Source: Streptococcus salivarius
Lineage (GTDB): Bacteria; Bacillota; Bacilli; Lactobacillales; Streptococcaceae
Assembly (NCBI RefSeq): GCF_002094975.1
Contig: NZ_CP015283.1
Location: 1,535,501 to 1,599,500 of the forward strand
Reading direction: 5' to 3'
Length of the DNA stretch: 64,000 nt
The position numbers and the translations under genes were made by a program. Below the pieces are notes generated by a model. That model was not told the DNA's origin. It searched no databases and saw nothing but the letters and a program-made list of their open reading frames with translations. Position 1 is the first letter of the stretch. Every line of letters begins with the position of its first letter. Positions 1 through 64,000 of this stretch are shown piece after piece.

Positions 1-2
1 AA

Positions 3-449
3 ATTACTGAAAATGCTTTAACATCTGATATTGAGATTGAGGCAGAAGAAGGTGAAGTTCCTAATACCTTTGTGGACGGGCGTAACCATCTCTTCCTTTC
101 TTTTGCAGCTGTTCTAGCTAAGCAACGTGGTATTACTGATATTGTTACGGGTGTTTGTGAGACAGACTTTTCTGGTTATCCAGACTGTCGTGATGTATTT
201 GTCAAATCGCTTAATGTCACACTTAATCTAGCCATGGCCTATGATTTTGTTATCCAAACCCCACTCATGTGGTTGGATAAGGCTGAGACTTGGGCTTTGG
301 CTGACCAACTAGGAGCTTTTGACTATGTTCGTGAAAAAACACTAACTTGCTATAACGGTATTATTGGAACTGGTTGCGGGGAATGCCCTGCCTGCCACTT
401 ACGTCAAAAAGGTCTTGAAAAATATCTAGCAGAAAGAGGAGAAGCTTAA
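3..449 (+). CDS. queC: QueC, 7-cyano-7-deazaguanine synthase (partial, 5' end outside window)
   Basis: ATP-dependent conversion of 7-carboxy-7-deazaguanine to preQ0 in queuosine precursor synthesis. The reading frame is open from the first bases, so the N-terminus with the ATP-binding loop lies upstream. The visible part contains the family's conserved DGRNH segment and the C-terminal zinc-binding cysteines in [16 protein letters not shown], followed by the usual short basic tail. Its stop overlaps the queD start by one base, and queD, queE and queF follow, which confirms the pathway. Identification is secure; only the start is unknown. Confidence 0.95.
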
Positions 450-892
450 TGTTCTTTGCACCGAAAGAAATCAAAAAAGAAACAGGTGAGTCCTTGGTTT
501 ACAATCCTCACCGTACAATGGTTTCTAAAGAGTTTACTTTTGATGCTGCCCACCATCTCTTTAATTATGAAGGTAAATGTAAATCACTTCATGGTCATAC
601 CTACCATCTTCAGATTGCAGTAAGTGGCTACTTGGATGAGCGTGGCATGACCTATGATTTTGGTGACCTTAAGCGCATTTATAAGGACCATTTGGAACCT
701 CACTTAGATCACCGTTATCTCAATGAGACATTGCCTTATATGAATACAACTGCGGAAAATATGGTTTTCTGGATTTTCCAGACGACGAGTCAACATTTGC
801 CAGAGGAGAGAGGACTTCGTTTGGAATATGTGCGTCTTTATGAAACACCAACAGCCTTCGCAGAGTTTAGACGGGAGTGGTTGGATGACTAG
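449..892 (+). CDS. queD: QueD, 6-carboxy-5,6,7,8-tetrahydropterin synthase
   Basis: Converts 7,8-dihydroneopterin triphosphate to 6-carboxytetrahydropterin, the first committed step of 7-deazaguanine synthesis. The 147-residue protein carries the zinc-binding histidines (FDAAHHL and HGHTYHL) with the catalytic cysteine nearby in GKCKSLHGH, and LDHRYLNE in the C-terminal half. The start ATG overlaps the queC stop and has AGAGGAG upstream. It runs slightly longer at the N-terminus than minimal QueD proteins. The end overlaps the start of queE. Confidence 0.95.
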   Translation: MFFAPKEIKKETGESLVYNPHRTMVSKEFTFDAAHHLFNYEGKCKSLHGHTYHLQIAVSGYLDERGMTYDFGDLKRIYKDHLEPHLDHRYLNETLPYMNTTAENMVFWIFQTTSQHLPEERGLRLEYVRLYETPTAFAEFRREWLDD

Positions 893-1601
893 AGAACGTG
901 TACTCAAACTGCCAGTACTTGAAATTTTTGGACCGACCTTTCAAGGGGAAGGCCGAGCTATCGGGCAAAAGACCATGTTTGTAAGGACAGCAGGATGTGA
1001 TTACCATTGTGATTGGTGTGATTCTGCCTTTACTTGGGATGGGTCAGAGAAGCCAACACGTATGACAGCTGATGAAGTTATTGAAGCTTTGGATGCGCTA
1101 GGAACTTACGACTATGTCACTCTTTCTGGAGGGAACCCAGCTCTTTTAGCGGCAAATATGGCTGAACTCGTTTCAAAACTCAAGGCTAGAGGAGTAACTT
1201 TGGCCGTTGAGACACAGGGTTCTCGCTGGCAGGAGTGGTTAAAGGATATTGATCAAGTAACCTTAAGTCCTAAACCACCATCATCCAAGATGGAAGTCAA
1301 TATGGAAACCCTTGACTTTATTGTTTCACAACTTGATCCTGATAAAGTTACCTTTAAGGTTCCTGTTTTCGACGATGATGATTTAGCCTTTGCTAAAATG
1401 ATTCAAGAACGTTATCAGCCAGATGTCATGTTTCTTTCGGCTGGTAATCCTGAACCGAAAGCAGAAGGTAATATTGTCCAACATCAATTAGATCGCCTCA
1501 AAGAGCTTTGGGAGACAGTAGCCGCTGACGACTCGTGGGGCAATGTGCGTGTTCTCCCTCAGCTTCATACTCTACTCTATGATAATGAGCGCGGTGTCTA
1601 A
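885..1601 (+). CDS. queE: QueE, 7-carboxy-7-deazaguanine synthase (radical SAM)
   Basis: Radical SAM enzyme that rearranges 6-carboxytetrahydropterin to 7-carboxy-7-deazaguanine. The N-terminal FGPTFQGEG motif and the CDYHCDWC cluster motif (CxxxCxxC, which binds a 4Fe-4S cluster) are present, followed by TLSGGNPAL, the SAM-binding GGE-like motif. The frame is open further upstream (to 828), but ATG 885 inside the queD 3' end gives the family-typical start MTRERVLKLPVLEIFGP and overlaps queD by 8 bases, as expected for translational coupling. Length is 238 residues. Confidence 0.93.
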   Translation: MTRERVLKLPVLEIFGPTFQGEGRAIGQKTMFVRTAGCDYHCDWCDSAFTWDGSEKPTRMTADEVIEALDALGTYDYVTLSGGNPALLAANMAELVSKLKARGVTLAVETQGSRWQEWLKDIDQVTLSPKPPSSKMEVNMETLDFIVSQLDPDKVTFKVPVFDDDDLAFAKMIQERYQPDVMFLSAGNPEPKAEGNIVQHQLDRLKELWETVAADDSWGNVRVLPQLHTLLYDNERGV

Positions 1602-1723
1602 TCTTCACATTCTATAAGCTTAGAATTGATAGTATTTTTACTTTTTTAATGATTAACATTAGAAATTTAGATTAAAAATTGACCACATAAAGGTCTATAA
1701 AAATTAACAGCAAAGGAAGAAAA

Positions 1724-2215
1724 ATGTCACAACAAGAAGAAATGAAAAACCTCACTCTCCTTGGTAATAAGGAGACACCTTATATTTTTGAATACTCTCC
1801 ACAAGTCTTGGAGTCTTTTGATAATCGTCATACTGATAATGATTACTTTATCAAATTCAACTGTCCAGAATTTACGTCACTTTGTCCTATTACTGGGCAA
1901 CCTGATTTTGCCAGTATTTATATTTCTTATATTCCAGACCAGCTTTGCGTTGAGTCTAAATCTCTAAAGCTTTACCTATTTAGTTACCGTAATCACGGAG
2001 ACTTCCATGAAAACTGTATTAATACCATTGGTAAAGATTTGGTGGAGCTTTTGAACCCTCGTTACTTGGAAGTTTGGGGTAAATTTACACCTCGCGGTGG
2101 TATCTCGATTGACCCTTATTATAATTACGGTCGTCCAGAAACTAAGTATGAAAAGATGGCAGAGCAACGTCTCTTTAATCACGATCTTTACCCAGAAAAT
2201 ATTGATAATCGTTAA
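1724..2215 (+). CDS. queF: QueF, NADPH-dependent preQ0 reductase
   Basis: Reduces the nitrile of preQ0 to the aminomethyl group of preQ1, the last free-base step before insertion into tRNA. At 163 residues it is the short, single-domain (type I) form. The catalytic cysteine lies in [12 protein letters not shown] and the NADPH/substrate motif [15 protein letters not shown] is intact. It is separated from queE by about 120 bp of AT-rich sequence but is codirectional. GGAAGAAAA precedes the ATG. A rho-independent terminator follows immediately. Confidence 0.96.
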
Positions 2216-2225
2216 TATCATGCTA

Positions 2226-2256
2226 AAAGTCCTTATGCAAATAATGGGCTTTTTTT
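2226..2256 (+). terminator. Terminator of the queCDEF group
   Basis: Stem AAAGTCC / GGGCTTT with a 13-nt loop, followed by seven T residues. It lies 11 bp after the queF stop. Confidence 0.8.
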
Positions 2257-2380
2257 CTTGGTTAAACACCTGTCTTTAGGGCGTAAAAGAAACCTGATGA
2301 ATTATTTTCTACAATGAAAAGTAAGGGTATTGTTAGTTTTTCATTGGTCTGTTCTTAGAAACTTCTATTATTAAAATAAT

Positions 2381-2409
2381 TTGACAATAGAAGTTTTATT
2401 TCTTACAAT
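2381..2409 (+). promoter_or_regulatory. Sigma-A promoter of the CAP-like secreted protein
   Basis: Perfect -35 TTGACA (2381-2386), 17-bp spacer, -10 TACAAT (2404-2409). The predicted transcription start is near 2416, just before the cre site. Confidence 0.8.
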
Positions 2410-2425
2410 TAAGGTGTAAATAGAA

Positions 2426-2440
2426 ATGTAAGCGATTGCT
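2426..2440 (+). promoter_or_regulatory. cre site (CcpA operator)
   Basis: ATGTAAGCGATTGCT matches the catabolite-responsive consensus WTGNAANCGNWNNCW at every position. It sits about 10-25 bp downstream of the predicted start of transcription, a position at which CcpA normally represses. Confidence 0.8.
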
Positions 2441-2481
2441 TATAAAAGGTATATTTGTTTTTAAAAAAGGGGACGAAAACA

Positions 2482-4587
2482 ATGAGAAAAAGTTTACGTT
2501 TAATTTCGTGTGCTGTTCTGGGGGCAGCCATACTAGCACCAACGGTTGTTGGTAATAATCGTGCACAGGCCGATAGTTATTATGGCCGAGGTTACTATAA
2601 TAACTATTCTTATAATCCATGGTATAACAACTATTATCCAAACTATGGTTATAACTACGGATACAATGGCTATTATCCAGGCTATAATTACAATTATGGC
2701 TATAACTACGGTTACAATAATTACTATCCAAACTATAACTATGGCTATAATTATAACTATGATTATGGCTATAACAACTATAATCCTGGTTACAACAACT
2801 ACAACGAATCAGGTACTTACCGCTATAGCAATGGCTATTTGTACTACATCTTGAGTGATGGTAGCTACTATGTTAACTATAACGGTCGTTGGGTTCGTGG
2901 TGGTGACTATAATAACAACAATAGTGGTTCTAACAATACACCAACGACAGGTTATGAGGTTTTGAGAAATGACCCTCACTACCGTTATGAAAATGGTACT
3001 CACTATTATTTGAAAGATAATGGCGATTATTACTATTATTCAAATGGTAAGTGGGTACTTGTTAAGGCTTCAAGCACAGATTCTGAAGCTCCAACAACTT
3101 CAACTGTAGATTCAACGTCATCAGCAAGCTCAGAAGCACCATCAACCGTAGGTTCAACTTCATCTGCAAGTTCAGAAGCGGCCTCAACCGTTGCCTCAAC
3201 TTCATCTGCAAGTTCAGAAGGGGCCTCAACAATAGATTCAACCTCAGTGGGTAGCTCAGAAGGGGCTTCAACAGTAGATTCAACTTCAGCGGGTAGCTCA
3301 GAAGGAGCCTCAACAGTAGATTCAACATCGTCTGCAAGTTCAGAAGTAGCTTCAACTGTAGATTCAACGTCATCAGCAAGCTCAGAAGTAGCTTCAACTG
3401 TAGATTCAACTTCATCAGCAAGTTCAGAAGTAGCCTCAACAGTAGATTCAACTTCAGTGGGTAGCTCAGAAGGAGCTTCAACAGTAGATTCAACCTCAGT
3501 GGGTAGCTCAGAAGGGGCTTCAACAGTAGATTCAACTTCAGAAGCAGTATCGACTGGTAACTCAAGCTCTGCTGTAACGTCTGAATCTTCTTCAGCAGCA
3601 ACTTCAGAGACAGGTTCAACATCAGAAACAAGTTCTGAAGCTCCTGAACTTGAAAAACCACCATATGCGCCTGAAACAAACATTGACTATGATAAGTTGC
3701 CAAAACCAACATTGCCACCAACAGATTATCGTATGTACTCAGATCCACGATTTGTAGATGACAACGGTACATATTATTACCGTGTGGCTATGACTGATGA
3801 AGAAAATGCGCGTGGTATCGATGGTTACTACAAATGGGTTGATGGAAAGTGGAAACTCTACAATGCTACTGCCAATGATGACCCTGAGCTTGACCCAGAC
3901 TTCCACAAACCAGCAGGAAACGATGAATACATGTATGATGATAACGCTTCAAGTGTTAAATTGTATTCTGAAAATGTCGTTGGTACTGGTAAAGCAGGTG
4001 AAGCTTTGCCATTCCAAAATGTGGATGAATTCAAAGATTATGTTATCAAGAATCTTGCTCCAAAATTCTTAGATAATTCTGGTTGGGATTGTAAGGTAAC
4101 TTGGGAAATTGAAGATGTTGATAACTTCAATGCTTCTAAAGGCAGTGCTTGGGCACGTGATTATGTGATTACAGCCAACCTTAAGAGTGGTGTTGATGAC
4201 AAAGATTATAAAGACGTTGAATTTGGTTATGTTAAATTTGTTTATCATGTAGAACCAACTGAAAACTCTGATTATGTTGAAGTGGACTCAGCTAAGGCTG
4301 CCTTTAATGAAATCAATGCTCAACGTACAGCTGCCGGTTTACCAGCGCTTACATGGTCTGATGATCTTTACAATAGCACAACTCTTCCACACGCCAAAGA
4401 TATTTCACATACTTACAACAGTGACGGTATTGTTTACCGTCGTGAATCTGATGGTTCAGTTGTTGCAAATAAATGGTTGAGCAGTGGTATTCGTGAACTT
4501 CTCATGAGTCCAGATGCTACTCAAGCTGCAGTGGCTTGTGTTGTCGCAGGTGATGGTACTTACTACTGGACTTTGAATTACCAATAA
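2482..4587 (+). CDS. Secreted Tyr/Asn/Gly-rich and Ser-repeat protein with C-terminal CAP-like domain
   Basis: The 701-residue protein starts with a classic signal peptide (MRKSLRLISC, hydrophobic core, cleavage near AQA-DS). Residues about 35-110 are low-complexity tyrosine/asparagine/glycine. Two short modules of the form RYxNGxxYY..DGxYYYxxxGxW follow. Residues about 205-390 are a serine-rich region built from a 14-residue repeat of the VDSTSSASSEVAST type, with variants. Another GTYYYR module precedes a globular C-terminus. The last 90 residues (AAFNEINAQRTAAGLPALTWSDDLYN...AKDISHTYNS) resemble a CAP/SCP domain. No LPXTG anchor, membrane anchor or choline-binding repeats are present, so the protein is probably released or retained by its repeats. 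ATG 2482 is chosen over the upstream frame opening (2455) because it starts the signal peptide and follows GGGGACG. Expression is likely glucose-repressed (perfect cre). Function is unknown. Confidence 0.85.
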   Translation: MRKSLRLISCAVLGAAILAPTVVGNNRAQADSYYGRGYYNNYSYNPWYNNYYPNYGYNYGYNGYYPGYNYNYGYNYGYNNYYPNYNYGYNYNYDYGYNNYNPGYNNYNESGTYRYSNGYLYYILSDGSYYVNYNGRWVRGGDYNNNNSGSNNTPTTGYEVLRNDPHYRYENGTHYYLKDNGDYYYYSNGKWVLVKASSTDSEAPTTSTVDSTSSASSEAPSTVGSTSSASSEAASTVASTSSASSEGASTIDSTSVGSSEGASTVDSTSAGSSEGASTVDSTSSASSEVASTVDSTSSASSEVASTVDSTSSASSEVASTVDSTSVGSSEGASTVDSTSVGSSEGASTVDSTSEAVSTGNSSSAVTSESSSAATSETGSTSETSSEAPELEKPPYAPETNIDYDKLPKPTLPPTDYRMYSDPRFVDDNGTYYYRVAMTDEENARGIDGYYKWVDGKWKLYNATANDDPELDPDFHKPAGNDEYMYDDNASSVKLYSENVVGTGKAGEALPFQNVDEFKDYVIKNLAPKFLDNSGWDCKVTWEIEDVDNFNASKGSAWARDYVITANLKSGVDDKDYKDVEFGYVKFVYHVEPTENSDYVEVDSAKAAFNEINAQRTAAGLPALTWSDDLYNSTTLPHAKDISHTYNSDGIVYRRESDGSVVANKWLSSGIRELLMSPDATQAAVACVVAGDGTYYWTLNYQ

Positions 4588-4615
4588 GAAGATGTTAAAT
4601 TAATTGTCCCAATAA

Positions 4616-4648
4616 TGAGGAGTCTGAGGTTAGTCTTGGACTCTTTTC
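4616..4648 (+). terminator. Probable terminator after the CAP-like gene
   Basis: GAGTC...GACTC inverted repeat around 4619-4642 followed by TTTTCC. The stem is short, so confidence is moderate. Confidence 0.5.
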
Positions 4649-4657
4649 CTTTATCTA

Positions 4658-4688
4658 TTGAACGTTTAAGCTTTCAATATGGTATAAT
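4658..4688 (+). promoter_or_regulatory. Promoter of the DUF1003/rapZ operon
   Basis: TTGAAC (4658-4663) and TATAAT (4683-4688) with a 19-bp spacer, 25 bp before the original DUF1003 start. It probably drives rapZ-yvcK-whiA as well. Confidence 0.55.
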
Positions 4689-4712
4689 AGAGCCTAGAAA
4701 GAAGGCGAAAAT

Positions 4713-5484
4713 ATGCAGGTTAAGAGAGTTCAGGATTATATCTCTAAAGAGTGGTTCGATGAAACCGATGGCTCCTATTTCGAACGTCTAAATAGTCGTT
4801 TGCAAATACTTTTGAAAAAAAGATTACCCTGATTTAAGAGGACATGATTTTATTAGTAATATCAGTCTTTTGGATTATAGGTTAGTTTTTCTTGATGAAG
4901 TTATTGCTAATGCTAATGAGAAAAACGAACATGTTCGGGAAACCGTTCACGATGTGACCAAGAGTTTATTGTACGAGGATCAAGACATCCAAGAACAATT
5001 GGATAGTAGGATCACTTTTGGTCAAAAAGTAGCGGATGAAGTGGCCCGATTTGGTGGATCTTGGACTTTTATCTTGTCATTCGTTGCTTTTATGGCTATT
5101 TGGATGGGGCTTAATGTTGTTCAACCTTTTGGGATTGCCTTTGATAAGTATCCATTTATTCTGTTGAATCTGGCCTTGTCCACTTTAGCGGCCGTTCAGG
5201 CACCATTGATTATGATGAGTCAGAATCGAGCATCGGATTATGACCGTTTACAAGCGAGTAACGACTATCACGTCAATACCCAGTCTAAGGAAGAAATTCG
5301 ACTTCTTCATGAAAAAATTGACCACTTGGTTCAACAAGACCAATCAGATCTTCTGACAATTCAAAAATTGCAGACAGAAATGATTATGGGGGTTAGCCAA
5401 CAAGTTGAGAAGATGTCAGACGATATTCGTGCCTTGAAAGAAGAAAGACTAGAAAGGGAGTCTCATGGGAACGAAAAAAATTAA
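4713..5484 (+). pseudogene. DUF1003 membrane protein, frameshifted in an A7 tract
   Basis: Reading from ATG 4713 (preceded by GAAGGCG) gives MQVKRVQDYISKEWFDETDGSYFERLNSRLQ-like family sequence that stops at TGA 4830. Removing one A from the seven-A run at 4815-4821 restores the expected continuation (KKDYPDLRGHDFISN) and joins it to the long downstream frame, which stays open to 5484. That part has the DUF1003 core: VADEVARFGGSW, two membrane helices at about 5065-5210, MMSQNRASDYDRL, then a coiled-coil tail. A TTG codon at 4870 could restart translation and would keep the membrane core. It may therefore be a real frameshift, a phase-variable tract or a sequencing error. The end overlaps the rapZ start. 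Confidence 0.8.
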
Positions 5485-6355
5485 TTTAGTTGTTGTAACA
5501 GGGATGAGTGGTGCAGGTAAGACTGTGGCCATTCAATCCTTTGAGGATATTGGATACTTCACCATTGATAATATGCCACCTTCTTTGGTACCTAAGGTTA
5601 TCGAATTGGTAAAACATAGTGAAGAGACAGATAAGATTGCTCTTGTCATTGATATGCGCAGTCGCTTGTTCTTCGATGAGATCAACGATATTCTGGATAA
5701 ATTGGAAAGCAATGAGGAACTTAATTTCAAGATTCTATTCTTGGATGCCACGGATGGTGAATTGGTTTCTCGCTATAAAGAGACACGTCGTAGTCACCCA
5801 CTGGCAGCAGATGGCCGTGTTTTGGATGGCATCAAGCTAGAGCGTGAGCTTTTGTCACCGCTTAAGAGTTTGAGTCAGAACGTGGTTGATACGACAGAAT
5901 TAACACCACGCCAGCTGCGTAAGGCTATTTCTGAACAGTTCTCATCTGAACAAGACCAATCTTCTTTCCGTATTGAAGTTGTGAGTTTTGGTTTTAAATA
6001 TGGATTGCCATTGGATGCAGATTTGGTTTTTGATGTTCGTTTCTTGCCAAATCCTTATTATGATCCTGCACTTCGTAACCTCACAGGTTTGGATAAAGAG
6101 GTTTTTGATTATGTCATGAACCATAAGGAATCAGAAGAGTTTTACAATCACTTGACACAGCTTATTAAACCAATCTTGCCTGGCTACAAAAGAGAAGGTA
6201 AGTCTGTTCTCACTATTGCTGTTGGGTGTACAGGTGGTCAGCACCGTAGTGTAGCTTTTGCACATCGTCTGGCCCAAGATTTAAAAAATGATTGGACAGT
6301 CAATGAAACACATCGTGATAAGGATCGACGTAAGGAGACAGTGAATCGTTCATGA
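5465..6355 (+). CDS. rapZ: RapZ / YvcJ, nucleotide-binding RNase adapter protein
   Basis: P-loop protein of the RapZ/YvcJ family, 296 residues. The Walker A motif lies in [18 protein letters not shown], and the C-terminal domain contains the family motif [11 protein letters not shown]. In E. coli RapZ links glucosamine-6-phosphate sensing to small-RNA turnover; in Firmicutes YvcJ binds and hydrolyses nucleotides and affects competence. It overlaps the preceding DUF1003 frame by 20 bases and yvcK by 4 (ATGA), the conserved rapZ-yvcK-whiA order. AGAAAGGGAG precedes the start. Confidence 0.95.
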
Positions 6356-7326
6356 GAAAACCAAGAATTACAGTAATAGGTGGGGGAACTGGTATCCCAG
6401 TCATTCTTCGTAGTTTGCGTTATAAGGATGTTGATATCACTGCTGTGGTAACTGTAGCTGATGATGGCGGTTCTTCGGGAGATTTGCGTGATATCATGCA
6501 ACTGACACCTCCAGGGGATTTGCGTAATGTTTTGGTAGCTATGAGTGATATGCCTAAACTTTATGAAAGAGTTTTCCAATATCGTTTTGATAAAACCGAT
6601 GGTGCTTTGGCTGGTCATCCACTCGGAAATCTAATCATCGCTGGAATTTCAGAAATGCAGGGCTCTACCTATAATGCCATGCAGCTTCTGACGAAATTTT
6701 TCCACGTTACAGGCAAAATTTATCCTGCTAGTGAGACAGCCTTGACGCTTCATGCCGTTTTTCAAGATGGTCATGAAGTAGCAGGGGAGAGTAGTATTGC
6801 CCAGTACGATGGCATGATTGAGCGCGTTTATGTGACCAATACCTATAATGATGAAGAGCCTAAGGCCAGTCGTAAGGTTGTAGATGCTATTATGAATAGT
6901 GATATGATTGTTTTAGGTCCTGGATCTCTTTATACATCGATTTTGCCCAACCTGGTGATACCAGAGATTCGTCAGGCTCTTATCGAGACCAAGGCTGATG
7001 TCACGTACATTTGTAATATTATGACTCAGTACGGAGAAACGGAGCAATTCTCAGATGCCGACCATGTGGCTGTTCTTAATCGTCATCTTGGCTCTGATGT
7101 GATTGACAATGTCTTAGTTAACATCAAGAAAGTGCCTAAGGAATACATGGCTAGTAATAAATTTGATGAATACCTTGTTCAGGTTGAGCATGATTTTGAG
7201 GGCTTACGTCGTGAAGCTAAAACAGTTGTGTCTTCTAATTTTTTGCGACTTGAAAATGGTGGTGCCTTCCACCATGGTGACTTGGTAGTGGATGAGCTCA
7301 TGCATCTAGTGAGGAACAAGTCATGA
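6352..7326 (+). CDS. yvcK: YvcK / CofD-like gluconeogenesis factor
   Basis: Member of the YvcK/CofD-like family, 324 residues. These proteins bind UDP-sugars and are needed for normal cell shape and growth on gluconeogenic carbon sources in Bacillus. The N-terminal [13 protein letters not shown] loop, the [10 protein letters not shown] motif and [15 protein letters not shown] are all intact. It is translationally coupled by ATGA overlaps both to rapZ upstream and to whiA downstream. Confidence 0.94.
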
Positions 7327-8234
7327 GTTTCACAATTAAGGTTAAAGAAGAGATAATTGCTGCTTCAAGCAAAGACAAGGCTGAGTTGTCAGCATTGATT
7401 AAGATGTCTGGTTCGGTTGGATTGACTAATCAAGGCTTGACTCTTTCCATCTCAACAGAAAATGCAAAGATTGCGCGACATATCTACCAATTAATGGAAA
7501 GTCGTTATCAGAGTAATCCTGAATTGAGACATCACAACAAGACTAATCTCAAGAAAAATCGTGTTTACACGGTTTTTGTCGCTGACCATGTCAATGATAT
7601 TTTGTCCGATTTACAATTGGCAGATTCTTTCTTTGGCTTTGAAACAGGTATTGAAACATCAGTAATGGAAGATGACGAAGCTGGAAGATCCTATTTACGA
7701 GGCGCTTTTTTGGCGACTGGAACAGTACGTGATCCTGAAAAGGGACGTTATCAATTAGAAATTTTTTCCGTTTACCAAGACCATGCAGAGGATTTAGCTT
7801 CTCTCATGAAAAAATTTATGCTCGATGCCAAGGTTTTGAGTCATAAAAATGGTTTTGTGACCTATCTTCAAAAAGCTGAGGACATTATGGATTTTCTCCT
7901 TGTTATTGGTGCAATGAATTCTAAGGATGTCTTCGAAGAGGTCAAAATTATGCGAGAAACCAGAAATGATCTGAATCGTGCCAATAATGCGGAAACAGCT
8001 AATATTGCTAGAACGATTAGTGCTAGCATGAAAACAATTAATAATATTATCAAGATTATGGATACGGTTGGCTTGGAGATTTTACCGGTGGAGCTGCGCC
8101 AAATTGCCCAACTTCGTATTGCCAACCCAGATTACTCTATCCAGCAGATTGCAGATAGTATAGAACCTCCTCTGACCAAGAGTGGTGTTAACCATCGTCT
8201 CAGAAAAATCAATAAGATTGCGGACGATTTGTAA
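7323..8234 (+). CDS. whiA: WhiA, DNA-binding protein (sporulation/cell-division regulator family)
   Basis: 303 residues with the family architecture: an N-terminal LAGLIDADG homing-endonuclease-like fold ([23 protein letters not shown]) and a C-terminal helix-turn-helix ([27 protein letters not shown]). In non-sporulating Firmicutes WhiA affects division and chromosome segregation. It is the last gene of the rapZ-yvcK-whiA operon, overlapping yvcK by four bases. Confidence 0.94.
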
Positions 8235-8251
8235 GTAGAAAGGAAGCTTTT

Positions 8252-9649
8252 ATGGCTTGTACAACGATTTTAGTAGGTAAGAAAGCCTCATATGACGGCT
8301 CTACCATGATTGCACGTACTGAGGATTCTCAATCAGGCGTTTTTACGCCTAAAGAATTTCTCGTCGTGCCCCCTGAAGACCAACCGCGTCATTACCAGTC
8401 TGTGCTTAGCAATTTTTCAATTGATTTGCCAGATAATCCTCTACGTTATACTTCTGTCCCAGATGCGCTTGGGAAAGACGGTATTTGGGGTGAAGCTGGT
8501 ATTAACTCAGCTAATGTTGCCATGAGTGCAACAGAAACAATCACGACCAATGCGCGTGTTCTCGGTGCAGATCCTCTTGTTAAAGATGGTTTTGGAGAAG
8601 AGGATATGTTGACTTTGGTCTTGCCATATATCAAGACGGCGCGTGAAGGTGTCCTTCGTTTGGGACAACTCCTTGAAACTTACGGAACTTATGAGTCAAA
8701 TGGTATTGCTTTTTCAGACACTGAAGAAATTTGGTGGTTGGAAACAATTGGTGGTCACCATTGGATTGCAAGACGTGTTCCAGACGATGCCTATGTAACT
8801 AACCCAAACCAACTTGGTATCGATCACTATGAGTTTGAAAATCCAGACGACTATCTTGCCTCACCAGACATTCGAAACTTCATTAATAAACATCACCTAG
8901 ATTTGACTTATTCTAATGAACACTTTAATCCACGTTATGCTTTTGGTAGCCAACGAGATAAGGATCGTCATTATAATACACCACGTGCCTGGGCTATGCA
9001 GAAATTTTTGAACCCAGAAAAAGACTATGATCCAAAATCATTCTTTATTCCATGGTGCCAAAAACCATACCGTAAAATTACAGTTGAAGATGTTAAATAC
9101 GTTTTGAGTCTTCATTACCAAGATACACCTTATGACCCTTATGGACCTCAAGGAGATGCGGTAAGTCAACGCCAATTCCGTCCAATCGGTATTAACCGTA
9201 CTAGTCAAACAGCTCTCTTGCAAATGCGTCCTAACAAACCATCAGAAACAACTGGTATTCAGTGGTTAGCCTATGGATCAATGCCATTCGGTACAATGGT
9301 GCCATTCTGGACTCAGGTCGGAACAACACCTGCTTATTTCCGTCAAACAACTGATAAAGTAGATACAGGTAATTTCTACTGGAGTAATCGCTTGATTGCT
9401 GCTATCTGTGATCCTCATTTCCAACAGCATGAAGCTGATTTAGATGCCTATGTAGAAACAACTATGGCTCTTGGCCATGCCATGATTAATCATGTTGATA
9501 CCGCTTTGGCTAATGATGAAAGTATTGATTTTGAAGCAGAAAATCAAAAAATTAGTGATAAGATTCAGTCAGAAACAGATAAACTATTGGCAAAAGTCTT
9601 AGATGATGCAAGTAACTTGATGACCAATCGTTTTTCTATGAGTGATTAA
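8252..9649 (+). CDS. pepD: C69-family dipeptidase (PepD)
   Basis: N-terminal-nucleophile dipeptidase of 465 residues. The protein starts [25 protein letters not shown]. Cys3 is expected to become the catalytic nucleophile after removal of the first two residues. The sequence has no signal peptide, so it should act in the cytoplasm on imported peptides. Conserved blocks [14 protein letters not shown] and [17 protein letters not shown] match the family. AGAAAGGAAG precedes the ATG, 17 bp after whiA, and a strong terminator follows. Which paralogue (pepDA or pepDB) it is cannot be told here. Confidence 0.92.
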
Positions 9650-9657
9650 AGTCATCA

Positions 9658-9691
9658 AAAAAGCCTTTCCATAAAATTGGAAAGGTTTTTT
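9658..9691. terminator. Bidirectional terminator between pepD and the PrsW-like gene
   Basis: CCTTTCC / GGAAAGG stem flanked by A6 on the left and T6 on the right, between two convergent genes. Confidence 0.85.
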
Positions 9692-9704
9692 AGTATTCTA
9701 AACA

Positions 9705-10526
9705 TTACTTGTTTTCTTCATCTAGTTTCGAGAGAATCTGATAAAGTGTAATGAAAAAGAAAAGATTGACTGAAATGAGAAGGCCTGATGCCCATGGCAA
9801 ATCGCTTTCTAAATTTCGAAGAGGTGAATTCCAAGCAAAGTGTGCCGCAAAAGCACCGCAAGCATAAAGAATACCAATAAGACTGTACTTGGAATTAATG
9901 AGTTTTTGACGTGAACGCCATATAAGGACTAGCCCTATAGCAAGGAAGGACGTGTAAAGCCAGTGAGACGATACAGCACCAATAGTTCGACCAAGAATCC
10001 CTGAAACCGTATAAGAAAAACCATCAGGCAAATCTGAAAGAATATAGGAGAAATCTTCACTAATCTGGAAGCCAAGACCTGCCGTAATAGCGACAAGCAA
10101 GAGCCCCTTGTAACTTTTTGTTGGCACCATATAGATAGCAAAGAGAAAAGCAGCTAGTTTGAGGGGTTCTTCAACTAGGGGGGCCATAAGGGCATCCTCA
10201 AAGCGGTAGAAGAAACTCTTTGAAGAAAGATGAGCAGTCACCCAGTCGTGAGAAATGGTATTGGCATAACCAGCTATCCATCCTGTAATAAAGACTCCAC
10301 CAATTAGAGCAAATATGAGAACAAGTGGTTTCACCTGCCATCTCTTACCTAAGTATCGAACCAGAAATATTCCTGGTAGGATATAACATAAGGCAATTAG
10401 TGTTGATAGTCCAATAATACCGTATGCTGAACCAGACAAGGCACCTGAGGTGTATGATTGTGTATCATAAGTCAGGCCAATGGATGCAAGCAATAAAAAA
10501 AGATATAGGGTTAATTTACGAAACAT
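9705..10526 (-). CDS. PrsW-family intramembrane metalloprotease
   Basis: Polytopic membrane protein with about eight hydrophobic helices. It carries the three conserved PrsW motifs within the membrane: VEEPLKLAAF (EExxK), GFQISEDFSY, and a histidine in AAHFAWN. In Bacillus PrsW starts the proteolysis of an anti-sigma factor; in streptococci the substrate is unknown. The frame is open to 10580. The inner start MFRKLTLYLF at 10526 is chosen because GTAGG lies before it, whereas no ribosome-binding site precedes the upstream ATG; this gives 273 residues. It converges with pepD and diverges from adcA. Confidence 0.85.
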   Translation of the reverse strand: MFRKLTLYLFLLLASIGLTYDTQSYTSGALSGSAYGIIGLSTLIALCYILPGIFLVRYLGKRWQVKPLVLIFALIGGVFITGWIAGYANTISHDWVTAHLSSKSFFYRFEDALMAPLVEEPLKLAAFLFAIYMVPTKSYKGLLLVAITAGLGFQISEDFSYILSDLPDGFSYTVSGILGRTIGAVSSHWLYTSFLAIGLVLIWRSRQKLINSKYSLIGILYACGAFAAHFAWNSPLRNLESDLPWASGLLISVNLFFFITLYQILSKLDEENK

Positions 10527-10610
10527 GTATAACCTACTTTCCAAATGATATTTCCAGTATATCAAATAATTCTTTTTCATCGAAATATTTCAATTTTTTT
10601 ATTTTAGTAC

Positions 10611-10638
10611 TTGCAAAATAAATGAAGTGTGATATACT
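10611..10638 (+). promoter_or_regulatory. adcA promoter
   Basis: TTGCAA (10611-10616), 16-bp spacer, TATACT (10633-10638). The left operator begins on the last base of the -10 element. Confidence 0.75.
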
Positions 10639-10664
10639 TAACCAGTAAACTATTAACTGGTTAA
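10638..10664 (+). promoter_or_regulatory. AdcR zinc-repressor operators
   Basis: TTAACTGGTTAA at 10653-10664 is a perfect match to the streptococcal AdcR site TTAACYRGTTAA. An imperfect second copy TTAACCAGTAAA lies at 10638-10649. Both occupy the start of transcription, so zinc-loaded AdcR should block adcA expression. Confidence 0.85.
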
Positions 10665-10683
10665 GTATTTTGAAAGGAATATC

Positions 10684-12228
10684 ATGAAAAAGAAACGCAT
10701 TTTTGGCCTAGCAGGAATAGCAGCAGTTGTTTTAGCTGCTGGTGCAGGTATTTATTATACGACTAGTCACCACGGTTCAAAAGGAAATAGCGACTTGAAG
10801 GTTGTGACCAGCTTTTACCCTGTTTATGAATTTACAAAGCAGGTTGTTGGCGATGAGGGAGAGGTGTCTTATCTTATTCCCGCTGGTAGTGAAGCCCACG
10901 ATTTTCAACCATCTACTAAGAATGTCGCTGACATTGAAAAAGCAGATACTTTCGTCTACCTAAATGAAAATATGGAAACCTGGGTTCCAAAAGTTGAAAA
11001 GTCTATCAACACTAAAAATACAAAAATCATTAAGGCAAGTCAAGGCATGGTTCTCTTACCTGGAATAGAGGAAGAAGATCATGATCACGGTGGAGAAGAG
11101 CATCACCACGAATATGATCCTCATGTTTGGCTCTCACCTAAACGTTCTCAAAAATTAGTTGAAACTATTAGGGACGGTTTGATTGCTCAACACCCAGATA
11201 AAAAAGCAGTCTTTACAACCAATGCTGAGAAATACCTTAAAAAATTAAAGACTTTGGATAAGGAGTATACTGAAGCCTTAAGTCAAGCGAAACAGAAAAG
11301 TTTTGTTACCCAGCACTCAGCTTTTGCCTACCTTGCTTTAGATTACGGTTTGACACAAGTACCAATTTCAGGTGTTTCAGCTGAATCTGATCCATCTGCA
11401 AAACGTATCGCTAGCCTTTCTAAGTATGTCAAAGAATATGACATTAACTATATCTACTTTGAGGAAAATGCTTCAAGTAGCGTTGCCAAAACCTTAGCTA
11501 ATGAAGTAGGAGTTAAGACAGCAGTTTTAAATCCAATTGAATCACTAACTAAGGAACAGTTGAAAAAAGGTGAAGATTATGTCAGTGTTATGACTGAGAA
11601 CCTAAAGAATCTTCGTTTAACAACAGATGTTGAAGGGAAAGCTATCCAACCTGAAACAGGAAGTGATGATAAGAAAACAGTCCAAAATGGTTACTTTGAT
11701 GATAAAGATGTTAAAGATAGAGAACTTTCTGATTGGTCTGGTGAGTGGCAATCGGTCTATCCTTACCTCCAAGATGGTACTTTAGATCAAGTATTTGAAT
11801 ACAAATCTCTATTGAATAAGGATAAAACCGCACAAGAGTACAAAGAATACTACACTAAGGGCTATCAAACAGATGTTTCTAAAATTGCTATTGATGGTAA
11901 AAAGATGACCATGACTTTCACAAAGAATGATGGAAGTAGCGTGACACACACTTATCGTTATGATGGTTATAAGATTTTGACTTATGCTTCTGGTAAAAAA
12001 GGTGTCCGTTATCTCTTCACAGCAACTGACAGTCAAGCTGCTGACAATCCTTACCAATATGTCCAATTTTCAGATCATCAAATAGATCCAACAACTTCAG
12101 CACATTTCCATATTTTCTTTGGTAATAGTAGCCAAGATGAGATTCTAAAAGAGATGGATAATTGGCCAACTTACTATCCTGGAAAACTTAGTGGTTTGGA
12201 AATTGCCCAAGAAATGGTTAGTCATTAA
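10684..12228 (+). CDS. adcA: AdcA, zinc-binding protein with ZinT-like C-terminal domain
   Basis: Zinc-capturing component of the AdcABC importer, 514 residues. The N-terminal cluster A-I binding protein has the expected ligands in EAHDFQPS, DPHVWLSP, TQHSAFAYL and ESDPSAK, plus a histidine/acid loop (DHDHGGEEHHHEYD). From about residue 330 a ZinT domain follows (NGYFDDKDVKDRELSDWSGEWQSV ... HFHIFFG). Unusually, the N-terminus (GLAGIAAVVLAAGAGIYYT) has no cysteine and hence no lipobox, so the protein should stay attached by an uncleaved helix rather than as a lipoprotein. Regulation by zinc is indicated by the AdcR sites. AAAGGAA precedes the ATG. The adcCB genes are not nearby. Confidence 0.93.
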   Translation: MKKKRIFGLAGIAAVVLAAGAGIYYTTSHHGSKGNSDLKVVTSFYPVYEFTKQVVGDEGEVSYLIPAGSEAHDFQPSTKNVADIEKADTFVYLNENMETWVPKVEKSINTKNTKIIKASQGMVLLPGIEEEDHDHGGEEHHHEYDPHVWLSPKRSQKLVETIRDGLIAQHPDKKAVFTTNAEKYLKKLKTLDKEYTEALSQAKQKSFVTQHSAFAYLALDYGLTQVPISGVSAESDPSAKRIASLSKYVKEYDINYIYFEENASSSVAKTLANEVGVKTAVLNPIESLTKEQLKKGEDYVSVMTENLKNLRLTTDVEGKAIQPETGSDDKKTVQNGYFDDKDVKDRELSDWSGEWQSVYPYLQDGTLDQVFEYKSLLNKDKTAQEYKEYYTKGYQTDVSKIAIDGKKMTMTFTKNDGSSVTHTYRYDGYKILTYASGKKGVRYLFTATDSQAADNPYQYVQFSDHQIDPTTSAHFHIFFGNSSQDEILKEMDNWPTYYPGKLSGLEIAQEMVSH

Positions 12229-12239
12229 TACTAGAATTG

Positions 12240-12267
12240 CACTCATTCGTGAGTGTTTTTCTTTTTT
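12240..12267 (+). terminator. adcA terminator
   Basis: CACTCA-TTCG-TGAGTG hairpin with a stable UUCG-type loop and a T-rich tail, 11 bp after the adcA stop. Confidence 0.85.
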
Positions 12268-12446
12268 TAAAAAATCTTTCATTTCTTAAACTCTTAGAAA
12301 ATTGCTAGTGTCATTATTTTTAAACAGAAATTTAAAGCATGGTATTTTTTCTAAAAAAATCCTGTAAAAAATTAAATAATTACTACATTTTTTCATTCTT
12401 TAGTGGTACAATAATAGTACGATTTTCAGATGACCAGGAGAGACCC

Positions 12447-12845
12447 ATGAACCAGTATTTAGTAGCGATACATTATATTCAACTGCTTCAAGCAGAACTC
12501 GATATTCTAAATCATGATGCACGCTTGCTTTTTGATTTAAAGATTGAACCGAATCTTGCTAAACGAGAGCTTGCTGACTTGAAAGTATCCCTATCTAAAT
12601 TATCTGACAAAAACCTTTATATCGAAGGTACAATCTGGTATCAACCAAGTTTGTTTGCAATCATTGATCAAAATTTAGGGGTTATTGATGACTGGCTCAA
12701 GGAATTAGATGACTTCTTTGAATTTACCTATAGTACAACAGTTTTTACTGTTTTGAAAGAAAATGAAAATCGAAGTTACGACTTATTACTTGGTCTCTAT
12801 AGCCGTCTTGAATACGTTATTTCAGAAATAAAAAATTGCCGTTAG
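12447..12845 (+). CDS. Conserved hypothetical cytoplasmic protein
   Basis: 132 residues, acidic, mostly helical, without signal peptide or membrane segment. I do not recognise the family. The frame is open from 12339, but ATG 12447 (MNQYLVAIHYIQ) is preceded by CAGGAGAG at ideal distance, and the upstream stretch reads as AT-rich non-coding sequence. The gene is monocistronic with its own terminator, whose stem begins inside the last codons. Confidence 0.7.
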   Translation: MNQYLVAIHYIQLLQAELDILNHDARLLFDLKIEPNLAKRELADLKVSLSKLSDKNLYIEGTIWYQPSLFAIIDQNLGVIDDWLKELDDFFEFTYSTTVFTVLKENENRSYDLLLGLYSRLEYVISEIKNCR

Positions 12846-12862
12846 TCCTTAACGGTTTTTAG
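12839..12862 (+). terminator. Terminator overlapping the stop codon of the 12447 gene
   Basis: CCGTTA-GTCCT-TAACGG hairpin followed by T5. The left arm contains the TAG stop. Confidence 0.8.
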
Positions 12863-12904
12863 TTTGTAATGGATTTACAATTTAGATTATAAACATCAAA
12901 TAAT

Positions 12905-12933
12905 TTGACAAAATCTCCAAATATATGTAGAAT
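12905..12933 (+). promoter_or_regulatory. Promoter of the 12990 gene
   Basis: TTGACA (12905-12910), 17-bp spacer, TAGAAT (12928-12933). Confidence 0.75.
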
Positions 12934-12989
12934 AAATTTGATAACGCTCTAATAAAAAGATTCTTAAATTAAAGGAAAATAATGAAGAA

Positions 12990-13301
12990 GTGAGTAATCA
13001 GGGGTTGAAATCAGGGGATTTTTTGAAATATTATTTGGTGAGCCTTAGTTCACTTAGTGTTTTGTGCCTTATTTTTTATGGACTCTATTCTCTAAACGGG
13101 CTTATGCCTTTGTCTTTAGATGGTTCTTCACATATTGATGTGAAACATTATTCTGGACAGGCACCTACATCAGTAAAAAAAGACGGTGTTTATAGGGTTC
13201 AGGATATTAGCGGTGAAACTAAAAGTTATCAAGTTGATTTGAAAGTAACAAACGATGGGGACAAGGTTATTCAAACCTATGTCTTTGAGTATAAAAAATG
13301 A
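12990..13301 (+). CDS. Small membrane-anchored hypothetical protein
   Basis: 103 residues: a short cytoplasmic lead, one membrane helix (about residues 14-38, YYLVSLSSLSVLCLIFYGLY), and an outer domain of about 60 residues with alternating charged and beta-type sequence (YRVQDISGETKSYQVDLKV). Family not recognised. The start is GTG 12990. The good ribosome-binding site AAAGGAA (about 12971) is instead spaced for an ATG at 12982 that encodes only M-K-K-stop and ends one base into the GTG start region. Either the mini-frame couples translation or the start has been shifted by mutation. A strong promoter and terminator bracket it as a single gene. Confidence 0.65.
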   Translation: MSNQGLKSGDFLKYYLVSLSSLSVLCLIFYGLYSLNGLMPLSLDGSSHIDVKHYSGQAPTSVKKDGVYRVQDISGETKSYQVDLKVTNDGDKVIQTYVFEYKK

Positions 13302-13313
13302 TTCTATAATAAA

Positions 13314-13346
13314 AACTCACAAACTTAGCAAGATTGTGAGTTTTTT
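13314..13346. terminator. Bidirectional terminator between the 12990 gene and yeiH
   Basis: AACTCACAA ... TTGTGAGTT stem with A5 to the left and T6 to the right, lying between convergent genes. Confidence 0.85.
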
Positions 13347-13509
13347 AGATGTCTTTTACCAAAGTCCTAATACCTTTTGCATGAGAAGAGAAGCAAGACT
13401 GATTAATAACCAACAGACTCCTCCCACTAGAAGTGCTGAGCCTCCTTTAGTGATTAGTTTTTTGAGATTTGTTTGGAAACCAATAGCTGTCATTGCCATA
13501 ATAATCATA

Positions 13510-13756
13510 AATTTCGAAAGGTCTTTTAAAGGTGAAAAGACGGCAGGTGTTACACCGAGTGACATTGAAACAGTTGTAATCAGTGAGGCCAAAAGGAACC
13601 AAAGGATAAAGTTAGGCACTGCTTTGGTTAGCGAGAATGCTTCCTTTGTATTGTTCTTTCGCGACTGCCATACAGAAAGCCCAAGAGTTATAGGGATGAT
13701 AGCAAGTGTTCGAGTCAACTTAACAATTGTCGCCTGCTCCAGAATGGATGTTCCAT
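13510..13756. repeat. 247-bp tandem direct repeat, copy 1
   Basis: Starts AATTTCGAAAGG and ends GGATGTTCCAT; identical to the adjacent copy at 13757-14003. Bases outside the two units differ (13509 A against 13756 T; 13757 A against 14004 G), which fixes the repeat length at 247. Confidence 0.97.
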
Positions 13757-14003
13757 AATTTCGAAAGGTCTTTTAAAGGTGAAAAGACGGCAGGTGTTAC
13801 ACCGAGTGACATTGAAACAGTTGTAATCAGTGAGGCCAAAAGGAACCAAAGGATAAAGTTAGGCACTGCTTTGGTTAGCGAGAATGCTTCCTTTGTATTG
13901 TTCTTTCGCGACTGCCATACAGAAAGCCCAAGAGTTATAGGGATGATAGCAAGTGTTCGAGTCAACTTAACAATTGTCGCCTGCTCCAGAATGGATGTTC
14001 CAT
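13757..14003. repeat. 247-bp tandem direct repeat, copy 2
   Basis: Exact copy of 13510-13756 with no spacer. No divergence is visible between the copies, so the event is recent or the copies are homogenised. Confidence 0.97.
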
Positions 14004-14708
14004 GTAAGCTATCCCAGGAACTAGCTGTAGCAGTTACAGAAGAAGTATCGTTGACAGCTGTTCCAGCAAATATGGCAAAGCCTTGATTACTAAGTCCCAA
14101 CCAGGATCCCAAGTGAGGGAAGAGTAAAGCCGCTAAGATGTTAAAAAAGAAAATTACAGAGATTGCTGTTGCAATAGATTCATCTTTAGCCTTGATTACA
14201 GGAGCGGTTGCAGCGATAGCAGATCCCCCACAAATAGAGGAACCAACACCTACTAAAGTAGCAATTTCACTATCTAGCTTGAACACGCGATGGACGACAT
14301 AAGCAGTAAGCAGTGCCGTAGTAATAGTCACTAGAATAATGGGAAGTGATGTTACGCCAACCTTAAAGACTTGGGAAAGATTTAGTCCAAATCCAAGAAG
14401 AACAACAGCGTATTGTAATACTTTTTTAGAAGTGAATTGCATTCCTGTTTTAAGTTTCTGAGAATCTCTTAGAATAATTCCTAGCAGAAGACCTATAAAT
14501 AAACCAAGGACAGGCCCACCAATAATAGGGAATAAGTTTCCAAGGAACCATGCTAGGAGAGATATAAGTATTGCAATACTTAATCCGGGTAAGAATTCTT
14601 TTATTTTCATTCATCTATCTCCTTAAAATTTGACTATATTATAGCTTATTATAAATATGATGTAAAGGTGATGTTTGCTTTATTTATCAAGGAAAATAGT
14701 TCTGAAAG

Positions 14709-14737
14709 TTGCGACTTGTCAGTTTTTCTGATAGAAT
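14709..14737 (+). promoter_or_regulatory. Promoter of the glucosaminidase gene
   Basis: TTGCGA (14709-14714), 17-bp spacer, TAGAAT (14732-14737). Confidence 0.6.
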
Positions 14738-14782
14738 AGTATTAAAATATTATAATCAAAAATCTTATGAAGGAAGGGTTGT

Positions 14783-15496
14783 ATGTATCGTCATTTAAAG
14801 AAGTATATGATTTTTACCGTGGGAGCTTTTATGTGTTCACTTTTTTTGGTTCTAGCTTTTACAACAGATAGAAAAAATGATAACAGTGTTAATGCTAAAG
14901 CTGAAGCTGCTTACAATCAAACTACGACGGCTTTTATTGATAATATCGGAGAGACTGCTAGACAGATTGGTCAAGATTACAATATCTATGCTTCTGTTCT
15001 AATTGCTCAAGCCATTCTGGAATCAAATTCAGGTCAGTCAGGTCTGAGTCAAGCTCCTTATTACAACTTCTTCGGGATTAAAGGCACTTATAATGGGAAT
15101 TCTGTGACCATGCGTACATGGGAAGACGATGGTACAGGGAAGACTTATGAGATTGATGAACCTTTCCGTTCTTATGGAAGTCTAAGCGATTCTTTAGCCG
15201 ATTATGCTGCTTTGATGACGTCATCAACTTATGCTGGCACATGGAAATCAAATACAAGTAGTTATGCAGATGCCACTCAAGCATTGACAGGAACTTATGC
15301 AACTGACAGTCTTTACGCTTCTAAATTAAATAGCATTATTGCATACTATGGTTTGACTGCCTATGATCAAGCTCCAGTTACCCAAGCAACTGGTTCAACA
15401 AGTGGCCTTGTTTGGAACAGCTATAGGGGCTCATATACAGATGCTGAGACCTTATCTATAGATGAGGCTTGGGCAAGCTATAAAAATTATAAATAA
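14783..15496 (+). CDS. Secreted endo-beta-N-acetylglucosaminidase (GH73-type peptidoglycan hydrolase)
   Basis: 237 residues. A signal peptide or uncleaved N-terminal anchor (MIFTVGAFMCSLFLVLAFTT) precedes the glucosaminidase domain: FIDNIGETARQIGQDYNIYASVLIAQAILESNSGQSGLS contains the catalytic glutamate, followed by YYNFFGIKGTYNG and the FRSYGSLSDSLADYAALM block. No cell-wall binding module such as LysM or SH3 is present; a short TYD/SYR tail ends the protein. It should cleave the glycan strand during growth or separation. AAGGAAGG precedes the ATG. Confidence 0.9.
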   Translation: MYRHLKKYMIFTVGAFMCSLFLVLAFTTDRKNDNSVNAKAEAAYNQTTTAFIDNIGETARQIGQDYNIYASVLIAQAILESNSGQSGLSQAPYYNFFGIKGTYNGNSVTMRTWEDDGTGKTYEIDEPFRSYGSLSDSLADYAALMTSSTYAGTWKSNTSSYADATQALTGTYATDSLYASKLNSIIAYYGLTAYDQAPVTQATGSTSGLVWNSYRGSYTDAETLSIDEAWASYKNYK

Positions 15497-15501
15497 CAAT
15501 G

Positions 15502-15525
15502 AGAGTCGAAAGGCTCTTTTTTTGT
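15502..15525 (+). terminator. Glucosaminidase terminator
   Basis: AGAGTC-GAAA-GGCTCT hairpin with a GNRA tetraloop and T7 tail. Confidence 0.85.
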
Positions 15526-15550
15526 GCACTAAATTGGACAGTTTGGGTGA

Positions 15551-15588
15551 TAAAAAGTCCCCAACATTAACATTCTGTGCTGGGGACT
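15551..15588 (-). terminator. Terminator of the LysR-type regulator
   Basis: AGTCCCCA / TGGGGACT stem; on the minus strand the hairpin is followed by T5, 9 bp after the regulator's stop. Confidence 0.8.
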
Positions 15589-15596
15589 AACATCTA

Positions 15597-16505
15597 TTAG
15601 TTGTCAAAAGTGACTTCTTTAACGAGGTTATCTAGGAATTTTTCTCCCATTTTAGAGAGGGTTGCCTTTTCATGCTTCAAGTAAACAATATCAATTTCAT
15701 CATCAATATCAAGCGGGATAGAGACAATGTTATCTCCATTCAAATTACTATTTAAAATACCTGTAGCAATGGTGTAACCATCCAAACCAATTAATAGGTT
15801 GAAGAGTGTCGCGCGGTCTGAAACCACGATGGATTTTTTATGGGGAATCTGAGAGAGGATTTCTTCAGAATAGTAGAAGGAATTATGAATCCCTTGGTCG
15901 TAACTAAGGTATGGGAAGTCTTCTAAATCTTCTAAAGAAACAACTTCATGCTTAGCCAAGGGATTTGACTTGCTGACAAAGATATGTGGTCTAGCTTTGA
16001 AGAGACTGGTATATGTGAGACGGTTGTCGTCAAACATCTTAGTCAAGACATCTCGGTTATAGCTGTTAAGGAAGAGAACACCAATTTCTGAACGGAAGTT
16101 CTTAACGTCCTCAATAATTTCGTAAGTACGTGTTTCACGTAAGAAGAGTTCGTAACGTGTCATATCAGCTCTTTTGAGAAGTGAGACGAAAGCATTGACA
16201 ACAAAAGCGTAGTGTTGAGAGGAAACACTAAACAATTCACGTGTTTCTGTGTGACTCTTGTAACGTTCTTCCAAGAGATTCGTTTGTTCCACTACCTGAC
16301 GGGCATAAGAGAGAAATTCAACGCCATCCTTGGTTAAGGTGATTCCTTTAGGGTTACGGATAAAGATATCAATTCCCATTTCTCTTTCCAAGTCACGAAC
16401 AGCATTTGAAAGACTTGGTTGTGTGATGAAAAGTTGTTTTGCGGCTTCATTCATTGAGCCGGTTTCGACGATTTTGATAATATAATGTAATTGTTGAATT
16501 CGCAT
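15597..16505 (-). CDS. LysR-family transcriptional regulator
   Basis: 302 residues with an N-terminal winged helix-turn-helix (MRIQQLHYIIKIVETGSMNEAAKQL then TQPSLSNAVRDLEREMGI) and a periplasmic-binding-like effector domain. The opening residues resemble the streptococcal sulfur-amino-acid regulators of the CmbR/CysR/MetR group, but the exact member cannot be assigned. It is transcribed away from glmS with a 207-bp shared intergenic region. Its terminator is clear. Target genes are unknown. Confidence 0.85.
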   Translation of the reverse strand: MRIQQLHYIIKIVETGSMNEAAKQLFITQPSLSNAVRDLEREMGIDIFIRNPKGITLTKDGVEFLSYARQVVEQTNLLEERYKSHTETRELFSVSSQHYAFVVNAFVSLLKRADMTRYELFLRETRTYEIIEDVKNFRSEIGVLFLNSYNRDVLTKMFDDNRLTYTSLFKARPHIFVSKSNPLAKHEVVSLEDLEDFPYLSYDQGIHNSFYYSEEILSQIPHKKSIVVSDRATLFNLLIGLDGYTIATGILNSNLNGDNIVSIPLDIDDEIDIVYLKHEKATLSKMGEKFLDNLVKEVTFDN

Positions 16506-16571
16506 AGCCTTATTATAGCATATTTTAAGGATTATTCCTTAGGATAAGAGGCGAGTAAAAGGTCTTTTTAG

Positions 16572-16586
16572 GACTATACCAATTTT
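16572..16586 (+). promoter_or_regulatory. NagR-type operator, upstream copy
   Basis: GACTATACCAATTTT; the reverse complement AAAATTGGTATAGTC resembles the streptococcal NagR (GntR family) box ATTGGTATAGAC. It ends 5 bp before the glmS -35 element. The same 15 bases recur at 16651. Confidence 0.65.
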
Positions 16587-16591
16587 TATAC

Positions 16592-16620
16592 TTGACAATG
16601 TCAAATATATGGAATATACT
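16592..16620 (+). promoter_or_regulatory. glmS promoter
   Basis: TTGACA (16592-16597), 17-bp spacer, TATACT (16615-16620). Confidence 0.85.
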
Positions 16621-16650
16621 GTCCTCGTCAAGCTTTTTAAAGAGCTTATT

Positions 16651-16665
16651 GACTATACCAATTTT
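16651..16665 (+). promoter_or_regulatory. NagR-type operator, downstream copy
   Basis: Exact second copy of GACTATACCAATTTT, about 25 bp downstream of the predicted transcription start, so a repressor could loop across or block the promoter. Confidence 0.65.
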
Positions 16666-16712
16666 AAATAAAGGAGACATGACCTCTTTGATTTGAGGTT
16701 ATTATTAAAAAT

Positions 16713-18521
16713 ATGTGTGGAATTGTTGGTGTTGTAGGTAACACAAATGCAACTGATATCTTGACTCAAGGACTTGAAAAGCTAGAATACCGTGGTTATG
16801 ATTCAGCTGGTATCTTTGTAGCTGGCGATGCATCTAGTCAATTAGTTAAGGCTGTTGGCCGTATTGCGGAACTTGCTGCTAAAACTGAAGGAGTAGAAGG
16901 TACAGCCGGTATTGGACATACTCGTTGGGCAACTCATGGTAAACCAACAGAGGACAATGCTCACCCACACCGCTCAGAAACAGAACGTTTCGTTTTGGTT
17001 CACAATGGTGTTATTGAAAACTATCTTGAAATTAAAGAAGAATACCTTTCTGGTCACCATTTCAAAGGTCAAACCGATACTGAAATTGCAGTTCACTTGA
17101 TTGGAAAATTTGTTGAAGAAGATGGTTTGTCAACTCTTGAAGCATTCAAGAAAGCTCTTCACATTATCCGTGGATCATATGCCTTTGCCCTCATGGATTC
17201 TGAAGATGCCTCAACAATTTACGTGGCAAAAAACAAATCACCACTTTTGATTGGTCTTGGTGATGGCTATAACATGGTCTGCTCAGATGCCATGGCTATG
17301 ATTCGCGAAACTAATCAATACATGGAAATTCACGATCAAGAGTTAGTTATCGTGAAAGCTGATAGTGTTGAAGTTCAAGACTATGATGGCAATGTAAAAG
17401 AACGTGATAGCTATACAGCTGAACTTGACCTATCTGATATTGGTAAAGGCACATACCCTTACTACATGCTCAAAGAAATCGATGAGCAACCAACAGTGAT
17501 GCGTAAGCTTATCCAAGCCTACACAGATGATAAGGGGCAAGTGACTGTAGATGCTGATATTATCAAGGCTGTTCAAGAGGCTGATCGTATCTATATTCTT
17601 GCGGCAGGAACATCATATCATGCTGGTTTTGCTTCTAAGAAGATGCTCGAAGAGTTGACAGATACACCAGTTGAGCTTGGTATTTCTTCTGAGTGGGGTT
17701 ATGGTATGCCACTCCTTAGCAAGAAACCTCTCTTTGTTTTTATTAGCCAATCAGGTGAAACAGCAGATAGCCGTCAGGTTCTTGTTAAAGCTAACGAGTT
17801 GGGTATTCCAAGTTTGACAGTGACAAACGTTCCGGGATCTACTCTTTCTCGTGAAGCTGACCATACAATGCTTCTTCATGCTGGCCCAGAAATTGCCGTA
17901 GCTTCTACTAAAGCTTACACTGCTCAAATTGCAGCTCTTGCCTTCTTGGCTAAAGCAGTCGGTGAAGCGAATGGTAATGAAAAAGCTAAAGCATTTGACT
18001 TGGTACATGAATTGTCACTTGTAGCACAATCTATCGAATCAACACTCTCTGAAAAAGAAGTTATTGATGAGAAAGTAGCAGCTCTTCTTGCAGAAACACG
18101 TAATGCTTTCTATATTGGTCGTGGTCAAGATTACTACGTTGCTATGGAAGCTAGTCTTAAATTGAAAGAAATCTCATATATTCAATGTGAAGGTTTTGCA
18201 GCAGGTGAGTTGAAACACGGAACGATTGCTTTGATCGAAGATGGTACACCTGTTATTGCCCTCTTGTCTGACGCTGTTCTTGCTAGCCACACTCGTGGTA
18301 ATATCCAAGAGGTAGCAGCACGTGGTGCTAAAGTGTTGACTATTGCTGAGGAAAATATTGCTAAAGAAGGCGATGACATCGTTCTTAATAACGTTCACCC
18401 TTACTTGTCACCAATTTCAATGGTTGTACCGACACAATTGATTGCTTATTTTGCAACACTCCATCGTGGACTCGACGTCGATAAACCACGTAACTTGGCT
18501 AAATCAGTTACTGTTGAATAA
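16713..18521 (+). CDS. glmS: GlmS, glutamine:fructose-6-phosphate aminotransferase
   Basis: Makes glucosamine-6-phosphate from fructose-6-phosphate and glutamine, the entry to peptidoglycan amino sugars. 602 residues: an N-terminal glutaminase ([10 protein letters not shown] with catalytic Cys2; GHTRWATHG) and two SIS sugar-isomerase domains ([30 protein letters not shown], with LAKSVTVE at the C-terminus). The start at 16713 is fixed by Cys2. A Shine-Dalgarno AAGGAGA lies far upstream (16671), and no good one lies within 15 bp, so translation may depend on leader structure. The leader is too short and dissimilar to be the glmS ribozyme; control by a NagR-type repressor is the likely alternative. 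Confidence 0.97.
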
Positions 18522-18528
18522 AAATACC

Positions 18529-18565
18529 AACATCTCTTACAGTGTAAGGGATGTTGTTTGTTTTT
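18529..18565 (+). terminator. glmS terminator
   Basis: AACATCTCTTAC / GTAAGGGATGTT, a stem of eleven pairs around one mismatch, then a T-rich tail. Confidence 0.85.
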
Positions 18566-18638
18566 ATCGTTTTCACCCTTGCTTAATTGAGAAATCTAAA
18601 GTAGAATAGTATCTATATCACAATCTTAGGAGAGAATT

Positions 18639-18971
18639 ATGTCATTACCAAATTGTCCAAAATGTAACTCAGAGTATGTTTATGAAGATGGAATCTTGCT
18701 TGTATGTCCTGAATGTGCCTATGAGTGGGATCCAAACGAAGTTGCAGAAGAAGAAGGACTTGTGGTTCTTGATAGCAATGGCACACGTCTTGCTGACGGT
18801 GACACTGTTACAGTTATCAAAGATTTGAAAGTTAAAGGTGCGCCAAAAGATATTAAACAAGGTACACGTGTTAAAAATATTCGTTTGGTTGAAGGTGACC
18901 ACAACATTGATTGTAAGATTGATGGTTTTGGTGCTATGAAACTTAAATCTGAATTTGTTAAGAAAATCTAA
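18639..18971 (+). CDS. PhnA/YjdM-family zinc-ribbon protein
   Basis: 110 residues. The N-terminal zinc ribbon [25 protein letters not shown] is followed by the PhnA core ([49 protein letters not shown]). Although named after the phosphonate operon, this family has no proven phosphonate role and none is suggested by the neighbours. Monocistronic, with AGGAGAG before the ATG and its own terminator. Confidence 0.88.
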
Positions 18972-19037
18972 AATAAGCTTTAGGGACACTAGACTTAAGT
19001 ATAGTTTGTTTCTTAGGACCGATTATTTAAGTCTCTC

Positions 19038-19090
19038 AGGAGTGTGACTATGAACTCATTTAAAAAGTGGGTCTAGTCGCACTCCTTTTT
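19038..19090 (+). terminator. Terminator of the PhnA-like gene
   Basis: Long stem AGGAGTGTGACTA / TAGTCGCACTCCT with one mismatch, then T5. Confidence 0.85.
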
Positions 19091-19170
19091 ACTATTTTCA
19101 AAATCTTATATCATTTTTTTAAAAAATTTGGTATAATATTCAGTAATACTAAATAATTATAGGAGTTTAT

Positions 19171-19812
19171 ATGTCATACGTTTTGGAAGTATTACCAGCC
19201 CTTTTGAACGGTGCGGTAGTCACACTTCAAGTATTCTTCATTGTTATCGTACTGTCGATTCCATTAGGGATTGTACTTGCTTTCTTAATGCAGATTAAAT
19301 TCAAACCTTTAAATTGGTTACTAACCCTTTATGTTTGGATTATGCGTGGAACGCCCCTCCTTTTACAATTGATCTTCGTTTATTATGTTCTTCCAAGTGT
19401 TGGGATTGTCTTTGACCGTCTGCCAGCTGCTATTCTTGCTTTTACGCTTAATTATGCAGCTTATTTCGCAGAGATTTTCCGTGGAGGAATCTTGGCTATT
19501 CCGAAAGGACAATACGAAGCAGCGAAAATGCTTAAACTTAGTCCTTTCCAAACTATCCGCTACATTATCCTTCCTCAGGTGGTCAAGATTGTCTTGCCAA
19601 GTATTTTTAACGAGATTATTAACTTGGTTAAGGATTCATCATTGGTTTATGTGCTTGGGGTTGGAGACCTTCTTTTGGAAAGTCGTACCGCTGCGAACCG
19701 TGATGCGACCCTAGCACCGATGTTTGTGGCTGGGGCTATCTATCTTATCCTTGTGGGTGTGGTGACTGTGGCTTCGAAACACATCGAAAAGAAATTCAAC
19801 TATTATAAATAG
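19171..19812 (+). CDS. Polar amino-acid ABC transporter, permease
   Basis: 213 residues with five predicted membrane helices and the HisM/GlnP-type inner-membrane signature (YAAYFAEIFRGGILAIPKGQYEAAKMLKLSPFQ) that contacts the ATPase. The N-terminus LPALLNGAVVTLQVFFIVIVLSIPLG is typical of single-gene permeases. It forms an operon with the ATPase (9-bp gap) and binding protein that follow. AGGAGTT precedes the ATG. Substrate is a polar amino acid or derivative; exact identity cannot be read from sequence. Confidence 0.9.
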   Translation: MSYVLEVLPALLNGAVVTLQVFFIVIVLSIPLGIVLAFLMQIKFKPLNWLLTLYVWIMRGTPLLLQLIFVYYVLPSVGIVFDRLPAAILAFTLNYAAYFAEIFRGGILAIPKGQYEAAKMLKLSPFQTIRYIILPQVVKIVLPSIFNEIINLVKDSSLVYVLGVGDLLLESRTAANRDATLAPMFVAGAIYLILVGVVTVASKHIEKKFNYYK

Positions 19813-19820
19813 GAGACCTT

Positions 19821-20450
19821 ATGTTAGAATTAAAAAATATTTCCAAGCAATTTGGTCAACACAAAATTTTTGATAACTATAACCTAACTGTCGAAGAAGG
19901 GAAAATCTTAGCTATTGTCGGACCATCTGGTGGTGGTAAAACGACTCTCTTACGTATGTTAGCAGGACTTGAAACCATTGATTCAGGGCAAATTATTTAT
20001 GAAAATGAAGAGATTCCTTTGGATCAGATGGAAAGTCGTAACTTGCTAGGTTTTGTCTTCCAAGATTTCCAACTGTTTCCGCACCTGACAGTCTTAGACA
20101 ACCTAACACTTTCGCCAATTAAGACGATGGGAATGTCTAAGGAAGATGCCCAGAAAAAAGCTCAAGCCCTACTTGACCGTTTAGGTCTGGGAGCTCACGG
20201 AAATGCTTATCCTTACTCTCTTTCTGGGGGACAAAAACAACGTGTTGCATTTGCGCGTGCTATGATGATTGATCCGAAAATTGTCGGTTATGATGAACCA
20301 ACATCAGCTCTTGACCCTGAGTTGCGTCAAGAAGTTGAGAAATTGATTTTGCAGAATCGTGAGACTGGGATTACGCAAATCGTTATCACTCACGATATGC
20401 AGTTTGCACAGCACATCGCCGACGAGATTGTCACTATCAATCCAAAATAG
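19821..20450 (+). CDS. Polar amino-acid ABC transporter, ATP-binding protein
   Basis: 209-residue ATPase with Walker A GPSGGGKTT, Q-loop VFQDFQLFPHL, signature LSGGQKQRV, Walker B VGYDEPTSALDP (tyrosine where most family members have phenylalanine) and H-loop VITHDM. It is shorter than the usual 240-250 residues, ending soon after the H-loop. It lies between its permease and binding-protein partners, with TAGGAGACC before the ATG. Confidence 0.92.
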   Translation: MLELKNISKQFGQHKIFDNYNLTVEEGKILAIVGPSGGGKTTLLRMLAGLETIDSGQIIYENEEIPLDQMESRNLLGFVFQDFQLFPHLTVLDNLTLSPIKTMGMSKEDAQKKAQALLDRLGLGAHGNAYPYSLSGGQKQRVAFARAMMIDPKIVGYDEPTSALDPELRQEVEKLILQNRETGITQIVITHDMQFAQHIADEIVTINPK

Positions 20451-20462
20451 TGAGGATTTTCC

Positions 20463-21314
20463 ATGAAAAAAATAGTAAAAACGATTTTTCTAGGCTGTCT
20501 TGTCATTTTGCCTTTGTTTGCGCTATCAGCTTGTAGCTCGCGCTCACATTTTGCAACTCAGAAAGACCAGTGGCAAACCTATACCAAAGAAAAGAAAATC
20601 AAAATTGGTTTTGATGCGACCTTTGTTCCTATGGGATATGAGGAAAAGGATGGTAGCTATGTTGGTTTTGATATTGATCTTGCCACTGCAGTTTTTAAAT
20701 TGTATGGTATTGATGTCGAATGGCAGGCTATTGACTGGGATATGAAAGAAACAGAACTGAAGAATGGGACAATTGACCTCATTTGGAATGGTTACTCGGT
20801 CACGGATGAGCGTAAGCAGTCTGCAGACTTTACAGTGCCTTATATGGTCAATGAACAAGTACTGGTAACCAAAAAGTCTTCGGGAATTGATTCTGTTGCA
20901 GGAATGGCAGGTAAGACCTTAGGTGCCCAAGCAGGCTCTTCCGGTTATGATGCTTTCAATGCTTCACCGAAGATTTTGAAGGATATCGTCGCCAACCAAA
21001 AAGCAGTCCAATATTCGACCTTTACTCAGGCCTTGATTGACCTTGATAGTGGACGTATTGACGGCCTATTGATTGACCGTGTGTATGCTAATTACTACTT
21101 AGAAAAATCAGGAGTTCTGGATCAGTATAACGTTATGCCTGCTGGTTACGAGGGTGAAAGCTTTGCTGTAGGTGCTCGTAAGGCAGATAAGACACTGATC
21201 AAAAAAATCAATCAAGGATTTAGAACTCTTTATAAAAATGGAGAATTCCAAAAGATTTCTGACAAATGGTTTGGCGAAGATGTTGCCACCGACCAAGTTA
21301 AAGGGAAAAAATAG
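20463..21314 (+). CDS. Amino-acid ABC transporter substrate-binding lipoprotein
   Basis: 283 residues. Signal peptide with lipobox LSAC, mature cysteine at residue 22, so it is anchored outside by lipid. The family-3 solute-binding fold is shown by IKIGFDATFVPMGYEEKDGSYVGFDIDLATAVF and the DLIWNGYSVTDERKQSADFTVPY motif, which binds the amino-acid backbone. Third gene of the transporter operon, 12 bp after the ATPase; a terminator follows. Confidence 0.92.
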   Translation: MKKIVKTIFLGCLVILPLFALSACSSRSHFATQKDQWQTYTKEKKIKIGFDATFVPMGYEEKDGSYVGFDIDLATAVFKLYGIDVEWQAIDWDMKETELKNGTIDLIWNGYSVTDERKQSADFTVPYMVNEQVLVTKKSSGIDSVAGMAGKTLGAQAGSSGYDAFNASPKILKDIVANQKAVQYSTFTQALIDLDSGRIDGLLIDRVYANYYLEKSGVLDQYNVMPAGYEGESFAVGARKADKTLIKKINQGFRTLYKNGEFQKISDKWFGEDVATDQVKGKK

Positions 21315-21318
21315 AAGG

Positions 21319-21355
21319 ATAACAACATTCTAGAAGGGATGTTGTTATTTTTTTG
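21319..21355 (+). terminator. Terminator of the amino-acid ABC operon
   Basis: Ten-pair stem ATAACAACAT / ATGTTGTTAT followed by T7. Confidence 0.85.
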
Positions 21356-21364
21356 TGGAAAATA

Positions 21365-21394
21365 CTTGAAATAAAACAAGTTATATTTTATACT
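21365..21394 (+). promoter_or_regulatory. Promoter of the Y-family polymerase cassette
   Basis: TTGAAA (21365-21370), 18-bp spacer, TATACT (21389-21394). Confidence 0.65.
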
Positions 21395-21397
21395 AAT

Positions 21398-21415
21398 GTT
21401 AGTTTATAAACTAAC
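21398..21415 (+). promoter_or_regulatory. SOS-like operator (HdiR/LexA-type), perfect palindrome
   Basis: GTTAGTTTATAAACTAAC is a perfect 18-bp palindrome starting 4 bp after the -10 element and ending 13 bp before the polymerase start. A 16/18 match lies before the LexA-like repressor gene at 33554-33571. Confidence 0.8.
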
Positions 21416-21427
21416 GAAAGGGCAAGC

Positions 21428-22843
21428 ATGGGATATTTTGATTATTCAAGAGAACCGCAAAGTGATATTGCTTTTGTAGATATGAAATCTTTCTATGCGA
21501 GTGTAGAGTGTGTTGAACGTGGGTTGCACCCTCTTAAGACTTCTCTATGTGTGATGAGTAGGGCTGAAAATGCTAATGGCTTGATACTAGCCTCCTCGCC
21601 CATATTTAAGCAGGTTTTTGGTAAGTCAAATGTTAGTCGTTCTTATGACTTACCTTTTGACATTCATTCTCGTAAGTTTCACTATTATAATGCCAAAAAG
21701 CAGGGACTTCCAACGGATAGAGATTTTGTAGATTACATCGAATCTTGGGCCAAAGTTACCTTTATCGTTCCTCCTAGAATGGATCTCTATATAAAAAAGA
21801 ATATTCAGATTCAACACATTTTCCAGAATTATGCCAGTGTTGAAGATATTCTTCCCTATTCCATTGATGAGGGTTTCATTGATCTCACGTCGTCACTGAA
21901 TTACTTTATTCCCGATAGGACAGTTACAAGAAAAGATAAGTTAGATATGATTTCAGGGCGTATTCAAAGAGATATTTGGAGGGAAACAGGTATTTACTCG
22001 ACAGTTGGGATGTCTAATAGCAATCCCTTATTGGCCAAGTTAGCTCTTGATAATGAGGCCAAACATACGGCTACTATGAGAGCCAACTGGTCCTATGAAG
22101 ATGTCGAGACTAAGGTTTGGAATATCCCCCATATGACCGATTTCTGGGGGATTGGAAAGCGGATGGAGAAGCGTTTAAACAAGTTGGGGATTTTCTCTAT
22201 TCGAGAACTTGCTAATAGCAATCCTGATACTCTTAAAAAGGAGTTAGGTATTGTGGGTTTAGATCTTTTTTTTCATGCCAACGGTATCGATGAGAGTAAT
22301 GTTCATAAACCTTATAAACCAAAGTCACATGGCTTAGGGAATTCCCAAATCTTGCCACGAGACTATGAGCGTCAAGCTGATATTGAATTGATTCTAAGAG
22401 AGATGGCAGAACAGGTAGCTATTAGGTTAAGACGAGCCCATAAGAAAGCTTGTCAAGTTTCCATTAGTATTGGGTTTTCAAAGTTAGAGGGCAAGCGTTC
22501 GCTACAAGCACAGATGAAGATTGAACCTGCTAATAATACAAGAGTACTAATAAGCCATGTCATTGAACTCTTTAGGAAGAAATATCAAGGAGGGGCTGTT
22601 CGAAGTGTCAGTGTCTCTTATGCAAATTTTGTAGATGAAAGGCTTCAAATTATTTCTTTATTTGATAATCCAGATGACATTGATAAAGAAGAAAGACTTC
22701 AGGCAGCTATAGATAGTATTCGACAGGAATTTGGCTTTACGACAATTCAAAAAGCAACTGCTTTACAGGAGGCATCTAGAAGTCTTGCTCGAAGTAAGCT
22801 TATTGGTGGACACTCTGCTGGAGGATTAGATGGCTTAAAATGA
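21428..22843 (+). CDS. Y-family (UmuC/ImpB-type) translesion DNA polymerase
   Basis: 471 residues. N-terminal catalytic motif IAFVDMKSFYASVECVERG with metal-binding Asp, second carboxylate pair in SIDEGFIDL, and HhH-type IWGIGKRMEKRLNKLGI, followed by the little-finger region. It corresponds to the streptococcal UmuC-like mutagenesis polymerase (longer than DinB and lacking the DinB C-terminus). It overlaps the next gene by 4 bases and heads a three-gene cassette controlled by a perfect palindromic operator, consistent with DNA-damage induction. GAAAGGGC precedes the ATG. Confidence 0.9.
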   Translation: MGYFDYSREPQSDIAFVDMKSFYASVECVERGLHPLKTSLCVMSRAENANGLILASSPIFKQVFGKSNVSRSYDLPFDIHSRKFHYYNAKKQGLPTDRDFVDYIESWAKVTFIVPPRMDLYIKKNIQIQHIFQNYASVEDILPYSIDEGFIDLTSSLNYFIPDRTVTRKDKLDMISGRIQRDIWRETGIYSTVGMSNSNPLLAKLALDNEAKHTATMRANWSYEDVETKVWNIPHMTDFWGIGKRMEKRLNKLGIFSIRELANSNPDTLKKELGIVGLDLFFHANGIDESNVHKPYKPKSHGLGNSQILPRDYERQADIELILREMAEQVAIRLRRAHKKACQVSISIGFSKLEGKRSLQAQMKIEPANNTRVLISHVIELFRKKYQGGAVRSVSVSYANFVDERLQIISLFDNPDDIDKEERLQAAIDSIRQEFGFTTIQKATALQEASRSLARSKLIGGHSAGGLDGLK

Positions 22844-23217
22844 TAGACCGTAGTTACCTTCCCTTTCAATCAGCTAGGGAACATCAAGATAGGGGAATGA
22901 TGAAGTGGATGGGCTTTTTCTTATCAGAACATACAAGTTCCCTACATGAAGATAAGACTAAAGAAAATTTTAGGAGTCATTTGGATGATTTAGAGAAGTT
23001 TACTTTATTAAACCAGCTTTATTCAGGTCAATTATTGGGAAATTTCCAGATAAAGGATCAAGGTAGGCGCTGTAGATGTAGTGGCTATGTGGTCGACTTG
23101 GGTTTTAATCAAGTTATCATAAAATCTTGCAAGCGATATAAATGTATTCGAACAAAGGATATATTAGAAATTAGTTTGGGGGTTGAAAACATAGATGAGG
23201 AAGAGAAAAATTTATGA
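22840..23217 (+). CDS. YolD-like protein of the UmuC cassette
   Basis: 125 residues beginning IDRSYLPFQSAREHQDRGMMKWMGFFLSEHTSSL, a sequence style common to small proteins encoded after Y-family polymerases in Firmicutes (YolD-like). A beta-rich C-terminal half (GRRCRCSGYVVDLGFNQVIIKSCKRYKCIRTKDILEI) is likely OB- or Sm-like. Translationally coupled to the polymerase (ATGA). In related systems these partners affect polymerase-dependent mutagenesis; the mechanism here is unproven. Confidence 0.8.
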   Translation: MIDRSYLPFQSAREHQDRGMMKWMGFFLSEHTSSLHEDKTKENFRSHLDDLEKFTLLNQLYSGQLLGNFQIKDQGRRCRCSGYVVDLGFNQVIIKSCKRYKCIRTKDILEISLGVENIDEEEKNL

Positions 23218-23476
23218 TGATAAATTTCAAATTGATTATTTTTCTGATAGCTATTTAAAATTTGAAGAAGACTTTTATCGCTATTCTGCCATGGATATTC
23301 CCTTAACCTTTTTGACGGATGATATTATGAGGGAGCTAGCTATCAGTCAAAAGAATTATTTTCTATTAAATAAAGAGAATGCCAGAGATGGACGCAATCA
23401 GTATTTCCATTTTGAAGTCAGCCTAGTTGATTCCAAGACACTTGTGAGACAGTATAGATATCTTGGAAATGATTGA
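23195..23476 (+). CDS. Small protein of the UmuC cassette (DUF5960-like)
   Basis: 93 residues, overlapping the previous gene by 23 bases, no signal or membrane segment. Sequence YDDKFQIDYFSDSYLKFEEDFYRYSAMDIPLTFLTDDIMREL resembles a streptococcal family that often follows the UmuC-like polymerase. Last gene of the cassette; no clear terminator before adhP. Function unknown, presumably linked to the damage response by position. Confidence 0.7.
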   Translation: MRKRKIYDDKFQIDYFSDSYLKFEEDFYRYSAMDIPLTFLTDDIMRELAISQKNYFLLNKENARDGRNQYFHFEVSLVDSKTLVRQYRYLGND

Positions 23477-23559
23477 ACCTTAGCAATATCAGCAGCAGAA
23501 ATAGTACTTATTGAACTATTGAACTTGTATAGAGAGTTTTGCAAGCTAAGAAATTCTTT

Positions 23560-23574
23560 ATGTAAGCGCTATAA
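23560..23574 (+). promoter_or_regulatory. Probable cre site overlapping the adh -10 element
   Basis: ATGTAAGCGCTATAA matches WTGNAANCGNWNNCW except for A in place of the penultimate C. It overlaps a TATAAT at 23570-23575, so CcpA would repress by occlusion. Confidence 0.5.
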
Positions 23575-23611
23575 TGAAGGTGTTAAAAGTTGTCATATGG
23601 AGGTAATTAAG

Positions 23612-24631
23612 ATGAGAGCAGTTGTTGTTAATCAAGCAAGTACAGGTGTTGAAGTTGTTGATCATGAAAAACCAGCAGTAGTTGGTCATGGTCAAGCTTT
23701 GGTTAAAGTTGAGTACTGTGGCGTTTGCCATACTGACCTTCATGTAGCTCATGGAGACTTTGGCCAAGTACCAGGTCGTATACTAGGCCACGAAGGAATT
23801 GGTATTGTTGAAGAAGTTGGCGAAGGTGTTGAGACACTTAAAAAAGGTGATCGCGTATCAATTGCTTGGTTCTTCGAAGGATGTGGCCACTGTGAATATT
23901 GTACAACTGGTCGTGAAACACTCTGTCGTTCTGTAAAAAATGCTGGTTATAGTGTTGATGGTGGTATGAGTGACTATGCTTTGGTTACTGCTGACTATGC
24001 TGTGAAAGTTCCAGAAGGACTTAATCCAGCTCAAGCTTCATCTATTACTTGTGCGGGAGTTACAACATATAAAGCTATTAAAGAAGCTAAAGTTGAACCT
24101 GGTCAATGGGTAGCTATTTATGGTGCTGGAGGACTAGGTAACTTGGCTATTCAATATGCTAAGAAGGTTTTCAATGCACGAGTAGTAGCTGTTGATATCA
24201 ACCAAGATAAACTTGATTTGGCTAAAGAATCTGGCGCTGATTTAGTGGTGAACGGTAAAGAAGTTGAAGATGTAGCAGGCTATATCCAAGAAAAAACTGG
24301 TGGTACACACAGTGCTGTTGTAACAGCGGTTTCTAAGGTTGCTTTCAACCAGGCTATCGATAGTGTACGTGCTGGTGGAACAGTCGTTGCGGTTGGTCTC
24401 CCATCTGAATATATGGAGCTCTCAATTGTCAAAACAGTTCTAGATGGTATCCGTGTTGTTGGATCTCTTGTAGGTACACGTAAAGACTTAGAAGAAGCCT
24501 TCGACTTCGGTGCACAAGGATTGGTAGTACCGGTTGTTGAAACTGTTCCTGTTGATACAGCGGTAGAAGTCTTTGATCAAATGGAAAAAGGTGAAATTCA
24601 AGGACGTAAAGTATTGGATTTCACTAAGTAA
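23612..24631 (+). CDS. adhP: Zinc-dependent alcohol dehydrogenase (AdhP type)
   Basis: Medium-chain NAD-dependent dehydrogenase, 339 residues, interconverting ethanol and acetaldehyde. Catalytic zinc ligands lie in CGVCHTDLH and GHEG, structural zinc ligands in [15 protein letters not shown], and the NAD-binding turn in [15 protein letters not shown]. The frame is open upstream to 23519, but ATG 23612 has TGGAGGT before it and begins with the family start MRAVVVN. A hairpin terminator follows. A cre-like site in the promoter suggests carbon catabolite control. Confidence 0.95.
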
Positions 24632-24720
24632 ACATATCTCACTCAATATTATCGTGATTATTTGAAGAGTGGTGTGGTATAAGTCACTTAAATCATTTTT
24701 TGAAAGTGGTCTAGTAGAGA

Positions 24721-24756
24721 AACACCATCGATATATTTGTATCGATGGTGTTTTTG
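24721..24756 (+). terminator. adhP terminator
   Basis: AACACCATCGATA / TATCGATGGTGTT, thirteen perfect pairs, followed by T-rich sequence. Confidence 0.85.
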
Positions 24757-24818
24757 TTAGTTTATAATTTCATTAAAACGTATACTGTCCAGCACAAAAA
24801 ACAGAGTTTAAGATAGAT

Positions 24819-24892
24819 ATGCATCAATGTCTTAACTGGAAAACACCTTATGAAGTATTCTATGGGGAAAGTATGCACTTAATTTGACAATT
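24819..24892 (+). mobile_element. IS30-family scar: transposase C-terminus and right inverted repeat
   Basis: Codons 24819-24887 read HQCLNWKTPYEVFYGESMHLI then stop, the characteristic C-terminal end of IS30-family transposases (LNWxTPxEVFxG). The following sequence TGCACTTAATTTGACAATT (24874-24892) is, in reverse complement, a 16/19 match to 27589-27607, so it is probably the IS right end. The remaining 24632-25090 region holds the adhP terminator, this scar and the promoter area of the ABC cassette. Confidence 0.75.
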
Positions 24893-25005
24893 CAAGGGAA
24901 ATAAAAAGACAATACTATATAATAAGTCTAGAGGCGAACTATATGAAGTATCTGAAATATAGTTTCAATTTTTTGAAAGTATAAGAAATAAGAAAATCTG
25001 TCAAA

Positions 25006-25098
25006 ATGCTTTTAAAGCAACGATATAATACTGAAAATATAGATATTGAAAAAATCAAAGGGAATCTTCCAAATCAAGGGGTTATCTTAAATGACTAA
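25006..25098 (+). CDS. Possible 30-residue leader ORF overlapping the ABC ATPase start
   Basis: ATG 25006 opens a frame reading MLLKQRYNTENIDIEKIKG... and ending at TAA 25096-25098, overlapping the ATPase start (ATGACTAA) by 8 bases. The ribosome-binding site is poor. It may be a coupling leader, a remnant of a preceding regulator, or chance. Reported because of the overlap geometry. Confidence 0.3.
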   Translation: MLLKQRYNTENIDIEKIKGNLPNQGVILND

Positions 25099-25984
25099 CA
25101 TAACATTTTCACAAGTTCAAAAGAGTTTTCACAAGAAGTTGGTGTTAGACATTCCTGATTTTCAAGCGGATTCAGGTGAAATCTTCTCCATCGTTGGTGG
25201 CAATGGTGCCGGTAAATCGACTTTTATCAAGCTCTTGGCAGGGATTTTTTTGCAGGATAAGGGCGAGGTTCGTGTCTATGGCGTTTCTAATCGCTCCAAG
25301 AAAATCCACTCGCTGGTCAAGTTTGTCTTGGAGAGCGGGCAGGGGTTGTACAGTTATTTGACAGCTATGGAAAATCTCCAATATTTTCTAGGCTTGAATG
25401 GGATTGCCTTGTCTCATATCAAGGCAGAGGTGGATATCTTGTGTGACCAGCTGGCGTTTACCCCTTATAAGGACACGCTGGTTTCAGAACTGTCCCAGGG
25501 CAACCGTCAGAAATTGACCTTAATCTTAGCTTTAGTACAGAAACCGAAAGTACTCTGTTTGGATGAGCCGACTAATGGGCTAGATTTGCTGGCAAAAAAA
25601 CAGCTGATGACTCTTTTGCAGGATTATGCTCGTTATCATCAAGCAAGTATTTTCATCACCAGTCATGACGCTAGTTTTATCGAGAAGGTCAGCACTCGGG
25701 TGGTGGTAATTCAGGAGGGGCGGCTTTATCGTGAAGGAACCTTTGAGGAGATTTTTGGTAATGTCCACCAGCATGAAGTCTATCACTTGCTTCTAGCTAA
25801 GAGTGCAGAAAGTGTACTGAGGCAAAGCTTTCCTGAGCTGGACTACAAGGTGCTTGATGATGGGATTTCGGTAGAGACCAGAAATCCAGACCTTTATCGG
25901 CTATTGCTAGAAGAAACGGAAGTCTTGCAGTTCACCCGAGAATCTGCCTCTTTGGAAGATTTGCTGTATGAGGTGCTCAAATGA
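25091..25984 (+). CDS. ABC-2 type exporter, ATP-binding protein
   Basis: 297 residues. Walker A GGNGAGKSTF, signature LSQGNRQKL, Walker B LCLDEPTNGLD and H-loop ITSHD. At the Q-loop position it reads FVLESGQGLYSYLT, i.e. glutamate-containing rather than a clean Q. A C-terminal domain of about 80 residues follows. AAGGGG precedes the ATG. It forms a tight operon with two membrane proteins (4-bp overlap). Codon use appears richer in G and C than in flanking genes, and IS30 scars lie on both sides, suggesting acquisition. Substrate unknown; a peptide or drug is most plausible. Confidence 0.85.
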   Translation: MTNITFSQVQKSFHKKLVLDIPDFQADSGEIFSIVGGNGAGKSTFIKLLAGIFLQDKGEVRVYGVSNRSKKIHSLVKFVLESGQGLYSYLTAMENLQYFLGLNGIALSHIKAEVDILCDQLAFTPYKDTLVSELSQGNRQKLTLILALVQKPKVLCLDEPTNGLDLLAKKQLMTLLQDYARYHQASIFITSHDASFIEKVSTRVVVIQEGRLYREGTFEEIFGNVHQHEVYHLLLAKSAESVLRQSFPELDYKVLDDGISVETRNPDLYRLLLEETEVLQFTRESASLEDLLYEVLK

Positions 25985-26721
25985 TGCTATCAGCGATTGG
26001 GCGAGAGTTTAGTCGTCAACTCAGCGAATACAAACAGTTCAAAGTCAATCTTCTCTTTGCCAACCTGGGAATTTTCTTTCTAGTTACGGGTTTTCTGACC
26101 TATTTTGACAGCCAGCAAGATACTTTTGAGTTGTTTATCTTGCTTTTTACTTGGTATTTTTCTAGCCACAGTATCACCCATCCAACCTATTTTATCGAGG
26201 ATGAGATTGCAGACCGCACCATTATCAACGTGATTCAGAGTCGGCGGAGCATCTTTGGCATGCTTTTTATCAAAATTATCGTACAGATTTTGTTGGACTT
26301 GGTCAAGGCCATTCCTTTGTTTTGCTTGGTTGCCTTGGTTCAGCAGATTGCCTTTCCTACTGACTGGGTCGTTACATTTGTTACTTTTCTTCTGTCCTTT
26401 GTGGTTATTGCGTCCCTTTATGGTCTAGGCTTTCTCTTTGCCAGTTTTTCCTTTGTCTTTACAAAAATTTCCAGTATTACTAGCCTCCTTGCTTACGGGA
26501 TTCTCTTTTTGGCTGGTTTTCAGGAACAATCGAGTCATTTGATTGCTACTTTAACTCGTTTCTTGCCTTTTCATCTCTTGGTGAGTTTTATCCGCCAACC
26601 AAGTTGGTTCGTTCTTTTATTATTACTGGGATACGGTTTGATTTACTGGCTTTTGGGTTACTTGTGCTTTCAAACTTGTTTGACCTATGCCAAAAAGAAG
26701 GGAAGTTTGTTCCATGTATAA
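25981..26721 (+). CDS. ABC-2 type exporter, membrane subunit 1
   Basis: 246 residues, hydrophobic with about six membrane helices (FANLGIFFLVTGFLTYF, LFTWYFSSHS, VTFLLSFVVIASLYGLGFLFASF, and others). The ATGA overlap with the ATPase gene and the 8-bp overlap with the next membrane gene mark it as the first of two permease halves. No specific family recognised. Confidence 0.75.
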   Translation: MMLSAIGREFSRQLSEYKQFKVNLLFANLGIFFLVTGFLTYFDSQQDTFELFILLFTWYFSSHSITHPTYFIEDEIADRTIINVIQSRRSIFGMLFIKIIVQILLDLVKAIPLFCLVALVQQIAFPTDWVVTFVTFLLSFVVIASLYGLGFLFASFSFVFTKISSITSLLAYGILFLAGFQEQSSHLIATLTRFLPFHLLVSFIRQPSWFVLLLLLGYGLIYWLLGYLCFQTCLTYAKKKGSLFHV

Positions 26722-27292
26722 TGAAGTGAAGCGATTTTATCTCTTTCGCAAGAGACGCTGGGCGGATACCCTGTTTGACACCCTCTACCACGTCATTTTC
26801 ATTCTTGGTTTTTATAGCCTTTTGAGGGGAAATTCTGACTTTCAGTTGTCCTATTTCTATTATTATTTCATCTTGACCCATGTGGTTTCCTTGGGAAATG
26901 AAGAGTTGGAGTACGAGATTCGGTCTGGGCAATCTTTTGGCACCCAGTATGCTTTGCAATCAGTGTATAGAATTTACCTGCAACGAGCAGTGGTTTACTT
27001 TGTTTGGTTGTCTTTGATTTTCTGGATTGCTTTACTTTTGATTCATCAGAGCTTACCAACTCATTTTTCTTTGAAGGTCATCAGTTTCCAAGGACTGCTC
27101 GTAGTACTGATTGGTTTCCTGATTTTCCTTGGCTATTATCTTGTCATGATTCGACTGACCATCCGTTTCCAACGGATTTCAGTCTTGGTAGATTTTCTAA
27201 ACACCGTGCTCTTATTCTACTCAGGACTCGTCTTTCCAGTGGTGAGTTTTGGGAATTTGAAGAAATTATTTGATGGGATTATAAGAAATTAA
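26714..27292 (+). CDS. ABC-2 type exporter, membrane subunit 2
   Basis: 192 residues with about five helices. ATG 26714 is used (MYNEVKRFYLFRKRRWADTLFDTLYH), overlapping the previous gene by 8 bases; the upstream-extended frame lacks a better site. Sequence ends soon after a hydrophobic stretch (VLLFYSGLVFPVVSFGN), so it may be slightly shortened relative to the usual six-helix permease. A terminator begins at the stop codon. Confidence 0.75.
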   Translation: MYNEVKRFYLFRKRRWADTLFDTLYHVIFILGFYSLLRGNSDFQLSYFYYYFILTHVVSLGNEELEYEIRSGQSFGTQYALQSVYRIYLQRAVVYFVWLSLIFWIALLLIHQSLPTHFSLKVISFQGLLVVLIGFLIFLGYYLVMIRLTIRFQRISVLVDFLNTVLLFYSGLVFPVVSFGNLKKLFDGIIRN

Positions 27293-27324
27293 GGATTCTT
27301 TTTCAATACAGAGTCCTTTTTCTA
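27291..27324 (+). terminator. Terminator of the ABC-2 exporter operon
   Basis: AAGGATTCT / AGAGTCCTT stem followed by T5. Confidence 0.8.
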
Positions 27325-27429
27325 TTGAGATCTTCTCTTAATTCCTATCCTCTGAGACGGTGAAGGTGATAAACTCCCACTTACAGTGGACAGTGAAAAT
27401 ACTATAATTCACTAGAAGTGAATTGCCGC

Positions 27430-27545
27430 CCAAAAGAAGTCCAAAATCTGTTGAAAAAACTAAGAGTAGTTCAACTCTATCTAAACGAAGAGAAGTCTGT
27501 GATTATCTTGCTAGAAGATATAAGATTGGTCAAACAACCATTAAA
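27430..27545 (+). mobile_element. Degenerate coding remnant, probably transposase-related
   Basis: In one frame around 27447-27545 the sequence reads LSKRREVCDYLARRYKIGQTTIK then stop, which looks like a helix-turn-helix transposase start. Upstream, TACAGTGGACAGT (27383-27395) resembles IS3-type ends. No complete gene is present in 27325-27588; the family assignment is tentative. Confidence 0.35.
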
Positions 27546-27588
27546 TGATGAATCTGTAAGCATAAGCAAGATGTTTTTTTATTTGATA

Positions 27589-27750
27589 AATTGTAAAATA
27601 TAGTGCAACAAAAAACTCATAGCTTTTCATTGGTGTAAACTGTAAGTAATCACATAAACAGAACTCGAGGAAAAACTATGAGCTACTCTCATCTTAAAAG
27701 CAAAAATTTTTCTGACCCCGTATCATTGCTTATTGGTTTATTTTTTAAAT
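27589..27750 (+). mobile_element. IS30-family scar: left inverted repeat and transposase start
   Basis: AATTGTAAAATATAGTGCA (27589-27607) matches the reverse complement of the right end at 24874-24892 in 16 of 19 positions. About 70 bp further, after CGAGGAAAAACT, an ATG at 27678 begins MSYSHL, the usual start of IS30-type transposases, then the frame loses similarity and stops near 27750. It is in the same orientation as the left scar. Confidence 0.65.
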
Positions 27751-27756
27751 AAGATA

Positions 27757-27798
27757 TAAAAAATCCCCACCAGAAAGAAATTCTGGTGGGGTATTTGG
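27757..27798. terminator. Bidirectional terminator after guaA
   Basis: CCCCACCAGAA / TTCTGGTGGGG, eleven perfect pairs, with A6 to the left (T6 for guaA on the minus strand). Confidence 0.85.
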
Positions 27799-27892
27799 TG
27801 GGGAACCAAATATAATTAATTAGATTTTAGCGTTTTAAAACAATTCAAAATGCTGTTAAATCAATCAAGTCACTTTAAATTAGGTTTATATT

Positions 27893-29455
27893 TTATTCCC
27901 ACTCTACAGTTGCAGGTGGTTTACTTGTAATATCGTAGACGATACGGTTAACGTGGTCAACTTCGTTAACGATACGTACAGAAATCTTTTGAAGAACTTC
28001 CCATGGAAGCTTTGCAAAGTCAGCTGTCATACCGTCAATTGAAGTGATAGCACGGATAGCGATAGTGTAGTCATAAGTACGGCCATCACCCATAACACCG
28101 ACAGAGCGAACGCCTGTGTTAACAGTGAAGTATTGCCATACATCACGATCAAGACCAGCTTTGGCAATTTCTTCGCGAAGGATAGCATCAGACTCACGAA
28201 CAGTTTCAAGTTTCTCTTCAGTGATTTCACCCATAACACGGATGGCAAGTCCTGGTCCTGGGAAAGGTTGACGCCAAACAACTTCGTCAGGCATTCCCAT
28301 CTCAGTACCAAGGGCACGTACTTCATCTTTAAAGAGGGTATTAAGTGGTTCAATCAATTCAAACTGCATATCTTCTGGAAGACCACCAACATTGTGGTGA
28401 GATTTGATTGTTTGGGCTGTCTCAGTACCTGATTCAATAATATCAGTGTAGAGTGTTCCTTGAGCTAGGAAGTCTACACCTTTAAGTTTGCTTGCTTCGT
28501 CATCAAAGACGTAAACAAACTCGTTACCGATGATTTTACGTTTTTTCTCAGGATCGTCAACACCAGCCAAGAGATCTAGGAAGCGTTTAGAAGCATCAAC
28601 ACGGATAATGTTAAGGCCAAATTTACCTCCAAGCATCTCCATAACTTGGTCACCTTCACCTTTACGGAGAAGACCGTGGTCAACGAAGATACATGTCAAT
28701 TGATCTCCGATAGCTTTTTGCAAAAGGACACCAACAACAGATGAGTCAACCCCACCTGAGAGGCCAAGAAGGACTTTACGGTCACCAACTGTTTCACGGA
28801 TTTGTGCAATTTGCATATCTACGAAGTTAGCCATTGACCAGTCACCTTTGGCACCACAGATACCGAAAGCGAAGTTTTTCAAGATATCGTTACCATATAC
28901 AGAGTGACGAACTTCTGGGTGGAATTGGATACCGTAGAAGTTTTTCTCAGTATTTTCCATTGCGGCGAATGGGCAATCTACTGAGTCACCAACAAGATGG
29001 AAACCTTCTGGAATTTCTGTAACAGCATCACCGTGGCTCATAAGAACGACTTGTTCTTCAGGAGTTCCTGCAAAGAGTTCTGATTGGGCACGAAGGCGAA
29101 GTGTTGATTGGCCATACTCACGGTTACCAGCTTCACCAGCAGGAACAACTTTACCACCAAGTTTGTGGGTCAACAGTTGCATTCCGTAACAGATACCAAG
29201 AATTGGAATACCAAGTTCAAAAATTTCTTCGTCAATACCAAAGGCATCTTCGGCATAAACAGAGTTAGGACCACCCGAAAGTACGATACCGATAGGATCG
29301 ATGGCACGGACTTCATCAGCGGTAATTTTATGGCTTTTCAATTCAGAGAAAACGCCAAATTCACGAATACGACGTGCAATCAGCTGATTGTATTGGCTAC
29401 CATAGTCTAGAACAATGATTTTCTGCACATCATTCAAAGTAGAAATGTCAGTCAT
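27893..29455 (-). CDS. guaA: GuaA, GMP synthase (glutamine-hydrolysing)
   Basis: Aminates XMP to GMP. 520 residues: an N-terminal class-I amidotransferase (GGPNSVY, nucleophile Cys in GICYGMQL, His/Glu in FHPEV), an ATP-pyrophosphatase loop [10 protein letters not shown], and the C-terminal dimerisation domain ending PPATVEWE. All catalytic residues are intact. Single gene on the minus strand, divergent from the NagR-like regulator; its promoter probably uses TGATACAAT near 29500 on the minus strand. No guanine riboswitch was seen in the leader. Confidence 0.97.
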
Positions 29456-29619
29456 TATTACCCTTTCTTTTTACGTCACAAATGGACTCTTATGCAATCA
29501 TTGTATCACAATTTTAAGGACTTAGCACCTAGATTTATACGATAAACTGTAAGTCTTGTCGTCACCTTTACAATTCTATTAGTTTTTTTGTAAAATAGGG
29601 GTAAAGAAGGGGGTATTAG

Positions 29620-30318
29620 ATGCTACCAGCATATATTCGCATACATGATAAGATTAAGGCAGATGTTGATGACGGCACTTGGAAAATCGGGCAACGTCTC
29701 CCTAGCGAGCGAGATCTTTGCGACACTTTTGATGTGAGTCGTATGACTGTGCGTCAGGCCATAACACTTTTAGTAGATGAGGGGATTTTAGAGCGTAAGC
29801 CAGGCAGTGGTACTTTTGTGGCTAGCAGTCGAGTTAAGGAAAAGATGCGTGGAACCACGAGTTTCACAGAGATTGTTAAATCTCAAGGTAAGAAACCGTC
29901 TAGTGAGCTTATTTCATATAAACGTGTGCATCCCAATGAATTTGAAATCAAAAATTTAGGTGTCTTACCACAGTCCTATGTGATTCGTATGGAACGTGTT
30001 CGCTTTGCGGATGATCTTCCAGTTGCCTATGAGATTGCCAGTATCCCTGAGAAAATTATCCGAGGTTTTAAGGAGTCAGAAATTACGGAACATTTCTTCA
30101 AGACACTGACCGATAATGGCTATGAAATAGGGAAAAGTCAGCAGACCATATCAGCTAGTTTGGCCAATAGTAGTTTAGCCAAGCATCTCAAGGTTAAGAC
30201 TGGTGATGCTCTCTTGAGTCTGACACAGATTTCCTTCCTCCAAGACGGTCAGGCTTTCGAATATGTTCGAAGTTACTACGTTGGTGACCGTTTTGAATTT
30301 TATTTGGAGAACAATTAG
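29620..30318 (+). CDS. nagR: GntR/HutC-family regulator, NagR-like
   Basis: 232 residues: N-terminal winged helix (LPSERDLCDTFDVSRMTVRQAITLLVDEGILERKPGSGTFVAS) and a UTRA effector domain that binds phosphorylated sugars. The motif TSFTEIVKSQGKKPSSELISYKRV and the overall length match the streptococcal NagR/YvoA group, which senses amino-sugar phosphates and represses nagA/nagB and glmS. Two NagR-type boxes flank the glmS promoter in this window at 16572 and 16651. AAGAAGGGGG precedes the ATG. The symbol is likely but not proven. Confidence 0.75.
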   Translation: MLPAYIRIHDKIKADVDDGTWKIGQRLPSERDLCDTFDVSRMTVRQAITLLVDEGILERKPGSGTFVASSRVKEKMRGTTSFTEIVKSQGKKPSSELISYKRVHPNEFEIKNLGVLPQSYVIRMERVRFADDLPVAYEIASIPEKIIRGFKESEITEHFFKTLTDNGYEIGKSQQTISASLANSSLAKHLKVKTGDALLSLTQISFLQDGQAFEYVRSYYVGDRFEFYLENN

Positions 30319-30374
30319 AAGTCACTACTTTTTTCTGCACAAGAATCGTGCTAACACCATGATTTTATGATAAA

Positions 30375-30716
30375 ATGAAGCTTATGGAAATTGAAAAAAC
30401 CAATCGCATGAATGCCCTTTTTGAGTTCTATGCTGCACTTTTGACAGATAAGCAGATGAACTATATTGAGCTCTATTATGCGGATGATTACAGTTTGGCA
30501 GAAATTGCCGAGGAATTTGGTGTAAGTCGTCAGGCAGTATATGATAACATCAAGCGTACTGAGAAGATTTTAGAAGCTTACGAGATGAAATTACATATGT
30601 ATTCAGATTACATCGTTCGTAACCAAATTTTTGATGATATCATGGAAAAATATCCAGACGATAGCTATCTTCAGGAACAAATTGCTGTGCTCAGCAGCAT
30701 TGATAATAGAGATTAG
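30375..30716 (+). CDS. ylxM: YlxM, putative SRP-associated helix-turn-helix protein
   Basis: About 110 residues (start ATG 30375 or, equally plausible, ATG 30384 giving [16 protein letters not shown]). A sigma-70 region-4-like helix-turn-helix ([39 protein letters not shown]) identifies the UPF0122/YlxM family. It sits 32 bp before ffh, the conserved arrangement; members bind or modulate the signal recognition particle. Confidence 0.92.
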
Positions 30717-30748
30717 ATTCAAGCAGAAAGTAAGAGAGGAAATGATAT

Positions 30749-32311
30749 ATGGCTTTTGAAAGCTTAACGGAACGCTTGCAAGGCGTTTTCAAAAATTTAA
30801 GACGTAAAGGAAAACTTTCAGAGAAAGAAGTTCAAGAAGTCACTAAAGAGATTCGTTTGGCACTTCTTGAAGCAGACGTAGCGCTACCAGTCGTTAAGAC
30901 ATTTATTAAACGTGTTCGTGAACGTGCTGTAGGTCACGAAATCATTGATACTCTTGATGCTTCACAACAAATTATCAAGATTGTTAATGAAGAATTGACA
31001 GAGATTCTTGGGTCTGAAACATCTGAAATTGAGAAATCTCCAAAGATTCCAACAATCATTATGATGGTGGGTCTCCAAGGGGCTGGTAAGACAACCTTTG
31101 CTGGTAAATTAGCTAATAAGTTGATCAAGGAACAAGAAGCCCGTCCAATGATGATTGCGGCGGACATCTATCGTCCAGCAGCCATTGATCAGTTGAAGAC
31201 TTTGGGGCAACAAATCAATGTTCCTGTTTTTGATATGGGAACAGAGACACCAGCAGTTGAGATTGTCAAAAATGGTTTGGAACAAGCGCGTGCCAATAAG
31301 AATGACTATGTCTTGATTGATACGGCTGGTCGTTTGCAGATTGACGAGACTCTCATGCAAGAGTTGCATGATATCAAGGACTTTGCTCATCCAAACGAAA
31401 TTCTCTTGGTTGTGGATAGCATGATTGGTCAAGAAGCTGCTAACGTTGCCAAGGAATTCAACGAACAGTTAGATATCACTGGTGTTGTTCTTACTAAAAT
31501 TGATGGGGACACACGTGGTGGTGCGGCTCTTTCTATTCGTGAGATTACCGGCAAGCCAATCAAATTTACGGGTACTGGTGAGAAAATTACGGATATCGAG
31601 ACTTTCCACCCAGACCGTATGTCAAGTCGTATTTTGGGTATGGGTGACCTTCTTACCCTTATCGAAAAAGCTTCTCAAGAGTACGATGAGAAAAAATCTC
31701 TTGAGTTGGCTGAAAAGATGCGTGAAAACACTTTTGACTTCAATGACTTCATTGACCAATTAGACCAGGTACAAAATATGGGTCCAATGGAGGATTTGCT
31801 CAAGATGTTGCCAGGTATGGCTAACAATCCAGCCTTGGCTAATGTTAAAGTAGATGAGAAACAGATTGCGCGCAAACGTGCCATCGTATCATCTATGACA
31901 CCTGAAGAACGTGAAAATCCAGATCTTTTGACGCCAAGTCGTCGTCGTCGTATTGCCAATGGTTCAGGGAATACCTTCATCGAAGTAAACAAGTTTATTA
32001 AAGACTTCAACCAGGCAAAACAAATGATGCAAGGTGTTATGTCTGGTGATATGGAGCAAATGATGCGTCAAATGGGTCTTAACCCAAATAATCTGCCAAA
32101 AAACATGCCAAATATGCCGGATATGGGTAATATGGACATGTCTGCTCTTGAAGGCATGATGGGTGGCGCTGGTATGCCAGATCTTGGAAATATGGATCTT
32201 AGCCAAATGCTTGGTGGTGGCCTTAAAGGTAAGGTTGGTTCATTTGCCATGAAACATGCGATGAAGCGTCAAGCTAATAAGATGAAAAAAGCTAAGAAAA
32301 AACGTAAATAA
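30749..32311 (+). CDS. ffh: Ffh, signal recognition particle GTPase
   Basis: 520 residues. N domain (residues about 1-90), G domain with GLQGAGKTTFAGKLA, DTAGRLQIDE and TKIDGDTRGG, and a methionine-rich M domain (from about 330) ending in a long Met/Gly/Asn tail and a basic terminus (MKHAMKRQANKMKKAKKKRK). It binds 4.5S RNA and signal sequences for co-translational membrane targeting. GAGAGGAAATG precedes the ATG. Terminator follows. Confidence 0.97.
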   Translation: MAFESLTERLQGVFKNLRRKGKLSEKEVQEVTKEIRLALLEADVALPVVKTFIKRVRERAVGHEIIDTLDASQQIIKIVNEELTEILGSETSEIEKSPKIPTIIMMVGLQGAGKTTFAGKLANKLIKEQEARPMMIAADIYRPAAIDQLKTLGQQINVPVFDMGTETPAVEIVKNGLEQARANKNDYVLIDTAGRLQIDETLMQELHDIKDFAHPNEILLVVDSMIGQEAANVAKEFNEQLDITGVVLTKIDGDTRGGAALSIREITGKPIKFTGTGEKITDIETFHPDRMSSRILGMGDLLTLIEKASQEYDEKKSLELAEKMRENTFDFNDFIDQLDQVQNMGPMEDLLKMLPGMANNPALANVKVDEKQIARKRAIVSSMTPEERENPDLLTPSRRRRIANGSGNTFIEVNKFIKDFNQAKQMMQGVMSGDMEQMMRQMGLNPNNLPKNMPNMPDMGNMDMSALEGMMGGAGMPDLGNMDLSQMLGGGLKGKVGSFAMKHAMKRQANKMKKAKKKRK

Positions 32312-32320
32312 GAAACTTAG

Positions 32321-32353
32321 AACGCTAGGGCATTTTGCTCTAGTGTTTTTTTG
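32321..32353 (+). terminator. ylxM-ffh terminator
   Basis: AACGCTAGGGC / GCTCTAGTGTT, eleven pairs including two G-U, followed by T7. Confidence 0.85.
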
Positions 32354-32360
32354 AAAAATA

Positions 32361-32402
32361 TTGACTTATATAACTATACACTGTAATATACTAATGTGTA
32401 TA
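32361..32402 (+). promoter_or_regulatory. niaX-niaR promoter with NiaR-type operator
   Basis: TTGACT (32361-32366) and TAATAT (32384-32389) with 17-bp spacing. An inverted repeat TATACAC (32375-32381) / GTGTATA (32396-32402) brackets the -10. NiaR (a niacin-responsive repressor) is encoded in the operon, so autoregulation is likely. Confidence 0.6.
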
Positions 32403-32421
32403 CAGTAAAAAGGAGTAAATT

Positions 32422-32949
32422 ATGAAACCTAAAAAGAGAATTCAAGAAATGACCTTTGCAGCTTTATTAACTGCAATTGCTATCCTTATCCCAAGTATCA
32501 TGCCAATTAAACTAATCATCCCACCGGCTTCGTATACTTTGGGGAGTCATGTTCCAATATTTCTAGCTATGTTTATATCTCCCTGGGTAACTGCTTTTGT
32601 TATCTTAGCTTCTAGTTTGGGATACTTTATGGCTGGCTATCCGATTGTGGTTGTTTTTAGAGCCTTTTCACATATTATATTTGGCTTTTTAGGCGCACTC
32701 TATTTGAAAAAATTTCCACAAACGATAGAAAACCATAAATCATCATTACTTTTCAACTTTATTTTAGGACTTATCCATGCCATAGGTGAAGTTCTTGCTT
32801 GCGTGATTTTTTATTCCGTAACAGGAGAGGATTTCCAAAAACTATTCTATGTTCTCTTTGTTTTAGTTGGTTTTGGCACTATTGTCCATAGTATGATAGA
32901 CTATGTTATAGCATTAACGATTTTCAAAAGTATTCGAAAAATACGCTAA
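32422..32949 (+). CDS. niaX: NiaX, niacin ECF transporter substrate-binding subunit
   Basis: 175-residue integral membrane protein with about five to six helices, starting with the cytoplasmic KPKKRIQEMTFAALLTAIAILIPSIMPIKLIIPPASYTLGSHVPIFLAMFISP stretch typical of S-components. It should bind niacin and use the shared EcfAA'T energising module encoded elsewhere. It is paired with the niacin repressor gene 22 bp downstream. AAAGGAG precedes the ATG. Confidence 0.85.
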   Translation: MKPKKRIQEMTFAALLTAIAILIPSIMPIKLIIPPASYTLGSHVPIFLAMFISPWVTAFVILASSLGYFMAGYPIVVVFRAFSHIIFGFLGALYLKKFPQTIENHKSSLLFNFILGLIHAIGEVLACVIFYSVTGEDFQKLFYVLFVLVGFGTIVHSMIDYVIALTIFKSIRKIR

Positions 32950-32971
32950 TTGAAAGAGGGATGGTTGGTCT

Positions 32972-33484
32972 ATGGCTTCAAATCGAAAACAAGAATTATT
33001 GGCACTCTTAAAGGGAGCTAAAGAGGCAATGAATGGACAGAGTTTGGCGGAGCATTTTGGTGTGACACGTCAAATCATTGTTCAAGATATTGCCCTCTTG
33101 CGTGCAGATGGTGCCCAGATTATTTCAACTAATAGGGGATATATCTATAAAAGTAGCGATGACAATTCTTATGTACATCGACTATTTAAGGTGAATCATA
33201 AAGTGTCCGATATGGAGGATGAGCTTTTGGCTATTGTTGATAATGGAGGCCGTATTCAAAATATCATGATAGATCATCCAGTTTATGGAGAAATTCAGAC
33301 TTTGTTGAAATTGACTTGTCGTCGAGATGTTAGTCATTTTTTAGACCAAGCCTCGTCAAATGACTTTCGCCCCTTATCTGATTTGACAAACGGTGTTCAT
33401 TATCATCTTGTCGAAGCAGATAGTGAGCAAGATATAGATTATATTGAAGAGGCACTTAACCATCTAGGATTTTTAGTTAAATAA
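32972..33484 (+). CDS. niaR: NiaR, niacin-responsive transcriptional repressor (HTH + 3H domain)
   Basis: 170 residues: N-terminal HTH_11 helix-turn-helix (GQSLAEHFGVTRQIIVQDIALLRADG) and a C-terminal 3H domain holding the conserved histidines (MIDHPVYGEIQ, CRRDVSHFLDQ, GVHYHLVEA). These bind metal and niacin in the Firmicutes NiaR family. Last gene of the niaX-niaR operon; a clear terminator follows. Confidence 0.9.
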   Translation: MASNRKQELLALLKGAKEAMNGQSLAEHFGVTRQIIVQDIALLRADGAQIISTNRGYIYKSSDDNSYVHRLFKVNHKVSDMEDELLAIVDNGGRIQNIMIDHPVYGEIQTLLKLTCRRDVSHFLDQASSNDFRPLSDLTNGVHYHLVEADSEQDIDYIEEALNHLGFLVK

Positions 33485-33504
33485 TGAGATAAAAGAGAAA
33501 TGTA

Positions 33505-33543
33505 AAAGTAGTTAGTTTCACTTGAAAACAACTGCTTTTTTTG
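33505..33543 (+). terminator. niaX-niaR terminator
   Basis: AAAGTAGTT / AACTGCTTT stem with T7 tail, immediately before the next promoter. Confidence 0.8.
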
Positions 33544-33553
33544 ATAAACTTAT

Positions 33554-33571
33554 GTTAGTTTATTAACTTAC
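33554..33571 (+). promoter_or_regulatory. SOS-like operator before the LexA-like repressor
   Basis: GTTAGTTTATTAACTTAC matches the perfect palindrome before the Y-family polymerase (21398-21415) in 16 of 18 bases. It ends 10 bp before the ATG and overlaps the ribosome-binding region, as expected for autorepression. Confidence 0.75.
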
Positions 33572-33581
33572 GGAGGTAGCC

Positions 33582-34271
33582 ATGTTTTCAGGACAAAGAC
33601 TTAAGGAAATTCGAGAAGCACAAGGAATGAGCCAAGCATCAGTAGCTAAGCATCTAGGAATTTCACGCTCCTCTTATTTTAATTGGGAAAATGGTAAGAC
33701 GAAACCCAATCAAAAGAACCTTTCGGTTTTGGCCGAACTTTTTGGTGTAGCTGAGACTTATTTTCTGTCTGAACATGAGATTGTAGAAGTCTACTTGGAA
33801 CTAAATGAGGAAAATCGCCAAGAAGCTTTGCGACTCACTAAGGCTCTCCTAGAAGAGCAAGAAACAGAAAAGCAAAAAGCACCTGTTATTCCCCTTTACT
33901 CATACAAAGTTTTCGAGCGTTTATCAGCCGGAACTGGTTACACTTACTTTGGTGATGGCAATTATGATGAAGTTTTCTATGATGAAGAATTGGATCATGA
34001 TTTTGCATCATGGGTATTTGGAGACTCTATGGAACCTACCTACCTAAATGGTGAAGTAGTGCTAATCAAACAAACAGGTTTTGATTATGATGGAGCTGTT
34101 TATGCTGTAGACTGGGATGGTCAAACCTATATCAAAAAGGTCTATCGTGAGGAGGACGGGCTTCGTTTAGTTTCTCTTAATAAACGTTATGGTGATAAGT
34201 TTGCACCCTATGACGAAGATCCCCGAATCATCGGTAAAATTGTCGGTAACTTTATGCCGGTTGAGGCTTAG
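33582..34271 (+). CDS. hdiR: HdiR/LexA-like repressor (XRE helix-turn-helix + S24 self-cleaving domain)
   Basis: 229 residues. The N-terminal XRE domain (RLKEIREAQGMSQASVAKHLGISRSSYFNWENGKTKPNQKNLSVLAELF) is joined to a C-terminal S24 peptidase domain with the nucleophile serine in FGDSMEPTYLNGE and the lysine in DGQTYIKKVYR. This matches HdiR, which replaces LexA in lactococci and streptococci and is inactivated by RecA-assisted self-cleavage. A likely cleavage pair lies in LSAGTGYTYF. CGGAGGT precedes the ATG. The shared operator implies control of the polymerase cassette at 21.4 kb and of itself. Confidence 0.88.
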   Translation: MFSGQRLKEIREAQGMSQASVAKHLGISRSSYFNWENGKTKPNQKNLSVLAELFGVAETYFLSEHEIVEVYLELNEENRQEALRLTKALLEEQETEKQKAPVIPLYSYKVFERLSAGTGYTYFGDGNYDEVFYDEELDHDFASWVFGDSMEPTYLNGEVVLIKQTGFDYDGAVYAVDWDGQTYIKKVYREEDGLRLVSLNKRYGDKFAPYDEDPRIIGKIVGNFMPVEA

Positions 34272-34326
34272 TCAACTTTTATCGATTGGGCATCTTAAAC
34301 TAAATCTGATATAATATAAGTAAAGT

Positions 34327-34350
34327 AAAGCCAAGTCTTTGGCTTTTTTT
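34327..34350 (+). terminator. hdiR terminator
   Basis: AAAGCCAA-GTCT-TTGGCTTT hairpin with T-rich tail. Confidence 0.85.
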
Positions 34351-34399
34351 AAAGAGTTTAAATCATATTTTACTAAGAAAATAAAGAGGAGAGATAAAC

Positions 34400-35254
34400 A
34401 TGGCTACTATTCAATGGTTCCCTGGTCACATGTCCAAAGCCCGTCGACAAGTTCAGGAAAATCTTAAGCATGTGGATTTTGTAACAATTTTAGTGGATGC
34501 ACGTTTGCCACTGTCAAGTCAAAATCCCATGCTGACTAAAATTGTTGGCGATAAACCAAAGCTTTTAATTCTCAATAAGGCTGACCTTGCTGATAGTAAT
34601 CGTACAAAAGAGTGGCGTAGCTATTTTGAGAGTCAAGGAATTAAAACCTTGGCCATCAACTCCAAGGAACAATCTACAGTTAAATTGGTGACAGACGCTG
34701 CTAAGAGTCTTATGGCTGACAAGATTCAACGACTACGTGAACGCGGTATCCAGAAAGAGACCTTGCGAACCATGATTATTGGGATTCCAAATGCTGGGAA
34801 ATCTACCTTGATGAATCGTTTGGCTGGTAAAAAAATTGCCGTTGTAGGAAATAAACCTGGTGTGACAAAAGGTCAACAGTGGTTGAAGTCTAATAAGGAC
34901 TTGGAAATTCTGGATACTCCGGGGATTTTGTGGCCTAAGTTTGAAGATGAATTGGTCGGTTTGAAACTTGCTTTGACAGGTGCCATCAAGGACCAGCTAT
35001 TGCCAATGGATGAGGTTACAATTTTTGGACTTAACTATTTTAAAACTTACTATCCTGAACGTTTAGAGGAACGCTTTAAAGGGATTGACCTTGAAGAAGA
35101 GGCACCAGAAATCATTATGGAAATGACTCGAAAACTTGGCTTCCGTGAAGATTATGACCGTTTCTATAATCTATTTGTCAAAGAAGTTCGTGATGGAAAA
35201 CTAGGACGTTACACACTTGATATTGTTGGGGTCGATACTGATGGCGACAATTAA
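34400..35254 (+). CDS. rbgA: RbgA/YlqF, 50S ribosome biogenesis GTPase
   Basis: 284 residues. Circularly permuted GTPase motifs in the order NKAD (G4), [14 protein letters not shown] (G1), DTPGILWPK (G3) and the characteristic N-terminal [15 protein letters not shown]. It promotes late maturation of the large ribosomal subunit. AGAGGAGAG precedes the ATG. The 3' end overlaps the rnhB start. Confidence 0.95.
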
Positions 35255-36011
35255 AGAAGTCAAAGAGCAATTGGCCACTTTGACAGACCTTGACGATCAC
35301 CGATGGACAAGTTTTGAGGAAGATAGTCGAGCTGGTGTACAGACTGCCATTAAGCAACGCCGTAAAGCTATCCTAGCTGATATTGCTGAGGAAGAACGCT
35401 TAGAGATGATGCTCAGTTATGAAAAATCGCTTTATGCTCAGGGAGTTGAACTCATTGCAGGTGTTGATGAAGTTGGACGTGGTCCTTTGGCCGGACCAGT
35501 AGTGGCTGCAGCGGTTATCTTACCAAAGTTTTGCAAAATAAAAGGTCTCAATGACAGTAAAAAAATACCAAAATCAAAACATGAAGCTATTTATAAGCAG
35601 GTGATGAAGGAAGCGGTAGCTGTTGGGATTGGTATTAAGGACAATCATGTGATTGACGATGTCAATATTTATGAAGCAACCAAGCTTGCTATGGCTGAAG
35701 CTATTGAAAAACTTAGTCCCAAACCTGAACATTTGTTAATTGATGCCATGACTTTGGACCTACCAATAGGACAAACATCAATTATAAAAGGGGATGCTAA
35801 TTCTTTATCAATTGCGGCAGCTTCTATCGTAGCAAAGGTAACCCGTGATAAGATGATGGCTGATTATGATCAGGAGTTTCCTGGTTACGCATTTGCCAAA
35901 AATGCAGGTTATGGTACCAAGGATCATTTGTCTGGCATAGATAAATTTGGTGTTACTCCAATTCATAGAAGAAGCTTTGAACCCATAAAGTCAATAATAA
36001 AAAGTAGGTGA
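35241..36011 (+). CDS. rnhB: RnhB, ribonuclease HII
   Basis: Removes ribonucleotides from RNA-DNA hybrids. 256 residues including an N-terminal extension usual in Firmicutes; catalytic acids in [20 protein letters not shown], and [13 protein letters not shown] 35241 is chosen ([11 protein letters not shown]) rather than the upstream frame opening at 35217; it overlaps the end of rbgA by 14 bases. ROK kinase gene follows 6 bp after the stop. Confidence 0.94.
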
Positions 36012-36017
36012 AGTGGT

Positions 36018-36938
36018 GTGATTTTAGCTATTGATATTGGAGGAACCTTTATCAAGTTTGGGTTAGTTGATGATGATTTTAAGATTAGCAATCAATCTAA
36101 AGTGTCAACTCCAACAACGTTAGACGACTTTTGGTTGACTTTAGAGCATATTGTCTCGTCTCAAAAGGATATCATTTCTGGGATTGCCATTGCGTGCCCT
36201 GGAGAAATCAATAGTAAATGTGGCTTCATTTTCAAGGGCGGTCTTATCCCTTATTTAACGGCTATTCCTCTTGGGTCACGATTGACTAAAACATTCCAAC
36301 TCCCTGTAAAGGTTATTAATGATGCTGATTCGGCAGCTTTGGCTGAAGCCAGATATGGAAGTCTACAAGACTTAGATTGTGGGGCTGCCTTGGTTTTAGG
36401 TACGGGTGTTGGTTTAGGACTTGTTTCACAGAAAGAGTTGCTATCACCTCTGTCAGTCACCCAATATCTGAGAGCTCCAAGTCCCCAAAGCATGAATCAA
36501 ACCTCTCTGCCCTTCCAGTGGGAATTGTTTATGCATGGCTTAGTAAGTCTTGTCGATAATAAGGGGTCTGCAGTAGGCTTTATTCATGAAGCCAGTCAAT
36601 TACTTGGGTTAAATCAAGACGACGGTCCAGCCGTATTCTCAGCTATAGAGGGAAATCAATCGGAAGAGCTAAATCTTTTATTTAAAGACTATTGTCATGA
36701 AATTGCTGTTCTTGTGCTAAATTTACAGAGCTTCTTTAGGCTGGAGAAAGTTGTTATCGGTGGTGGTATCAGTAGGCAAGGTACTTTAATAGAAGGAGTA
36801 TGCAATGCCTATGAGGAGTTATTTAAGGATAAGTCTGAATTAGGTCTTGAGCCTATGACTATTCAAGCTTGTCATTTCCATAACGATAGTAACCTACTAG
36901 GAGCGGCGTCTTATTTTGCCTCTGAAATTGATTTGTAA
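36018..36938 (+). CDS. ROK-family sugar kinase-like protein without the zinc motif
   Basis: 306 residues starting at GTG 36018 (TAGGTGAAG before it). The ROK fold is recognised by the phosphate-binding AIDIGGTFIKFGLV, by NDADSAALAEARYG, and by ALVLGTGVGLGLV (catalytic Asp in the family is in the NDA segment). The usual zinc-binding CxCGxxGC block is missing: the corresponding region reads SPLSVTQYLRAPSPQ. Sugar specificity is therefore unclear and the protein may be a non-classical kinase or a sensor. Operon with rbgA-rnhB, terminator after. Confidence 0.85.
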   Translation: MILAIDIGGTFIKFGLVDDDFKISNQSKVSTPTTLDDFWLTLEHIVSSQKDIISGIAIACPGEINSKCGFIFKGGLIPYLTAIPLGSRLTKTFQLPVKVINDADSAALAEARYGSLQDLDCGAALVLGTGVGLGLVSQKELLSPLSVTQYLRAPSPQSMNQTSLPFQWELFMHGLVSLVDNKGSAVGFIHEASQLLGLNQDDGPAVFSAIEGNQSEELNLLFKDYCHEIAVLVLNLQSFFRLEKVVIGGGISRQGTLIEGVCNAYEELFKDKSELGLEPMTIQACHFHNDSNLLGAASYFASEIDL

Positions 36939-36944
36939 TCACGG

Positions 36945-36967
36945 AAGTTCCATAATGGAGCTTTTTT
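36945..36967 (+). terminator. rbgA-rnhB-ROK terminator
   Basis: AAGTTCCA / TGGAGCTT eight-pair stem, trinucleotide loop, T6 tail. Confidence 0.8.
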
Positions 36968-36976
36968 CTTTTCTGT

Positions 36977-36984
36977 TACGAATA
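36977..36984 (+). promoter_or_regulatory. CIN box (ComX/SigX -10 element) of dprA
   Basis: TACGAATA is the invariant streptococcal competence box; it lies 20 bp before the dprA start. Confidence 0.85.
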
Positions 36985-37003
36985 ATGAAAAGGAGGTATC
37001 TAT

Positions 37004-37843
37004 ATGAATAATTTTGAACTTTTTAAACTTAAAGCCGCTGGGTTGACGAATTTAAATATCTTAAATATTTTGGACTATCAAAAGACTCAAGATAGAAAAT
37101 TGAGTTTACGTGATATGGCAGTGGTATCCAAGTCTAAAAATGCCGTTCTTTTTATGGAAAAATACAAGAGTTTAGATATTAAGCAACTCAAAGAACAATT
37201 CGACCATTTTCCTACGTTATCGATTTTTGATAAAGAATATCCCATTGAGCTGAAGCATACCTATAATCCTCCTGTCCTCCTTTATTATCAGGGGAATCTT
37301 GATTTACTGAGTAAACCAAAGCTAGCTGTTGTTGGGGCAAGAAAGTGTTCTGAAACAGGCAAACAGTCTGTCCGTAAAATTGTTAGTGAACTTGGGAATC
37401 ACTTTACTATTGTGAGTGGATTGGCGCGTGGGATTGATACTTGTGCGCATATGGAGGCCTTGAAAAATAAGGGAAACACTATTGCAGTTATCGGGACAGG
37501 ACTTGATGTTTATTATCCTAAAGAAAATAAAGCTTTGCAGGACTATATGGCCAAAAATCATTTAGTTCTTACAGAATATGGACCAGGTGAGCAGCCTCTC
37601 AAGTACCACTTTCCTGAACGCAATCGGATTATTTCTGGATTGTGTCAAGGAGTTATGGTTGTAGAAGCTAAGCTTCGCTCAGGAAGTCTGATTACTTGTG
37701 AGCGTGCCATGGAAGAAGGTAGAGATGTTTTTGCTATTCCAGGAAATATTTTAGATGGAAAGTCAGATGGATGCCATCACTTAATTCAGGAGGGTGCAAA
37801 GTGCATTACGACAGGGTTTGACATCCTTTCAGAGTTTTCTTGA
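37004..37843 (+). CDS. dprA: DprA, DNA-processing protein (natural transformation)
   Basis: Loads RecA on incoming single-stranded DNA. 279 residues with the Rossmann-type DprA core: AVVGARKCSETGKQSV, VSGLARGIDTCAHMEAL, VIGTGLDVYYPKENKAL, PLKYHFPERNRIISGL and a C-terminus that ends soon after the core (no extra winged helix, as in streptococci). AAGGAGGT precedes the ATG. The CIN box upstream shows expression under the competence sigma factor. Confidence 0.95.
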   Translation: MNNFELFKLKAAGLTNLNILNILDYQKTQDRKLSLRDMAVVSKSKNAVLFMEKYKSLDIKQLKEQFDHFPTLSIFDKEYPIELKHTYNPPVLLYYQGNLDLLSKPKLAVVGARKCSETGKQSVRKIVSELGNHFTIVSGLARGIDTCAHMEALKNKGNTIAVIGTGLDVYYPKENKALQDYMAKNHLVLTEYGPGEQPLKYHFPERNRIISGLCQGVMVVEAKLRSGSLITCERAMEEGRDVFAIPGNILDGKSDGCHHLIQEGAKCITTGFDILSEFS

Positions 37844-37878
37844 AAATCAAACTTCTCCTATAGAGATAAAGTTTTTTA

Positions 37879-37907
37879 TTGACAGTTAAAGAAAAGGAAG
37901 GTATCAT
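37879..37907 (+). promoter_or_regulatory. topA promoter
   Basis: TTGACA (37879-37884), 17-bp spacer, TATCAT (37902-37907). Confidence 0.75.
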
Positions 37908-38010
37908 GTTAGTTGCTCGGTCCAAGATGTTTCATTTTTTAATGTCTTGTGACTAGATTTTAGACAGATTAGTGGCGCAGCCAGTTTATAACATTATAAG
38001 GAAATAGTCT

Positions 38011-40155
38011 ATGGCGACAGCAACGACAACAAAAACGAAAACTAAAACAACAAAGAAAACGACAGCCAAAAAGGCGACTAAAAAGAGAGCGACACCAAAG
38101 AAAAATTTGGTCATCGTGGAGTCTCCTGCTAAAGCGAAAACGATTGAGAAGTATCTTGGCCGCAACTATAAAGTTGTAGCCTCTGTTGGGCATATTCGTG
38201 ATTTGAAAAAATCAAGTATGTCTATTGATTTTGAAAACAACTACGAACCTCAGTACATTAATATTCGTGGTAAGGGACCTCTTATCAATGAATTGAAGAA
38301 AGAAGCTAAAAAAGCCAAGCAAGTCTTTCTCGCAAGTGACCCGGACCGTGAAGGGGAAGCCATTTCATGGCATTTGTCACATATTCTTGGATTAGAGCCA
38401 GATGATAAGAATCGTGTCGTTTTTAACGAAATCACTAAAGATGCAGTAAAAAATGCCTTTGTAGAGCCACGCGCCATTGACATGGACTTGGTAGATGCTC
38501 AGCAAGCTCGTCGTGTCTTGGACCGTATTGTGGGTTACTCTATTTCACCGCTTCTATGGAAGAAGGTTAAGAAAGGTCTTTCTGCAGGTCGTGTACAATC
38601 AGTAGCGCTTAAGCTTATTATTGACCGTGAAAATGAAATTAAGGCCTTTAAACCAGAAGAATACTGGACTATTGATGGTGCCTTTAAGAAGGGTGCTAAG
38701 AAGTTTCAGGCTAGCTTCTATGGCTTAGATGGTAAAAAGCTTAAGCTCAACAATAATGAGGATGTTCAAGCCGTTCTCTCTCGTATCACAAGTGATGACT
38801 TTAACGTAGATAAAGTAGAGAAAAAAGAACGCCGTCGTAATGCGCCATTGCCATATACAACTTCATCTCTCCAACAGGATGCTGCTAATAAGATTAACTT
38901 CCGAACACGTAAGACCATGATGGTTGCTCAACAGTTGTATGAAGGAATTAATTTGGGTTCAGGAGCTCAAGGTTTGATTACCTATATGCGTACGGACTCT
39001 ACACGTATCAGTCCAGTGGCACAAAACCAGGCTGCTGAATTTATTACAGAACGCTTTGGTTCTAAGTATTCAAAACATGGCAGCAAGGTGAAAAATAGTT
39101 CGGGAGCACAAGACGCCCATGAGGCTATTCGTCCGTCAAATGTTTTCCAAACACCAGAAAGCATCGCTAAGTATTTGGATAAGGATCAGCTTAAGCTCTA
39201 TACTCTTATCTGGAATCGTTTTGTAGCGAGTCAAATGACAGCTGCAGTATTTGATACGATGAAGGTGACCTTGTCTCAAAACGGAGTCATTTTCACTGCA
39301 AATGGTAGCCAAATCAAGTTCGATGGTTATATGGCCGTTTACAACGATTCTGATAAGAACAAAATGCTTCCTGATATGGCAGAAGGTGATACGGTTAAGA
39401 AGGTTGTGACAACGCCTGAACAACACTTCACGCAACCACCTGCCCGCTATTCTGAAGCGACTCTGATTAAGACGCTGGAAGAAAATGGTGTTGGTCGTCC
39501 GTCAACTTATGCACCGACACTTGATGTTATTCAACGTCGTTACTATGTTAAATTAGTAGCTAAACGTTTTGAACCAACAGAACTTGGTGAAATCGTTAAT
39601 AGCTTAATCGTCGAATTCTTCCCTGACATCGTGGATGTTAAATTCACTGCCGAGATGGAAGGAAAACTCGATAAAGTTGAAATCGGTAAAGAGCAGTGGC
39701 AAAAGGTTATTGATGAGTTCTTCAAACCTTTCCAAAAAGAATTGGAAAAAGCTGAAGAAGGTATTGAAAAAATCCAAATCAAGGATGAGCCAGCTGGTTT
39801 TGATTGTGACCTCTGTGGTCACCCAATGGTCATCAAACTTGGTCGATATGGTAAGTTTTATGCATGTAGTAACTTCCCAGATTGTCACAATACTAAAGCC
39901 ATAACCAAAGAAATTGGCGTTACTTGTCCAACCTGTGGTAAAGGTCAGGTCATCGAACGTAAGACAAAACGAAATCGTGTCTTCTATGGTTGTGATCGCT
40001 ATCCTGACTGTGAATTTACATCGTGGGATATCCCTGTTGGACGTAACTGTCCTAAATCAGGCGATTATCTTGTCGAGAAGAAAGTCCGTGGTGGCGGCAA
40101 GCAAGTTATCTGTAGTAACGAAGAGTGTGACTACAAAGAATCTATTGTTAAATAA
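38011..40155 (+). CDS. topA: TopA, DNA topoisomerase I
   Basis: 714 residues. A 33-residue Lys/Thr/Ala-rich lead ([20 protein letters not shown]...) precedes the TOPRIM start [27 protein letters not shown] holds the metal-binding acids, and the active-site tyrosine is in [12 protein letters not shown]. The C-terminus has zinc-finger repeats: two complete four-cysteine sets (CDLCGHP...CSNFPDC; CPTCGKG...CDRYPDC) and a third (CPKSGD...CSNEEC) with only three cysteines. Relaxes negative supercoils behind polymerases. Terminator follows. Confidence 0.96.
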
Positions 40156-40163
40156 AAAGAAAG

Positions 40164-40197
40164 CTATCTCAAGTTAAGTCCTGAGATAGTTTTTTTG
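40164..40197 (+). terminator. topA terminator
   Basis: CTATCTCA / TGAGATAG core stem flanked by A-rich and T7 sequence. Confidence 0.85.
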
Positions 40198-40227
40198 TAT
40201 TTTATCAAAAAACTGATACTTTCCTTA

Positions 40228-40263
40228 AATTTGTTTTTTATACTAAGGATGGAAAGAAAGGAG
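40228..40263 (+). repeat. 36-bp direct repeat, copy 1 (promoter-like)
   Basis: Carries TATACT and GAAAGGAG and matches 42470-42505 with one mismatch (G/A). Here the GAAAGGAG is not followed by a start codon; the ABC ATPase starts 75 bp later. Confidence 0.9.
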
Positions 40264-40337
40264 ATTAAGTGGTTTTCTGATATTAGATAAATATAAGCTT
40301 ATATTGAAAACAGAACTATTCTAAAAGAGGTGTACAA

Positions 40338-41012
40338 ATGCAAATAACTGTTAAACAACTTTCAAAATCCTACAAAGATAAGACTATTTTAGACAACATC
40401 ACATTTACAATTGAATCTGGAACAGTTTCTGGTCTATTAGGAGTAAATGGTGCTGGTAAGTCAACTCTGATGAAAATTCTTTTTGGTTTAGTCCAAAAAA
40501 GTAGTGGAGAAATTCGATTTGATGGATCATCCAAAAACAAACATTTATTAGGTGCATTAATCGAAGCACCTGCAATTTATCACAATCTTTCAGCTTTTGA
40601 TAATCTAAAAACAAAAGCGTTGTTATATGATATTCCTGATTCCAAAATTTTTGAAACCTTAGAAATAATTGGACTTTCAAATACTGGAAAGAAAAAAGCC
40701 GGTAAATTTTCATTAGGTATGAAGCAGCGACTTGGGATTGGTATGGCTATTTTAACTGATCCCCAATTTTTAATTCTAGATGAGCCTACTAATGGACTTG
40801 ATCCTGATGGAATTAATGAACTGCTAGACCTTATTCGTTCCTTAAAAGCAGAAGGAATGACAATTCTAGTTTCCAGTCATCAACTTCTAGAAATTAGTAA
40901 GGTTGCTGATCATATTCTTATTCTCGATAAAGGTAAGATTCAATATGATGGTGAAAACAAAAATGTAGATAGTCTTGAGAGACTCTTCTTTAAAATTGTT
41001 CATGGGGGTTAG
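40338..41012 (+). CDS. Lantibiotic-immunity-type ABC transporter, ATPase (LanF/BcrA-like)
   Basis: 224 residues. Walker A GVNGAGKSTL, signature FSLGMKQRL, Walker B LILDEPTNGLDPDG, H-loop SSHQ. At the Q-loop the protein has a glutamate (LGALIEAPAIYHNLS), the E-loop described for lantibiotic immunity and bacitracin-resistance ATPases. It is followed by two small permeases in the typical LanFEG order. AAGAGGTG precedes the ATG. No lantibiotic structural or modification gene is adjacent, so the module may give resistance to a foreign peptide. Confidence 0.85.
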   Translation: MQITVKQLSKSYKDKTILDNITFTIESGTVSGLLGVNGAGKSTLMKILFGLVQKSSGEIRFDGSSKNKHLLGALIEAPAIYHNLSAFDNLKTKALLYDIPDSKIFETLEIIGLSNTGKKKAGKFSLGMKQRLGIGMAILTDPQFLILDEPTNGLDPDGINELLDLIRSLKAEGMTILVSSHQLLEISKVADHILILDKGKIQYDGENKNVDSLERLFFKIVHGG

Positions 41013-41016
41013 TGAT

Positions 41017-41745
41017 ATGCAAAAGATATTCTATTCGGAATTGCTCAAATTACGACATTTAGGAACTACTAAATTCTTAATCATCATACCATTTTTAACC
41101 GTTCTTATAGCCTTTTTAATGGGAGGGTTACAGATTTTTGTTCCTTTCTCGGTTTATTGGTGGGAAGCTATCTTTTTATATCTTGTAAATGGTCTTTTGT
41201 TTATAGTCGATAGACGTTTAGAAGACCAGGCTGGGCATTTTCAAAATGTTACAAATGGATATTTCACTTGGAAAATTATCTTGATGAAAATGGTGCTTAT
41301 AGGAATGAGGACATTGATTTCTAGTTTATTCTTACTTGCTTTCCTCAGTCTCGTTGCATTTATTTACACAGGTTTTATTCCAATAAATATTCCTAAAACA
41401 GCTATTTCCTTAATCTTAATTTGGATGACAACTTTATGGAACATTCCTTTACTTTACCTAATGTCTAAATACATGAGTCAATTCATCCTATTAGTTCTTA
41501 ATACATTGGTTTGTCTTTTAATAGCACCCTTTATTGCTCAGAGTCCACTTTGGTTCGTTTTCCCCTATACTTATCACTATAAAATAGCTCAATTTTTATT
41601 AAATCTTAAACCATCGGGGGATATTATTGTAAATACGAATCATACTAGCATTCTTCAAGTGTTACTTACGATGATACTATCAATAGTAGTGACATTGTTT
41701 TTATCTTTTTCACTTCAAAGGAGGCAATTAAATGCTAAGGAGTGA
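41017..41745 (+). CDS. Lantibiotic-immunity-type ABC permease, LanE/MutE-like
   Basis: 242 residues with six hydrophobic helices. Start ATG 41017 (MQKIFYSELLKLRHLGTTKFLIIIPFLTV) is chosen because it follows GGGGGTTAGTG and lies right after the ATPase stop; the longer frame from 40975 overlaps the ATPase. The N-terminal FYSELLKLR...F pattern is shared with the next gene, as in LanE/LanG pairs. Confidence 0.8.
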   Translation: MQKIFYSELLKLRHLGTTKFLIIIPFLTVLIAFLMGGLQIFVPFSVYWWEAIFLYLVNGLLFIVDRRLEDQAGHFQNVTNGYFTWKIILMKMVLIGMRTLISSLFLLAFLSLVAFIYTGFIPINIPKTAISLILIWMTTLWNIPLLYLMSKYMSQFILLVLNTLVCLLIAPFIAQSPLWFVFPYTYHYKIAQFLLNLKPSGDIIVNTNHTSILQVLLTMILSIVVTLFLSFSLQRRQLNAKE

Positions 41746-42379
41746 GTTACTAAAATTTAAGAATACTTTCGGTCTTTATCTTATTCTCAGTTTTGCTGTC
41801 TTAGAGATCATTACAATTCCAATGTATGTGAGCTTCGTTCCTAATGGTTTTTCTCTAACTAATTTAGCCATATTATCTTTTTTATGCTATCCGCTATTGA
41901 CATCATTTTTGTCAATTTTAGGGATTGAACAAGAAAAACACGCTAATCATTATCAAGAAATATCGAGTTATCCTAAGCAAAGACGTTTATGGTTGGCTAA
42001 ACTTTTAATATCAGACATAGTCCTTAGCCTACCTTCTTTATTCAGTTGGCTTATCATAAACCTCCTTCTTATGAATAGTGTTAATGGATTTGTAGTAAGT
42101 CTATCAAGTTGGATGTTAATAGTCTTTCTTAATCATTTTCACTACTTTATACAAGTGAGTCTGAACAGTGTTAGTAATATTATAATCTCTATGGTTGAAA
42201 TTATTTTTATTATTTTTGCTAGTAATAAAGTTTTCTTGTCTACTCATTGGCTTCCTATTGCTTTACCTTTCAATAGCCTTATCCTTAGTGATTGGAGCCA
42301 ACTCAATTCCCTTCCTTTATGGATTGTTGGGGTGACTTTGTTATTTATATGTTTAATAGATTATAGAACCAAAAAATAA
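41732..42379 (+). CDS. Lantibiotic-immunity-type ABC permease, LanG-like
   Basis: 215 residues, six helices, N-terminus MLRSELLKFKNTFGLYLILSFAVLEI. Overlaps the previous permease by 14 bases; AAAGGAGG precedes the ATG. Completes a LanFEG-type set. Ends 90 bp before the second 36-bp repeat. Confidence 0.8.
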   Translation: MLRSELLKFKNTFGLYLILSFAVLEIITIPMYVSFVPNGFSLTNLAILSFLCYPLLTSFLSILGIEQEKHANHYQEISSYPKQRRLWLAKLLISDIVLSLPSLFSWLIINLLLMNSVNGFVVSLSSWMLIVFLNHFHYFIQVSLNSVSNIIISMVEIIFIIFASNKVFLSTHWLPIALPFNSLILSDWSQLNSLPLWIVGVTLLFICLIDYRTKK

Positions 42380-42469
42380 TATAAGAAATAACATAGATAG
42401 TGTATTAGTCTTTCGTGGTTATCCTAAAATTTGGTTAGTAGTTTGTCGGAAAAGTAAACTATGTTAGTT

Positions 42470-42505
42470 AATTTGTTTTTTATACTAAGGATGAAAAGAA
42501 AGGAG
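42470..42505 (+). repeat. 36-bp direct repeat, copy 2 (traX promoter/RBS)
   Basis: 35/36 match to 40228-40263. Here the terminal AAAGGAG is the functional ribosome-binding site of the TraX-family gene (ATG 42513), so this copy is probably the native one or a module shared for co-regulation. Confidence 0.9.
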
Positions 42506-42512
42506 AGTTATT

Positions 42513-43337
42513 ATGAAACGTTTTAGTCTATCAGGTTTCCAACTCAAATATATAGCCCTAATTACTATGGTATTCGACCATATTCAATATTTTTTTGAAT
42601 ATACAGGAAAAATACCCATTTGGTTTACTATGATTGGGAGATTAGCGGCCCCCTTATTTCTATTTGCTGTGATTGAAGGTTTCGTCCATACACACAATCG
42701 AAAAAAATACTTCCTAAGGATTTATGCTTTAGCTATTTTGATGGGATTGATTCAGTTTGGATTTTATAATTTTTTACATCCTCTTGTAAGGCCAGATGGT
42801 TTCTTTCCACAAAATATGATGTTGTCATCATTCGTTATCTTGCTCGTTGCTCTTCAAGGTATCGCTTGGATTCAAGAAAGGAAATATCTAAAAGGAATCC
42901 CAACCTTACTTTTTCCAATATTACTCCCATTGCTAATGTTGCCTTTTTATCTGCTAAGTGTGAACAAACCTATGTTAGGTTTTCTACTTAAATTACTCAA
43001 TTTTACAGTGCTACCAGTTCATACATTTATCAGCGATGGAGGAACGTGGTTACTTTTGACTGGTATCGCTATGTATCTTTGTCACAAGAATCTTAAGAAA
43101 GAAGTGCTTGCTTTTGTGAGTGTTAGTCTAGTTTGGGCACTAATAGCGATTGTTCTAAGTAGACCTTCTTTTCACGATTTAATGTTTAAATACATTGAAT
43201 GGATGGAAATATTTGCAGCTCCCTTAATGCTTTGTTATAACGGTCAAAGAGGTAAAGGGTCAAAATATTTGTTCTATGTCTTTTACCCAACACATATTTA
43301 TCTACTTTACGCCTTGTCAGTTATCTTCTATAGATGA
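42513..43337 (+). CDS. TraX-family integral membrane protein
   Basis: 274 residues with about eight to nine helices. The N-terminal GFQLKYIALITMVFDHIQYFF, the IGRLAAPLFLFAVIEGFVHT block and the C-terminal YVFYPTHIYLLY motif identify the TraX family, named for F-pilin acetylation. In streptococci it is not linked to conjugation, and its acetyl acceptor is unknown. Here it lies between an immunity ABC operon and a two-component system, which suggests a cell-envelope role. AAAGGAG precedes the ATG. Confidence 0.88.
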   Translation: MKRFSLSGFQLKYIALITMVFDHIQYFFEYTGKIPIWFTMIGRLAAPLFLFAVIEGFVHTHNRKKYFLRIYALAILMGLIQFGFYNFLHPLVRPDGFFPQNMMLSSFVILLVALQGIAWIQERKYLKGIPTLLFPILLPLLMLPFYLLSVNKPMLGFLLKLLNFTVLPVHTFISDGGTWLLLTGIAMYLCHKNLKKEVLAFVSVSLVWALIAIVLSRPSFHDLMFKYIEWMEIFAAPLMLCYNGQRGKGSKYLFYVFYPTHIYLLYALSVIFYR

Positions 43338-43371
43338 TATGATAAGGGTACTTTGTATGAAAGGAGAGGTT

Positions 43372-44031
43372 ATGGCTCAGATACTTGTCGTTGATGATCA
43401 GGAAGATATTGTTCAATTTGTTGTAAAGGCTTTAGAGCTCCAAAATCATAAGGTGACGGGGCTTACAAGTGTTTTAGATTTGGATAAGAACTCGTTGCCA
43501 CGGTTTGACTTGATTTTACTGGATATTATGATGCCTGATGTTGACGGTCTCCAGTTTTGTCATGACATTCGGGATCAGGTGGATTGTCCTATACTCTTTA
43601 TTACAGCTAAAACACAAGAGGCAGATATTGTCCAGGGGTTGACTTATGGTGCAGATGATTATATTTGTAAGCCATTTGGGATTAAAGAACTTCAAGCGCG
43701 TGTGGCTGCTCACTTGAGACGTGAACATCGTGAGCGCCACCATAAGCTATTAATTGAAAATATTCAGTTTGATTTGTCTGCTCAGGAGCTTTATGTTGAG
43801 AATCAGTTGTTAGATTTGACTAGGTCAGAATATCGTATTTGTCAGTTTCTGGCTGAAAATAAGGGCCAAGTCTTTTCCAAAGAGCAAATCTACACGCATT
43901 TGTACGGCTATGAGGATAAAGGGAGTCCGACAGCAGTGGCTGAACATATCAAAAATATCCGTGCAAAGCTCAAAAATGTTGGGCAAAATCCTATTGAAAC
44001 AGTCTGGGGGATTGGTTACAAGTGGCACTAA
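43372..44031 (+). CDS. OmpR-family response regulator
   Basis: 219 residues: receiver domain with acidic pair VDDQEDI, phosphoacceptor Asp in ILLDIMMPDVDG, Lys in TAKTQEADI; C-terminal winged helix (LLDLTRSEYRICQFLAENKGQVFSKEQIYTHLYGY, GSPTAVAEHIKNIRAKL). ATG 43372 is used (GAAAGGAGAGGTT before it). It overlaps the kinase start by 10 bases. It probably controls the neighbouring immunity/TraX genes. Confidence 0.9.
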   Translation: MAQILVVDDQEDIVQFVVKALELQNHKVTGLTSVLDLDKNSLPRFDLILLDIMMPDVDGLQFCHDIRDQVDCPILFITAKTQEADIVQGLTYGADDYICKPFGIKELQARVAAHLRREHRERHHKLLIENIQFDLSAQELYVENQLLDLTRSEYRICQFLAENKGQVFSKEQIYTHLYGYEDKGSPTAVAEHIKNIRAKLKNVGQNPIETVWGIGYKWH

Positions 44032-45398
44032 TTAAAAAACGAGAACACTCTCTAAGAACAATCTTATTATCTTATGTCGTCAGTCTTACAGTTCTATCAG
44101 CAATCAGTAGCCTGCTTATTTTGTCTTTGTTCAGCTTGTCTTATCGTTTTGGCGTTGTGTTTCCAGCAAATCAGGTAGAAAGTGATTTGTCTGCTGTCAG
44201 GAATGAAATTGAAACTTCTAAGGTATTTAATCCAGATGTCTTGCCCGATGGTACTCGCTATGTCTTTTTGACTAGAGATTTTAAGCTTAAAAAGTCTAAC
44301 ATGCCAGTTAACTTGCAAGAAGAATCCTTACTAAATTACCAATTCAAGAATGCTCACGGTGGAATATACGGCTATTTTCAGTCTTTTGAACGGTCAGATG
44401 GCATAGTCATTGTCAATTATCAACTATCACCTCGGTACCGTAATGAGTGGATGAACCAGCATTTTCCCAATGCTGATCTATTGATGATTGGCTCAATGAT
44501 GGTGTCTATCCTACTCATATTTATTACTTTAACTTTTTACTATGCTAGTAAATTGAGTCGAGAGTTGAGACCAATATTGAAGGCAACAGAGAAAATAGCA
44601 GAGCAAGACTTGGATTTTCAAACGTCCAAATCTAAAATTACTGAGTTTAACCAGGTTTTAAATGGTTTGGATCATATGCGAGTAGCACTTCGTGAGTCTT
44701 TGATGGAAAATTGGAAGTCAGAGCAAGATAAACAAAATCAGATTTCTGCCCTGACACATGATTTAAAGACACCACTGTCAGTCGCCCGCGGGAATGCAGA
44801 ACTCTTAGCTATGACCTCCTTAGATGCAGAACAGACGGATTTGTTAGAGCATTTTCAAAAAGGGATTGCACAGGTTGATGCTTATGTGAGAGAGTTGTCT
44901 GAACTCAACAAAACGAGTTTGAAGAAAACCTTGACGCTTGAAGAAATTCCAGTTAAGGAATTTATTGAAGACATTTACGATCAAAGCTTGTCATTAGCTC
45001 AAACGAAACAAATCAATGTGGTATTTGACAAGAAGGAAATTGAGAAAGAAACCATAGGCAATTGGGACAGGTCCTTGTTGAATCGAGCTTTTATGAATAT
45101 CGTTTCGAATGCGGTAGAGCATACGCCTAGTGGTAGTCAGTTGCTCTTAACTGCTAGGGTAGAAGATGATGAATTCAAGTTTATCTGCCTTGATTCTGGT
45201 CCTGGATTTTCCCTTGAATCACTTGAAAAGGCCACTCAGCTCTTTTATCAAGAGGATAAAAGTAGACAGAGCCGCAATCATAGTGGACTTGGTCTGACTA
45301 TTGCTAATGATATTATTCGCTTACACCACGGTAGTCTTTCTCTTTCAAATGACAATGGCACAGGTGGTGCTAGAGTGACTATCATTTTACCCCTTTAA
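44022..45398 (+). CDS. Sensor histidine kinase
   Basis: 458 residues from GTG 44022, which overlaps the regulator stop. Two membrane helices (about residues 14-38 and 155-178) enclose an extracellular domain of about 115 residues; a HAMP-like linker leads to H-box ALTHDLKTPLSVARGNAELL, N-box FMNIVSNAVEH, and G-boxes SGPGFS and SGLGLTIAND. The layout resembles lantibiotic-sensing kinases of the NisK/SpaK/MutK group rather than the intramembrane BceS type. The stimulus is unknown. Terminator follows. Confidence 0.88.
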   Translation: MALIKKREHSLRTILLSYVVSLTVLSAISSLLILSLFSLSYRFGVVFPANQVESDLSAVRNEIETSKVFNPDVLPDGTRYVFLTRDFKLKKSNMPVNLQEESLLNYQFKNAHGGIYGYFQSFERSDGIVIVNYQLSPRYRNEWMNQHFPNADLLMIGSMMVSILLIFITLTFYYASKLSRELRPILKATEKIAEQDLDFQTSKSKITEFNQVLNGLDHMRVALRESLMENWKSEQDKQNQISALTHDLKTPLSVARGNAELLAMTSLDAEQTDLLEHFQKGIAQVDAYVRELSELNKTSLKKTLTLEEIPVKEFIEDIYDQSLSLAQTKQINVVFDKKEIEKETIGNWDRSLLNRAFMNIVSNAVEHTPSGSQLLLTARVEDDEFKFICLDSGPGFSLESLEKATQLFYQEDKSRQSRNHSGLGLTIANDIIRLHHGSLSLSNDNGTGGARVTIILPL

Positions 45399-45407
45399 AT
45401 ACAGATG

Positions 45408-45437
45408 ACTCCTAGTCGCCAGATGAGGAGTTTTTTG
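45408..45437 (+). terminator. Two-component system terminator
   Basis: ACTCCT / AGGAGT stem, 12-nt loop, T6 tail. Confidence 0.8.
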
Positions 45438-45514
45438 CTATACTACTAAGAGTAAAATGAAGAAAGATTTGTGGGGGCAGGATTCTATCTTGTTCCCGAA
45501 GAGGTATTAGTGTC

Positions 45515-46858
45515 ATGTCTCAATCAAAAGCAGATTATATTAACGTGATTGGAGCTGGTTTGGCCGGATCCGAGGCGGCTTATCAGATTGCCAAACGTGG
45601 TATTCCAGTAAAACTTTATGAAATGCGTGGGGTCAAAGCAACACCACAGCATAAGACAACAAATTTTGCAGAATTGGTTTGCTCTAACTCTTTCCGTGGA
45701 GATAGTTTGACCAATGCTGTTGGGCTTCTTAAAGAAGAAATGCGTCGCTTGGACTCTATCATTATGCGTAATGGAGAAGCTCACCGTGTGCCAGCTGGTG
45801 GTGCCATGGCGGTGGACCGTGAAGGTTATGCAGAAGCTGTTACAGCGGAAATTGAAAATCATCCATTAATTGAAGTTATCCGTGAAGAAATCACAGAAAT
45901 TCCTGATGATGCCATTACAGTTATTGCCTCAGGACCATTGACTTCTGATGCTCTAGCTGAAAAAATTCATGAGCTTAACGGTGGAGATGGCTTCTATTTC
46001 TATGATGCCGCTGCACCAATCGTTGATAAAGCGACTATCGATATGAACAAGGTTTACCTTAAGTCACGCTATGACAAGGGTGAAGCAGCTTATCTAAACT
46101 GTCCAATGACTAAGGAAGAGTTCATGGCTTTCCATGAGGCCTTGACAACAGCTGAAGAAGCTCCTTTGAATTCCTTTGAAAAAGAAAAGTATTTCGAAGG
46201 GTGTATGCCTATCGAGGTCATGGCTAAACGTGGCATTAAGACAATGCTCTATGGCCCTATGAAACCAGTTGGTTTGGAGTATCCTGAGGATTATAAAGGA
46301 CCACGTGACGGTGATTTCAAGACACCTTATGCGGTTGTTCAGCTTCGTCAGGACAATGCGGCTGGTAGCCTCTACAATATCGTTGGTTTCCAAACCCACC
46401 TCAAATGGGGCGAGCAAAAGCGTGTCTTCCAAATGATTCCAGGACTTGAAAATGCTGAATTTGTACGTTATGGGGTTATGCACCGTAACTCTTACATGGA
46501 TTCGCCAAATTTGTTAAAACAAACCTTCCAATCAAAATCAAACCCTAATTTGTTCTTTGCAGGGCAAATGACCGGTGTTGAAGGTTATGTTGAATCAGCT
46601 GCTTCAGGTTTGGTTGCTGGAATCAATGCTGCCCGTCTCTTTAAGGGTGAAGAAGAAGTCATCTTCCCTCACACAACAGCTATCGGTAGTCTTCCATACT
46701 ATGTGACTCACGCTGAAAGTAAACATTTCCAACCAATGAATGTTAACTTCGGTATTATCAAAGAGTTGGAAGGTCCACGTATTCGTGACAAGAAAGAGCG
46801 TTACGAAAAAATTGCTGAGCGTGCTCTTAAAGATTTACAACCTTTTATTCAAGCTTAG
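45515..46858 (+). CDS. trmFO: TrmFO, folate-dependent tRNA U54 methyltransferase
   Basis: 447 residues. N-terminal FAD loop [31 protein letters not shown], and [18 protein letters not shown] are family hallmarks. It makes ribothymidine-54 of the tRNA T-loop using methylene-tetrahydrofolate and FADH2. Single gene; the start ATG is weakly preceded by GAGGTATTAG. A strong bidirectional terminator follows. Confidence 0.96.
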
Positions 46859-46867
46859 TCAACATTA

Positions 46868-46898
46868 AAATCCCTTACCGAATGCGGTAAGGGATTTT
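46868..46898. terminator. Bidirectional terminator between trmFO and the MetE-like gene
   Basis: AAATCCCTTACCG-AATG-CGGTAAGGGATTT: thirteen perfect pairs with A/T flanks. Confidence 0.9.
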
Positions 46899-46918
46899 TC
46901 AGATCTAAAAGTATTCAA

Positions 46919-48064
46919 TTAACCAAAGAATTTCTTAGCGATATCTTGACCTTGTTTAATTTTAGCCCATTGTTGTGGTGTTGCCAATTCATTACCTGAG
47001 TCACATGAGGCGAAACCACATTGGTGAGAAAGGAAGAGACGCTCTTTAGGAAGGATTTGACTAGCTTTTTCAAGCAAGTCAAGAACACGTTCTTCGTCAT
47101 CAAGTTCAGTTGTTTTAGATGACAAAAGTCCTAGTACAACTTCAGCCTTGCTGTCTTTGAGGGCTTCGAGAGCCTTGATGTCGCCAGCAGTATCGCTGTC
47201 CCATTCAAGGAAGAAGCGATCATAGTGTTGCTCTGCCAAGAACTTCTTAGCAATGGCTTCGTAAGTTCCTTCGGCAGCAGAACGGCTTTCATAGTTACCA
47301 CGACAGTTGTGTGTCCAAACCGTTAAACCAAGTTCGTGAGCATAGTCTACAACCTCGTTATTGATAGCTACAAACTCATCAGCCAATTCTGCCAAATCAG
47401 AATTAGCTTCCGCAAAGAAACTTGCAGGGTTTGATGGGTCAAAGAGTTCCCAGAGACAGTCATCAAATTGAACGATTTTTCCACCTACTGCCTTGTATTC
47501 TTCCAAGAATTCTTTATAGGCATTAATCAAACCTTTTTTGAGGTCTTCATTAGTTTCATAGACTTGCCCAGGACCAGCCAAACGGTCAAAGATAGCAAGT
47601 TCAGTATAAGCATGAGCTGGACCCCAGATAGTTTGTTTAGTATCTTCATCACCAGCTTCAGCTTTAACCAATTTATAGATATCTAGATAATGGTGGTTTT
47701 TACCTGAGAGTGGTTCAGTGATACGAATACCAATATCTTTACGAGTCTCATATTGTCCGCCATCGTGGTCTTTGAATGTATAACCGTGCTCAGCAATGTA
47801 GCGTTCAATACCTTTGAGACCCCAGACAAAGTCCAAGTGCCACATAGAACGCCCAAACTCACCATCAGTAAGAATATCAATACCGTTAGCCTGTTGGTCA
47901 GCCACAATTTGCTTAATATCTGCAGTTTCAGTTTCTTGATAACCGTGGAGGGCATCGTAGAAAGGATACTGGATATCGTCACGGTGCTCGATTTCGTCCT
48001 TGTATTTACGGAGATCTGCAGGACGAAGGAGAGAACCAACTAATTGAAATTTAGATTTTGTCAT
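46919..48064 (-). CDS. MetE-like cobalamin-independent methionine synthase II family protein (YxjG/YxjH type)
   Basis: 381 residues, corresponding to the C-terminal catalytic barrel of MetE. Features are VGSLLRPADLR, DILTDGEFGRS, VQFDDCLWELFD, HNCRGNYESR and the zinc-ligand region LSHQCGFASCDSGNEL. ATG 48064 (MTKSKFQLVGSLLRP) is chosen because GAGGTGA sits just upstream; the alternative GTG 9 bases earlier lies inside that ribosome-binding site. A 17-bp MtaR/MET-type palindrome in the promoter supports a role in methionine or S-adenosyl-homocysteine salvage. The exact methyl donor is unknown. Confidence 0.88.
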   Translation of the reverse strand: MTKSKFQLVGSLLRPADLRKYKDEIEHRDDIQYPFYDALHGYQETETADIKQIVADQQANGIDILTDGEFGRSMWHLDFVWGLKGIERYIAEHGYTFKDHDGGQYETRKDIGIRITEPLSGKNHHYLDIYKLVKAEAGDEDTKQTIWGPAHAYTELAIFDRLAGPGQVYETNEDLKKGLINAYKEFLEEYKAVGGKIVQFDDCLWELFDPSNPASFFAEANSDLAELADEFVAINNEVVDYAHELGLTVWTHNCRGNYESRSAAEGTYEAIAKKFLAEQHYDRFFLEWDSDTAGDIKALEALKDSKAEVVLGLLSSKTTELDDEERVLDLLEKASQILPKERLFLSHQCGFASCDSGNELATPQQWAKIKQGQDIAKKFFG

Positions 48065-48146
48065 AAGATTCACCTCAAAATAAGATTTTACAACTATAAT
48101 ACTTTTTATTTATTTCGATTGAAAATAGTTATTTTCTTTCTGTGGG

Positions 48147-48163
48147 TATAGTTTAAGACTATA
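48147..48163 (-). promoter_or_regulatory. MtaR/MetR-type (MET-box-like) operator
   Basis: TATAGTTTAAGACTATA, a near-perfect palindrome matching the streptococcal methionine regulator motif TATAGTTTNAAACTATA, 83 bp upstream of the MetE-like gene. Confidence 0.65.
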
Positions 48164-48231
48164 TAAGGTTTTGGTCTGCAAAATGATACTTCCTATAGTA
48201 GAATGAAAAGAAAACAATGAAGGTTGGGAAC

Positions 48232-48645
48232 ATGCAAAAAACATTTTTTATTATTAAACCAGATGCTGTAAAACGACACTTGATGTGACAAGTTATTGAT
48301 CGTATTGAACGTCGTGGCTTCATTATTGAACGAATGGAAATGCTGACACTTGATGAAGAACGACTTAAAGAACATTATGCTCAATTGGTTGATAAACCTT
48401 TTTTCCCTAGCATTGCAGAATTCATGATGAGTGGTCCATCAGTGATTGGTATTATTTCTGGTTCAGGTGTTATCAAGTCATGGCGTGATATGATGGGAGC
48501 AACTAATCCAGGCGATGCTGCACCTGGAACGATTCGTGGAGACTTTGCAACAGCACCAGATGGTGACATGATTCCAAATATTGTTCATGGCTCTGATTCA
48601 GATGAATCTGCGGCTCGAGAAATTAAGATTTGGTTTGGTGAGTAG
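48232..48645 (+). pseudogene. ndk: Nucleoside diphosphate kinase, interrupted by an in-frame stop
   Basis: From ATG 48232 (GGTTGGG before it) the frame reads MQKTFFIIKPDAVKRHLM, then TGA at 48286-48288 where family members have glycine (GGA would give the usual LxGxVxxRIE), and continues in the same frame [18 protein letters not shown] ... to the stop at 48645. The catalytic histidine (NIVHGSDS) is downstream of the stop and intact. A restart at ATG 48334 would lack the KPD lysine and first beta strand and is unlikely to be active. It is one substitution from a normal 137-codon gene. Confidence 0.92.
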
Positions 48646-49340
48646 GATGGATTTAAAGCTGGTTTATTTAATTAAAACACTTTAACTAAAAGGAGTTGTA
48701 GAATGAGCAACAGCGATAACTTTTGCTGTTGCAGTTGATGTGTCTATATAAACGTGAGCAACTGTCTTTTTGACACTAACAATTCTACTCAATATTATTA
48801 CGAAAATTCGTAGGTGATATCGTTGTTAAACTTAACTTTTTGGCTGTTTATGGTGGTACTTAATTTGCTCTTCGTAGGTTTGTGGTACAATACAAACTTC
48901 GGTATATGACTTGAACGATTCAGGTACTATAGTAAATATCAAGGTACCGGTTACTGTTAAGACTTCAATATTGTTTGATATTCTACATTAAGTAGGAAAA
49001 AACGCTAATAATAACGATGATTTGTTAGTGATAAATGTTAGCATTTTTTAAGAAGTTCCATTACTAAGTTTTTAGCCTAAGATATAAAAACTAATGACTT
49101 TCTAAAATCTTTGGTTTTAGGATTTTTTTATTTCTTGAAAATCACTAGTCATGCTAGTGATTTCAAAAAACTTCTAGTAATGTGTCAAAAAATGTCACAA
49201 TGGAATTGAAAGTCTTTCATCTAAATATAGATATCAAATTATTTATGAAAAGTACTGAGCAATTATTAGTCAACTCTTTCATTTATTTTGCAACAAAAAG
49301 AGTGTAGAATACATGAGGTTGGGTCTTGTGCATGTTAATC
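48646..49340 (+). other. Long non-coding stretch with decayed coding traces
   Basis: No intact gene lies between ndk and the LPXTG adhesin (1,141 bp). At 48703 an ATG with an excellent AAAAGGAG site opens a 12-codon frame (MSNSDNFCCCS, stop at 48738) whose DNA also forms a hairpin GCAACAGC / GCTGTTGC (48707-48732). Around 48910-48980 the sequence reads YDLNDSGTIVNIKVPVTVKTS in one frame, a coding-like remnant without start. AT-rich sequence fills the rest, with a small hairpin CACTAG-TCATG-CTAGTG near 49144-49160. Probably a degraded gene region. Confidence 0.4.
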
Positions 49341-49345
49341 AATAT

Positions 49346-49508
49346 CTCCAAAACTAAGCATTTTATCAGTTAGGGGGAGCTTAAAAGTGTAAGAGTAACC
49401 TACTGGTATAGTTACCCGTAGGGATGAGTAGTTTTAAGTGATAATTATAAATAGTCTAAGCTCTGAACTACACTCCAAGAGTTAGATTTTTCTGTCTAAC
49501 TTTTGGAG
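49346..49508 (+). ncRNA. Candidate structured RNA (three consecutive hairpins)
   Basis: H1: CTCC and CTAA (49346-49357) pair with TTAG and GGAG (49370-49379). H2: CTTAAAA (49380-49386) pairs with TTTTAAG (49432-49438), enclosing CCTAC-T-GGTA-TAGT-TACC-C-GTAGG (49399-49422). H3: CTCCAAGAGTTAGA (49473-49486) pairs with TCTAACTTTTGGAG (49495-49508), fourteen pairs. H1 ends exactly where H2 begins. No coding frame covers it. It could be a small RNA or a leader; a known class was not recognised. Confidence 0.55.
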
Positions 49509-49723
49509 GTCAGTACAATTATAGTTGATTTTTTTCATAATCTTTCCAATAAAAATATTAAAGCGAATCAATCTATCTATTATAAAATTAAACCTTCTAT
49601 TTGTAATGTCAACACTATTCACAATAGGATTTTGTCTATCAAATACTTTGATATTAAAAAGTATTTGAATTTAAGAATCTAATAGAGTTTAAAGGAATGG
49701 GTATTTTTATGAGATATCTCAAA

Positions 49724-49751
49724 TTGACATGGTTCTTTCTTTTGTTAGAAT
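49724..49751 (+). promoter_or_regulatory. Promoter of the LPXTG adhesin
   Basis: TTGACA (49724-49729), 16-bp spacer, TAGAAT (49746-49751), 35 bp before the start. Confidence 0.7.
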
Positions 49752-49786
49752 ATGAGCATAACTAAATATAGAAGGACGTAATTTAA

Positions 49787-52700
49787 ATGGGGAAAAAGGA
49801 ATTACAACGTTATTCACTCAGGAAGTCTAGCCTTGGTGCGGCTTCTGTTCTTTTGGGGACTGCAGTTCTTGCAGTAGGAGGTTCAAATGCAAGCGCTGAT
49901 GAAGTTGCAACAACTACAGATTCAGCAACACCAGCAGTTGAAGCAACAGATGCTGTTGAAGAAAGCACTTCTGCCGTAGCAGATTCAACTGAAAAGAAAG
50001 TTGTTAACGTTACTGAGGAAGGTAACACAACTGTTACAACGAGTGAAGTAACAAATACAAGCTTAGAAGCTGCAAAAACAGCTGCAACTAACGAAGGGGT
50101 TGAGGTTAAGGAAGAACCTGCTCAAACCAAAGAAACTGTTGAAGCAGCTGCTGCAGATAATAAAGCACAAGCAGAGAAAATCAATACAGTCGTTTCTGAT
50201 TATAAAGCGGCTAAAGAACAATACAAGTCAGATAAAGCTGACTATGATAAAGCAAAAGCAAACTATGATGCAAAATTAGCTGAGAAAGCACTTGCTGATA
50301 AAACAAATGCTGAAGCTCAGGCTAAATATGATACTGAAAAAACAGCTTATGATAAAGCTTCAGAGCAATACCAAATTGCTAAGCAAGCTTATGACTCAGC
50401 TCTTTCAGAGTACAAGACTAAGAAAGTTACTTATGATGCTAAGGTAGCAGAAAAAGAAGCCGCTGATAAAGAAAATGCGCTTTCTGCAGCTAAATACCAA
50501 GCAGAATTGGCAACATATAACCAAGCAAAAGCTGATTATGAAGCAGCTCTTGCTCAGTACAATAGCGATAAAGCCAAATACAATGCTGAAAAAGCTAACT
50601 ATGATAATAAAGTAGCTGAAAAAGTTGTTACGGAAAAACGTAACGCTGAAGCTGAAGCTAAATATCAAACTGAGCTAGCAGCATACAATGAAGCAAAAGC
50701 TAAATATGATGTAGAAAAAGCAGCATATGACAAGAATCTTGAACTTTATAACGCTAAGAAAACAGCTTATGAAGCAGATCTTGAAACAAAACAAGCTATT
50801 GAAAAATACAATGCAGATGCTAAAGCTAAGTACGAAGTAGCCTTGGTTGTCTACAATGAGCAAAAAGCTAAATATGACCTAGAGTACCTTGAGTATCAAA
50901 ACAAATTAGCTGTCTACCAAACAGCACTTAAACAATACCAAGATGCTAAAACAGCTTACGATAAATACATGAATGATCCTGTATATCGTAACCTTAAAGA
51001 TGCTGAAGTTGTTCAAGAATTGACTTTCCAACGTGAAAACGATGCGACACACAAAGTTGAAGGTGTAAGCAACTACTTGACAAAAGAAGCACAAGAGCGT
51101 CTTAACACAAGTAATGTTTTCCAATATGACTCTAACAAGTTACAAGCATCTGACATTGTTTCAAATAGCCCTTGGACAAACACTGAAGACGAGTGGATTC
51201 AAGTTAAAGAAGGTGACAAATTTGTTGTTACTTATGATGGTTTGAACCAATCAAGCATGCTTGTTGAGAATGAAGCATCAGCAATCAAACGTGTTGTATA
51301 CCGTTACGAAATCGTTAGCCTTCCATCAAACGACGGAAAAGGTATCGCGAAAATCAGTAAGGATCCAACAGTAACTATGACAGTTGGAGCGTCAACTGAT
51401 CAAGATAAACCGGTTAAAGTAGCTGTAGATGTTGAGTTTTACGATAAAGATGGTAAAATGTTCAACCTTAGTGAGCGTAATGCTATCGTAGCACTTAACT
51501 CACTTAACCACTGGAACGGTGCAGCTTATGTTGAAACATCTGAGCGCCCACGTCCACTTACAGTAGAAGCGAAAGACGTTAATGGTAATACTGTTCGCGG
51601 TACTTACAATCCTTACGCAGATGGTTCTACTTTGGCAATCCAAAACGGTGAAGTTGTTACAAAATCTGGTTACGCAGATTTTGGTGGAGCTACTGTTAAC
51701 GTTTCAGATGAGAACCCACTTAAGGTAGTGGTTCCTATCTCTGACTGGAATGGTTCAGAATGGGTTGTCTCACGTGAAATTCCAACTGATGTAACAACTC
51801 TTAATGCTTCAGGTAGTGGTAATGGCCACGCTCTTGGTAACCAAGATTATACGTTTGGTGATAAAGATGATGTTATTGGTTCATACAGTGTTTCTGCTGA
51901 AACTGGTTTGATTACATTCACACCTAAGAAAAAATACCAATCAACACGCCACCAAGAATATGTAAATATTGGTGATAACCAATTCATCGCTATTCCAAAA
52001 TCATCAGTTACTTATGATGCTGCTACTAAAGAAGTAACATCAGTCAATGATAACCAATACATTGACCACGGTGCAGTCTTTAATGGTGAGACAACATCAG
52101 AATTGACAGGTTGGGATAACGCTGATTCACCTTACCTCTACTATGGAGGTGCAGGTATCAAGATGACTAATGGTCACTTGGTATTTACTGCTGAAGGTGC
52201 AAATGCTGATGGTGCACCAACAGTTTATTGGTTCGCAATCAACTCTAACCTTGGTTTGCCTAAGAATCCAGGTGAAAAACCTGAAGAACCTAAGGCACCA
52301 ACACCACCAACAGCACCGGTTAAACCAGTGGTTAAAACAGTTGGTATCAATCCACAAGAACCAACACCACCAACACCTCCAAAAGAGCCAGTGGCACCAA
52401 CGCCACCAACACCAAAAGTGGTTGAAGTTCCTGGTAAACCACAAGAACCAACACCTCCAAAAGAGCCAGTGGCACCAACGCCACCAACACCAAAAGTGGT
52501 TGAAGTTCCTGGTAAACCACAAGAACCAACACCACCAACAGGTCCAACGGCACCAACGCCACCAACACCAAAAGTAGTTGAAGTTCCTGCTAAACCAGTA
52601 GAACCTAAAACTCCTGAAAAACCAAGTGTTGTATGGCACAAGAACTATGTCGTTGAGAGAGAGTCTCACGTGGTACCACCAACTCCACCGACTACTCCAC

Positions 52701-52900
52701 AAACACCACCAACACCTGTTACTCCTCCAACTCCAGTGACACCACCAACTACACCAACTCCAGATACTGAAGTTCCTGTAGTGCCTCAAGCTGAGTTGCC
52801 ACAAACTGGTGAGCACACTAGCAATGCTGGATTGATTGGACTTCTTTCAATGATTTTTGCAGCCTTTGTAGGATTCTTCAAACGTCGTAAAGAAGATTAA
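49787..52900 (+). CDS. LPXTG-anchored surface adhesin with antigen I/II-type A-repeats and GbpC-like domain
   Basis: 1037 residues. A signal peptide of the YSIRK-related type (LQRYSLRKSSLGAASVLLGTAVLAVGG, residues 6-32) ends near ASA-DE. Residues about 115-395 are long helical alanine/lysine/tyrosine repeats (YDxKVAEKxxADKxNAxAxAKY), as in the A region of antigen I/II. Residues about 410-810 match the glucan-binding protein C/V-region fold (ELTFQRENDATHKVEGVSNYLTKEAQ, SPWTNTEDEWIQVKEGD). From about 830, proline-rich repeats (PKVVEVPGKPQEPTPPKEP) form the wall-spanning stalk. LPQTG (1004-1008), a hydrophobic helix and KRRKED end it, the sortase A signal. It lacks the three C-terminal isopeptide domains of full antigen I/II proteins. 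Likely binds host glycoproteins or glucan. Confidence 0.9.
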   Translation: MGKKELQRYSLRKSSLGAASVLLGTAVLAVGGSNASADEVATTTDSATPAVEATDAVEESTSAVADSTEKKVVNVTEEGNTTVTTSEVTNTSLEAAKTAATNEGVEVKEEPAQTKETVEAAAADNKAQAEKINTVVSDYKAAKEQYKSDKADYDKAKANYDAKLAEKALADKTNAEAQAKYDTEKTAYDKASEQYQIAKQAYDSALSEYKTKKVTYDAKVAEKEAADKENALSAAKYQAELATYNQAKADYEAALAQYNSDKAKYNAEKANYDNKVAEKVVTEKRNAEAEAKYQTELAAYNEAKAKYDVEKAAYDKNLELYNAKKTAYEADLETKQAIEKYNADAKAKYEVALVVYNEQKAKYDLEYLEYQNKLAVYQTALKQYQDAKTAYDKYMNDPVYRNLKDAEVVQELTFQRENDATHKVEGVSNYLTKEAQERLNTSNVFQYDSNKLQASDIVSNSPWTNTEDEWIQVKEGDKFVVTYDGLNQSSMLVENEASAIKRVVYRYEIVSLPSNDGKGIAKISKDPTVTMTVGASTDQDKPVKVAVDVEFYDKDGKMFNLSERNAIVALNSLNHWNGAAYVETSERPRPLTVEAKDVNGNTVRGTYNPYADGSTLAIQNGEVVTKSGYADFGGATVNVSDENPLKVVVPISDWNGSEWVVSREIPTDVTTLNASGSGNGHALGNQDYTFGDKDDVIGSYSVSAETGLITFTPKKKYQSTRHQEYVNIGDNQFIAIPKSSVTYDAATKEVTSVNDNQYIDHGAVFNGETTSELTGWDNADSPYLYYGGAGIKMTNGHLVFTAEGANADGAPTVYWFAINSNLGLPKNPGEKPEEPKAPTPPTAPVKPVVKTVGINPQEPTPPTPPKEPVAPTPPTPKVVEVPGKPQEPTPPKEPVAPTPPTPKVVEVPGKPQEPTPPTGPTAPTPPTPKVVEVPAKPVEPKTPEKPSVVWHKNYVVERESHVVPPTPPTTPQTPPTPVTPPTPVTPPTTPTPDTEVPVVPQAELPQTGEHTSNAGLIGLLSMIFAAFVGFFKRRKED

Positions 52901-52927
52901 GTGGTGCTATTAAATTAGTTCCCCATC

Positions 52928-52960
52928 AAAACTAGATTCTATTTAGGATCTAGTTTTTAT
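52928..52960 (+). terminator. Adhesin terminator
   Basis: AAAACTAGAT / ATCTAGTTTT with 10-nt loop and T-rich tail. Confidence 0.85.
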
Positions 52961-53059
52961 TTTTGCTCGGTTTTCCTCCCTCATTTCATTTCTATTTACT
53001 GGTGAAACATGTTATAATTGTCTTGAACGACTATTATAGAAAGATGCAAGGAGACGAGC

Positions 53060-53740
53060 ATGGAAGAACTTAAGAAAATCGCTGGTGTAACCGCTGCCAA
53101 ATATGTTGAAGATGGAATGGTTGTTGGACTCGGTACAGGGTCAACAGCTTACTTCTTCGTAGAGGAAATTGGCCGTCGTATTAAGGAAGAAGGTCTTAGT
53201 GTTGTTGGTGTAACGACATCAAGTCAAACCACTAAACAAGCTGAGGGCTTAGGCATTCCTTTGAAGGCAGTGGATGACATTGACAGTATTGATGTTACTG
53301 TTGATGGAGCCGACGAAGTAGACCCTCAACTCAACGGGATTAAAGGTGGCGGTGGTGCCCTTTTGATGGAAAAAATTGTCGCTACACCTACAAAAGAATA
53401 TATCTGGGTGGTTGATGAGTCTAAAATGGTTGATCAATTAGGTGCTTTCAAATTACCAGTTGAAGTGGTTCAATATGGTGCTGATCGTCTGTATCGTGTC
53501 TTTGAGTCGAAGGGTTATAAGCCATCATTCCGACTTACGGAGCAAGGTGACCGCTTTGTTACAGATATGAAGAACTATATCATCGATCTTGATTTAGGTA
53601 AGATTGAAAATCCAGTAGCTCTTGGTGAAGAACTAAAAGCTATGACAGGGGTTGTTGATCATGGATTGTTCAATGGCATGGTTAACAAAGTCATCGTTGC
53701 AGGAAAAGACGGTGTTAAGGTCGTTGAAGTTAAGGCCTAG
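53060..53740 (+). CDS. rpiA: RpiA, ribose-5-phosphate isomerase A
   Basis: 226 residues. [44 protein letters not shown] and the catalytic aspartate/lysine blocks are intact. Interconverts ribose- and ribulose-5-phosphate. AAGGAGACG precedes the ATG. It heads a salvage block with deoB, punA and deoD, which feed ribose phosphate from nucleosides into the pentose phosphate pathway. Confidence 0.96.
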
Positions 53741-53860
53741 TCCGATTTTTATTCCCCTCACTTTTAATGAGGAAAACTAATTAATTATTTTCAAACTATT
53801 AAATAATATAGAAAGGCAAGAGGTAATTTCGAAAAGATTTTAGCTCTTTGTGGTGTTATT

Positions 53861-55072
53861 ATGTCCAAATTTAACCGAATGCATTTAGTCGTTCTTGATT
53901 CAGTAGGAATTGGTGCTGCTCCAGATGCCAATGACTTTGTCAATGCAGGTGTGCCAGACGGTGCTTCAGATACCCTTGGTCACATCTCTAAATCTGTAGG
54001 ATTGAATGTGCCAAATATGGCTAAGCTTGGTCTAGGAAATATTCCTCGTGAAACACCTTTGAAAACAGTACCAGCAGAAAGCAACCCAACTGGTTATGCA
54101 ACAAAATTGCAGGAAGTGTCTCTTGGTAAAGATACGATGACTGGCCACTGGGAAATCATGGGTCTCAATATTACTGAACCTTTTGATACTTTCTGGAACG
54201 GATTCCCAGAAGAAATTCTCACTAAAATTGAAGAATTCTCAGGCCGTAAAGTCATTCGTGAAGCTAATAAACCATACTCAGGTACAGCTGTTATTGAAGA
54301 CTTTGGACCTCGTCAAATGGAAACTGGTGAATTGATTATTTACACTTCAGCTGACCCAGTTCTTCAAATTGCTGCACACGAAGACGTTATCCCTTTGGAT
54401 GAGTTGTATCGTATTTGTGAATATGCGCGTTCAATTACTCTTGAGCGTCCAGCTCTTCTAGGGCGTATCATTGCGCGTCCTTACGTTGGTGAGCCTGGAA
54501 ACTTCACTCGTACATCTAACCGTCGTGATTTGGCTGTCTCACCATTTGAACCAACTGTTTTGGATAAATTGAATGAAGCTGGTATCGATACTTATGCCGT
54601 TGGTAAAATCAATGATATTTTCAACGGAGCTGGTATCAACCATGATATGGGACACAACAAATCAAATAGTCACGGTATTGATAATTTGATTAAAGCTATG
54701 ACTTCTGAAGACTTCAAACATGGTTTCTCATTCACAAACTTGGTAGACTTCGATGCTCTTTATGGACACCGTCGTGACCCACATGGATATCGTGATTGCT
54801 TGCACGAATTTGACCAACGTTTGCCTGAAATCATTGCTGCTATGCGTGAAGATGATCTCTTGATGATTACAGCAGACCACGGAAATGATCCAACTTATGC
54901 AGGTACAGACCATACTCGTGAGTATATTCCTTTCTTGGCTTATAGCCCATCATTCAAAGGAAATGGACTTATTCCAGTAGGTCATTTCTCTGACATCTCA
55001 GCAACTGTCGCTGAAAACTTTGGTGTAGATAAAGCCATGATTGGTGAAAGCTTCTTGGATAAACTTATCTAA
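53861..55072 (+). CDS. deoB: DeoB, phosphopentomutase
   Basis: Converts (deoxy)ribose-1-phosphate to the 5-phosphate. 403 residues; alkaline-phosphatase-fold metal sites in [12 protein letters not shown], the phosphorylated threonine in KDTMTGHWE, and [16 protein letters not shown]. The start is ATG 53861; there is a TTTGTGGTG rather than a strong ribosome-binding site, so MHLVVLD six codons later is a possible alternative. Confidence 0.95.
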
Positions 55073-55073
55073 A

Positions 55074-55619
55074 ATGAAGCGCTATGCATTTTTGGTTCGT
55101 GGGATAAACGTTGGTGGTCGTCACAAGGTAGTCATGGAGGAATTTTGTCGTGAATTAGAAGAACTCGGTATGTCACATGTTTCTTCCTATATAAATAGTG
55201 GAAATCTTTTCTTTGATTCTACCTTGATGAAAGAGGAACTCCTCTTAGTTTTAGAGGAATTTCTAAATAAGGCTTATCCATTTATTAAGGTATTTTCTCT
55301 TTTTACTCTTGAAGATTATCAAAATGAAGTGGCCTCATTACCTAAGTGGTGGGAGGATGATTTCTATAGAAAAGACGTCCTCTTATTCACTGAAAGACTT
55401 GATAAGAACGAAATGAAGAAGGTTATTAACTCTTTAGAGTTGAAAGATGAAATACTTCATTTTGGTCAACTTGGTGTCTACTGGGTAAAGTATGATAAAT
55501 CAACTTATAGCCAAACAGCTTATCATAAGAAGTTATTGAAAACACATTTTTATCCTGATATAACCATTCGAAATGCAAGAACTTTTTCAAAAATTGGTCA
55601 TTTTTTAAGAATGAAATAA
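55074..55619 (+). CDS. DUF1697 family protein
   Basis: 181 residues beginning MKRYAFLVRGINVGGRHKVVMEEF, the DUF1697 hallmark, with YINSGNLFFDS and the C-terminal TIRNARTFSKI. Starts 1 bp after the deoB stop, so it is co-transcribed and probably coupled; the frame is open upstream to 55041 but ATG 55074 is the family start. Function unknown in this family. Confidence 0.85.
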   Translation: MKRYAFLVRGINVGGRHKVVMEEFCRELEELGMSHVSSYINSGNLFFDSTLMKEELLLVLEEFLNKAYPFIKVFSLFTLEDYQNEVASLPKWWEDDFYRKDVLLFTERLDKNEMKKVINSLELKDEILHFGQLGVYWVKYDKSTYSQTAYHKKLLKTHFYPDITIRNARTFSKIGHFLRMK

Positions 55620-55637
55620 AATTTAGGGAGAAATAAC

Positions 55638-56447
55638 ATGTCGTTACTTGAAAAAATTAGAGTTACTCAAGCGTTTTTGGAAAGCAAAGGAATTGAAAAA
55701 CCTGAGTTCGGTTTAATCTTGGGTTCTGGACTTGGTGAGTTGGCTGAAGAAGTTGAAGACGCAGTTGTTATTGATTATGCGGATATTCCAAACTGGGGAC
55801 AATCAACGGTTGTCGGTCATGCTGGAAAACTTGTTTACGGAACTTTGTCTGGACGTAAGGTTTTGGCTCTTCAAGGGCGTTTCCATTTTTATGAAGGAAA
55901 TCCGCTCGAAGTCGTTACTTTCCCTGTACGTGTTATGAAAGCTCTTGGATGTGAAGGAGTTGTTGTAACCAATGCAGCAGGTGGTATCGGCTTTGGCCCT
56001 GGTACTTTGATGGCCATCACTGACCACATTAACATGACTGGTCAAAACCCATTGATCGGTGAAAACTTGGATGATTTTGGTCCACGTTTCCCTGATATGT
56101 CTAAAGCTTACACACCTGAATACCGTGAAACCGCTCATAAAGTGGCTGATAAACTTGGTATCAAATTGGATGATGGTGTTTATATCGGTGTGACTGGTCC
56201 AACTTATGAAACTCCAGCTGAAATCCGTGCTTATAAGACACTAGGGGCAGATGCTGTTGGGATGTCTACAGTTCCTGAGGTTATTGTTGCAGCTCACTCT
56301 GGTTTGAAAGTTCTTGGTATCTCATGTATTACTAACTTTGCGGCTGGTTTCCAAGAAGAATTGAACCACGAAGAAGTGGTGGAAGTGACTGAGCGTGTCA
56401 AAGGAGATTTCAAAGGATTGCTAAAAGCGATTCTTGCTGAACTCTAA
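55638..56447 (+). CDS. punA: Purine-nucleoside phosphorylase I (PunA, inosine-guanosine type)
   Basis: 269 residues of the trimeric PNP class: LILGSGLGELAEEV, VGHAGKLVYGTLSGRKVLALQGRFHFYEGN, TNAAGGIGFGPG, and TYETPAEIRAYKTLGADAVGMSTVPEVIVA. Phosphorolyses purine nucleosides, supplying ribose-1-phosphate for DeoB. TAGGGAGAAATAAC precedes the ATG. Complements the hexameric DeoD encoded downstream. Confidence 0.95.
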   Translation: MSLLEKIRVTQAFLESKGIEKPEFGLILGSGLGELAEEVEDAVVIDYADIPNWGQSTVVGHAGKLVYGTLSGRKVLALQGRFHFYEGNPLEVVTFPVRVMKALGCEGVVVTNAAGGIGFGPGTLMAITDHINMTGQNPLIGENLDDFGPRFPDMSKAYTPEYRETAHKVADKLGIKLDDGVYIGVTGPTYETPAEIRAYKTLGADAVGMSTVPEVIVAAHSGLKVLGISCITNFAAGFQEELNHEEVVEVTERVKGDFKGLLKAILAEL

Positions 56448-56450
56448 AAT

Positions 56451-57698
56451 ATGATTGCTCGGGGAATAAAACATATAACGTCATTACCCAAGTTTATTAG
56501 GTTAAGTTTAGCTGTTTTTGGAACCGGTATTGCTTCAGGTTTGGTAGGCATCCTTTGTCATTACCTTTTGGAGTTTATACAAATTCTTGTATTTGGTAAT
56601 GATAAATCGAATTTATTGTCACAGTTTAACTCTGTAAGTCCCTTTCGACGATTTGCAGTATTGCTTGTAGTAGGTGTTTTGGCTAGTTTATTTTGGTATT
56701 TCCTTCAGAGACGAGTGTCCCTCCTTTCTATTAGTAAGGCTAAGCAACTCGTTGGTAAGAAGAGTCCAAATTTTCTTGGCCAAAGTCTACATGCTTTGAT
56801 GCAGGTTGCAATCGTTGGAGCTGGTTCCTCAATTGGTAAAGAAGGAGCGCCTCGAGAATTAGGTGCTCTATTTGGTGGTAGTCTCTCCAAAGCCTTGCAT
56901 TTGGATGTTGTTGATAGACAATTGTTAATTGCTTGCGGGGCAGGCGCTGGCTTAGCTGCGGTTTACCAAGTCCCCTTTGCCAGTACACTGTTTGTTCTGG
57001 AAACCTTAGGTGTTGCTTGGAAATCAAAAAACATTGTTATCATTCTTGTGACAACTTACTTGTCAGCTTATTGTGCTCGCCCAATCGTTGGTAAGGAGGC
57101 AATGTATCAAGTCGGTAAAGTTAGCTCAGATCCTGCTAGTCTGATTCAGGTTATTGTTCTTGTATTAGTGATAACTCCGCTGGCGATGATGTTTAGCTTC
57201 TTAGCTAAAAAGGCTAGCAAAAGTCGTATTACTGATAAACGCATTCTGTGGACCATGCCACTATCTTATATAGTACTAGGTGGGATTGCAGCTTTATACC
57301 CTTTAATCATGGGAAATGGTCAGGTGCTAGCACAATGGTTATTTTCAGGTGGGGTTTCAGCATACCTACCTCTTATCCTTGTCGTCAAAGGACTTGTGGT
57401 ATGTTTGCTTTTATGGGCAGGCTCTTATGGAGGAACCCTAACCCCTTCCTTTACTTTAGGTGCTGGATTGGGTTTCTTATTGACAAGTTGTCTTGAGATT
57501 TTTGGCTTATCACTCAATCCTACTCTAGGAATGTTACTCGGTGCAACCGTATTTTTAGGAATAACTTTAGATGCTCCTCTAACTGGGATAGCCTTAGTTC
57601 TAGGTTTTACTGGTCAAGGAGGGCTGGTAGCAGTACCACTAATCTTAGCGAGTCTACTATCGAGGATATTAAAAAATAGATGGAAGAAAAAACAATGA
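56451..57698 (+). CDS. ClC-family chloride channel/transporter
   Basis: 415 residues with about ten helices. Selectivity-filter motifs: GAGSSIGKEGAPRE (the gating glutamate of the GKEGP motif is present), AVYQVPFASTLFVLE, and GGTLTPSFTLGAGLG. It starts 3 bp after the punA stop, so is part of the salvage operon transcriptionally, though its role is ion balance. No C-terminal CBS domains. Confidence 0.9.
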   Translation: MIARGIKHITSLPKFIRLSLAVFGTGIASGLVGILCHYLLEFIQILVFGNDKSNLLSQFNSVSPFRRFAVLLVVGVLASLFWYFLQRRVSLLSISKAKQLVGKKSPNFLGQSLHALMQVAIVGAGSSIGKEGAPRELGALFGGSLSKALHLDVVDRQLLIACGAGAGLAAVYQVPFASTLFVLETLGVAWKSKNIVIILVTTYLSAYCARPIVGKEAMYQVGKVSSDPASLIQVIVLVLVITPLAMMFSFLAKKASKSRITDKRILWTMPLSYIVLGGIAALYPLIMGNGQVLAQWLFSGGVSAYLPLILVVKGLVVCLLLWAGSYGGTLTPSFTLGAGLGFLLTSCLEIFGLSLNPTLGMLLGATVFLGITLDAPLTGIALVLGFTGQGGLVAVPLILASLLSRILKNRWKKKQ

Positions 57699-58408
57699 AT
57701 ATTCATTTTATCTTACACGAAACGTTTGAAGTCCCAGGAGCCTATTTAAAATGGGCACAAGACCGTGGGCATAATATCACATCAACCAAGGTATATGAGG
57801 AAGAGCTTCTTCCTGAAACCGTTGAAGGTATTGATTTTCTAATTGTTATGGGTGGCCCTCAGTCACCTGATGAGGATCGTCAGGCCTTCCCTTATTATGA
57901 CCCAGAGGCTGAGATTGCATTTATGCAAAAGGCAATTGCTGCTGATATCTATATTGTAGGGGTTTGCCTAGGTGCTCAACTTTTATCTGTTGCCTATGGT
58001 GGTAATTACGAGCATAGTCCAGAACGTGAGATTGGTGTTTTCCCTGTAACATTAACTGAGGCAGGTTTAGCGGATGAGCATGTCAAAGGTTTTGGCAAAA
58101 CCCTAAACACTGGCCACTGGCATGGTGATATGCCTGGATTGACTTATAATGCAGTTGTTCTTGCTACTAGTCAAGGTTGTCCGCGCCAAATTGTTCGCTT
58201 CAGTCCTAAACATTATGCCTTTCAGGCACACTTAGAGTTTGATCCTAAAGCTATTGATTTACTTATAGCTGCTGATGGTGAAGAGTATTTACGTAAGCAA
58301 AATAAAGAGTTACCTTTTGTTCAAACACCTGAACAATTGCGTGCCAACGATTATTCTGAAATGAACAAAAAGTTATACGATTTCCTTGATTCATTGACTC
58401 AAGCTTAA
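57695..58408 (+). CDS. Class-I glutamine amidotransferase-like protein
   Basis: 237 residues. Nucleophile Cys in VGVCLGAQLLS, oxyanion region VMGGPQSPDED, and the His/Glu pair in YAFQAHLEFD. Resembles the GuaA-type amidotransferase subfamily of stand-alone proteins (gamma-glutamyl hydrolase-like). ATG 57695 overlaps the ClC stop by four bases (ATGA) with GGAAG upstream; an earlier ATG at 57680 lacks a site. Substrate unknown. Confidence 0.85.
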   Translation: MNIHFILHETFEVPGAYLKWAQDRGHNITSTKVYEEELLPETVEGIDFLIVMGGPQSPDEDRQAFPYYDPEAEIAFMQKAIAADIYIVGVCLGAQLLSVAYGGNYEHSPEREIGVFPVTLTEAGLADEHVKGFGKTLNTGHWHGDMPGLTYNAVVLATSQGCPRQIVRFSPKHYAFQAHLEFDPKAIDLLIAADGEEYLRKQNKELPFVQTPEQLRANDYSEMNKKLYDFLDSLTQA

Positions 58409-58486
58409 TCCACTTTTAAAGTTGTTATTTATCCACTATATAATAGTAGAAAAATATTTAAAAATAAAAATTAAGAAAGGTAGAGC

Positions 58487-58714
58487 ATGTGTTCTGATTT
58501 GAACACGAGCGGAAAGCTAGGAAAATAGATAATCTTCATTTGTTTTCTGTCTGCTTCTTTACCATCAAAAAATAGAAAGGAAGGGTAGTTCGGGTTTGAA
58601 ACTGAACCCGGGCTAGAGGCTGTGTAAAAAAGATAAATCCTCCTAGATGCGAAGCATCTTTGTCGGATTTCCTATTTTTACTTTGCCTTTTTAACGCCCT
58701 TGGTATCTTATATT
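58487..58714 (+). repeat. Possible inserted element with leader ORF and 72-nt palindrome before deoD
   Basis: GAAAGGTAGAGC ATG at 58487 opens a 13-codon frame (MCSDLNTSGKLGK, stop at 58526-58528). Downstream is a hairpin CGGGTT / AACCCG (58591-58610) and then a 72-nt imperfect palindrome (58617-58688) of four paired segments: AGGC/GCCT, GTAAAAA/TTTTTAC, AAATCC/GGATTT, GATGC/GCATC, with internal loops of 3/3, 4/4 and 5/6, followed by T5. No ribosome-binding site remains before the deoD ATG, consistent with an insertion between site and start. It may alternatively be an attenuator. Confidence 0.5.
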
Positions 58715-59425
58715 ATGTCTATTCATATTGCTGCTAAGCAAGGAGAGATTGCTGATAAAATTCTTCTTCCAGGGGATCCATTGCGTGCGAAATTCATTGC
58801 TGAGAATTTCCTTGAAGATGCTGTATGTTTCAATGAGGTTCGTAACATGTTTGGTTACACAGGAACATACAAAGGTGAACGTGTCTCAGTAATGGGAACA
58901 GGAATGGGGATGCCATCTATCTCTATTTATGCGCGTGAGCTTGTCGTTGACTATGGTGTTAAAAAATTGATTCGTGTGGGTACTGCTGGTTCATTGAATG
59001 AGGATGTTCACGTTCGTGAGTTAGTTCTTGCACAGGCCGCGGCGACAAACTCTAACATTATCCGTAACGATTGGCCACAATACGATTTCCCACAAATTGC
59101 AAGTTTCGATCTCTTGGATAAGGCTTACCACATTGCCAAAGACCTTGGTATGACAACACATGTTGGTAATGTCTTGTCATCTGATGTTTTCTATTCAAAT
59201 TATTTCGAAAAAAACATTGAGCTTGGTAAATGGGGAGTGAAGGCTGTTGAAATGGAAGCAGCAGCACTTTATTACCTTGCAGCTCAACACCAAGTAGATG
59301 CTCTTGCCATCATGACTATTTCTGATAGTTTGGTCAATCCAGATGAAGACACTACAGCTGAGGAACGTCAAAACACTTTCACTGACATGATGAAAGTTGG
59401 TCTTGAAACACTAATTGCAGACTAG
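58715..59425 (+). CDS. deoD: DeoD, purine-nucleoside phosphorylase (hexameric type)
   Basis: 236 residues: [74 protein letters not shown], and [14 protein letters not shown] are diagnostic. Accepts adenosine as well as inosine and guanosine. ATG 58715 gives the family start; an earlier TTG (58700) has no better ribosome-binding site. Last gene of the salvage block. Confidence 0.94.
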
Positions 59426-59468
59426 TGAATTAGTGACAAAAGCCTTTTTTACCATTTGCCAAGTCCGT

Positions 59469-59684
59469 CTAGGTTTTAAGACAAGACCAGTAGCTATGAG
59501 GAATTTTAGAAGCTCTTTGAAATCCGTATTTAATCATCCTTCCTTGGCGGTAAGGGCATAATGGTGCAGGATAATCGAGTTTTGCATGAATCTTGATGTG
59601 AGTATCAGTTTCAAAAACGAGTGAAATAATGATATTTGGGTCTTTAGTTCCGATTAATTTTGTGGCGTTCTTAATAAGTCTCAT
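59469..59684 (-). mobile_element. ISL3-family transposase N-terminal remnant
   Basis: 71 codons reading MRLIKNATKLIGTKDPNIIISLVFETDTHIKIHAKLDYPAPLCPYRQG...KYGFQRASKIP, clearly the start of an ISL3/IS1167-type transposase (KDPNI, TDTHI, LDYPAPxCPxCxG, FQ.xSKIP), but the second zinc cysteine is an arginine and the frame ends after SKIPHSYWSC. Upstream sequence (59760-59812, TTTTACCCACTACAGAAATTATAGAGGCT) resembles the IS end. Confidence 0.8.
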
Positions 59685-59808
59685 AAGTTTTCCTAATGAT
59701 GGTTTGGTTGCTTTTCATTATAGCTCTTATGGGATTTTTGTCTGCATTCAAAAAGCTTTATAATCTTTACAGTGGTTTTACCCACTACAGAAATTATAGA
59801 GGCTTAAT

Positions 59809-59840
59809 AAAAGGGAGAGCGAAAAGCTCTCTTTTTTTGC
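59809..59840 (+). terminator. Hairpin terminator downstream of the ISL3 remnant
   Basis: GGAGAGC-GAAAA-GCTCTC with T7 tail. No plus-strand gene ends directly before it. Confidence 0.65.
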
Positions 59841-59905
59841 TTGATGAAACATAATATTTCTGATAATATAATCGTAATTAATTATGATTTAAGAGGAGCT
59901 TTCCC

Positions 59906-60070
59906 ATGTCAGACATTTTACATTATATTGTTGAGCATCCATTTTATTGCCTTATTCTATTAGGAGTTGTTGTACTAGCCTGTGGGTTGGGGCCATTTTC
60001 AAGTAGTTCAACAGAAAACAAGCGCTCAGCAATTATTAATAAGCACTACAACGATACTTTTAAGAAATAA
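59906..60070 (+). CDS. 54-residue single-pass membrane protein
   Basis: Strong AAGAGGAG 8 bases before ATG; MSDILHYIVEHPFYCLILLGVVVLACGLGPF contains one membrane helix (about residues 9-30), followed by a polar basic tail (SSSTENKRSAIINKHYNDTFKK). TATAAT-like sequence near 59863 and a terminator at 60105 make it a complete transcription unit. Unrecognised; small membrane protein of unknown role. Confidence 0.7.
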   Translation: MSDILHYIVEHPFYCLILLGVVVLACGLGPFSSSSTENKRSAIINKHYNDTFKK

Positions 60071-60104
60071 GAAGGGCTAAATGCAGTCAGAAAGCAGATA
60101 TTAG

Positions 60105-60130
60105 AGATAGGCAAAAGCCTGTCTTTTTTG
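60105..60130 (+). terminator. Terminator of the small membrane protein gene
   Basis: AGATAGGC-AAAA-GCCTGTCT hairpin with T6 tail. Confidence 0.85.
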
Positions 60131-60190
60131 TATAATAGAAGATAACGATTAGTTTTTTTATAATCACAAGTAAGAACTAGGAAGATAAAA

Positions 60191-62023
60191 ATGCCAAATA
60201 TTGAAGAATTAAAACAACGACAGGAGAAGATTCGTAACTTCTCTATTATTGCCCATATTGACCACGGTAAATCAACCCTTGCCGACCGTATCTTGGAAAA
60301 GACTGAGACAGTGTCAAGTCGTGAGATGCAGGCGCAACTCCTTGATAGCATGGACCTCGAACGTGAACGTGGAATCACTATTAAACTAAATGCCATTGAG
60401 CTTAACTATACAGCTAAAGATGGTGAAACATACATTTTCCACCTTATCGACACACCAGGACACGTGGACTTTACTTATGAGGTGTCACGTTCTCTTGCTG
60501 CCTGTGAGGGTGCCATCTTGGTGGTGGATGCAGCTCAAGGGATTGAAGCTCAAACTCTTGCCAATGTTTACTTGGCCCTTGATAATGACTTGGAAATCTT
60601 ACCAGTTATCAATAAAATTGACCTTCCAGCTGCAGATCCTGAACGTGTGCGTACAGAGGTTGAAGATGTCATCGGACTAGATGCTTCTGAAGCTGTGCTT
60701 GCATCAGCTAAGGCCGGTATTGGTATCGAAGAGATTCTCGAACAAATCGTTGAGAAAGTGCCTGCACCTCAAGGTGATGTTGAAGCCCCTCTCCAAGCCC
60801 TTATCTTTGACTCTGTTTACGATGCTTACCGTGGGGTTATCCTCCAAGTGCGTGTGGTTAACGGAATGGTTAAACCAGGCGATAAGATTCAAATGATGTC
60901 TAATGGCAAGACCTTTGATGTTACTGAGGTTGGTATTTTCACACCTAAAGCTGTTGGTCGTGATTACCTTGCGACAGGAGATGTTGGTTATATCGCAGCC
61001 TCAATTAAGACCGTTGCGGATACCCGTGTCGGTGATACCGTAACCCTTGCGGATAATCCAGCTGCTGAGCCACTCCATGGCTATAAGCAAATGAACCCAA
61101 TGGTGTTTGCAGGTCTTTACCCAATTGAGTCAAATAAATATAACGACTTGCGTGAAGCCCTTGAAAAGCTCCAGTTGAACGATGCCAGTCTTCAATTTGA
61201 GCCTGAAACGTCTCAAGCCCTTGGTTTTGGTTTCCGTTGTGGTTTCTTGGGTCTTCTTCACATGGATGTTATCCAAGAACGTTTGGAACGTGAGTTTAAC
61301 ATCGACCTCATCATGACAGCGCCATCGGTAGTTTACCATGTTAATACTACTGACGGTGAGATGCTTGAAGTGTCTAACCCTTCAGAGTTCCCAGATCCTA
61401 CACGTATTGATGCTATTGAAGAACCTTATGTTAAAGCTCAAATCATGGTTCCTCAAGAATATGTTGGTGCGGTTATGGAGTTGGCACAACGTAAACGTGG
61501 TGATTTTGAAACCATGGAATACATTGATGATAATCGTGTGAATGTTATCTATCAGATTCCACTTGCCGAAATCGTCTTTGATTTCTTTGATAAATTGAAA
61601 TCATCTACACGTGGTTATGCAAGCTTTGACTATGAATTGTCAGAATACCGCCGTTCACAATTGGTGAAAATGGATATTCTCCTTAATGGTGACAAGGTCG
61701 ATGCCCTTAGCTTCATCGTTCACAAGGAATTTGCCTACGAGCGTGGAAAACTTATCGTTGATAAGCTTAAGAAAATCATTCCACGTCAACAATTCGAAGT
61801 GCCTATCCAAGCGGCTATCGGTCAAAAAATCGTTGCCCGTACAGATATTAAAGCCCTTCGTAAAAACGTCTTGGCTAAGTGTTACGGTGGTGACGTTTCA
61901 CGTAAACGTAAACTCCTCGAAAAACAAAAAGCCGGTAAGAAACGTATGAAAGCCATCGGTTCGGTGGAAGTACCCCAAGAAGCCTTCTTGTCTGTGCTTT
62001 CAATGGACGAAGAAGAGAAATAA
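60191..62023 (+). CDS. lepA: LepA / elongation factor 4
   Basis: Ribosomal back-translocase GTPase, 610 residues. G1 [15 protein letters not shown]2 ERGITIK, G3 DTPGHVDF, G4 NKIDLP; the LepA-specific C-terminal domain ends [29 protein letters not shown]. Start ATG 60191 ([26 protein letters not shown]) has CTAGGAAG upstream. Single gene with terminator. Confidence 0.97.
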
Positions 62024-62027
62024 GAGT

Positions 62028-62059
62028 AATAGTCAGAATGTGATGTTCTGGCTATTTTT
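62028..62059 (+). terminator. lepA terminator
   Basis: AATAGTCAGAA / TTCTGGCTATT stem followed by T5. Confidence 0.85.
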
Positions 62060-62070
62060 GTAAAAAAGTT

Positions 62071-63450
62071 ATGATAAAGAAGATTTTAAGATTTCCCTTC
62101 TCAAAGCGTGGAGGGATTTATACTGCGACTATACTCACACTTTTCTTTTTAGGAAATGCTTATACAAAGCATAAATTTCACGAAAAAGCTGTAGAAGAGT
62201 TACAGACGGCCCTAAAAGCAGATAAGGTAACTTCCAATGAGATTTTTGGTAGCCGTCAACAATATGTTGCCATTAGTCATGAAGAACCCACTTACTATAA
62301 TTCTGAAGATAATGTAGCTACAGAAATGATTGGTAGAAATCATTTTGTTCGCTATTACGATACCATGAGTAGTCTGCATCAAGCTCATTTCGTAGTTTAT
62401 GATATTAACAAAAATTTTGAAAAGAAAATTATTAATTTGACCCCATATTTGAAGAAAGCCAAGGATTTTAAGGAAATCAAAGAGTTGACTGTGTCTTTAA
62501 GAACGATTGATGGTTATGATTATGTTTTCTTGAGGAATACTCGAAGCGACAAGCAATTCGCTTACAATTTGGATACGAACCAATTTTTAACTAGCAATTT
62601 ACCAGATTATTCTTATAGTAAGGATGAATTGCTTTATTTTGGTGATAAGAGTTCTGCTCGAAATCAGATGAATGATAGCACCATGTGGGGACATTTAAAG
62701 AGAGAAGGAAACTTGGATGAGCTTTTAAGGAAGTTCCCAGCCCCAAAGGACAGCTATTTATCTGCTCAGCTAAATCTTATTATAGATATTGATAATGTGG
62801 ACACTGCCAAAGAGGAGAGTCAGATTAATCTATTTAATGACAATCCTGGAGTCAAGCATATTTACCAAGTAGTTGTAAATCAGACACCAACAAATAGTAA
62901 TACAATAAAGAAATTTAAAGTATTGACCCGTCAAGGCAAGGAGGGAGATTTCTCAGCTGGTCCAACTGAGCCATTGAAAAGGAAAGGACCTGATAAACCA
63001 AGTGAACCAAAGAAAGTTTCAGAATTAAATGTTTTTCCTGATTCTATTTTTCCTGTTAAAACTTTAAGTTTCAGTGAGATTCTTAACAAAAAGGCTCAAC
63101 AAGACTATCAGAAAGACTATCGAGCTTACGAAAAAGCACGTCAAAAAGTTCAAAAGGATTATGACAAGGACTATAATGCCTATAAAAAGCAATTAGCTCA
63201 ATATGAGTCTTATAGAGATCGAGAGTACGAAAGACAATCACAAATCTATTTTTCTCCTGAAGAGCAAACAAATGATATCTTACATTGGTTGGGAACAAAT
63301 AAAGAAGATACAATTGTAGTTTCTGTAGAGGATAGTGCTGGTATTAAGAAAGATATCCATTCTTTTGCTGATATAAAGGATTGGGTGGATAAACATGATT
63401 ATGATTCCAGTATTAAGTCAGACTTTAGAGACTACAAAGGGGGCGACTAA
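62071..63450 (+). CDS. Membrane-anchored hypothetical protein with coiled-coil segment
   Basis: 459 residues. One N-terminal helix (residues about 13-30, GGIYTATILTLFFLGNAY) places the rest outside. The middle is a globular domain of unknown family (YYNSEDNVATEMIGRNHFVRYYDTM...). Residues about 345-395 form a charged tyrosine/lysine helix (QQDYQKDYRAYEKARQKVQKDYDKDYNAYKKQL) likely to be coiled coil. No signal cleavage or wall anchor. Starts 12 bp after the lepA terminator, so has its own promoter or reads through. Not recognised. Confidence 0.7.
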   Translation: MIKKILRFPFSKRGGIYTATILTLFFLGNAYTKHKFHEKAVEELQTALKADKVTSNEIFGSRQQYVAISHEEPTYYNSEDNVATEMIGRNHFVRYYDTMSSLHQAHFVVYDINKNFEKKIINLTPYLKKAKDFKEIKELTVSLRTIDGYDYVFLRNTRSDKQFAYNLDTNQFLTSNLPDYSYSKDELLYFGDKSSARNQMNDSTMWGHLKREGNLDELLRKFPAPKDSYLSAQLNLIIDIDNVDTAKEESQINLFNDNPGVKHIYQVVVNQTPTNSNTIKKFKVLTRQGKEGDFSAGPTEPLKRKGPDKPSEPKKVSELNVFPDSIFPVKTLSFSEILNKKAQQDYQKDYRAYEKARQKVQKDYDKDYNAYKKQLAQYESYRDREYERQSQIYFSPEEQTNDILHWLGTNKEDTIVVSVEDSAGIKKDIHSFADIKDWVDKHDYDSSIKSDFRDYKGGD

Positions 63451-63548
63451 GTGTTCTTGAATGTCTATGTGGCTTCTACAAACCCTACACAAGCTTTTTT
63501 CTCTGCTTTAGGCTATAATAGACAAAAAGGAATGTTGGGAGGGCCACT

Positions 63549-63890
63549 ATGGATATCACGAGTTTTATTCCTAGTCAGCGACAGGCTATTTTGGAACGTT
63601 TTCAGCAAGTGGAGGCCTTGGGATTAGGGGCAATTCGTATTGAGTTGAAGGTTGCTAATCCTGTTGGCATCATCTATGAGTGCTACATAATGGCAGGGGA
63701 AAATTATTTTTCTGATCAAGCAGTGGTATCCTTCCGTATTCTTTACGAAAAGGACTTGGAACGCATTTCTTTGGATGTCGTTGACATTCCTGGTCGCTCA
63801 AGTTTGTCTAATTACCTCCAGTTACTAGAGATTTTTGAAGGCTTGCAAAATTATCTCAATCGAGAGTTTGCTAAGGTAAAAAATTCATGA
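63549..63890 (+). CDS. Conserved hypothetical cytoplasmic protein
   Basis: 113 residues, no membrane segment: MDITSFIPSQRQAILERFQQVEALGLGAIRIELKVANPVG. Short alpha/beta pattern, perhaps a small regulatory protein; family not recognised. TGGGAGG precedes the ATG; TATAAT near 63513 may be its promoter. Confidence 0.7.
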   Translation: MDITSFIPSQRQAILERFQQVEALGLGAIRIELKVANPVGIIYECYIMAGENYFSDQAVVSFRILYEKDLERISLDVVDIPGRSSLSNYLQLLEIFEGLQNYLNREFAKVKNS

Positions 63891-63920
63891 ACATCTGATA
63901 GCAATCAGGTGTTTCTTTTT
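63891..63920 (+). terminator. Terminator of the 63549 gene
   Basis: ACATCTGAT / ATCAGGTGT nine-pair stem, then T-rich tail. Beyond it the window ends in an extended -10 (TGCTATAAT, 63966-63974) of an outside gene. Confidence 0.75.
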
Positions 63921-64000
63921 GTGTTAGAAGTTCAAAAATTCACAATCTTTTTTTCACAAGATTGTCTGAAAACTGTGCTATAATGATAACAGAATTGTGA

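What the first reader, a model, noticed from the sequence alone, without database searches (positions are those of the whole stretch)
13510..14003. Exact 247-bp tandem duplication breaks a YeiH-family exporter and could revert cleanly
Two adjacent, identical 247-bp units lie inside the gene. Because 247 is not a multiple of three, the frame is lost after the second unit. Loss of one unit would restore a 335-codon gene of normal family length. The copies show no differences, and no microhomology is visible at the join. Perfect tandem repeats of this size are lost at measurable rates by recombination or slippage, so this could be an on/off switch for an anion or sulfonate exporter, or a very recent mutation. 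A long-read assembly artefact is the plain alternative.
Basis: partly seen in the sequence, partly recalled or inferred. Interest (0 to 1): 0.7.

Follow-up and report, generated by a model that had tools for sequence, protein, structure and literature searches.

The report
Fresh duplication breaks a transporter gene
In one oral streptococcus, a 247-letter stretch inside a membrane-transporter gene is present twice in a row, which breaks the gene; its nearest relatives have one copy, so this looks like a recent, possibly reversible one-off mutation (or an assembly slip) rather than an evolved on/off switch.

Summary
In detail: window 13510-13756 and 13757-14003 are two identical, adjacent 247-bp units inside a minus-strand PF03601 (YeiH-like) gene. 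The frame is lost at the join, 284 codons in, and stops 12 residues later. The three closest relatives that hold the gene (97%, 81%, 80% DNA identity) carry one unit and an unbroken 335-codon gene, so the duplication is derived. In 770,348 bases of this genome (33%), 14 other exact tandem-repeat rows were found, all with periods of at most 78 bp and divisible by three; the 247-bp unit is the outlier. The join has no exact microhomology. Best reading: a recent short-junction tandem duplication that knocks out a dispensable transporter; an intact paralogue exists. Loss of one copy is plausible, as in pneumococcal capsule genes and S. aureus sigH, but I found no evidence of an evolved switch. An assembly artefact cannot be excluded without reads; the usual circular-overlap error is made less likely by a clean seam elsewhere. 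Known kind of event, low interest.

The parts
13356..14610 (-). whole broken PF03601 (YeiH-like) gene, 1255 bp from start codon to C-terminal stop
13720..14610 (-). N-terminal open frame, 296 aa (284 native residues, then 12 out-of-frame residues)
13757..14003 (-). repeat unit met first by the ribosome, 247 bp, read in the native frame
13510..13756 (-). second repeat unit, identical, 247 bp, entered out of frame
13756..13757 (.). duplication join, no exact microhomology
13356..13718 (-). C-terminal open frame, 120 aa, matches PF03601 positions 209-303
13991..14003 (.). inverted repeat (5-bp stem, 3-nt loop) that ends exactly at the unit end; seen after the fact, weak
   Evidence: counted on the nearest relative
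13512..13519 (.). 8-bp palindrome that begins 2 bp inside the unit start; seen after the fact, weak
   Evidence: counted on the nearest relative

Best explanation
A recent spontaneous short-junction tandem duplication of 247 bp in one strain of the Streptococcus salivarius group. Probable mechanism (inferred): during replication or repair a new strand re-engaged its template, or a sister strand, about 250 bases back, and left two identical copies with little or no microhomology. Because 247 is not a multiple of three, the frame is lost at the join and the protein ends after 284 of 335 native residues; the last strongly hydrophobic stretch (residues 303-335 of the intact homologue) is missing, so the transporter is probably inactive (inferred). 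Loss of one copy by recombination or slippage would be expected far more often than reversion of a point mutation (inferred from analogues), so the knockout is metastable, but nothing shows that it was selected as a switch.
For: Exact adjacent identical units. One unit and an unbroken 335-codon gene in 3 of 3 close relatives. The unit differs from that of the nearest relative at 5 of 247 positions, the two copies at 0, so the copying is younger than that split. With intact P0001 as query 260 of 284 genus genomes (the window's own included) match at E 1e-40; the match list is cut, but in every row shown the frame holds no stop and has at least 335 residues, the window's 296 being the one exception. 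Cluster P0001 (335 aa, 99% identical over 96% of the query) holds 3851 member sequences; clusters are made at 90% identity, so members may differ in length. An intact paralogue in the same genome (C1:459525-460505, 61%, 348-residue frame) could make the loss tolerable. The 247-bp unit is the only one of 15 exact tandem-repeat rows in 770,348 bases whose period is not divisible by three.
Against: No reads, so the second copy is unproven in the cell. No exact microhomology at the join, unlike the 7-8 bp direct repeats at two S. aureus sigH duplications (PMC3486894 section 8). No second isolate of the same species could be examined. In the window, 4 of 48 frames paired with G219 differ in length by more than 7%; their causes were not examined, so a general assembly problem is not ruled out by that comparison (the broken gene itself was not among the 4, its G219 partner being cut by a stretch border).
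Confidence: 0.74

Rival explanations
1. Assembly artefact: an overlap between contig or read-graph ends was kept twice and left an exact tandem copy with arbitrary ends.
For: Exact identity, no microhomology and a single frame-breaking exact duplication in the 770,348 bases scanned are also what an untrimmed overlap would leave.
Against: The usual place for this error is the seam of a circular record. C1 begins beside a pyrB-like gene, not at dnaA (gene naming is mine), its ends share no overlap, and the two ends lie directly side by side in G219 and G294 (565706/565707 and 948993/948994): a cleanly trimmed seam, far from this site (C1:1549010-1549503). An inner contig join, or a rotation from an earlier cut, is not excluded.
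Confidence: 0.2
2. Evolved phase-variable switch: the repeat is regularly gained and lost to turn the transporter off and on.
For: Tandem copies can be lost readily: in S. aureus, SigH activity due to such duplications was lost in about 1e-2 to 1e-3 of cells per overnight culture, often through true loss of activity and sometimes through a reporter-plasmid deletion (PMC3486894 passages), and sequenced revertants had lost the duplication (section 8). Pneumococcal capsule genes are switched off by reversible sequence duplications (Waite 2001, 2003, known here from passages and reference lists of PMC4022640 and PMC4243769). Homologues in other streptococci show in-frame duplications (P0002, P0228-P0232).
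Against: 0 of 3 close relatives carry the repeat; no exact direct repeat at the ends; the duplications seen in homologues have other units and keep the frame.
Confidence: 0.04
3. First scar of a pseudogene: the gene is lost for good in this lineage and will decay.
For: Intact paralogue present; the product lacks the C-terminal hydrophobic stretch.
Against: No further damage is visible: the two pieces match PF03601 (positions 1-276 and 209-303 of 304) and the copies are identical.
Confidence: 0.02

Closest known systems
Sequence duplications within pneumococcal capsule genes, types 3, 8 and 37 (Waite et al. 2001, 2003)
   Same: Spontaneous tandem duplication inside a streptococcal gene that inactivates it and can be lost again. 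The two papers were not held; I saw their titles and one-line accounts in PMC4022640 and PMC4243769.
   Different: There, variants arose in culture and reverted; here a single assembled sequence exists and the gene encodes a transporter-like protein.
Short-junction tandem duplications at sigH of Staphylococcus aureus (PMC3486894; passages and section 8 read)
   Same: Spontaneous tandem duplication with a short junction; sequenced revertants regained the single copy.
   Different: There the duplication makes an active fusion gene, units are 1210 and 1888 bp and 8- and 7-bp direct repeats flank them; here the gene is broken, the unit is 247 bp and no exact microhomology is seen.
YeiH of Salmonella (PMC12880088, abstract read)
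   Same: Same broad family name; YeiH is the main driver of sulfite resistance there.
   Different: The intact streptococcal homologue falls below the TIGR00698 cut-off. In Salmonella yeiH is next to the LysR-type gene yeiE; in the window the nearest LysR gene (15597-16505) is separated by a glucosaminidase-domain gene.

Membership tests
PF03601 (Cons_hypoth698) | whole-protein score above the curated cut-off of 24.5 bits | tested here: met
   242.3 bits for the N-terminal piece, 71.6 bits for the C-terminal piece
TIGR00698 (YeiH family putative sulfate export transporter) | score above the curated cut-off of 232.6 bits | tested here: not met
   128 and 24.5 bits for the two pieces, 145.6 bits for the intact homologue P0001
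Short-junction intragenic tandem duplication | exact head-to-tail copies that close relatives lack | tested here: met
   3 of 3 close relatives have one unit
Short-junction intragenic tandem duplication | short direct repeat at the ends | tested here: not met
   0 bp exact; a 3-bp match one base out of register is not unusual (18% of pairs). That joins without homology also occur is recalled.
Phase-variable locus | same repeat in variable copy number among isolates | tested here: inconclusive
   0 of 3 close relatives, each another species' genome, carry it; no second isolate of the same species could be searched
Phase-variable locus | both states in one population | not testable with these tools
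   needs reads or PCR

The most novel reading that the evidence does not exclude
PF03601 transporter genes are a recurrent, reversible contingency target in streptococci: large and small tandem duplications arise in them again and again (247 bp here, 142 codons in P0002, 4 codons in P0228-P0232) and switch or tune anion or sulfite export without any dedicated repeat tract.
Probability: 0.05. Interest if true: 0.5.

Novelty: new member of a known kind. Interest (0 to 1): 0.2.

Why it matters
If real, it is a clean natural example of a metastable knockout: a perfect tandem copy without microhomology that annotation would call a pseudogene but that a culture might undo. It would matter more if other isolates showed independent duplications in the same gene. 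As it stands it is one event in one genome.

Tried and rejected
Microhomology at the join: none exact; the offset 3-bp match is within chance. Inverted repeats at the ends: in the 1008-bp gene region of the nearest relative the unit end is exactly a hairpin end (14 of 1008 positions are) and the unit start is 2 bp from an 8-bp palindrome (4.2% of positions lie that near a palindrome end); both were noticed after seeing the ends, so I give them no weight. Circular-overlap artefact: tested through the seam of C1. Over-long homologues suspected of large duplications: P0121, P0124, P0133, P0137, P0138, P0176, P0182 and P0226 were read; none has an exact adjacent repeat of 4 residues or more; P0138 has an odd C-terminal extension, the other seven an odd or replaced N-terminus. 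Solved structures: no match to P0001 at E 0.001; no structure was predicted. Papers: the listings (each shows only the top rows) held nothing that I saw on a duplication in this gene; one search gave the Salmonella YeiH paper. Passages of PMC8406281, PMC13410964 and PMC4292784 added only citations of the Waite papers or homopolymer and IS cases. Two further searches of papers and one of proteins were left unused.

Full report
What is there. The window holds two identical, directly adjacent 247-bp units at 13510-13756 and 13757-14003. They lie inside a minus-strand gene that starts at 14610. The open frame from that start ends at 13720 (296 aa), and a second open frame at 13718-13356 (120 aa) carries the C-terminal part. 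Both pieces match Pfam PF03601, 242.3 and 71.6 bits against a cut-off of 24.5. From 14610 to the join at 13757/13756 there are 284 whole codons; BLAST matches to the close relatives stop at residue 284; 12 out-of-frame residues follow.

Where it is. The window is G000 C1:1535501-1599500; the genome has two contigs, 2,199,793 and 126,555 bases. The first 20 kb of the small contig match a Streptococcus salivarius plasmid best (92.9% over 81%; 8 records match in all), and the nearest named relative of the gene in the genome scan is S. vestibularis (86% protein identity, which may leave out records very near the window). I infer the S. salivarius group; no record names the window itself.

Relatives. 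Of 284 genus genomes searched (one per species, the window's own included), 3 besides the window matched the gene's DNA at E 1e-100 or better: G219 (97%), G294 (81%), G213 (80%). All three hold the unit once: window 13757-14003 and 13510-13756 both align to the same stretch (in G213 the second alignment ends two bases short). Each has an unbroken 335-residue frame. With the intact homologue P0001 as query, 260 of 284 genus genomes match at E 1e-40; the match list is cut, but in every row shown the frame has no stop and at least 335 residues, the window's 296 being the only exception. In the protein database the intact form P0001 (335 aa, 99% identical) stands for 3851 member sequences clustered at 90% identity. 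The duplication is therefore derived, and among the genomes searched it was found in this one alone; other isolates of the same species could not be searched.

How unusual it is here. I scanned 770,348 bases of this genome (33%, window included) for exact tandem repeats of period 12 to 3000. Fifteen rows came out; fourteen have periods of 12 to 78 bp, all divisible by three, and the 247-bp unit is the longest and the only one that is not divisible (three of the rows, in L120, lie in one neighbourhood). I did not check that each of the fourteen lies in a gene, but the pattern is what one expects if lasting repeats are coding repeats kept in frame and the 247-bp copy is a fresh accident.

The join. 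There is no exact microhomology at the ends; 55% of endpoint pairs 200-299 bp apart in the relative's gene have none either. A 3-bp match one base out of register exists; 18% of such pairs do as well or better. A small hairpin ends exactly at the unit end and an 8-bp palindrome begins 2 bp inside the unit start, but I saw these after the fact. The unit differs from that of G219 at 5 of 247 positions while the two copies differ at none, so the copying is young.

Artefact or mutation. Without reads the second copy cannot be proved. The commonest artefact of this kind, an untrimmed overlap at the seam of a circular contig, would normally sit at the record ends. Here the ends of C1 do not overlap and lie directly side by side in the two relatives asked, and the duplication lies far from them. 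The record does not begin with dnaA (my naming of the first genes), so a later rotation is less likely, though not excluded. In the window, 4 of 48 frames paired with G219 (of 70 window frames of 100 aa or more) differ in length by more than 7%; their causes were not examined. The broken gene was not among the 4 because its partner crosses a stretch border.

What it does. The truncated product lacks residues 285-335 of the intact homologue, which include the last strongly hydrophobic stretch (303-335). I infer loss of function. An intact paralogue (61% identity, 348-residue frame) is at C1:459525-460505. The substrate is unknown: the intact homologue falls below the TIGR00698 cut-off (145.6 of 232.6 bits); a source names some near relatives YeiH family protein; YeiH of Salmonella confers sulfite resistance (PMC12880088, abstract).

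Known parallels. Pneumococcal capsule genes are switched off by spontaneous sequence duplications that can be lost again (Waite 2001, 2003; seen through passages of PMC4022640 and PMC4243769). In S. aureus, duplications that activate sigH arise at 1e-5 or less; SigH activity was lost in about 1e-2 to 1e-3 of cells per overnight culture, in part through reporter deletions, and sequenced revertants had lost the duplication (PMC3486894). So ready loss of one copy is a fair expectation; it is not shown here. Nothing in the data marks this as an evolved switch. Other duplication alleles exist in homologues: P0002 (in-frame, exact 142-residue repeat, one member sequence) and five 340-residue proteins, P0228-P0232, with in-frame 4-residue repeats, three of them (P0230, P0231, P0232) named Streptococcus pneumoniae by a source. 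Of 234 homologues held, which are only the listed tops of two searches with 7935 and 6669 hits, 8 have an exact adjacent repeat of four or more residues; two of these (P0043, P0156) have normal length. That is the only hint of recurrence, and it is weak.

Verdict. A real sequence feature, most likely a recent, private tandem duplication that knocks out a dispensable transporter; a new instance of a known kind.

Noticed in passing
protein P0002: A 478-aa PF03601 homologue with an in-frame, exact 142-residue tandem repeat from residue 124; single member sequence, 9.7-kb contig.
   Followed up: partly
proteins P0228-P0232: Five 340-aa homologues carry in-frame 4-residue tandem duplications, all within residues 253-272, with three different units; three of the five are named Streptococcus pneumoniae by a source.
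   Followed up: partly
window 14565-14582: Perfect 18-bp palindrome inside the 5' end of the broken gene, also present in L084 (G219), L086 and L032 (S. vestibularis), absent from L085.
   Followed up: partly
window 13311-13345: Stretch that matches its own reverse complement at 86%, between two convergent genes; looks like a two-way terminator.
   Followed up: no
window 3062-3772 and 52369-52605: A frame over 42-bp repeats and a region of 78-bp repeats; the first differs strongly in length from its best G219 frame (236 against 110 aa).
   Followed up: no
window 48334-48645, 43276-44031, 6238-6618: Frames whose lengths differ from those of the G219 partners (103/142, 251/219, 126/114 aa); causes not examined.
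   Followed up: no
G000 C2 ends (L122, L106): The ends of the 126,555-base contig share an exact 30-bp stretch that belongs to a short repeat array.
   Followed up: no
window 10684-12228: One frame joins a ZnuA domain and a ZinT domain.
   Followed up: no
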